Positions 1 to 23,628 of a stretch of DNA of 23,628 nt are shown piece after piece. The position numbers were made by a program, and so were the translations under genes. Within the stretch, counting starts at the first letter, position 1, and each line of letters starts with the position of its first letter. The DNA lies in IMG/VR virus record IMGVR_UViG_3300028650_000016, positions 1 through 23,628 of that record. One strand, written 5' to 3'. Under the pieces are notes generated by a model. The model was not told where the DNA came from. It worked only from the letters and a program-made list of their open reading frames with translations, and did no database searches. This DNA is from a virus.

Positions 1-1
1 C

Positions 2-118
2 GAATGGAATGGTCAAGACTTCAAGCTCGTCCCGTTTCGCAAGGGGTTCGGCCAGTATGGATACGTCGAGGCCTATGGCGAAGAAACCAAGCTCCCGCTG
101 CTGGAGGCTACCCCATGA
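2..118 (+). CDS. C-terminal end of a connector-region phage protein (partial)
   Basis: Only the last 38 codons are inside the window, read from position 2 to a TGA at 116-118. The peptide ends in GEETKLPLLEATP. The frame is chosen because its stop overlaps the next start as ATGA at 115-118, the tight coupling used throughout this operon, and because a Shine-Dalgarno GGAGG (103-107) for the next gene lies inside it. In related myoviruses the slot just before the neck terminator holds a small head-tail connector or tail-completion protein, but too little sequence is present to name it. The alternative long reading from position 4 in another frame is rejected, since it would merely extend the next gene upstream without a ribosome binding site. 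Confidence 0.65.
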   Translation, partial: EWNGQDFKLVPFRKGFGQYGYVEAYGEETKLPLLEATP

Positions 119-633
119 CGGGTGAACCCCTTGATCCGGTATACGTCGCGGTAATGTTGCTAATTCGCGACTTGCTTGTTCACCCTGAAGAATTTATCAA
201 GGCAGGCCGCCAGAACTTCGACAGAAAGCAGTTCGAGCAACCCTACATTGTAGTGGACTCATTAGCTGGTGACGTGCCACTGTCAAGCTCTGAGAGCTTC
301 GACGGTGACGCCGAAGAAATGACCTATTCCGAATACGTCTCGCGACCTATCGTCATTGACTTCTATGGGTACGGGGCATCGAAGAGAGTCAGAAATTTCA
401 GGCTGCTCGCTCGCTCGCAAAAGTCTCAGGATCTTCAGGTGGGCCTTGGCATCACGCTCTGGCACCCAACAACGGCGACCGATGTGAAGGCGCTGACTGG
501 CCAGCAATATGGCGAGCGCATGCAACTACAATGCCAAGTACACTACAGTCCTTCGGTAGTTGTTGATATACTGCGTATCGACACCGCACAACTTCGCATA
601 ATCGGCGAACGAGGTTTGATCTATGAGCAATAA
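115..633 (+). CDS. Phage neck/tail terminator protein (LIC_12616-like family)
   Basis: A 172-residue protein starting MTGEPLDPVYVAVMLLIRDLL. The order (just before a DUF3383 sheath), the size, an N-terminal amphipathic helix and a central region rich in beta strands fit the phage neck terminator family called LIC_12616 or gp12-like. These proteins cap the tail tube and sheath where they meet the head connector. The start at 115 is chosen because GGAGG (103-107) lies 7 bases upstream and the ATG overlaps the previous stop as ATGA. An in-frame ATG at position 4 has no such support. The 3' end overlaps the sheath start by 11 bases, which suggests translational coupling. The family assignment rests on context and general resemblance, not on a catalytic motif. 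Confidence 0.75.
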   Translation: MTGEPLDPVYVAVMLLIRDLLVHPEEFIKAGRQNFDRKQFEQPYIVVDSLAGDVPLSSSESFDGDAEEMTYSEYVSRPIVIDFYGYGASKRVRNFRLLARSQKSQDLQVGLGITLWHPTTATDVKALTGQQYGERMQLQCQVHYSPSVVVDILRIDTAQLRIIGERGLIYEQ

Positions 634-2128
634 CAACGCAAGCATCGCTAACGTGATCAACGTCGCGCTGATTCCCGAGGGGCAGCAGGCGCAGCGCGAC
701 AACATGAACGTGATCGCCATCCTGACCAGTGAGCTAGGCGTGATCACCAGCGAAGAACGATTCCGCATCTACAAGGACTCCGCAGCCGTCGAAGCTGACT
801 GGGGAACCGCATCGATCGTTACTCGATACGCGCAGACTGTATTTGGCACCACTCCAAACGCCATTAACTTCGGCGGCTCCCTAGTGATCGGCCTGCATCG
901 CGCTGCTGCTGAAACCGTTCCGGCAACCGCCGCGACCCTGGTCAGCACTCAGTTTGTCGAAGCGACTCTGATCTCTCAGCTCCAGACCATCGCCGATGGT
1001 AGCTTCAATATCAACGTTGACGGCGTGACCGTTAACGCTACGGCGCTCAACTTCAGTACGGTCTTCAGCCTGGACGGTGTTGCGGCGGTGCTTGATACCG
1101 CCATCGCTGGCGCAACCGTTTCGCACAATAACGGTTATTTCACGATCACCAGCTCTACCACTGGTATTACCAGCCTGCTGACCTTCATGACTCCAGGCGC
1201 TACCGGGACTTTCATCGGTGATTTGCTGACCCTGAGCCAGGGCAGTGGTGGCACCCTGACCCAGGGCAAGGCATCTTCTGTTCTGCCAATCGAAACTAAG
1301 GTCGCATCCCTGTCCGCCTTGAAGTCGAAAATCAACTTCAAGGGTGGCGTATTTACTGACCTGTTGACTGATGCCGAGGTTCCGCTTGTGGCCGCATGGT
1401 CCAAGGCTAACCAGACCATCATTTACAACGTGTTCAGCGGATCGACTTACCTGGCGCTGTCTCCGGCCAACCCGGTTTGGGCGGTCAAGCTGGCGAGTCA
1501 ATCGTCTTTCCGCTGCCTGTACAGCAAGTCGGGCAATCGCTTGCTGGCAGCCACCTACATGGCGCGTACTCACACCGTGAACTTCAATGCTGAGAACTCG
1601 GCAATCACGATGAACCTGAAAACCCTCAACGTTCCTGCCGAGGGCTATGAGCAAACCGAGATCAACGCGGCCAAGCGCGTCGGCCTGGACCTGTACATTT
1701 CAATCAAGGATACCCCGGTAGTCTTGACCAGCGGCGCGAATGATTTTGTCGATAACGTGTACAACATCTATGCGTACATTGATGCGATTCAGACCGACAA
1801 CTTCAATGTGCTGAAAGCCACTGGCACAAAGCTTGCACAAATCACTCGCGACGTAAACCGGCTGGTTGCATCATGCGAAAAGACATCGCGCGGATTTGCT
1901 CGTGCTGGTGTGTTTGCCCCTGGTGCCTGGTCGAGCCCTGACAGCTTCGGCAACCTTGCGACCTTCAATCGCAACATCGAGCAGTTCGGGTTTTATGTTC
2001 TGGCCGGATTGCTGCGAGATCAACCGCAATCTGGTCGCGCTGACCGTAAATCACCGCCGCTACAGATCGCGGTCAAGAATGCCGGTGCAATTCACAGCGC
2101 CGACATCATCATTAACTTCAACCTGTAA
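623..2128 (+). CDS. Contractile tail sheath protein (DUF3383 family)
   Basis: A 501-residue protein with the DUF3383 layout. The N-terminus (ANVINVALIPEGQQAQRDN) is followed by a segment resembling FRIYKDSAAVEADWG, a variable beta-rich insertion at about residues 85-210 that is probably surface exposed, and a conserved C-terminal half ending in IAVKNAGAIHSADIIINFNL. DUF3383 proteins form the contractile sheath around the tail tube in many myoviruses. The family's usual length is 350-500, so this member is full length. A GAGG at 611-614 stands 8 bases before the ATG, and the gene overlaps the neck terminator by 11 bases. The tube gene follows 11 bases downstream with its own AGGGG ribosome site. 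Together the two genes establish that the virion has a contractile tail. Confidence 0.92.
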   Translation: MSNNNASIANVINVALIPEGQQAQRDNMNVIAILTSELGVITSEERFRIYKDSAAVEADWGTASIVTRYAQTVFGTTPNAINFGGSLVIGLHRAAAETVPATAATLVSTQFVEATLISQLQTIADGSFNINVDGVTVNATALNFSTVFSLDGVAAVLDTAIAGATVSHNNGYFTITSSTTGITSLLTFMTPGATGTFIGDLLTLSQGSGGTLTQGKASSVLPIETKVASLSALKSKINFKGGVFTDLLTDAEVPLVAAWSKANQTIIYNVFSGSTYLALSPANPVWAVKLASQSSFRCLYSKSGNRLLAATYMARTHTVNFNAENSAITMNLKTLNVPAEGYEQTEINAAKRVGLDLYISIKDTPVVLTSGANDFVDNVYNIYAYIDAIQTDNFNVLKATGTKLAQITRDVNRLVASCEKTSRGFARAGVFAPGAWSSPDSFGNLATFNRNIEQFGFYVLAGLLRDQPQSGRADRKSPPLQIAVKNAGAIHSADIIINFNL

Positions 2129-2139
2129 GGGGCTGAAAC

Positions 2140-2571
2140 ATGAGCGTAATTACTCTACAGGCTGACGCTACCACGCTGATCCTGAACGACCAATCGATCA
2201 CCAGCTTCGGCGAGGGCGACTATCTGACGTTGACCCCCGTCAATGCAGCGAGCGCACACGTCAACTCCGCTGGTGGCGGCGTGACCATCAGCGAGCGATT
2301 CGACAAGGATGTGCATGACCTGGTTGTTCGCGTCCAGAAGTACAGCCCAGACGATGTATTCCTTCAGGGCCTGCTTAACGGTGAAAGCGTGACCGTGCTG
2401 ATTGGCTCACTGAAAGAGTCGTACGTCGCTGACGGCTCTGCCGGTGTCGAGAGCTGGACCCTTGAGGCCGGGAGCATCACCACTCAGCCAACCCAAACCA
2501 AGAGCAATACCGACGGGAACGCGCTGATGGAATACACCGCACGCTTCCGCACTGCCAAACGGAGCCTGTAA
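2140..2571 (+). CDS. Tail tube protein (DUF3277 family)
   Basis: A 143-residue protein with the DUF3277 tube signature: an N-terminal segment (ATTLILNDQSITSFGEGDYL), then GGVTISERFDKDVHDLVVRVQKYS, then the segment SPDDVFLQGLLNGESV. These proteins polymerise into the inner tube through which DNA passes and share the beta-barrel fold of phage tube and type VI Hcp proteins. The position directly after the sheath and before the chaperones is the standard order. A Shine-Dalgarno AGGGG sits at the end of the sheath gene, and the chaperone ATG follows the stop by 3 bases. The length is normal for the family. Confidence 0.9.
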   Translation: MSVITLQADATTLILNDQSITSFGEGDYLTLTPVNAASAHVNSAGGGVTISERFDKDVHDLVVRVQKYSPDDVFLQGLLNGESVTVLIGSLKESYVADGSAGVESWTLEAGSITTQPTQTKSNTDGNALMEYTARFRTAKRSL

Positions 2572-2574
2572 CCC

Positions 2575-2991
2575 ATGACCCCACAAGAACAACGCGAAGC
2601 TGCCATGGCTCAGATTCGCGCCGTCCATGAAGATGGTGAAGCCGAGATCAATGGCCGCACCTACAAGTTCCACAAGATGCAGCACATCGAGCGCCGCAAG
2701 GTGTTTGCGTTCTATACGTCGGTACAGCAGCAGCTTCACGTGCAGAACTTCGCATTCCTCGACACGGCGGCATTCGCCCAGGTTGAGGATGTGATGTGGA
2801 AGAACATCACCTTCGATGGCTCCGCGATCAGCAAGCTCCGCGATCACTGGGAAGAGTTCCCCGAGGACTATATCAATCTGGTGGCCACCACTATGGGGGT
2901 CATGTCGTACCCTTTTTTGCGCGCCGCAGGTATCGCCTCAGCATCCCAAGGCGAAAAGAGTCAGATGACTACATCCTTGAAACCAATGTAA
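2575..2991 (+). CDS. Tail assembly chaperone, short form (gpG-like)
   Basis: A 138-residue protein (MTPQEQREAAMAQIRAVHED...) located between tube and tape measure, where tailed phages encode the chaperones that hold the tape measure during tail assembly. The central part (NGRTYKFHKMQHIERRKVFA) resembles tail-assembly chaperone domains of myoviruses. The last 23 or so residues, after the slippery site at 2910-2919, look less conserved than the overlapping -1 frame and are expected only in the unshifted product. The family is known for producing two proteins in unequal amounts from one start. It is not incorporated in the finished virion in well-studied cases such as lambda gpG and gpGT; this is established knowledge, not something seen here. 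Confidence 0.82.
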   Translation: MTPQEQREAAMAQIRAVHEDGEAEINGRTYKFHKMQHIERRKVFAFYTSVQQQLHVQNFAFLDTAAFAQVEDVMWKNITFDGSAISKLRDHWEEFPEDYINLVATTMGVMSYPFLRAAGIASASQGEKSQMTTSLKPM

Positions 2992-3161
2992 GCGGCGAGC
3001 GCATGGCTATGTTCGCCCTATCAAAGGCCGGGTTTGGAAGCCTGGCCGAGATAGAACAGTGGGATACCGATCAGTTCCTTGACGCCATAGAGTTCGAGCA
3101 AATCAGCGCTGACATCCAGGCGCACAAGATGGGGACGCTTCCAAATGGCCGTAGTAAATGA
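2575..3161 (+). CDS. Tail assembly chaperone, -1 frameshifted long form (gpGT-like)
   Basis: Reading from 2575, a -1 slip on the T run at 2913-2918 joins the short chaperone to a second frame that ends at TGA 3159-3161. With the slip on T TTT TTG (2913-2919) the product has about 115 + 80 = 195 residues. Two canonical heptamers overlap in the correct frame: C CCT TTT (2910-2916) and T TTT TTG (2913-2919). The second frame encodes a protein-like sequence (SGERMAMFALSKAGFGSLAE and onward) that has no start codon or ribosome site of its own near the site, and it ends inside the tape measure start (17-base overlap). This is the standard arrangement in lambda, P2, Mu and many others. The efficiency of slippage cannot be seen. 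Confidence 0.8.
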
Positions 3162-4677
3162 GCTGGTCACAAAATTCAGCTTCTTGGGCGATCTATCGCC
3201 GCAGGAGACGTTTAACTCAAATCTGAAGCTATCTATTCTTGGGCTTGCTGGGCTAGGGACGGCTCTAGCTGCATCGGCTGGCGGCCTGTTTGCCTTTGTT
3301 ACAGCAGGGACCGAGGCCGCTGACCAGCTCACTGATCTAAGCGCTGAAACCGGCGTCACCGTTGAGTCGCTCCAGGAGCTTGGCTTTGCTGCTGAGCTAT
3401 CTGGCTCCAGTGCCGAGCAGATGCAATCTAGCCTGGCCGGACTGTCCAAGGTGGCGGGTGATGCCGCTCGGGATCTGGGGCGCGGCAAAAAGGCTTTTGA
3501 CGAGCTGGGGATCAGCGTCAAAGACTCGAACGGCAACGTGAAAACCGCTGACGTTCTTTTTGGTGAGCTGGGTACAAAGTTTCGCGATCTTGGAACGGAC
3601 ACGGCAAAGCAAAAGTCGATTATCGCCTCGCTTGGCCTGGACCCTTCGACGCTTCAGTTGCTCAACTCCACCAGCGAAGAGGTGGGCGCCCTTGTCGAGC
3701 AGTCACGCGCGCTTGGCATCGTCACGACCGAGCAGGCCGAGGCCGCGGCAAAGCTTCAGGATTCCCTGGCCATCGCCAAGTTCGGCGTTAGCGCACTTCG
3801 GCAACAGGTGGCAATCGGCCTGGCGCCAGCCATAACTGATATCACCGATCGATTCATTGGATTCCTTGAGGCGAACCATGAGCTGATTGAAGCCGGTCTA
3901 AAGTATTTGGGCGAGATAATCATCTCGGTCGCAGGCTTCCTTGAGCGCATGGCGCCCATCGTTCTAACCTTGGCTGCAGCTTTTGGCGTTGCGTACCTTG
4001 CAACTGGTGGGTTTGCTACGGTGATGGCGTTTGTCCTATCGCCCGTGGTGCTGATCACCGCCGCAATCGTTGCGCTACTGCTCATCGTTGACGACCTGAT
4101 CACCGCATTCCAGGGCGGTCAATCGGTCATTGCCGACTTCTTTATGGAGTTCCTCGGTGTCGATATCGTGCCAATCTTGCGCGGCGTGGTCGATGCTTTC
4201 ATGAGCATGGTTGATGCGGTGATAGCGCTGATTGGCAAGCTGTGGGATGCCTGGAAGCAATTCACTACTGGCATTGTTCAGCTGTTCTTGGGCGACTGGG
4301 ATAACGCTCTTGCCTCGCTGCTGGGGGCGTTCAATACGCTGGGTGAGGCAATCAAGTCCGTATTCGTCGGCGTCTTCGACTTCCTGTCGAACGCCATGGG
4401 GCAGGTGTTTGACGCCATCAAGTCGGCAGCCGGCTCACTTCTTCCTGACTGGGCAGTAAACCTGCTGAGCGATGACTCAGCGGCCGCACAGCTCGGGCCG
4501 AACGATGCCATGGCTATCGGTGGCGGGAACACGACCAGCACGAATAGCAGCATTGAGCAGCAGGTGCAGATCAACGTGAACAGCAATGATCCAAAGGCAG
4601 CTGGCGCGGCGGTAAATGACGCCCTGCAAGATCAGCTCAAGACCGCGAAAACTCAGGTTAACAGGGGTGGACGATGA
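3145..4677 (+). CDS. Tail tape measure protein
   Basis: A 510-residue protein, the largest of the tail cluster apart from nothing else of similar character. It begins MAVVNELVTKFSFLGDLSPQ and continues with long alpha-helical and Ala/Leu-rich stretches. Strong hydrophobic segments lie at about residues 28-55 and 250-320 (for example SPVVLITAAIVALLLIVDDL), typical of tape measures, which can insert in the host inner membrane during DNA entry. The N-terminal half contains the EAADQLTDLSAETGVTVESL region common in tape measure domains. At roughly 1.5 angstrom per residue it predicts a short tail of the order of 75 nm; this is inference. The start overlaps the frameshifted chaperone by 17 bases and the stop overlaps the next ATG as ATGA. 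Confidence 0.88.
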   Translation: MAVVNELVTKFSFLGDLSPQETFNSNLKLSILGLAGLGTALAASAGGLFAFVTAGTEAADQLTDLSAETGVTVESLQELGFAAELSGSSAEQMQSSLAGLSKVAGDAARDLGRGKKAFDELGISVKDSNGNVKTADVLFGELGTKFRDLGTDTAKQKSIIASLGLDPSTLQLLNSTSEEVGALVEQSRALGIVTTEQAEAAAKLQDSLAIAKFGVSALRQQVAIGLAPAITDITDRFIGFLEANHELIEAGLKYLGEIIISVAGFLERMAPIVLTLAAAFGVAYLATGGFATVMAFVLSPVVLITAAIVALLLIVDDLITAFQGGQSVIADFFMEFLGVDIVPILRGVVDAFMSMVDAVIALIGKLWDAWKQFTTGIVQLFLGDWDNALASLLGAFNTLGEAIKSVFVGVFDFLSNAMGQVFDAIKSAAGSLLPDWAVNLLSDDSAAAQLGPNDAMAIGGGNTTSTNSSIEQQVQINVNSNDPKAAGAAVNDALQDQLKTAKTQVNRGGR

Positions 4678-5447
4678 GCATTGAGCGGCTAAAGGCTGGC
4701 GAGGACCAGTCACTATCGGGCTCGTCGCTGGAGCAAATCGGCATCGGGGGCTTCACGGCCTTCGCTCGGGTCAGTGACTCGACGGCGTACACCACTCAGG
4801 CGCCAACGTCTGTCGTCGAGGATGGCAGCTATATTGGCGATCACCTGATCAACGAGCCGATAAAGCTAACTATCAGCGGCGACGTAGCCGATGTGTTCAT
4901 CCCGTCGGCTAGGCCGAGCAAGTCGGAATCTCGTTTGCCGACTGTAGGTGTCGTGAACTCGCTAAAGCCTGGACGTACCGCATCTCAGCTCCAGGCCGTG
5001 GCGCGCATCGTCGATTCTGCTGCGGATGCCAGGCGCAAGATCAATGAGCGGATTGCAGGCGGCAGCAATATCGCTGCCGTGACTGGCAACAACTCGGGCG
5101 GCAAGTCGTATCAAGAGCAGTTCATCGATTTTATTGAGTCGGTCCACTATGGGAAACAGCTGATCGCAATCAGCATGCCGTTCCGAAAGCAAGACAACAT
5201 GGCCATAACCAGCGTGACGATCACTCGCGACAACCAGCGTAACGCCCTGACGTTCTCGCTGACTGCGCAAAAGTTCAGGATCGCCAAGACCTTGTTTTCT
5301 AGCGTATCGCAGTTCTACCGCAAGCCAGCACCAGCCGTGAAGAGTCAGACGGCTGGAGTGGCTGACAAGGGCGCGCAATCGCCGACGTCGGGCGCGGGTA
5401 CTACCAAGAAACAAAAGTCGCTGCTAACTGCGATCACCGGGAGATAG
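4674..5447 (+). CDS. Dit-like baseplate hub/tail protein
   Basis: A 257-residue protein directly after the tape measure. Residues about 15-95 (GFTAFARVSDSTAYTTQAPT, then EDGSYIGDHLINEPIKLTIS) match the N-terminal Dit-like domain of phage tail proteins, which forms a ring linking tube and baseplate. A second part around residues 145-215 (SYQEQFIDFIESVHYGKQLI ... ITSVTITRDNQRNALTFSLT) is the usual continuation. The C-terminus from about residue 222 is Ser/Thr/Gly/Lys-rich and probably disordered. In better-studied phages this slot can carry a LysM domain, but I see no clear LysM here. The ATG overlaps the tape measure stop by 4 bases, and the next gene starts 2 bases after the stop. Confidence 0.78.
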   Translation: MSIERLKAGEDQSLSGSSLEQIGIGGFTAFARVSDSTAYTTQAPTSVVEDGSYIGDHLINEPIKLTISGDVADVFIPSARPSKSESRLPTVGVVNSLKPGRTASQLQAVARIVDSAADARRKINERIAGGSNIAAVTGNNSGGKSYQEQFIDFIESVHYGKQLIAISMPFRKQDNMAITSVTITRDNQRNALTFSLTAQKFRIAKTLFSSVSQFYRKPAPAVKSQTAGVADKGAQSPTSGAGTTKKQKSLLTAITGR

Positions 5448-5449
5448 TC

Positions 5450-5791
5450 GTGGCAATTGAAATAATTAATATCACCGACGAGCCAGGTCAGCGTCACACG
5501 CTGCTTGAGGGGAATGAAGAGATCACGCTGACCCTCAACTTCTATGAGGTGACGGAGACGTGGACATTCGACGTTGCCTGGCGCGGCGTGAAAAAGAATG
5601 GGTTCATGATCAGCCTCGGGTGCCTGCATATCCAGGCGCTGAACTGGCCATTCGACTTCTTTTGCGTGACGACCGATGGTAGCGGACTGGCGCCGTTCCG
5701 CCTGGGCGACTTCAGCGAAGACAGATGCGAGCTGTATTTCGTGACCGCCGAAGAGATGATCGAGCGTCGAGGCCTTGAAGTTCCTACTTGA
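5450..5791 (+). CDS. Small baseplate plug protein (Pam3 gp18-like)
   Basis: A 113-residue, beta-rich protein (ITLTLNFYEVTETWTFDVAW, then VKKNGFMISLGCLHIQAL). The pattern of an early hydrophobic strand, a Trp-rich strand and a turn before a region ending FRLGDFSEDRCELYFVTAEE resembles the baseplate plug family typified by cyanophage Pam3 gp18. It also fits the slot after the Dit-like protein and before the hub. The start is GTG, 2 bases after the previous stop. The stop TGA (5789-5791) is part of the TTGACA of the promoter at 5788. In related phages the hub gene follows at once; here a four-gene cassette intervenes, and the structural order resumes at 7580. Confidence 0.7.
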   Translation: MAIEIINITDEPGQRHTLLEGNEEITLTLNFYEVTETWTFDVAWRGVKKNGFMISLGCLHIQALNWPFDFFCVTTDGSGLAPFRLGDFSEDRCELYFVTAEEMIERRGLEVPT

Positions 5792-5817
5792 CATAATAGT
5801 TATTTGTGGCGATTATT
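5788..5817 (+). promoter_or_regulatory. Sigma70-like promoter with operator, driving the inserted cassette
   Basis: TTGACA (5788-5793) and GATTAT (5811-5816) are separated by 17 bases. The spacer carries ATAATAGTTAT (5793-5803), an inverted repeat ATAA-N3-TTAT that is identical to the site at 15260-15270. The 19-base element spanning it, CAAATAANNNTTATGTCAA on the minus strand, recurs at 22024-22042. TGGCGATTATT (5807-5817) recurs at 21475-21485. Transcription would start near 5824, about 30 bases before the ATG at 5855. The -35 element overlaps the stop of the plug gene. No comparable promoter is visible inside the neighbouring tail genes. Confidence 0.72.
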
Positions 5818-5854
5818 CGCTGGCGCAATGAAGCGCAATGACAGGGGAGCAATC

Positions 5855-6109
5855 ATGGGTGACAATGAAGAGTGCCTGAAAGAATATCTTGAAGGCGTCG
5901 AGGCGCAGCAGTCGGCATTTTTTTCAGTAACTCTGCGCGACTACTTTGCGGCCAAGGCGATGCAGGCCGGGCTTGCATGCCTACAGGAACCATCTACGGC
6001 CGCAAGCATCTGTGAGCAAGCGCGAGGCTTAGGAATAAAGGTTGAGCAGATGTTTGCGGCCGATTCTTACAAGGTCGCCGACGCCATGCTTGCGGAGCGT
6101 GCGAAATGA
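5855..6109 (+). CDS. Small early-type phage protein, function unknown
   Basis: An 84-residue soluble protein. The central segment FSVTLRDYFAAKAMQAGLAC and the C-terminal YKVADAMLAERAK match a type of small hypothetical protein common in early regions of temperate and lytic phages of Gram-negative hosts; no function is established. The ATG at 5855 is chosen because AGGGGAG (5843-5849) precedes it with good spacing. Earlier in-frame starts from 5804 lie inside the promoter and upstream of the expected transcript start. The stop overlaps the next ATG as ATGA. It is the first gene of a cassette that has nothing structural about it although it sits between baseplate genes. Confidence 0.8.
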   Translation: MGDNEECLKEYLEGVEAQQSAFFSVTLRDYFAAKAMQAGLACLQEPSTAASICEQARGLGIKVEQMFAADSYKVADAMLAERAK

Positions 6110-6411
6110 GCAAGCATACGCCCGGGCCTTGGATTTGGAATCCTGAAGACGACGAATGTCTTATAGGGAAAGGCGGCGCGCACGTTATGACTCTAGGCGA
6201 TTGCTATCCAAATGGTGGTGGTCCTAGCGAGCACGACGCTAACATAATCGCCGCCGCGCCTGATCTGCTTGAGTCACTGGAAAGCCTGCTTGATATGGGC
6301 TCGGTATTCATCTCGGCAATCGAAGCGAATGACTGTTACTCCGTCGATTTTGAAGAGTGGGCAGTAAAGGCGCGCGCAGCCATCGCCAAAGCAAAAGGAC
6401 AAACAAAATGA
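6106..6411 (+). CDS. Small conserved phage protein (HTPGPW ... IAAAPDLLE type)
   Basis: A 101-residue protein with two recognisable landmarks: KHTPGPWIW at residues 3-11 and DANIIAAAPDLLESLESLLD at about residues 45-64. Proteins with this pair of motifs are widespread in phage early regions and prophages and have no assigned function. Acidic composition and a helical C-terminus (EEWAVKARAAIAKAK) suggest a small soluble protein. It is coupled to its neighbours by ATGA overlaps at both ends. Its presence supports the reading of 5855-7576 as a transplanted block of early genes, because this family is not part of virions. Confidence 0.82.
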   Translation: MSKHTPGPWIWNPEDDECLIGKGGAHVMTLGDCYPNGGGPSEHDANIIAAAPDLLESLESLLDMGSVFISAIEANDCYSVDFEEWAVKARAAIAKAKGQTK

Positions 6412-6935
6412 CCTACATCAAACAAACCCTGACCGCCGACGAATCAATCATCGCCGAGGCCAAAATATCCAAATGGTCGCTGTTTCACATCTACTGCGCC
6501 GCGACGATCTTCGGTGTGACAATCATCTGCCTGCCGATCAGCGCCGCACTGCTGCTGTACGCCTACCTCAAGATCAAGTCCACTGAGATGGCCGTGACCA
6601 GCAAGCGGGTCGTGTACAAGTCGGGCGTGATCATGCGTAACACGGCAGAGATCCGACTTGGCAAGGTTGAGTCCGTATCGGTGCGCCAGGGCTTCCTTGG
6701 GCGCATGTTTGGATATGGTGACGTGGTGATCTCTGGTACTGGGGGAAATGGCGCTGTAATGAAGGGGGTTATTGATCCGCTGGCGTTTCGTGCGAGGGTT
6801 GATGCTGCATGCGACCCGACAATTCAGGCGGTAATTGATATCCAGTGCGCAAAAGGCGAAGGGCTTGATCGCCAAATCAACGCCATGGCTGAGCGCATGT
6901 CTCGCGATGTCGGCAAGCAAGGCGGTGCGGCATGA
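6408..6935 (+). CDS. Membrane-anchored bacterial PH-domain protein (YdbS/bPH_2-like)
   Basis: A 175-residue protein. Residues about 25-50 (FHIYCAATIFGVTIICLPIS then AALLLYAYL) form one long or two short membrane spans. Next comes a segment typical of bacterial PH domains: EMAVTSKRVVYKSGVIMR, then TAEIRLGKVESVSVRQGFLG, then RMFGYGDVVISGTGG. This is the bPH_2 pattern found in YdbS-like membrane proteins, where the domain lies at the cytoplasmic face. The C-terminal 45 residues are polar and helical. The ATG at 6408 overlaps the previous stop as ATGA and follows AAAGGA. A membrane protein among early-type genes inside a tail operon could be a lysogenic-conversion or superinfection-exclusion factor; this role is inference only. 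Confidence 0.82.
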   Translation: MTYIKQTLTADESIIAEAKISKWSLFHIYCAATIFGVTIICLPISAALLLYAYLKIKSTEMAVTSKRVVYKSGVIMRNTAEIRLGKVESVSVRQGFLGRMFGYGDVVISGTGGNGAVMKGVIDPLAFRARVDAACDPTIQAVIDIQCAKGEGLDRQINAMAERMSRDVGKQGGAA

Positions 6936-7576
6936 AGCTTGTTGATATTCTGGCGCGGGAATTGAAGGTTTGGCCTGAAGGCGTGACGAATCTGAAACAG
7001 TCATTCGGCGGCATGATCTTTTATCTCGACGCATCTAGTCAGCTGGTTATATTGGATCGAGCCGATATCGCTCAGGACTGGCGAGAAGCCAAAGTCACCT
7101 TTGCCCAATGGCAAGCTGCAGTCGATGCGCTGAAGGATGAGCAAATGACCTACAGCTATGAAAACGTGAGCATTAATGCTCCGTACATTTCGCTTGGTGA
7201 GCAATCCGTGATCCCTGAATGCAAAATCATTCAGTCGGCCTGGACCGGCGAAGGCCTGCCGCCAGTTGGGACGGTATGCGAATACCTTGAGGATGGTAAC
7301 GGAGACTGGGAGCAGGTCAGGATTGTGGCGATTGATCAGCATCTTGGTTATTCATTTGCCGTGTATAGCAGCGATAATGGCTATAGTGGTAATCGTCGCG
7401 CCGAGTTATTCCGCCCAATACGTACGCCCGAGCAGATCGCGGCGGAAGAGCGAGCGATAGCGGTCGAGCAGATGGTCGCAGACATTCGATCACTGATTGT
7501 TGGACCGGATGACTTTAGTAAGTGCGGCATCCTTTATGATGCCGGATACCGTAAACTCGAAATTACGGAGGAATAA
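6932..7576 (+). CDS. Conserved phage protein of unknown function
   Basis: A 214-residue protein resembling a modular family often seen in phage early regions. The N-terminus has the pattern WPEGVTNLKQSFGGMIFYLD, then a WQAAVDALKDEQ segment, then GEGLPPVGTVCEYLEDGNGD followed by a small beta-rich module, and finally FRPIRTPEQIAAEERAIAVE with a helical tail. Such proteins are built from short repeated modules and have no known function. The start overlaps the previous stop as ATGA. The stop is 3 bases from the hub gene, and its last codons supply the GGAGGA ribosome site for that gene (7567-7573), so the junction back to the tail operon is seamless. Confidence 0.78.
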   Translation: MKLVDILARELKVWPEGVTNLKQSFGGMIFYLDASSQLVILDRADIAQDWREAKVTFAQWQAAVDALKDEQMTYSYENVSINAPYISLGEQSVIPECKIIQSAWTGEGLPPVGTVCEYLEDGNGDWEQVRIVAIDQHLGYSFAVYSSDNGYSGNRRAELFRPIRTPEQIAAEERAIAVEQMVADIRSLIVGPDDFSKCGILYDAGYRKLEITEE

Positions 7577-7579
7577 CCC

Positions 7580-8467
7580 ATGACCGACAGATTCTTGCGC
7601 GACTACGAACTGACAATTGGTCTAGGCGCGCAAGCTGTCACAATTAAGCCGCCGTTTCGAATCGCTTTCAGCGCCGACAAATCTGACAAGGCTGATCTGA
7701 ACAAGATGACCTTGAAGGTTGACGGGTTGAACGAGGGTAAGCGGCGTATTCTTGTGCGCGACAGCGATGAAAAGGCGAGCAAGTCCGGCGATGATGCGGA
7801 CAAGAAGCCAACTACAACACCGAAAAATAACACTTATTTCCCGATTGACCTGAAGATCGGATACCAGGGCAGGATCGAGACAATTTTTCGCGGCTCAGTC
7901 GATCAGGCATTCTCTAATCGACCTGGTGCGCAATTCGAAACAACGCTGATCTGCCTGGACGGCGGCCATGACTTCCTCAAGGGGTTTGTCAGCACTTCCG
8001 TGACCAGCAAGAAGGCCGCCATTGATGCCGTGCTGGCGACCATGCCAAACACCGCCAAGGGGACTATCGGCAAGCAGAAGGATCTAATCCGCCCCAAGAT
8101 CCTGGTTGGCAACTCAATGGCGACCATTCAGGATATGCTCGACCCTGATCAGCGCTGGTTTATTGACGACGAGCGCCTGAATATCCTCGGCGGTGATGAG
8201 GTGGTATCGGGCTATGTTCCGGTCGTCAGCGCAGAGACCGGACTGCTCAAGGCGCCAGAATCTGACAAGGAGGAGGTAACTGTTACGACCTTCCTGAACC
8301 CATCGATCAAGGTTGGCGGCCTATTCCGTCTGATCAGTGTTATTGCGCCACACCTTAACGGTATCTACAAAGTGAGCCTGATCTCCTATAGTGGTGACTT
8401 TGACGGCGCCGACTGGAGCCAGAAAATCACCGCTAAAATTGCAGAAGGGTACACGGTGCCGCGATGA
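7580..8467 (+). CDS. Baseplate hub protein (gp27-like)
   Basis: A 295-residue protein in the hub position of the baseplate cluster, immediately before the spike. The N-terminal part (FLRDYELTIGLGAQAVTIKP, PFRIAFSADK) and central GYQGRIETIFRGSVDQAFSN are strand-rich. The C-terminal part (ITTFLNPSIKVGGLFRLISV-like region, with NGIYKVSLISYSGDFDGADW) has the pattern seen in gp27/gpD-type hubs, where a DGADW-like motif ends the fold. A Lys/Ser/Asp-rich loop at residues about 62-82 is probably flexible. Hubs form the trimer joining tube to spike. GGAGGA lies 7 bases upstream of the ATG. The stop overlaps the spike start as ATGA. Confidence 0.78.
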   Translation: MTDRFLRDYELTIGLGAQAVTIKPPFRIAFSADKSDKADLNKMTLKVDGLNEGKRRILVRDSDEKASKSGDDADKKPTTTPKNNTYFPIDLKIGYQGRIETIFRGSVDQAFSNRPGAQFETTLICLDGGHDFLKGFVSTSVTSKKAAIDAVLATMPNTAKGTIGKQKDLIRPKILVGNSMATIQDMLDPDQRWFIDDERLNILGGDEVVSGYVPVVSAETGLLKAPESDKEEVTVTTFLNPSIKVGGLFRLISVIAPHLNGIYKVSLISYSGDFDGADWSQKITAKIAEGYTVPR

Positions 8468-9069
8468 CAGATAAGAAAGAGGAGCTGACAGACGTTCTCA
8501 ATGACGCGACAGTGACAGCCCTTGCGAACACCCACACCATAGTTGTGGCCAAGATCGTGGCGGTTGGCGAGATCACTATCGACGTGCAGCCGGTGATCCA
8601 GCGCGTAGTCGATGGCGAGGACAAAGACCTCCCTATCTTTCCATCCGTTCCACCAGTCTTCCTAAGTGGCGGAGAAAGCTATGACGCACACCCGATAGCC
8701 GTTGATGACTACTGCCTTCTCCTGGTGAGCGAGCGCTCGTTTGATCGCTGGTACGATGGCGCTGACAACGCGCCACCAATCGAGCAGCGAATGCATGACT
8801 ACAGCGATAGCTTCGCCCTGGTTGGAATCTCACCCAGGGCGGCAGCAAAGGCCATCCCGATGACCATTGAGCGCAAAGGCGACTCAACTGTGACCGGGCA
8901 ATGGGTCCACGCTGGCGGCTATGAGCTGACCGGAAACATGGTAGTAATCGGCAACACGGACTCAACAACATACTCCGTCGGCGGCCAGGCCGGATGGAGT
9001 GGAACCTTCCGCACTGGCGACAGCAAAACTGTAACCGTCGTATCAGGGCTAATCACAAACGTCGCATGA
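8464..9069 (+). CDS. Baseplate spike / membrane-puncturing protein (Gp138 N-terminal-like OB domain)
   Basis: A 201-residue protein. Residues about 18-105 (THTIVVAKIVAVGEITIDVQ then PVIQRVVDGEDKDLPIFPSV and VDDYCLLLVSERSFDRW) match the Gp138 N-terminal OB-fold of phage central spikes. The motif DxxLLLxSERSxDxW is typical. The C-terminal 60 residues are rich in short strands with Gly/Thr/Val (TTYSVGGQAGWSGTFRTGDS), consistent with a short beta-helix spike tip. The tip ends in a TVVSGLITNV segment. The spike pierces the outer membrane during contraction. It starts inside the hub stop codon (ATGA), and a 38-base gap follows, one of the few gaps in the tail operon. Confidence 0.85.
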   Translation: MTDKKEELTDVLNDATVTALANTHTIVVAKIVAVGEITIDVQPVIQRVVDGEDKDLPIFPSVPPVFLSGGESYDAHPIAVDDYCLLLVSERSFDRWYDGADNAPPIEQRMHDYSDSFALVGISPRAAAKAIPMTIERKGDSTVTGQWVHAGGYELTGNMVVIGNTDSTTYSVGGQAGWSGTFRTGDSKTVTVVSGLITNVA

Positions 9070-9081
9070 TGATGTAGTATG

Positions 9082-9098
9082 TTGGCACAGCTATTGCA
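9082..9098 (+). promoter_or_regulatory. Sigma54-like promoter motif before the gp25-like gene
   Basis: TTGGCACAGCTATTGCA matches the -24/-12 consensus (YTGGCAC, four to five variable bases, TTGCW) with exactly 10 bases between the GG (9084-9085) and GC (9096-9097). It lies in the 38-base gap between spike and wedge genes. The predicted start of transcription would fall at about 9108-9110, on the ATG itself, so any transcript would be leaderless. The match may be chance; no upstream activator site was identified. Confidence 0.25.
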
Positions 9099-9107
9099 GG
9101 TGCCATT

Positions 9108-9461
9108 ATGCGAGTATCAGGACTGGACGAAAGCGGAGATTGGATATTCGGCAGGGGGAGGGCTTCCTATCTCACTCGTGCCGAAGCCATTCGCCAGAAC
9201 GTCATCACGCGCATCAAATCCTTCCGAACTGACTTCTTCCTCGATACGGATGCCTGTATCGATTGGATAGACCTGCTTGGCCGCCGAGACACAAAAGAAG
9301 AGATCATTCGAGCCGTCGAGCGAGTAACGCTGGCAACTGATGGCGTGACGACCATCAAGAAGCTTGAAATTGAAGTCAAGACAAGCACTCGCAACGCTAC
9401 TATAATGCTCTCGTTTGGCACGATTTTTGACGAAGACATTACAGAAGAGATAACCATCTGA
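9108..9461 (+). CDS. Baseplate wedge protein (gpW/gp25-like)
   Basis: A 117-residue protein of the gp25 family, whose members join the sheath to the baseplate. It shows the usual order: a short N-terminal region, DAIRQNVITRIKSFRTDFFL-like helix (TRAEAIRQNVITRIKSFRTD), a DWIDLLGRRDTKEEIIRAVE helix and a final beta hairpin ending in TIMLSFGTIFDEDITEEITI. The family's EPR triad is not obvious here, which is also the case in other divergent members. The ATG lies 38 bases after the spike stop with a weak AGG ribosome site. The stop TGA shares its last base with the next ATG. Confidence 0.85.
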   Translation: MRVSGLDESGDWIFGRGRASYLTRAEAIRQNVITRIKSFRTDFFLDTDACIDWIDLLGRRDTKEEIIRAVERVTLATDGVTTIKKLEIEVKTSTRNATIMLSFGTIFDEDITEEITI

Positions 9462-10651
9462 TGGCAGGCCCGACGATTGATGCCAACGGCATTACAATTC
9501 AAAGCTTCGAAGAGATCTTCGCCGAGCTTGTGGCTGGCTTTCAGGCGATCTATGGCGCCGATATCGACCTGACTCAGAACACTCCAGACGGGCAGCGCGT
9601 AGCAATCTACGCCAAGGCATACGCTGACGCCCAGGCGTTCGCTCTGATGATCGCCAACAACTTCGATCCCGACTTCGCTCGCGGCTTGATGCAGGCAAAG
9701 ATTGCCAAGCTTGCCGGGGTATTCCCGCGTCCGGCAACCCGATCAATATGGGATCTGTCTGTAACTGCAAGTCGAGACGTGACGCTAGGTGCTGGATATC
9801 AAATATCCGACGATCTTGGCCAGCTGTGGGAGCTTCCGACGCCGGTTAACGTTCCAATTGGAACGAGCACAATAACGTTTGTCGCCACTGACTTTGGCGA
9901 GGTTACTGGCCTGGCTGGCGCCGTCTTTACACCAGTAACTGTCGTGCTCGGGATCACTGGGTTCGCCGCTACATCGAACGCCACTCCAGGCAAGGATGCC
10001 GAGACAGATGAGGAATTCGTCCAGAAGCGAAACCTGAGCCTGGAGAATCCGGCGTTCTCGACAACCAACTCACTTGCTGCTCGCCTGCTCAATACGCCAG
10101 GCGTGACCGATGCGAGAGTGTACGACAACGACACCGATTCGTTTGGCCCGCCAGATCATCCAGAATGGAGCCTGAAAGCGCATCACATTTGGGCGGTCGT
10201 TGAGGGCGGGACGATTGATGCGATCTCCAAGGCGCTTCTATTCCAGAAGACTGGCGGCGCAGGCATGAAGGGCGCTATTAAGCTGGTCATTCCAGAAACT
10301 CTAACTCGTCCAGATGGCAGCACATTTATCGTAAGCCAGGTTAGATATCTTGACAGGCCAGTTATGGTGCCGCTTCACATCACGCTCACGGCGAAAAGGA
10401 AGGATTCGCTTGTTCCGGTTGACACGGCACTGATCAAGAAAAATATTGCAGGCTACAAATTCTATATCGGGGCCGCTCTCCAGGCCGCCGAGTTGTACTG
10501 TCCAGCGTACACCGCTGGCGACGACTTCATCCTGACTCTGATGAAAATCAGTATCGATAACGTGACATTTACCGACGGCAGCCTTTCTCCTGGCCCCGGA
10601 TCGAAATTTGAAATTGACGCGGCCAACATCACCATAACCGAGGTGATTTAG
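9461..10651 (+). CDS. Baseplate J-like protein (gp47/gpJ family)
   Basis: A 396-residue protein with the architecture of Baseplate_J. The N-terminal helical arm (IQSFEEIFAELVAGFQAIYG, then LTQNTPDGQRVAIYAKAYAD) leads to a middle domain around residues 165-235 (TPGKDAETDEEFVQKRNLSL, then NTPGVTDARVYDN). The C-terminal part contains PVMVPLHITLTAKR and ends ANITITEVI. The ATDEEFxxRR-like motif is present as ETDEEFVQKR. This protein dimerises in wedges of the contractile baseplate and transmits the signal to the sheath. It is full length for the family and overlaps its neighbours by one base at each end. Confidence 0.9.
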   Translation: MAGPTIDANGITIQSFEEIFAELVAGFQAIYGADIDLTQNTPDGQRVAIYAKAYADAQAFALMIANNFDPDFARGLMQAKIAKLAGVFPRPATRSIWDLSVTASRDVTLGAGYQISDDLGQLWELPTPVNVPIGTSTITFVATDFGEVTGLAGAVFTPVTVVLGITGFAATSNATPGKDAETDEEFVQKRNLSLENPAFSTTNSLAARLLNTPGVTDARVYDNDTDSFGPPDHPEWSLKAHHIWAVVEGGTIDAISKALLFQKTGGAGMKGAIKLVIPETLTRPDGSTFIVSQVRYLDRPVMVPLHITLTAKRKDSLVPVDTALIKKNIAGYKFYIGAALQAAELYCPAYTAGDDFILTLMKISIDNVTFTDGSLSPGPGSKFEIDAANITITEVI

Positions 10652-11367
10652 TGGCGCTCACAGAGGAACTGACGAACCTGCTGATCAAGCAGTATTGGGA
10701 AAAGCCCAAGGCCAAGGCAGAGATTCAACTGCTTGCCTCCAAGTGGGAGCAGGCTATTGCATTACTGTCAGCCCTGGACCCAGCTTTCGACCTGGATAAC
10801 GCGGTAGGCCCTCAACTTGATGTGCTCGGCAGAATCGTTGGTATCAGTCGATCGGTCCCTAGCGTGATTCCGAAAATCTATTTTGGCTTTAGCGCTAACC
10901 CCGACAGCAAGGGTTTTGCCAGCAAGTTCAATCAGAGCAGGATTGGCGGCCCATTTTACAGCAAGTTTTCTTCGGCTTTTACGGATCTCCAGCTTGGAGA
11001 TAACGACTATCGGTTTTTCATCCGAGTCAAGGCATCGCTGAACAGGGCGTCAGGCTATCTGTCGAGCGATCATTATATCGGGATTCAGGATGTAGTCCTG
11101 GCCGCCTTCAATGGTAGGGCGTACGTCGTGGACAACCTCGATATGACGCTGACCCTGTACGTATCTCCGGTGGTGAGCCTGGATAGGCTTAGGCTCATCC
11201 GTGCGCTTAATCTGCTGCCAAAGCCGCAGGCTGTGCGCTACAAAGTGATAATTCAGGCAGAGCCAGGGATAACCTTTGGCTTCTCGGCCAATCCAAACTC
11301 GCGAGGCTTTGCGAGCAAATTCGATCCTTCCCGCATTGGCGGGCACTTTGCAAGAAAGGTGATCTAA
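10651..11367 (+). CDS. Baseplate wedge protein (DUF2612-like, gpI position) with internal repeat
   Basis: A 238-residue protein following baseplate J, the place of the gpI/gp53 or DUF2612 wedge proteins. The N-terminal half fits DUF2612: LLIKQYWEKPKAKAEIQLLA, then DLDNAVGPQLDVLGRIVGIS, then a middle part with DNDYRFFIRVKASLNRASGY and a C-terminal LLPKPQAVRYKVI. GTG is the start and shares one base with the previous stop. A 28-residue segment (residues 78-105) is repeated at the extreme C-terminus (209-236) with 21 of 28 residues identical, including GFSANP, GFASKF and SRIGG. The repeat is unusual and is listed in the findings. The protein probably contacts the fibre encoded next. Confidence 0.8.
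   Translation: MALTEELTNLLIKQYWEKPKAKAEIQLLASKWEQAIALLSALDPAFDLDNAVGPQLDVLGRIVGISRSVPSVIPKIYFGFSANPDSKGFASKFNQSRIGGPFYSKFSSAFTDLQLGDNDYRFFIRVKASLNRASGYLSSDHYIGIQDVVLAAFNGRAYVVDNLDMTLTLYVSPVVSLDRLRLIRALNLLPKPQAVRYKVIIQAEPGITFGFSANPNSRGFASKFDPSRIGGHFARKVI
10882..11358 (+). repeat. Paired in-frame repeat within the wedge gene
   Basis: Copies at 10882-10965 and 11275-11358 encode 28-residue segments with 21 identities (shared GFSANP, GFASKF, SRIGG). They are separated by about 310 bases of unrelated coding sequence. The DNA copies differ at many third positions, so the duplication is not recent. Confidence 0.85.
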
Positions 11368-11368
11368 C

Positions 11369-12376
11369 ATGTCAAAAATTGCCCGATACAACGGCAATCT
11401 AAAGGCCTTCGCTTCTGAGGCTCTAGGGACCGAGCGAACTATTTTTGGCGAGACGACTCAGGCTAATGACCTGACCAGCCAAATTACCGCAGATTTCCTA
11501 CGCGGATGGGGCATCGTTGGCCCGTCTGATTCTCCAGCATTAGAAGACTTCAACGCGGTGTCGTACACGCTAAGCCAGATCCTGGCCTATTTGCACCAGG
11601 CTGGCGTACCCGAGTACAACAGCGCGCAAGAGTACTTCAAGGGCAGCGTTACTCAAGTTGGCGGGGCGATTTATATCTCCCTGATTGACGCGAATATCGG
11701 CAATGCTCCAGCATCATCGCCATCCCAGTGGGCCGCCAAGGTTCAGCATGGGTCGGTTCGCGCCACTACGTCGGGGAGCCTTACCGTACCCGATGGCGTA
11801 ACAAAGCTAACGATATCCGGCTGCGCCGCTGGCGCGGGTGGCGGGGCCTGCATCGGAGGATCGAGCCAAACCTCTGGACCTGGTAGTGGTGGCGGAGCAG
11901 GTCAGTCAGTTATAAAGATGACTGCTCCCGTAACCCCAGGGCAAGTAATCCCCTACACGGTCGGGGCCGCAGGGGTTGGCGCCTTAAATCAGGCAACTCC
12001 AGCTACTAACGGGGGAGCAACAACAGTTGGTGCGGCAGGCTCTATTCTTTCACTGGTAGGAGGCACCGCAGGTGTAAGCGGGTCAAACTCTGCAGGGGTC
12101 ATATCAGGGCCAAATGGGGGGGCCGGCTATCCACAGGGTGGGGATGCTCCGGATTCCATACCAGGACAAGCAAGCTCTGGCGGTATCGGAGCTAGCGGCC
12201 CTTTCGGCGGTGGCGGAACAACAGCAAGAAGCGGAAGCAGCCTCGGATACGCCGGAAGAAATGCTGATGGATATGGTGCCGGAGGGTCCGGCGCTGGCGG
12301 TTACTACACTCCGGGTTCTGGTCCGGCAAGAGCTGGCGGTAATGGCTCTCCAGGTCTTCTAATTTTTGAATGGTGA
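11369..12376 (+). CDS. Tail fibre protein with glycine-rich C-terminal adhesin domain
   Basis: A 335-residue protein. The first 125 residues (MSKIARYNGNLKAFASEALG ... DFNAVSYTLSQILAYLHQAG) look like the baseplate-attachment part of a short fibre. LTVPDGVTKLTISGCAAGAG at about 137-156 opens a domain extremely rich in Gly, Ala and Ser that runs to the C-terminus, ending NGSPGLLIFEW. This pattern, with TPGQVIPYTVGAAGVG in the middle, is typical of glycine-rich phage adhesin domains that form polyglycine-II-like sandwiches and bind the host surface. It is followed at once by the fibre assembly gene. The glycine-rich loops are the expected site of host-range variation. Confidence 0.85.
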   Translation: MSKIARYNGNLKAFASEALGTERTIFGETTQANDLTSQITADFLRGWGIVGPSDSPALEDFNAVSYTLSQILAYLHQAGVPEYNSAQEYFKGSVTQVGGAIYISLIDANIGNAPASSPSQWAAKVQHGSVRATTSGSLTVPDGVTKLTISGCAAGAGGGACIGGSSQTSGPGSGGGAGQSVIKMTAPVTPGQVIPYTVGAAGVGALNQATPATNGGATTVGAAGSILSLVGGTAGVSGSNSAGVISGPNGGAGYPQGGDAPDSIPGQASSGGIGASGPFGGGGTTARSGSSLGYAGRNADGYGAGGSGAGGYYTPGSGPARAGGNGSPGLLIFEW

Positions 12377-12380
12377 AAAA

Positions 12381-12887
12381 ATGTCTGAACGATACGTAAC
12401 AGTTAATGTTGCAACTGGAATTGTTGAAAACATGATTCTTTGGGATGGAAACCCTGAGACCTGGCAGCCTGACGAGGGGTACATTGCCATCCGTTCTGAT
12501 TTTGCACAAGCAGGCTGGAGTTATGTTGATGGCGTATTCGTCGCCCCGGTAGTTGTACCAGAGCCTCCAACCGACGCAGAGATTGAGGCGCGCAATAAGT
12601 CTCTGCTGAAGTCCTATACAGCAACTGCAAATGCTCAAGTCTCGGCATTGACCAACCGTATCAATACGATCAATGGTGGAATCGAGATCGATGAGGCGCT
12701 CCCAGAGGAGGTCGCGGAACTGCCAGTGCGACAGGCTCAGCTTGTCGAGTGGAAGCGTTATGCCTTATATCTTGGTCGAGTAACCAAGCAATCCGGATGG
12801 GCATTGACAGTTGACTGGCCGGTTCAGCCAGTTGAAGGCATGGATCTAACCGTGTCCGCCGCCGCTCCAGGTTCATCGTCAACGTAA
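12381..12887 (+). CDS. tfa: Tail fibre assembly protein (Tfa/Caudo_TAP-like)
   Basis: A 168-residue protein with an N-terminal part like fibre assembly proteins (RYVTVNVATGIVENMILWDG, then AQAGWSYVDGVFVAP). A linker VVVPEPPTDAEIEARNKSLL is followed by a C-terminal helical part containing ELPVRQAQLVEWKRYALYLG and a WPVQP segment. The AQAGWSYxDGxF pattern and WxxYxxxLxxV helix are typical. These chaperones help the fibre trimerise and may remain bound to its tip. ATG 12381 is preferred because GGTG precedes it at proper distance; an upstream TTG at 12366 would add five residues only. The start is 4 bases past the fibre stop. Confidence 0.88.
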   Translation: MSERYVTVNVATGIVENMILWDGNPETWQPDEGYIAIRSDFAQAGWSYVDGVFVAPVVVPEPPTDAEIEARNKSLLKSYTATANAQVSALTNRINTINGGIEIDEALPEEVAELPVRQAQLVEWKRYALYLGRVTKQSGWALTVDWPVQPVEGMDLTVSAAAPGSSST

Positions 12888-12914
12888 TAAATGCTATCTT
12901 GGCTGTAATGCCAA

Positions 12915-12938
12915 TGCGCCACCTTCACGGGTGGCGCA
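12915..12938 (+). terminator. Stable hairpin between tail and lysis genes, weak terminator
   Basis: TGCGCCACC (12915-12923) pairs perfectly with GGTGGCGCA (12930-12938) around a 6-base loop. No run of T follows (AACAACTTT), so it would be a poor intrinsic terminator. It could be an attenuator or processing/stability element at the boundary of the tail and lysis operons. The gap 12888-12961 otherwise holds only the AAGGAT ribosome site of the next gene. Confidence 0.5.
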
Positions 12939-12961
12939 ACAACTTTAGCTAAGGATTAGCC

Positions 12962-13327
12962 ATGGATGACCCTGTAAGCCTTGTCTCCAGCCTTTCAAGC
13001 CTTCCTGCGGCAATAGGGGCGGCCGTCGGCGCGTTCCTTGCCTGTATGGGGGCCTGGAACAAGTGGGAGCAGACCCAGAAGAATGACGTTACCCAGGTCA
13101 CGATCTTGACTGATGATCGCAACCGTTGGCAGGAGCGCGCAGAGAGAGCTGAGTCTGCGATTGATGACTACCGAGCAAAGCTGAACCAAATAATTCTTGA
13201 TCAGTCGGAAATGAAAGCGCAAAACGCCGTGATGATCGAGCAGATAAAAAACCTGCGCGAAGAGAACGACGAGCTGCGAAACGAGGTTCGACGACTTGCA
13301 GGGGGCTCTAATGTCCGATCAATTTAG
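12962..13327 (+). CDS. Single-span coiled-coil membrane protein of the lysis cassette (holin candidate)
   Basis: A 121-residue protein. Residues about 13-32 (LPAAIGAAVGAFLACMGAWN) form one membrane span. The rest is charged and helical with heptad-like spacing (RNRWQERAERAESAIDDYRA, then EQIKNLREENDELRNEVRRL), a predicted coiled coil. It has no recognisable enzyme motif. The position at the head of an operon ending in endolysin and spanins suggests a holin or holin partner, but a long coiled coil on a single-span protein is not the classical class I or II holin. AAGGAT stands before the ATG. It overlaps the next gene by 17 bases. Confidence 0.72.
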   Translation: MDDPVSLVSSLSSLPAAIGAAVGAFLACMGAWNKWEQTQKNDVTQVTILTDDRNRWQERAERAESAIDDYRAKLNQIILDQSEMKAQNAVMIEQIKNLREENDELRNEVRRLAGGSNVRSI

Positions 13328-13565
13328 CTGTGACCCAAAGCGCGTGACCAAGGAGCGCAATCGCTTCCTTGGCTATGGCGCACTAGCCATCGCGCTGGCG
13401 GTAGGCTTTGGTTACTCGATGGCATCGATCAAGTATCAGGAGTCATTCGTTATCATCGCCGATACATCAGCCAAGGAGCGAGCCAGCCTCCACCGGCGCT
13501 ACATGACTCAGATCCACGCCAAGGACAAAGAGATCCAGGCGCTACGGGAGAAGCTCGAAAAATGA
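13311..13565 (+). CDS. Second small single-span membrane protein of the lysis cassette
   Basis: An 84-residue protein. A positively charged N-terminus (CDPKRVTKERNR) precedes one span at about residues 18-37 (LGYGALAIALAVGFGYSMAS), then a helical charged tail (SAKERASLHRRYMTQIHAKD). ATG 13311 is preferred because of GGGGG immediately upstream (13300-13305); the in-frame TTG at 13296 is less likely. The basic N-terminus predicts that the tail is periplasmic. It could be a holin, antiholin or pinholin partner for the protein at 12962; the sequence does not decide. It overlaps the endolysin start by 4 bases (ATGA). Confidence 0.72.
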   Translation: MSDQFSCDPKRVTKERNRFLGYGALAIALAVGFGYSMASIKYQESFVIIADTSAKERASLHRRYMTQIHAKDKEIQALREKLEK

Positions 13566-14047
13566 TTATTCCGAAAAGCATTAAAGATGCGGTTACCGAG
13601 GCGCTTGGAATGCTTCCGGCCAAGATGACGAGTGATCGCGCAGTAGTTCAGCTATATGCGACCGGGCTTCAGGAATCGAGATTTATCCATCGGCGACAGA
13701 TCGGCGGGCCAGCTCGTAGCTTCTGGCAATTCGAGCTGGGCACCCCGGCAAGTCGCGGCGGCGTGTGGGGCGTGTATCTCCACGATAAAAGCAAGGTCCT
13801 GCTGGCCAATCTATGCGCGGCCAGGTCAGTCAAGTTTTCACCTCCTGCAATCCTTGAGGCCATCGAAAACGATGATGTATTGGCCGCCGCCGTGGCAAGG
13901 CTGCTTTATTGGACCGACTCGGGATCGCTCCCTGTTCTCGGCGACTCGCAAGGCGCATGGGCTCTCTACCTGAAAGTCTGGCGCCCAGGCAAGCCACACC
14001 CGGATACCTGGCAGGAATGCTATGCAGCGGCAATGGGGGCAGTATGA
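13562..14047 (+). CDS. Endolysin-like peptidoglycan hydrolase (lysozyme fold)
   Basis: A 161-residue protein without signal peptide. The segment LYATGLQESRFIHRRQIGGP (residues 31-50) followed by SFWQFE has the Glu (E38) plus Ser/Arg context typical of the catalytic glutamate in transglycosylase and muramidase folds. The C-terminus has WALYLKVWRPGKPHPDTWQE, also seen in this phage family. The lack of a signal sequence means that export needs a holin, and the two small membrane genes just upstream fit that. It overlaps both neighbours by 4 bases. Some relatives of this family are annotated only as hypothetical or as virion proteins, so the lysin role rests chiefly on context. Confidence 0.75.
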   Translation: MIIPKSIKDAVTEALGMLPAKMTSDRAVVQLYATGLQESRFIHRRQIGGPARSFWQFELGTPASRGGVWGVYLHDKSKVLLANLCAARSVKFSPPAILEAIENDDVLAAAVARLLYWTDSGSLPVLGDSQGAWALYLKVWRPGKPHPDTWQECYAAAMGAV

Positions 14048-14484
14048 AGCTGACGACCTTTGCCATCCTGATGGCGCTCCTGACAGGCTTTGGCGCCGCT
14101 TGGAACATCCAGGCCTTACGATGGGATGCTGATGCTGCATCGATCCGCCAGAAGGCTTCAGAAGATCTCGAGAGAGCCCGAAAACAGCAAGATGATCGCA
14201 TCGAGCAAGCCGAGAACGAAAAGGAGAAGATCCAAAATGATTTCGAGGAGTTCAAAAGGGCTGAAGCTGAGCGTGATGCTACTATCGGTAGCGGTGGTAA
14301 GCGGGTGTCAGTCCGTGCAAAGCGCCCCGCAGTGCCCAGCTCCGCGACCGACTCCGGCCGAGCTGCGAGCGGAGCCGCCGAGCTTGATCCCGCTTATCGA
14401 TCAACTCTTTCCGCTCTCAGGCGCGGCGCAGAGGAGCAACTTCGCCTGCTGAATATCTGTAGAGCTGAACTTTTCGCCAGATAA
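14044..14484 (+). CDS. Rz: Inner-membrane spanin subunit (Rz-like)
   Basis: A 146-residue protein. An N-terminal signal anchor (MKLTTFAILMALLTGFGAAW) is followed by a periplasmic coiled coil (DADAASIRQKASEDLERARK through NDFEEFKRAEAERD) and a C-terminal globular part ending in LLNICRAELFAR. This is the i-spanin layout, similar to DUF2514-type Rz proteins. With the lipoprotein encoded inside it (14276-14452) it would bridge inner and outer membranes and fuse them in the last step of lysis. ATG 14044 is preceded by GGGGG and overlaps the endolysin stop as ATGA. The gene ends four bases before the bidirectional terminator. Confidence 0.88.
   Translation: MKLTTFAILMALLTGFGAAWNIQALRWDADAASIRQKASEDLERARKQQDDRIEQAENEKEKIQNDFEEFKRAEAERDATIGSGGKRVSVRAKRPAVPSSATDSGRAASGAAELDPAYRSTLSALRRGAEEQLRLLNICRAELFAR
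14276..14452 (+). CDS. Rz1: Outer-membrane spanin lipoprotein (Rz1-like), fully nested in Rz
   Basis: A 58-residue protein in the +1 frame inside the Rz gene. MLLSVAVVSGC is a short lipoprotein signal with lipobox VSGC (Cys at residue 11), followed by a proline-rich mature part (CPAPRPTPAELRAEPPSLIP), the hallmark of Rz1 proteins. A GTG at 14273 would add one residue and is equally possible; AAAAGGG lies a little upstream. A complete nesting of Rz1 in Rz is the lambda-like arrangement. The mature part is about 48 residues, in the normal range. Confidence 0.87.
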   Translation: MLLSVAVVSGCQSVQSAPQCPAPRPTPAELRAEPPSLIPLIDQLFPLSGAAQRSNFAC

Positions 14485-14487
14485 AAC

Positions 14488-14512
14488 AAAGCCCCAATCA
14501 AGGGGCTTTTTT
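14488..14512. terminator. Bidirectional intrinsic terminator between late and early genes
   Basis: GCCCC (14491-14495) and GGGGC (14502-14506) form a stem, extended by flanking A-T pairs to AAAGCCCC/GGGGCTTT. T6 (14507-14512) follows on the plus strand; on the minus strand the stem is followed by TTTGTTTT. It ends the lysis operon from the left and the small-protein operon (15225-14498) from the right. A near copy of the hairpin lies at 15001-15020. Confidence 0.9.
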
Positions 14513-14665
14513 CATGCCGTACTTTTTTACCCTGCCAATCGCATGTTTCAGCGAGTCGCATTCAACGCCCAGGCTGCTTGCGATCAGTTTCCAGCAAATA
14601 CCCTCGGTTCTCAGCTCGTAGGCAAATGCCAAGTCCTCGTAGGGTATCGACAGACTAGTGCGCAT
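14498..14665 (-). CDS. 55-residue protein, possible small HTH
   Basis: The reading runs from ATG at 14665-14663 to a TGA at 14500-14498 within the loop of the terminator. The peptide has a compact amphipathic pattern: SIPYEDLAFAYELRTEGICW then KLIASSLGVECDSLKHAIGR and VKKYGMKKAP. The middle (CWKLIASSLGVECDSLKHAI) has the spacing of a helix-turn-helix, as in small phage regulators. It starts 11 bases inside the gene at 14655-14972, so it is translationally coupled. It is the last gene of the operon from the promoter at 15260. No family is recognised; a DNA-binding role is a guess. Confidence 0.6.
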   Translation of the reverse strand: MRTSLSIPYEDLAFAYELRTEGICWKLIASSLGVECDSLKHAIGRVKKYGMKKAP

Positions 14666-14972
14666 TCATCACCGCCCAGTCGATCAGATAGGTCAGCGAG
14701 AGAGCTACAGCGAATGCCCCGATCAGAAAGGTATTTGTGAAGCGCTTGCCCAGGTATTTATCCATTTGGATGACTCCACTCGGGCTGTCTTCCCGGAGTT
14801 GCTGGCGCGTCTTTCTGGTTGCCTGGATACGCATAAATGGTTTTGCTGGGCCCGGCTGGGTATCGCTGCACTCCACAAGTATGACGGAGTTATTTTGCTT
14901 GCAGGATGCAATGAGGCCGCCAAGGCTATTGCGCATGTCTTTATCGGTGAGCTTGGCTACTTGGGCTTGCAT
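14655..14972 (-). CDS. Small protein with C-terminal membrane span, possible second internal start
   Basis: A 105-residue protein. The ATG at 14972 has AGGAGA 7 bases upstream, an excellent ribosome site. The first 65 residues are soluble and charged (VAKLTDKDMRNSLGGLIASC then TQPGPAKPFMRIQATRKTRQ). A span at about residues 79-98 (FTNTFLIGAFAVALSLTYLI) is near the C-terminus. An internal ATG at 14765, after GGAG at good distance, would give a 36-residue protein of just the span (MDKYLGKRF...). Two starts on one message resemble holin/antiholin pairs, but no family is recognised. It shares the promoter at 15260 with the genes beside it. Confidence 0.62.
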   Translation of the reverse strand: MQAQVAKLTDKDMRNSLGGLIASCKQNNSVILVECSDTQPGPAKPFMRIQATRKTRQQLREDSPSGVIQMDKYLGKRFTNTFLIGAFAVALSLTYLIDWAVMNAH

Positions 14973-15000
14973 GGCGGATCTCCTCTTATTGGTACTGGCA

Positions 15001-15020
15001 AAGCCCCAGTTAAGGGGCTT
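15001..15020. terminator. Hairpin copy of the late/early terminator, lacking a T tract
   Basis: AAGCCCC (15001-15007) and GGGGCTT (15014-15020) form a 7-pair stem around AGTTAA. The 21-base core differs at two positions from the terminator hairpin at 14489-14509. On the minus strand it follows the gene at 15025-15225, but only TTTGCC trails it, so termination would be partial. It may reduce expression of the two downstream small genes. Confidence 0.5.
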
Positions 15021-15024
15021 GAGG

Positions 15025-15225
15025 TTATCGGGGCTGGCAGGCTTGAAAGTAAGCCTCGGCTTTGGCCTGAGTGCAACGGCGGGAACCGTAATAGAAGCTC
15101 AGGCGCTGGCCGCGACGGGTCATTGAGCGAACGCAAACGATGTCTGCATAGCGCGCCTCGCCGTAGCCGGCCTTTGAAAATGTCGCGTTATTGATAGCCA
15201 TGTCGATCAGCATTTGAATAGTCAT
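15025..15225 (-). CDS. 66-residue protein of unknown function, first gene of the operon
   Basis: MTIQMLIDMAINNATFSKAG begins a small basic protein whose second half has VCVRSMTRRGQRLSFYYGSR and ends RCTQAKAEAYFQACQPR. It is not recognised. AAGGCGA lies just before the ATG, and a strong promoter with operator at 15260-15288 gives a leader of about 28 bases. The position directly behind an operator-controlled promoter suggests early expression. Two Cys residues and a basic pI are visible; there is no membrane span. Confidence 0.7.
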   Translation of the reverse strand: MTIQMLIDMAINNATFSKAGYGEARYADIVCVRSMTRRGQRLSFYYGSRRCTQAKAEAYFQACQPR

Positions 15226-15259
15226 CTCGCCTTGCTCCGTTGTTCGTTTCGATGGAGAG

Positions 15260-15288
15260 ATAATAGTTATCCGGCAACTCTATGTCAA
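15260..15288 (-). promoter_or_regulatory. Strong sigma70-like promoter with operator (minus strand)
   Basis: On the minus strand TTGACA (15288-15283) and TATTAT (15265-15260) are 17 bases apart. The inverted repeat GATAATAGTTATC (15259-15271, forward) covers the -10, so a bound protein would block the promoter. Its core ATAATAGTTAT is identical to the site at 5793-5803, and 12 of its 13 bases match the site at 17666-17678. Transcription would start near 15253 and serve the genes at 15225-14498. Confidence 0.85.
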
Positions 15289-15312
15289 CTATCAATCCAC
15301 AAGCCCATACAC

Positions 15313-15336
15313 AAAAAAGCCCGCACATCAGCGGGC
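15313..15336 (-). terminator. Intrinsic terminator of the recombination operon (minus strand)
   Basis: Read on the minus strand, GCCCGC (15336-15331), a 6-base loop and GCGGGC (15324-15319) are followed by TTTTTT (15318-15313). It ends the operon whose last gene stops at 15344 and insulates the next promoter at 15288. The stem is identical in sequence to that of the terminator at 23465-23487. Confidence 0.92.
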
Positions 15337-15343
15337 CTAATTG

Positions 15344-16003
15344 TCACTCTGCTAGCGGCCCATCATCTGGCCAGGCTGGTGCCTCACCGAATTCATCGGC
15401 GGGATCTAGCTCAGCTATCTCGGATACCTTGATCCTAGCCTTCTGCCCAACGGTAAGCTGGGCTTTTTTCTCAAGCCTGGCGATGACCTGCTCCGGTGTG
15501 ATCTCGCCGCTATCAAGCTTTGCCTGGGCTGCCGAAAGCTGCTTGGCGAACGCATCATCCGGCCAGAATACTGGATCAGGCACTGCTGGAGCTGCCTCCT
15601 CCTGCGGGTAGTATGGCTCGATGGTCTGGATGCCCTTTTTTCCGCGTGTGATATTGACCGCAACCCTCTTTGTGCCGCTGATGTGGCTCAGGTGGCTTGT
15701 GCGAATTCCCCCGATAGCCTCGCCGCCAAACTTCACTGTCTCGTCGCAGAACAGAACAGCATAGCGTCCGATCCATTGTTGCGGATCGTTGCCCCAGCAC
15801 GCGCACAGAACGCGCAGGGAGGTCTTCGAGGGCTTCCACGGCTGAGGCCAGGAGTCGATAACGATGATTACCGGCTGCTCGCTACTGCCGGACTTCACGT
15901 CGAGGATCTTGGCGACCAGTGAGCCGCCAAGGATGTCGCAGCTGTTGAGTTGGTCTGATTTTGCCTGCGTGGCGCGTTGTAGGTCTTCTGCTGTGAGGGT
16001 CAT
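15344..16003 (-). CDS. Conserved phage protein accompanying the exonuclease (recombination-linked)
   Basis: A 219-residue protein beginning MTLTAEDLQRATQAKSDQLN, followed by DILGGSLVAKILDVKSGSSE, QPWKPSKTSLRVLCACWGND, WIGRYAVLFCDETVKFGGEA and IGGIRTSHLSHISG. I recognise this as a widespread phage protein found beside exonucleases. The strand-rich N-terminal 120 residues suggest an OB-like fold that could bind single-stranded DNA; that is inference. The C-terminal third, after EPYYPQEEAAPAVPDPVFWP, is helical and acidic. Its ATG overlaps the upstream stop as ATGA. It is the last gene before the terminator at 15313. No RecT-like annealase is seen elsewhere in this operon. Confidence 0.78.
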   Translation of the reverse strand: MTLTAEDLQRATQAKSDQLNSCDILGGSLVAKILDVKSGSSEQPVIIVIDSWPQPWKPSKTSLRVLCACWGNDPQQWIGRYAVLFCDETVKFGGEAIGGIRTSHLSHISGTKRVAVNITRGKKGIQTIEPYYPQEEAAPAVPDPVFWPDDAFAKQLSAAQAKLDSGEITPEQVIARLEKKAQLTVGQKARIKVSEIAELDPADEFGEAPAWPDDGPLAE

Positions 16004-16203
16004 TGACTCTCTCCTTTCTGGGTGCGCGCATGATCAGCAATTTTACATGCGAGCTCATGAGCATCCATCTTGATTGCCTCGCCGATAAACCGGCAAAGCT
16101 GCGCACATTCACTGCGCCCCAACTTTACCGAAACGCCGTCATGATCCTTCTCTGGTATTTCGCGCATTGCGTCATACGCTTCTGTATACGGATAGCGAGA
16201 CAT
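16000..16203 (-). CDS. 67-residue protein of unknown function
   Basis: A small protein (MSRYPYTEAYDAMREIPEKD, then VSVKLGRSECAQLCRFIGEA and HELACKIADHART). It is soluble and helical and not recognised. ATG 16203 has GGGGAG four bases upstream and shares a base with the exonuclease stop; GTG 16206 would add one residue. It ends with a 4-base overlap on the next gene. It lies between the exonuclease and its usual partner protein, so a role in recombination is possible. Confidence 0.7.
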   Translation of the reverse strand: MSRYPYTEAYDAMREIPEKDHDGVSVKLGRSECAQLCRFIGEAIKMDAHELACKIADHARTQKGESQ

Positions 16204-17015
16204 CACACTCCCCCAAATTCAACATCGCCAAGCAGCTCGTTAGCCGCCCAGTTCGTCACGCTAGTAGCTTCAGATTCATCCGCATACGCTGGCCAGATTC
16301 CAGACTCCAGGCAGCGCGCATAAGTGTTCAGCGCCTCGCGATAATGAATACGCCCAAGCTCCATCGCGATCTCATCCAGGTCGTGAAACATGGTCCCATG
16401 CGGCGATTCTTCTTCGATGGCAAACAGAGGGAATTCCTTCAGTCGCTCGCCAGTCGCCCAGAACCAGACATCGCTGTAAAATGCCACCTGCATGTAGTAG
16501 CCGTAATTCGTGATCGGCTTGGTAAACTCAACGCCACGAGCGTCCTGGCACTTTTTCACGTCGAACGCGAATGTCGAATCGCCGATACGGTCAAACCGGC
16601 ACTTCACCTTTACGCCAGTTTCCGGGTCATTGGCGACGACGGACAGCTCGTTTCGGCCTGGCGCTTTCATGTAGGAGGCAAAGCGCTTGTTGCGATAGGC
16701 GGCGTCCTGCATACCTACCAGCTTGCGATGATCGGTAAGTGTTAGAACGCGATCAGCGCCGACATCCTTGACGAGGCCTTTGTAGTAGGCGCTGCGCTTA
16801 TCCAGGGCTTCGGTGGCTACGACGTAATGCTTTTCGAAGCGCTCAGGCTCCAGCAATGCCATGTGAAGGTGCGTACCCATTGCCATGGCCGCCGATGGCT
16901 CCTTTTCTTCCTTGTACTTGAAGTGCGCAGGGCTGCGGCGGATCAGTTTCAGGCCTGAATTACTGGCTGCGTCGATGGCGAAGTATTCTTCGGCTGGCAT
17001 GTTTTCGTAGATCAT
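16203..17015 (-). CDS. PD-(D/E)XK exonuclease, RecE/exodeoxyribonuclease VIII-like
   Basis: A 270-residue protein with the pattern of RecE-like PDDEXK exonucleases. MGTHLHMALLEP (46-57) is the conserved N-terminal GxxxHxxxLEP segment. E123, D142 in VKCRFDRI and D152/K154 in FDVKK are the expected metal- and catalysis residues. YYMQVAFYSDVWF near 170 is the QxxxY-type motif. These enzymes degrade one strand of duplex DNA 5' to 3' to leave 3' tails for annealing. The start is ATG 17015, sharing one base with the previous stop. The usual partner annealase is absent, but the protein at 15344 is the common alternative neighbour. Confidence 0.88.
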   Translation of the reverse strand: MIYENMPAEEYFAIDAASNSGLKLIRRSPAHFKYKEEKEPSAAMAMGTHLHMALLEPERFEKHYVVATEALDKRSAYYKGLVKDVGADRVLTLTDHRKLVGMQDAAYRNKRFASYMKAPGRNELSVVANDPETGVKVKCRFDRIGDSTFAFDVKKCQDARGVEFTKPITNYGYYMQVAFYSDVWFWATGERLKEFPLFAIEEESPHGTMFHDLDEIAMELGRIHYREALNTYARCLESGIWPAYADESEATSVTNWAANELLGDVEFGGV

Positions 17016-17329
17016 TACAAGCCCTCTCGTGCGCCGTTGATCTTCTGAGGCCAGAAGTCAAAAGCAAATGCTGAAAATGCCATGTGTACGTTATTTGCGC
17101 GCTCGCGGCCTGGGCGGCGCAGCTCATCTTTCAGGTAGCACCATTGAAGCTCGCCACACCCATAGGATGACGGGTTGTCAATATGGTCCTTTTCGATGAC
17201 CGCTCCGAGCGCATCAAGAAAGTCAGCCTGCTGCTGGCAATTCATGGCCCATAATGCTTGCGCCAAAATCTCAGGCGTAACCATCACTTTGAAGCCTTCT
17301 TCAACTGTTACTTCTACTTGATTGCTCAT
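17015..17329 (-). CDS. Small conserved phage protein of unknown function
   Basis: A 104-residue protein. EGFKVMVTPEILAQALWAMN then CQQQADFLDALGAVIEKDHI and CGELQWCYLKDELRR recall a small protein type with an AxAxWxMxxxQQADFxxAL pattern found in phage early operons. No function is assigned. It is soluble, with three Cys. It overlaps its upstream neighbour by 4 bases (ATGA) and shares its last base with the exonuclease ATG, so it is probably coupled to both. Confidence 0.75.
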   Translation of the reverse strand: MSNQVEVTVEEGFKVMVTPEILAQALWAMNCQQQADFLDALGAVIEKDHIDNPSSYGCGELQWCYLKDELRRPGRERANNVHMAFSAFAFDFWPQKINGAREGL

Positions 17330-17628
17330 ACCGATACCCCGTCAGCGTTAACATCGAGAAGCGACTCAATCTTTGATTTGATTTTCTCAAGATTCGAAGT
17401 TGATATTTCCGGCGAACTCCAAGCATCAGGGGCGCTAGAAAGCCTCACGTATATGTCAGCAGTTTTCTTATAATCATCCCCATCATGCCATGGAGGGCCA
17501 TACTCCACATTCAGGCTGTTGATATGGCCGCGGAACGAGACGAAAACCGAATGACTGCCTTGGTCGTTGACTCGAATCGAGGCCGCAATGATCTCCTGGC
17601 AAAGTTCAATTTCTTTTGGTGATGCCAT
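17326..17628 (-). CDS. 100-residue protein of unknown function, first gene of the recombination operon
   Basis: MASPKEIELCQEIIAASIRV begins a soluble protein with a central GPPWHDGDDYKKTADIYVRL segment and a helical C-terminal part (STSNLEKIKSKIESLLDVNA). I do not recognise the family. GGGG precedes the ATG by 9 bases. The promoter at 17667-17696 lies 40-70 bases upstream, giving a leader of about 31 bases. It is followed without gaps by four genes leading to the terminator at 15313. Confidence 0.72.
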   Translation of the reverse strand: MASPKEIELCQEIIAASIRVNDQGSHSVFVSFRGHINSLNVEYGPPWHDGDDYKKTADIYVRLSSAPDAWSSPEISTSNLEKIKSKIESLLDVNADGVSV

Positions 17629-17666
17629 ACTGTAATGCCCCTGTCATGGATGGTTAAGATGGGCAG

Positions 17667-17696
17667 ATAATAGATATCCACCCATCTGTATGTCAA
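17667..17696 (-). promoter_or_regulatory. Sigma70-like promoter with operator (minus strand)
   Basis: On the minus strand TTGACA (17696-17691) and TATTAT (17672-17667) are 18 bases apart. The forward sequence GATAATAGATATC (17666-17678) differs from the site at 15259 by one base and covers the -10 in the same way. The stop codon TGA of the nuclease gene (17693-17695) lies within the TTGACA, as at 5788. It would drive the five genes 17628-15344. Confidence 0.82.
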
Positions 17697-18088
17697 CTAT
17701 TATTATGGATGAATTGAAGGTAATCAGCGTATGCAACCTTGAACTGTTCGAAGCCATAGGCGATGGCGGCGAAGTGACCGGCATTCACGCCAGCCTGGAG
17801 GAAATCACGCTGCTCCTTGCCAATCTTCGACTTGGTGCGATCTCGGCGCTTCAGCTCAAACAGGCCCGTAACGCGCCCCAGGTCGATGATATCTGGCGGG
17901 CCAGCCTTGACCCCCTCCTTCTCGCGGATCAGGTGATGATTGCCCTTGCCATGCGTTTCATTTGGAACGTGGAAGATCAGCGGCCAGCGATCCGGGTAGT
18001 TATGCTTCAGCCAGGATATGCAGTCGATCTGCTCCATTCGCTCGGCTCGGCAATCACCTCGATAGCCGCTGTCGTAGATGCGGATCAC
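17693..18088 (-). CDS. VRR-NUC domain nuclease
   Basis: A 131-residue protein. The segment FHVPNETHGKGNHHLIREKE (39-58), then GVKAGPPDII (59-68) and FELKRRDRTKSKIGKEQRDF (77-96) show the VRR-NUC fold. The metal and catalytic residues are D66 and E78-x-K80, with Q93 following. Phage members of this family are small stand-alone nucleases thought to act on branched DNA, usually next to helicases, as here. The ATG overlaps the helicase stop as ATGA. Its stop is embedded in the promoter of the next unit. It is a compact, full-length single-domain protein. Confidence 0.9.
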   Translation of the reverse strand: MIRIYDSGYRGDCRAERMEQIDCISWLKHNYPDRWPLIFHVPNETHGKGNHHLIREKEGVKAGPPDIIDLGRVTGLFELKRRDRTKSKIGKEQRDFLQAGVNAGHFAAIAYGFEQFKVAYADYLQFIHNNS

Positions 18089-20157
18089 GCCTCAACCTCC
18101 ATCTCCGCAAACTTCATCCTGCCGATGTTCCAGCGACTACCCTTCTTCCTGGCCGATATCTCAACCGGAACCGGGATCAGGTCGATATTTTCCATGACTG
18201 TTTCCGCCTTCATCGCCTTGAGCCTGATTCGCGACCGCGGATCGATTGGTAGCATATCGACGAACTTGCCCCATATGATGTTGTTGACCTTCTTTTTCTC
18301 GCCAGCGTGTGGGTAGAAGACTGCCATCGGCGCCTCACCAGTGACCAGCTCATAGCGCAGCCAGAGCTTTCCACCAGATCCGGCGCCAGCCTGCATTGTG
18401 CGGACGGGGATCGACTCGCCATCAACATAATGCTTATTGTTCAGCGCTGCATTCGGGTCGATCAACATCCGCTTGCAGGATCGGCACTCGCGGGCGGCTT
18501 GATCGTTTTGCGTCATGCAGCCAGGGCACAGCCGGAAGTGCCAGAAGTGGTCGCAGCGTTGAGCGGCCCCAGTCAGCGGATCGCGACCAGTCATGCCAAT
18601 GCATCGGCGAGCCGTCGGACTGTTCATGGTTTGAATGCCGTGATCAGCCATGCATTTCGGGCACTCGATCAGCTCTTTTTTCTCTTTCTTGGCCTTCTCC
18701 AGCTCAGCCTGATCGAGGATCTGGTTTTCGTACAGGTGGCCCATGGTATCCATGACGCCCGCGTAATCCAGAACCAGCGCATCAGGCTTCGTGCTGGCCG
18801 CGATCATCTCCAGTCGATCCTGCGCCGTCTTGCCGAACAGGTTGGAGCGCTCAAACATCGGCACTTCGTCGTCGACAATCAGCAGTCGCAGCACACGACC
18901 AATGGCCTGGATCAGCAGCACAAGCGAACCGATTGGTCGCATGAATACCAGCGTGTCCCAATACGGAACGTTCACGCCAGTTGTCAACACGGCCACGTTG
19001 ATGGTGTATTTTATTTTGCCTGTTTTGGCGTCGGCCAGGATTCGACGGCGATCCTTGTCCTTGGTCTTGTCGGTGATCACGCCAATCGTGTCGCCGTCGA
19101 CGCCAAGCGCTTTCATTGCGGCAGCAATCTGCCTAGCGTGCCGCTGGGTGGCCGCGAATACCAATACGCCCTTACGGTAGGCAGCCTTCTCGATCATGTC
19201 CGAGCAGACAGCCAGAAGCTTTTCGTGGTCGCTGACTACGGCGTCCATCTCAGCCTCGTCGTACTCCCAGCCGCTCGGATGCAGGTGGCTGAAGTCGTAT
19301 TGCTTTTCGCTGTCGTCTGGATAGCCAAACGTCGGCGGAACTACCCAGCCTTGTTCGATCATGAACTCAGTGGTGATGATGCCGTCGCCTACGCCGCCTT
19401 CCGGATAGAATGGGTCGCCTGGCTGGATGCTGGCGAACTTCTTCCACAGGTGTTGCGGCGTATCGCCAACGATGGATTCGGTTCCACGAAAGCATGACCC
19501 GCTGAAGCATGCCAGGCGCAATTCAGGCTTGCAGTCGTAGAAGTGCTCAAGGATCTTTACGGCCATGCTGTCGGGCTTGTCGTACGGGATCTGGTGGCCC
19601 TCGTCCCACATAATCAATACCGGGTGGAACTTGCCGAGGCGAGCGCGCTTGTCGTTGGGTAGCGCCAGTTCGTCAAGGGTGTAGGGTGAAAACCGATACT
19701 GACAGTTTCTCGGCGCATCCTCTTCGCCTTCCTTGGCTTTGACGCCGAATCCAAGGGCGCGGGAAAGCGTGCCCTCGGTTGCGTAGACAACCTGAAAATG
19801 AGTCGATTTGACCTTGCCGCAGCTGGCAGAGAACAGCGAGTTATTGAGCAGTTTTTCTTCATCGTTGAATTGCCACGCTGCCTCGCTGTTCTGCATGCAC
19901 AGCTCGCCTTGGCGCTGGATTACCAGCACTTGAAGCATCAACTTCTTGTTGGCTGCCTTGGCCTTGATGTTTGCGGCTTGGCGTACTGCCAAGGCCAAGG
20001 CGGCGATCATGATGCTCTTGCCGCTCGATACGGATGCGTTACAGACGATTGGCGGGTGAATGTCGCGCTCGCCCCACTTCGCCGTAATGCGCTGCCGGAA
20101 ATGATTCTGCATGGCCGCAACGGGAGGCAGCTGATGCTCAAGAAGTTGTAGAGCCAT
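18085..20157 (-). CDS. SF2 DNA helicase with C-terminal zinc-binding region
   Basis: A 690-residue protein. Motif I is ASVSSGKS (41-48), with S44-S45 in place of the more usual Gly. Motif II is DEGH (185-188), a DEAH-like variant. FSGSCFRG near 218 takes the place of motif III, TTGVNVP (392-398) that of motif V, and QAIGRVLR (417-424) is motif VI. The C-terminal third has Cys pairs C499-C502, C519/C535/H537, C544-C547 and C558-C561, which suggest one or two zinc ribbons. It belongs to the DEAD/DEAH family of phage replication or recombination helicases. The ATG shares a base region with the upstream stop, and it is coupled to the VRR-NUC gene. Confidence 0.92.
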   Translation of the reverse strand: MALQLLEHQLPPVAAMQNHFRQRITAKWGERDIHPPIVCNASVSSGKSIMIAALALAVRQAANIKAKAANKKLMLQVLVIQRQGELCMQNSEAAWQFNDEEKLLNNSLFSASCGKVKSTHFQVVYATEGTLSRALGFGVKAKEGEEDAPRNCQYRFSPYTLDELALPNDKRARLGKFHPVLIMWDEGHQIPYDKPDSMAVKILEHFYDCKPELRLACFSGSCFRGTESIVGDTPQHLWKKFASIQPGDPFYPEGGVGDGIITTEFMIEQGWVVPPTFGYPDDSEKQYDFSHLHPSGWEYDEAEMDAVVSDHEKLLAVCSDMIEKAAYRKGVLVFAATQRHARQIAAAMKALGVDGDTIGVITDKTKDKDRRRILADAKTGKIKYTINVAVLTTGVNVPYWDTLVFMRPIGSLVLLIQAIGRVLRLLIVDDEVPMFERSNLFGKTAQDRLEMIAASTKPDALVLDYAGVMDTMGHLYENQILDQAELEKAKKEKKELIECPKCMADHGIQTMNSPTARRCIGMTGRDPLTGAAQRCDHFWHFRLCPGCMTQNDQAARECRSCKRMLIDPNAALNNKHYVDGESIPVRTMQAGAGSGGKLWLRYELVTGEAPMAVFYPHAGEKKKVNNIIWGKFVDMLPIDPRSRIRLKAMKAETVMENIDLIPVPVEISARKKGSRWNIGRMKFAEMEVEA

Positions 20158-20516
20158 CAGGCCTCCCCTATTGCTTTGGCAATCACCTGATGCGCCCTGT
20201 TAAGCGCCACGGCATTTGATGGCTTTGGATTGGTGAAAAGCACAAGGCTCTCCAGTGCGGCCAGCAACTCAACCCCGCAACGATTGATCCGGTCTACACG
20301 CTTTTGCTCTGCCTTGCTTTCTGCGCGCTTCCAAATGAATTCCAGCGCTTCGGCCTCGGTATCAAAGAAACGGTAGTAGCTACTTACTTTTTGGTCTCGG
20401 CGCGGATTGTTCGCCATTCCTGAGCGATACAGATAAAAGAATTTGGTTTCGCTGTCGTACTCCCTGCGATCTGGAGTGGATGCGTAAGGGCTGACCTGCC
20501 ATTTAACGATAGTCAT
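20157..20516 (-). CDS. 119-residue protein of unknown function
   Basis: MTIVKWQVSPYASTPDRREY begins a basic soluble protein with an aromatic-rich stretch (TKFFYLYRSGMANNPRRDQK then VSSYYRFFDTEAEALEFIWK) and a helical C-terminal part (LLAALESLVLFTNPKPSNAV). No family is recognised. It overlaps the ParB-like stop by one base and the helicase start by one, so the four genes 21430-17693 form one unit. The aromatic and basic residues in the first half could bind nucleic acid; this is a guess. Confidence 0.72.
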   Translation of the reverse strand: MTIVKWQVSPYASTPDRREYDSETKFFYLYRSGMANNPRRDQKVSSYYRFFDTEAEALEFIWKRAESKAEQKRVDRINRCGVELLAALESLVLFTNPKPSNAVALNRAHQVIAKAIGEA

Positions 20517-21430
20517 TATTCGCCACTCCCGATCAGCTCAGGTTGCTTGTCGGCGTCAAGAGCCTTGCCAGATTGCTGCATTTCACGAACGGCCATGATC
20601 AGGTCGGCGAGTGCGTCGGCGCTAACTTCGACAAATCCGGTCGAGCTTGCGCCGTCAGTGATAGCATCAGCCAGATTCTTACTAAGCGAGTTGACCAACA
20701 CCACCGCATTCGAGACAACCATGTCCACCTTTGGGCGCGATGGAGCGGCAACCTTTGTCGCGACAACCTTTGCTGTCACCTTGTCCTTGCCGATCTCCTT
20801 GGCGACTTCCTGGCGGCGCTCAAGCTCCTCGGGGGCCTTGTCTCCATGATCGCGGATCATCTTCACCGCTTCGGTGGCCGAGATCTTCCCGACTTCGATT
20901 GCCTGCTGAATTTCTGGAGATCCACCGGCAAGCAAAATCATTTGATCGACGTGAGCAACAGACATGCCAGCCTCGGCGGCGATCTCTTTGCGGCTGGCAC
21001 CAAGCTCATCGCGAGCATGCATATACAGGCGGCCAAGCTCGACAGGCTTTAGCTTGAGCTGCTTGTTGCTGCTGGCGATGCGCATTTTGCGCTGGAATGG
21101 AGTGCCGTTGAACTGGATCGCCGAGATGTAACCATCCCAGGCCTTGTCGATCTCTGTGTACTGCCTGTACGCAAAATAGCGGCAGTGACCCTCCACCATC
21201 TCGATGGCGCCAGTTTCAGGGTTTACCCATACCTCGACAGGTGGGATTGGCTGCTTTGCAACCATGGCGGATAGGAGGCTTGCGATATGCTCGCGTAACT
21301 CGTCGTCGTCATCGCGAACGTTGAAGCCGTCAACGATAACGATGGCGTCGTGCTTTACGCGGATTGCATCGCCGCGCTTGGCGGTATCGTTCAATTTGTC
21401 GGATGCGATGTTGTTCAGTGTGAATGCCAC
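20516..21430 (-). CDS. ParB/RepB/Spo0J-like DNA-binding protein
   Basis: A 304-residue protein with ParB organisation. The N-terminal domain contains IEMVEGHCRYFAYRQYTEID, the box II (GxxR) region. A helix-turn-helix part follows at about 143-165 (GASRKEIAAEAGMSVAHVDQ), then a linker and C-terminal helical region (ALADLIMAVREMQQSGK). The start is GTG, supported by AGGGAG six bases upstream. ParB-type proteins bind specific DNA; modern work shows the domain is a CTP switch. No ParA partner lies nearby, so it may act in replication or gene control rather than partition. It is the first gene of a four-gene operon. Confidence 0.85.
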   Translation of the reverse strand: MAFTLNNIASDKLNDTAKRGDAIRVKHDAIVIVDGFNVRDDDDELREHIASLLSAMVAKQPIPPVEVWVNPETGAIEMVEGHCRYFAYRQYTEIDKAWDGYISAIQFNGTPFQRKMRIASSNKQLKLKPVELGRLYMHARDELGASRKEIAAEAGMSVAHVDQMILLAGGSPEIQQAIEVGKISATEAVKMIRDHGDKAPEELERRQEVAKEIGKDKVTAKVVATKVAAPSRPKVDMVVSNAVVLVNSLSKNLADAITDGASSTGFVEVSADALADLIMAVREMQQSGKALDADKQPELIGSGE

Positions 21431-21451
21431 GATAGGCTCCCTGTCATTTGA

Positions 21452-21499
21452 GATAATGAATATACCACGAATAATGGCGATTATTGCAAGGTTATTTGT
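21452..21499 (-). promoter_or_regulatory. Promoter region with long palindrome before the ParB operon
   Basis: AATAATGGCGATTATT (21470-21485) is a near-perfect palindrome, 14 of 16 positions symmetric. On the minus strand TGGTATATT gives an extended -10 (TATATT at 21464-21459), with a poor -35 (TTGCAA, 19 bases away). GATAATGAATATA (21452-21464) resembles the operators at 15259 and 17666. TGGCGATTATT (21475-21485) and GTTATTTGT (21491-21499) both recur at the 5788 promoter. Transcription would begin near 21452, about 20 bases before the GTG. Confidence 0.7.
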
Positions 21500-21749
21500 A
21501 CGTTCCTGGTGATGCGAATTTGCAGTTACCGAAGCCTATTCTATGGGGGTGATGGTAGCAATCCGAATGGCACACGTAGTACCGCCCAGTCTTGTTGAGC
21601 ATCTGCGGCTTCTCTACTCGATGGCGGTATTCATCCTTCCGCCACGACCTGGAGCCACACACACAGCGCGGCTGAATTCGATAGCTATCTGGATGCATCC
21701 TGAGCTTTCGGCGAGCCCTGCATGATCGGCATCGGCAGTGAGTTTTCAT
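21492..21749 (-). CDS. Cysteine-rich, probably zinc-binding protein
   Basis: An 85-residue basic protein with Cys at 5, 7, 10, 29, 31, 60, 64 and 76 and several His residues (CHSDCYHHPHRI). MKTHCRCRSCRARRKLRMHP and QPRCVCGSRSWRKDEYRHRV look like zinc knuckles. Similar proteins occur in phage early and recombination regions, with the general look of NinG-like zinc proteins, but I cannot assign a family. It starts 4 bases inside the HTH gene (ATGA), and its 3' end overlaps part of the repeated operator-like block before the ParB promoter. Confidence 0.75.
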   Translation of the reverse strand: MKTHCRCRSCRARRKLRMHPDSYRIQPRCVCGSRSWRKDEYRHRVEKPQMLNKTGRYYVCHSDCYHHPHRIGFGNCKFASPGTYK

Positions 21750-21973
21750 TGATTGTCCGCCATTAGCTTCGCGCTTACATTCTTGCTTCCCACTTGGCGG
21801 ATCTCAACGCCCAGCACCAGAAGCCTTCTTAGTACTGAACTCTTGCTGATGCCGTAGATCTTGCTCAGTCTGGCAGCAGAAAAGCCCTTCAAATACTTCT
21901 GCTTTAACTCGTCAAGCTGCTGATCGGTGAAGGGGATCGCGCTGCCGTGTTCAAGGTTGATAAGTCTCCTCAT
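21746..21973 (-). CDS. Small helix-turn-helix protein, likely early regulator
   Basis: A 75-residue protein. TDQQLDELKQKYLKGFSAAR then LSKIYGISKSSVLRRLLVLG is a classic homeodomain-like HTH of the kind seen in resolvases and Hin-type DNA-binding domains. ATG 21973 is chosen because AAGGTG stands 5 bases upstream (AAAGGTGGGGCT). The alternative ATG at 21994 lacks a ribosome site and lies only about 12 bases from the predicted transcript start. It is the first gene to the left of the divergent promoter region, so it could be the Cro-like partner of the protein at 22056. It has no catalytic domain. Confidence 0.8.
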   Translation of the reverse strand: MRRLINLEHGSAIPFTDQQLDELKQKYLKGFSAARLSKIYGISKSSVLRRLLVLGVEIRQVGSKNVSAKLMADNQ

Positions 21974-22002
21974 AGCCCCACCTTTAATTGCCATAAATTC
22001 TA

Positions 22003-22042
22003 TTGAGGTGCTATCATCGCCCGCAAATAATCGTTATGTCAA
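22003..22042. promoter_or_regulatory. Divergent overlapping promoters with shared operator
   Basis: Plus strand: TTGAGG (22003-22008), 17 bases, AATAAT (22026-22031), start near 22038, toward 22056. Minus strand: TTGACA (22042-22037), 18 bases, GATGAT (22018-22013), start near 22006, toward 21973. Each -10 or -35 lies inside the other promoter. ATAATCGTTAT (22027-22037) is the ATAA-N3-TTAT inverted repeat, and CAAATAANNNTTATGTCAA (22024-22042) is shared with 5788-5806 on the opposite strand. A protein bound at this site could affect both promoters, which is the design of a phage switch. Confidence 0.78.
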
Positions 22043-22055
22043 CACGGGTATATCA

Positions 22056-22514
22056 ATGAAAAAGAGTATTTCGGGAAAGACCGCAGCCCGACTATCTGAG
22101 ACGCCAGAGGGTTCGGCGCTTCTGGCGCTGATCAATGAGAGCGGATCCCCATCTGCACTGGCGATCAAACTGAAAGAGGAGCCGCAGGCCGTGCGCCAGT
22201 GGGTTTATGCTGGAGCAATCCCGAAGGGGGCTGCGATTGCCGCCGCCAAAACCCTCAAGATCAAGCCGTCTGCCCTGCGCCCAGATCTGCCGAAAAGCGC
22301 ATGGGAAGTGAAAGTCGAGCAAGCAAAGCCAGCTCGTCAGCCGGTAGCGCGTACTGAAGACGCCAAGCTCTTGGTTGTCCTGGCCGAGAAATACGGAACC
22401 GTGAAAGAGCTTTGCGCCAGGGCGCATTGTACCGTGACTGAGTATCACACCTGGAAAACTCGCGGGCGCATTCCGGCTATCAAGCTTCCGACGTTCCTGG
22501 GGCTCAATCAATGA
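22056..22514 (+). CDS. Tandem HTH (YdaS/Cro-like) regulator
   Basis: A 152-residue protein. The first domain, about residues 16-80 (LLALINESGSPSALAIKLKE, then PQAVRQWVYAGAIPKGAAIA), is YdaS/Cro-like. After a basic linker (VEQAKPARQPVART), a second segment at about 100-150 (LLVVLAEKYGTVKELCARAH, then CTVTEYHTWKTRGRIPAIKL) has the same helix spacing with W in the recognition region. Two HTH units in one chain would form a covalent pseudo-dimer able to bind an inverted repeat. ATG 22056 is chosen because the promoter start is about 22038 and an earlier ATG at 21927 lies on the far side of the operator. The stop overlaps the next gene by 4 bases. Confidence 0.78.
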   Translation: MKKSISGKTAARLSETPEGSALLALINESGSPSALAIKLKEEPQAVRQWVYAGAIPKGAAIAAAKTLKIKPSALRPDLPKSAWEVKVEQAKPARQPVARTEDAKLLVVLAEKYGTVKELCARAHCTVTEYHTWKTRGRIPAIKLPTFLGLNQ

Positions 22515-23371
22515 GCGGCGACCGAATCCCCGAAAGGCTGCTCGACGACGCCAGAGCAAGAATCGTCGAGGTGATCAGCGGCTACGTCCACGACCTTAAA
22601 AAAGCCGGTAAAGACTGGTCGGCCTGCTGCCCATTCCACAACGAGAAGTCTCCAAGCTTTAGCGTCAGCGAATCCAAAGAGTTTTTCTACTGCTACGGCT
22701 GTGGCGCGAGTGGTGATGCCATCAAGTTTGTCCAGGAGATGAACCCTGGTATCACCTTCCGCGATGCTGTGCGATCAATCCTTGGCGAGATCAGCCTAGA
22801 ATCATCCTCTGCGCCGCGCAGATCAACTATCAAGGCGGTCACTTGCAATCTGCCAGGGCACGCCGAGGACCGTGAAAAGGCCTCGTCAGCAATGGCGGCA
22901 ACCCACCTAATCGAGCAGCATAAATACCTGATGCAAAACAACACCGCCTCAATCACGCCTTGCGCCGTGGATAGAAAGGGTATTCTTATGGTGCCGATGA
23001 TCAACAATATAGGCGAGACAACTAATGTCGCTGCCATCATGGCAAGCGGGTCAGTGCATTACGCAGCCGGAAAACCATCGTTCGGATCGACAGCAATCCT
23101 GATGCCAGAGGGTGAACATGATGGCAAAACAATCATCTGTGTCGACTATGCGCACGCCTGGCGTATCTGGTGGGCTCAGCGTGGAAAGTCTCGCGTTCTG
23201 GCATGCATGAGCCCTGACAACTTCAGGTGGATGCTTCTGAACTGCAAGGAAAGATTTACGCATATCGGGTGTGATCCAGCCGAAGCTGATGAGCACGTCG
23301 ATTATGGCCGCGCAGTAGTGGCCGTTCCGCTTGATCCTTACGCAAAGATTGACAGGGAAAAGGTCGCTTGA
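22511..23371 (+). CDS. CHC2 zinc-finger primase-like protein with degenerate C-terminal half
   Basis: A 286-residue protein. Residues 33-70 show the primase zinc finger: C40-x2-H43 and C61-x2-C64 in CCPFHNEKSPSFSVS and FFYCYGCGASGDA. This CHC2 finger recognises template DNA in DnaG-type primases. The second half (GILMVPMINNIGETTNVAAI, then DGKTIICVDYAHAWRIWWAQ and THIGCDPAEADEH) resembles the TOPRIM-like region of phage primases. However, the usual EGYATA becomes VDYAHA and the DDD patch becomes CDP, so key acidic residues seem missing. It lacks a helicase domain. ATGA overlap ties it to the HTH gene, and a strong terminator follows 46 bases after the stop. Confidence 0.82.
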   Translation: MSGDRIPERLLDDARARIVEVISGYVHDLKKAGKDWSACCPFHNEKSPSFSVSESKEFFYCYGCGASGDAIKFVQEMNPGITFRDAVRSILGEISLESSSAPRRSTIKAVTCNLPGHAEDREKASSAMAATHLIEQHKYLMQNNTASITPCAVDRKGILMVPMINNIGETTNVAAIMASGSVHYAAGKPSFGSTAILMPEGEHDGKTIICVDYAHAWRIWWAQRGKSRVLACMSPDNFRWMLLNCKERFTHIGCDPAEADEHVDYGRAVVAVPLDPYAKIDREKVA

Positions 23372-23416
23372 TAGCCTGAAGATCCTCGGCTGACCCCTGT
23401 CACGCGCCCGCCAGGC

Positions 23417-23440
23417 AACCCCTCTTCGGAGGGGTTTTTT
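23417..23440 (+). terminator. Strong intrinsic terminator after the primase-like gene
   Basis: AACCCCTC (23417-23424) and GAGGGGTT (23429-23436) pair around a UUCG tetraloop closed by C-G, followed by T6 (23435-23440). It ends the two-gene operon that starts at 22056. Confidence 0.95.
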
Positions 23441-23464
23441 ATTGCCATGAGAAAATTCAGGCGT

Positions 23465-23487
23465 AAAAAAGCCCGCGCTTGGCGGGC
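23465..23487 (-). terminator. Intrinsic terminator (minus strand)
   Basis: On the minus strand GCCCGC (23487-23482), loop CAAGC and GCGGGC (23476-23471) are followed by TTTTTT (23470-23465). It is the counterpart of the plus-strand terminator at 23417, so the two convergent units are separated. The stem sequence equals that at 15319-15336. Confidence 0.92.
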
Positions 23488-23542
23488 TTCTGACTTCTGT
23501 GCTACAGAACTTCCCCACTGCTGATATTCGTCTTGGTAAACG
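23465..23542 (-). ncRNA. Possible small RNA of about 78 nucleotides
   Basis: On the minus strand a promoter-like pair (TTGACA 23577-23572, AATACT 23554-23549, 17 bases apart) predicts a start near 23542. The segment contains a TTCTGT/ACAGAA hairpin (23509-23504 with 23500-23495) and ends at an intrinsic terminator (23487-23465). No reading frame with a credible start and ribosome site lies between them. The alternative is a long 3' untranslated region of the gene that ends at 23584. Confidence 0.4.
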
Positions 23543-23548
23543 GTGATC

Positions 23549-23577
23549 AGTATTCAGCGCCAGATGATTGATGTCAA
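23549..23577 (-). promoter_or_regulatory. Candidate promoter of the possible small RNA
   Basis: TTGACA (23577-23572) matches the consensus perfectly and AATACT (23554-23549) in four of six bases, with a 17-base spacer. It lacks the ATAA-N3-TTAT repeat of the other promoters here. The -35 lies 7 bases downstream of the TAG of the partial gene at 23584. Confidence 0.45.
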
Positions 23578-23583
23578 TAGATG

Positions 23584-23628
23584 CTACGGGAATGGGTCGG
23601 TATCTGGAGTGCAGTCTGGGCAGTCAAA
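23584..23628 (-). CDS. C-terminal end of a minus-strand gene (partial)
   Basis: The last 14 codons before a TAG (23586-23584), reading FDCPDCTPDTDPFP. The CPDC pair could belong to a zinc ribbon or thiol protein. Only this tail is in the window, so no function can be given. The following terminator at 23487-23465 agrees with a gene ending here, about 100 bases before it. Confidence 0.4.
   Translation of the reverse strand, partial: FDCPDCTPDTDPFP

Follow-up and report, generated by a model that had tools for sequence, protein, structure and literature searches.

A putative antisense RNA element in the primase 3'UTR of a phage family, predicted to pair with the ribosome sites of several phage genes

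Introduction

At the right end of the viral DNA studied here a plus-strand primase-like gene meets a minus-strand unit that runs in from the edge, and the question is whether this convergent junction encodes a regulatory RNA, on which strand, and with which messages it might pair. The stretch, called the window below, is the entire 23,628-nt virus record IMGVR_UViG_3300028650_000016 of IMG/VR. It is probably a fragment, because the others among the 13 records first searched for the 9-mer described below measure 41-47 kb. A sequence-only reading of the junction had drawn an independent small RNA of about 78 nt on the minus strand and had compared it with the C4 RNA of phages P1 and P7. The features concerned are the following.

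22511..23371, plus strand: primase-like gene with a CHC2 zinc finger, whose mRNA bears the element (PF01807, E 1.3e-30, Pfam; DNA primase, PHROGs)
23372..23440, plus strand: putative antisense RNA element in the primase 3'UTR, seed hairpin and UUCG-loop terminator (covariance model, window hit 23370-23440)
23394..23402, plus strand: seed CCCCTGTCA (CYCCTGTCA in the family), conserved in 18 of 20 3'UTRs and in 5 further records
23417..23440, plus strand: intrinsic terminator closing the primase transcript (helix 3, 98.8% of alignment cells paired)
23465..23488, minus strand: converging terminator at the end of the minus-strand unit (AGCCCGC 23488-23482, loop CAAGC, GCGGGCT 23476-23470, then five T, 23469-23465)
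23549..23577, minus strand: promoter-like site TTGACA-17-AATACT, 10 of 12 consensus positions, putative function
23584..23628, minus strand: stop and 14 C-terminal codons of a gene that the contig edge truncates (from translation; presumed coding)

The minus strand of the junction

The elements from which the small RNA had been built are all present, and all lie on the minus strand between 23577 and 23465: the promoter-like site (TTGACA at 23577-23572, a 17-nt spacer and AATACT at 23554-23549, agreeing with the consensus at 10 of 12 positions), a six-pair hairpin TTCTGT-AGC-ACAGAA at 23509-23495, and a strong terminator at 23488-23465 with the stem AGCCCGC/GCGGGCT. The frame that enters at the window edge reads FDCPDCTPDTDPFP-stop, with its stop codon at 23586-23584, and leaves a gap of 6 nt before the TTGACA; from its 14 codons we infer that it is coding. 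Because this frame ends at 23584, the simplest view of the minus-strand segment is that it forms the 3'UTR of the convergent unit, terminator included. Of the 19 further loci inspected by eye, L002-L020, all but L005 and L020 (17) likewise have a converging minus-strand terminator here.

An independent minus-strand RNA of about 78 nt, running from TTGACA-17-AATACT to the terminator at 23465, has its strong terminator and promoter-like site in its favour, together with the enrichment of such sites in the window, where nine match at least 10 of 12 positions against a mean of 1.65 and a largest count of 4 in 20 dinucleotide shuffles; as they are enriched as a set, this particular site is not judgeable singly. 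The fold of the 78-nt transcript has z = -2.39 against shuffles. Once the terminator is removed (23542-23491), the energy of -7.5 kcal/mol hardly differs from the -7.45 averaged by shuffles (z = -0.02), and therefore the remaining part, six-pair hairpin included, folds at chance level. The segment 23481-23628 gave no convincing DNA match among the loci then collected (best E 2.2), and an exact 32-mer from the hairpin-terminator part had 0 matches in viral_contigs. Complementarity to ribosome sites, which had been suggested as a check, did not appear on this strand: the minus transcript has no complement of 8 nt or more to any of the 34 translation starts of the window that we chose from the ORF list. 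On conservation, on structure beyond the terminator and on ribosome-site targets alike, the independent RNA thus found no backing, and it lies within the 3'UTR of the minus-strand frame, directly after its stop. We regard it as very unlikely; a transcript from the promoter-like site is possible but unsupported. The site was also considered as a promoter of the phage operator type and was rejected, with 5 mismatches to the operator-like motif described below.

A conserved element between the primase stop codon and its terminator

About 24 bases from this segment, on the opposite strand, the primase transcript ends in an element of its own. Relatives were collected by means of the primase gene (22511-23371), and the 3'UTRs of 20 loci were inspected, namely the window and L002-L020. 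In 18 of the 20, CYCCTGTCA stands between the primase stop and the terminator in otherwise variable surroundings, and CCTGTCA is invariant across these 18 when aligned. The seed was defined by this conservation alone, when no target had yet been found. The primase relatives L019 and L020 have no seed and were left out of the family of 23 records, which comprises 13 whole records and 10 further seed-bearing ones, five of them from the first set and five new from a search for the motif-terminator pattern beside a primase. This pattern occurred in 80 loci; the 18 with a primase match were 12 already in the set, the five new ones and L279, which has a weak, distant primase match only, and the 62 loci without a primase match were left out as unrelated.

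The seed starts 19-22 nt past the primase stop in 21 of the 23 records, 35 nt past it in G035 and 52 nt in G011. No sigma-70-like promoter was found from 160 nt before the primase stop to the seed in any of the 23. The element, lying between a stop codon and an intrinsic terminator with no promoter of its own, has the layout of a 3'UTR-derived small RNA. The motif was also considered as a minus-strand -35 box and rejected, since its first T is not kept in G000, G033 and G035 and bases outside the hexamer are kept.

A covariance model built from six members matched the 3' end of the primase gene in all 23 family records, with no other match in the 23 family sources at E up to 1e-4. At an E limit of 1, a set of 47 sources gave six more matches, all of them weaker: L206 (2e-4), L019 (0.001), a second site in L233 (0.013) and three above 0.2. 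On an alignment fitted to the structure of the model (21 distinct rows), 10 of 17 pairs were changed on both sides, compared with 4.6 in shuffles (0 of 500 reached the observed number) and 0-1 in slid controls. Four of these pairs belong to the outer helix of the hairpin, five to the terminator and one to a short inner helix, in which pairing is poorly conserved (73% of cells). From an unfitted MAFFT alignment RNAalifold recovered nothing but the terminator, and the upstream hairpin is seen in individual folds and in the model-fitted alignment only. In free folding the seed is unpaired at a mean of 0.67 in the family and at 0.46 in the window copy, so that its presentation in a loop is fair in the family and weak in the window, where, without its terminator, the element folds about as stably as shuffles do (z 0.09).

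Rfam holds a family model of the C4 antisense RNA. No Rfam family reached its gathering score in the window, C4 included. Below threshold, the best for 23379-23439 was isrB (21.9 bits, with 35 needed), and Leu_leader, Trp_leader and Hrs1 likewise appeared for the element below threshold only. The L206 record, which has no primase match, contains at 2331-2385 (plus strand) a similar hairpin with CTCCTGTCAA in its loop and a terminator (model E 2e-4); it has one other site of the 9-mer, not at a start codon, and no tagged start in the sense used below.

The complement of the seed at ribosome sites

The complement of the seed, TGACAGGRG, occurs at 62 places in the 13 whole records and is present in all 13; the reversed pattern occurs 0 times there and 0 times in the 10 further records. 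In the 23 related records together (876 kb) there are 106 sites, consisting of 23 primase copies, one per record, and 83 others. In G003 the search pattern missed the terminator loop, and the primase copy was therefore identified manually. All 83 other sites lie 6-9 nt before a start codon (77 ATG, 4 GTG and 2 TTG), and the frame behind each start runs on without a stop for 54 codons or more, or as far as the extracted stretch reaches. The seed is accordingly complementary to the Shine-Dalgarno region of a gene at every site outside the primase 3'UTR. We refer to such a site as a tag.

Each related record has 1-6 exact targets. Against chance expectation, Amjad_SA, the nearest isolated relative, has 4 sites where 0.68 would be expected, and the window 3 where 0.20 would be expected. 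Twenty records with distant primases (862 kb), drawn from the 64 loci that rank after the nearest 16 and perhaps including near-copies such as L021-L023, contained 2 sites, both in G028 and neither at a start codon. Complementarity does not extend beyond 9-10 nt, since most targets fail to match the base that follows the seed core. When the primase 3'UTR (23372-23440) was compared with the same 34 translation starts of the window, it gave two 9-nt and two 8-nt complements, a result reached by 4 of 500 mononucleotide shuffles. The suggested check on ribosome sites thus points to the plus strand, and what is supported at the junction is a regulatory antisense RNA in the primase 3'UTR, not the one that had been drawn. 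The predicted targets of the window and their genes are these.

5839..5847, plus strand: target 1, Shine-Dalgarno site TGACAGGGG, exact over 9 nt, ATG at 5855, with an operator-like site at 5788-5803
5855..6109, plus strand: target gene 1, 84 aa, phrog_2201, without functional annotation (PHROGs)
17638..17646, minus strand: target 2, Shine-Dalgarno site TGACAGGGG, exact over 9 nt, ATG at 17628
17326..17628, minus strand: target gene 2, 100 aa, no PHROG or Pfam match
21439..21446, minus strand: target 3, imperfect, TGACAGGG(AG), 8 nt complementary, GTG at 21430
20516..21430, minus strand: target gene 3, ParB-like protein (phrog_1033, E 4.3e-44; PF17762)

The ParB-like gene, recognized by N-terminal likeness, has an exact TGACAGGAG in ten relatives (G003-G009, G035, G039 and G040); before its start at 21430 in the window the site is TGACAGGGAG, still complementary over 8 nt. 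The tagged genes are diverse, with 67 distinct 8-residue beginnings among the 83. Their families were looked up for the members in the window and in Amjad_SA, where they include the ParB-like phrog_1033, an AAA ATPase (PF13479) and Nmad5 (PF18757). An exonuclease VIII gene (phrog_412, identified on its untagged homologue in the window) is tagged in G005 and G041, judging by N-terminal likeness.

When starts were ranked by duplex energy, untagged starts took the first and fourth places in Amjad_SA; in the window an untagged start was second and the start at 21430 eighth of 34. Also in the window, the untagged start at 4674 (plus strand), in the structural region, carries ACAGGGGT, which complements the primase 3'UTR over 8 nt, perhaps by chance. 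In Amjad_SA (L204) the starts at 41416 (minus), 2180 (minus) and 7080 (plus), the ParB-like gene included, have the near-matches CGACAGGAGC or CGACAGGGGC at their ribosome sites, which suggests that they are additional targets in which the first pair is missing.

The primase copy was also considered as the ribosome site of an antisense gene and rejected: in 0 of the 23 records does it have a start at 6-9 nt followed by an ORF of at least 40 aa. An antisense GTG at 6-9 nt opens 9 codons in G010, 4 in G011 and 2 in G036, and an antisense TTG at 11 nt opens 68 codons in G001, 14 in G002 and 68 in G037.

Joint change of seed and targets

In three records (the window, G010 and G036) the seed reads CCCC where the others have CTCC. 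Of the 8 exact targets in these C-seed records, 7 are TGACAGGGG; the 20 T-seed records have 75, of which 66 are TGACAGGAG and 9 are TGACAGGGG, the latter still able to pair by G-U. The seed and its targets therefore change together (7/8 versus 9/75; Fisher p = 2e-5, in a test that ignores kinship). On the primase tree the C seed needs two changes and may even have had a single origin, so that the comparison is not free of kinship. The same difference is found among genes with similar N-termini. Those starting MASPKEI or MASTKEI show GGGG in the window and in G010, and those starting MASPKEI or MASPREI show GGAG in G007, G032 and G038; similarly, genes starting MKLVDILA show GGAG in G006 and G007 and GGGG in G036. 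An exception is the gene starting MTRLTK in G010, which retains GGAG.

A proposed mechanism

The hairpin loop at the end of the primase mRNA complements several ribosome sites of the same phage, and the same holds in the relatives; the element is thus probably an RNA switch that turns off a group of the phage's genes. We consider it likely that an antisense RNA from the primase mRNA blocks the translation of several phage genes. Four features of the DNA itself speak for this reading: the conserved seed, the locking of its complements to start codons, the joint change of seed and targets, and the hairpin on the fitted alignment. According to this proposal the primase mRNA would end in a 3'UTR of about 70 nt made up of the hairpin and the terminator, with the 9-nt seed CYCCUGUCA offered in or near the loop. 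As no promoter of its own was seen, the RNA would be released by processing of the primase mRNA. The seed would then pair with the UGACAGGRG Shine-Dalgarno regions of other genes of the phage, in the window two over 9 nt and one over 8 nt. Such pairing would cover the Shine-Dalgarno site and, presumably repressing rather than activating, would stop the translation of all tagged genes together, presumably once primase mRNA has been made.

A broader version, which we put forward tentatively and rate somewhat below an even chance, is that the tag serves as a password. A gene might join the regulon by carrying a TGACAGGRG ribosome site, whichever strand it lies on and however lately it was gained, and the one RNA from the primase mRNA end would silence all tagged genes at the start of replication. 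Seed and tags would drift jointly (T to C and A to G, by way of G-U pairs), so that each lineage would keep its own password, which might even act between co-infecting phages. If the antisense reading is true, a single RNA together with a short tag would control a changing set of accessory and recombination genes, and the arrival of newly gained genes under common control would be explained without new promoters. Exact predictions, as to which genes and which bases, follow from the model of seed and tag, and a 3'UTR seed mirrored in several ribosome sites could be a signature of similar RNAs in other phages.

Operator-like sites and alternative explanations

Many tagged genes also lie behind a second motif. 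The operator-like motif GAYATARTNATTAT was found within 60 nt upstream of 54 of the 83 tagged genes (0-2 mismatches), compared with 0.9 expected from mononucleotide shuffles, an excess that is partly built in because the motif was drawn from these same leaders. It is possibly the site of a phage transcription regulator. In the window such sites lie at 5788-5803 (plus), 22042-22027 (minus) and about 21466 (minus), and in Amjad_SA at 35792-35779 (minus) and elsewhere; the motif is also present where the HTH-primase operon and the minus-strand early genes diverge. Amjad_SA has 9 matches with up to 2 mismatches versus 0.28 expected, two pairs of which are one place read on both strands.

This association raises the alternative that TGACAGGRG is itself a DNA operator of a phage regulator, the copies ahead of genes repressing transcription and the primase copy being one more binding site. 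The primase operon does open with an HTH gene, repressor-like by phrog_35, and a joint change of all copies would also fit a shift in the specificity of a protein; the 54 of 83 tagged genes behind an operator-like motif fit as well. Against this, the 9-mer is not palindromic, 29 of the 83 tags have no operator-like motif within 60 nt, and the primase copy lies inside a hairpin that covaries on the fitted alignment. Moreover, the tag keeps 6-9 nt to the start codon while its distance from the operator-like motif varies from 4 to 43 nt, which points to translation rather than transcription as the level of action. We therefore hold an operator to be unlikely. The tag could instead be a by-product, if a leader cassette with TGACAGGAG had been copied through these genomes and the primase 3'UTR copy were an inverted relic without function, and indeed several leaders are near-identical across records ahead of different genes. 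This seems most unlikely, as the leaders are by eye of several unlike types with the 9-mer alone in common, CCTGTCA is invariant in the 18 aligned 3'UTRs amid varying surroundings, the primase copy is present in all 23 records, and seed and targets change together.

The complementarity would be the same if control ran in the reverse direction, with target mRNAs binding the primase 3'UTR and governing the decay of the primase mRNA, or with pairing that protects the targets; that 23 of 23 records have no promoter-like site for the RNA agrees with this too. The locking of 83 of 83 sites to Shine-Dalgarno positions is however what control of target translation would lead one to expect, and we think the reverse direction improbable. 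Our preferred reading remains the antisense RNA from the primase mRNA.

Relation to known RNAs and to isolated phages

C4 of P1/P7 and sar of P22 are phage RNAs that pair around the translation start of a phage mRNA and block its translation, and the complementary parts of C4 are said to lie in loops (PMC12197685, in the part dealing with these RNAs). The primase 3'UTR element is predicted, from its sequence, to pair with phage ribosome sites in the same manner. The comparison with C4 is thus upheld as a way of working, a loop pairing with a ribosome site, and not as a sign of descent from C4 or of a role in lysogeny. In the same part of that source C4 and sar have one target, ant; the present element has 1-6 exact targets in each record, located on both strands, and is itself the 3'UTR of a primase mRNA. 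The element follows the primase gene, and its targets in the window are the ParB-like gene and two genes without functional annotation, whereas C4 pairs with ant.

Other phage-encoded base-pairing RNAs differ in their targets. VpdS of phage VP882 and PreS of lambda are described in portions of the same article as trans-acting and Hfq-dependent, PreS acting on host dnaN and VpdS on host and phage mRNAs (PMC12197685); the evidence here is instead a conserved set of phage ribosome sites. For sRNA1 and sRNA2 of the virulent Pseudomonas phage PAK_P3, abundant short RNAs for which base pairing was proposed, the relevant section of PMC4933390 gives one 11-nt phage match per RNA and no such set of ribosome sites. 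In icaR of Staphylococcus aureus the 3'UTR reportedly pairs with the 5'UTR and controls translation of the same gene (PMC3868564), unlike the present case, where the targets are other phage genes. Among the matches listed from a largely open-access literature, we found no earlier report of the primase 3'UTR RNA or of the tag.

Among named phages, Amjad_SA is the only one of 291 records with a primase match that covers at least 80% of the query. It is called lytic in the title of its paper, and the words promoter, terminator and small RNA are absent from its main text (PMC12968170). In bacterial genomes, among the 80 loci listed, only the N-terminal part of the primase was matched, at 32-56% identity, and therefore no close prophage was seen among those 80.

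Genes at the junction in the relatives

In L002-L018 the junction 3' of the primase gene carries varied minus-strand ORFs that, by eye, end in most loci at the converging terminator, next to the conserved terminator of the primase, and it is apparently a cargo spot. The TTGACA-17-AATACT of the window resembles the sequence 5' of a tagged gene in Amjad_SA (TTGACA, 17 nt, AATACT). With no long ORF between it and the terminator, the site in the window may be the relic of a lost cargo gene.
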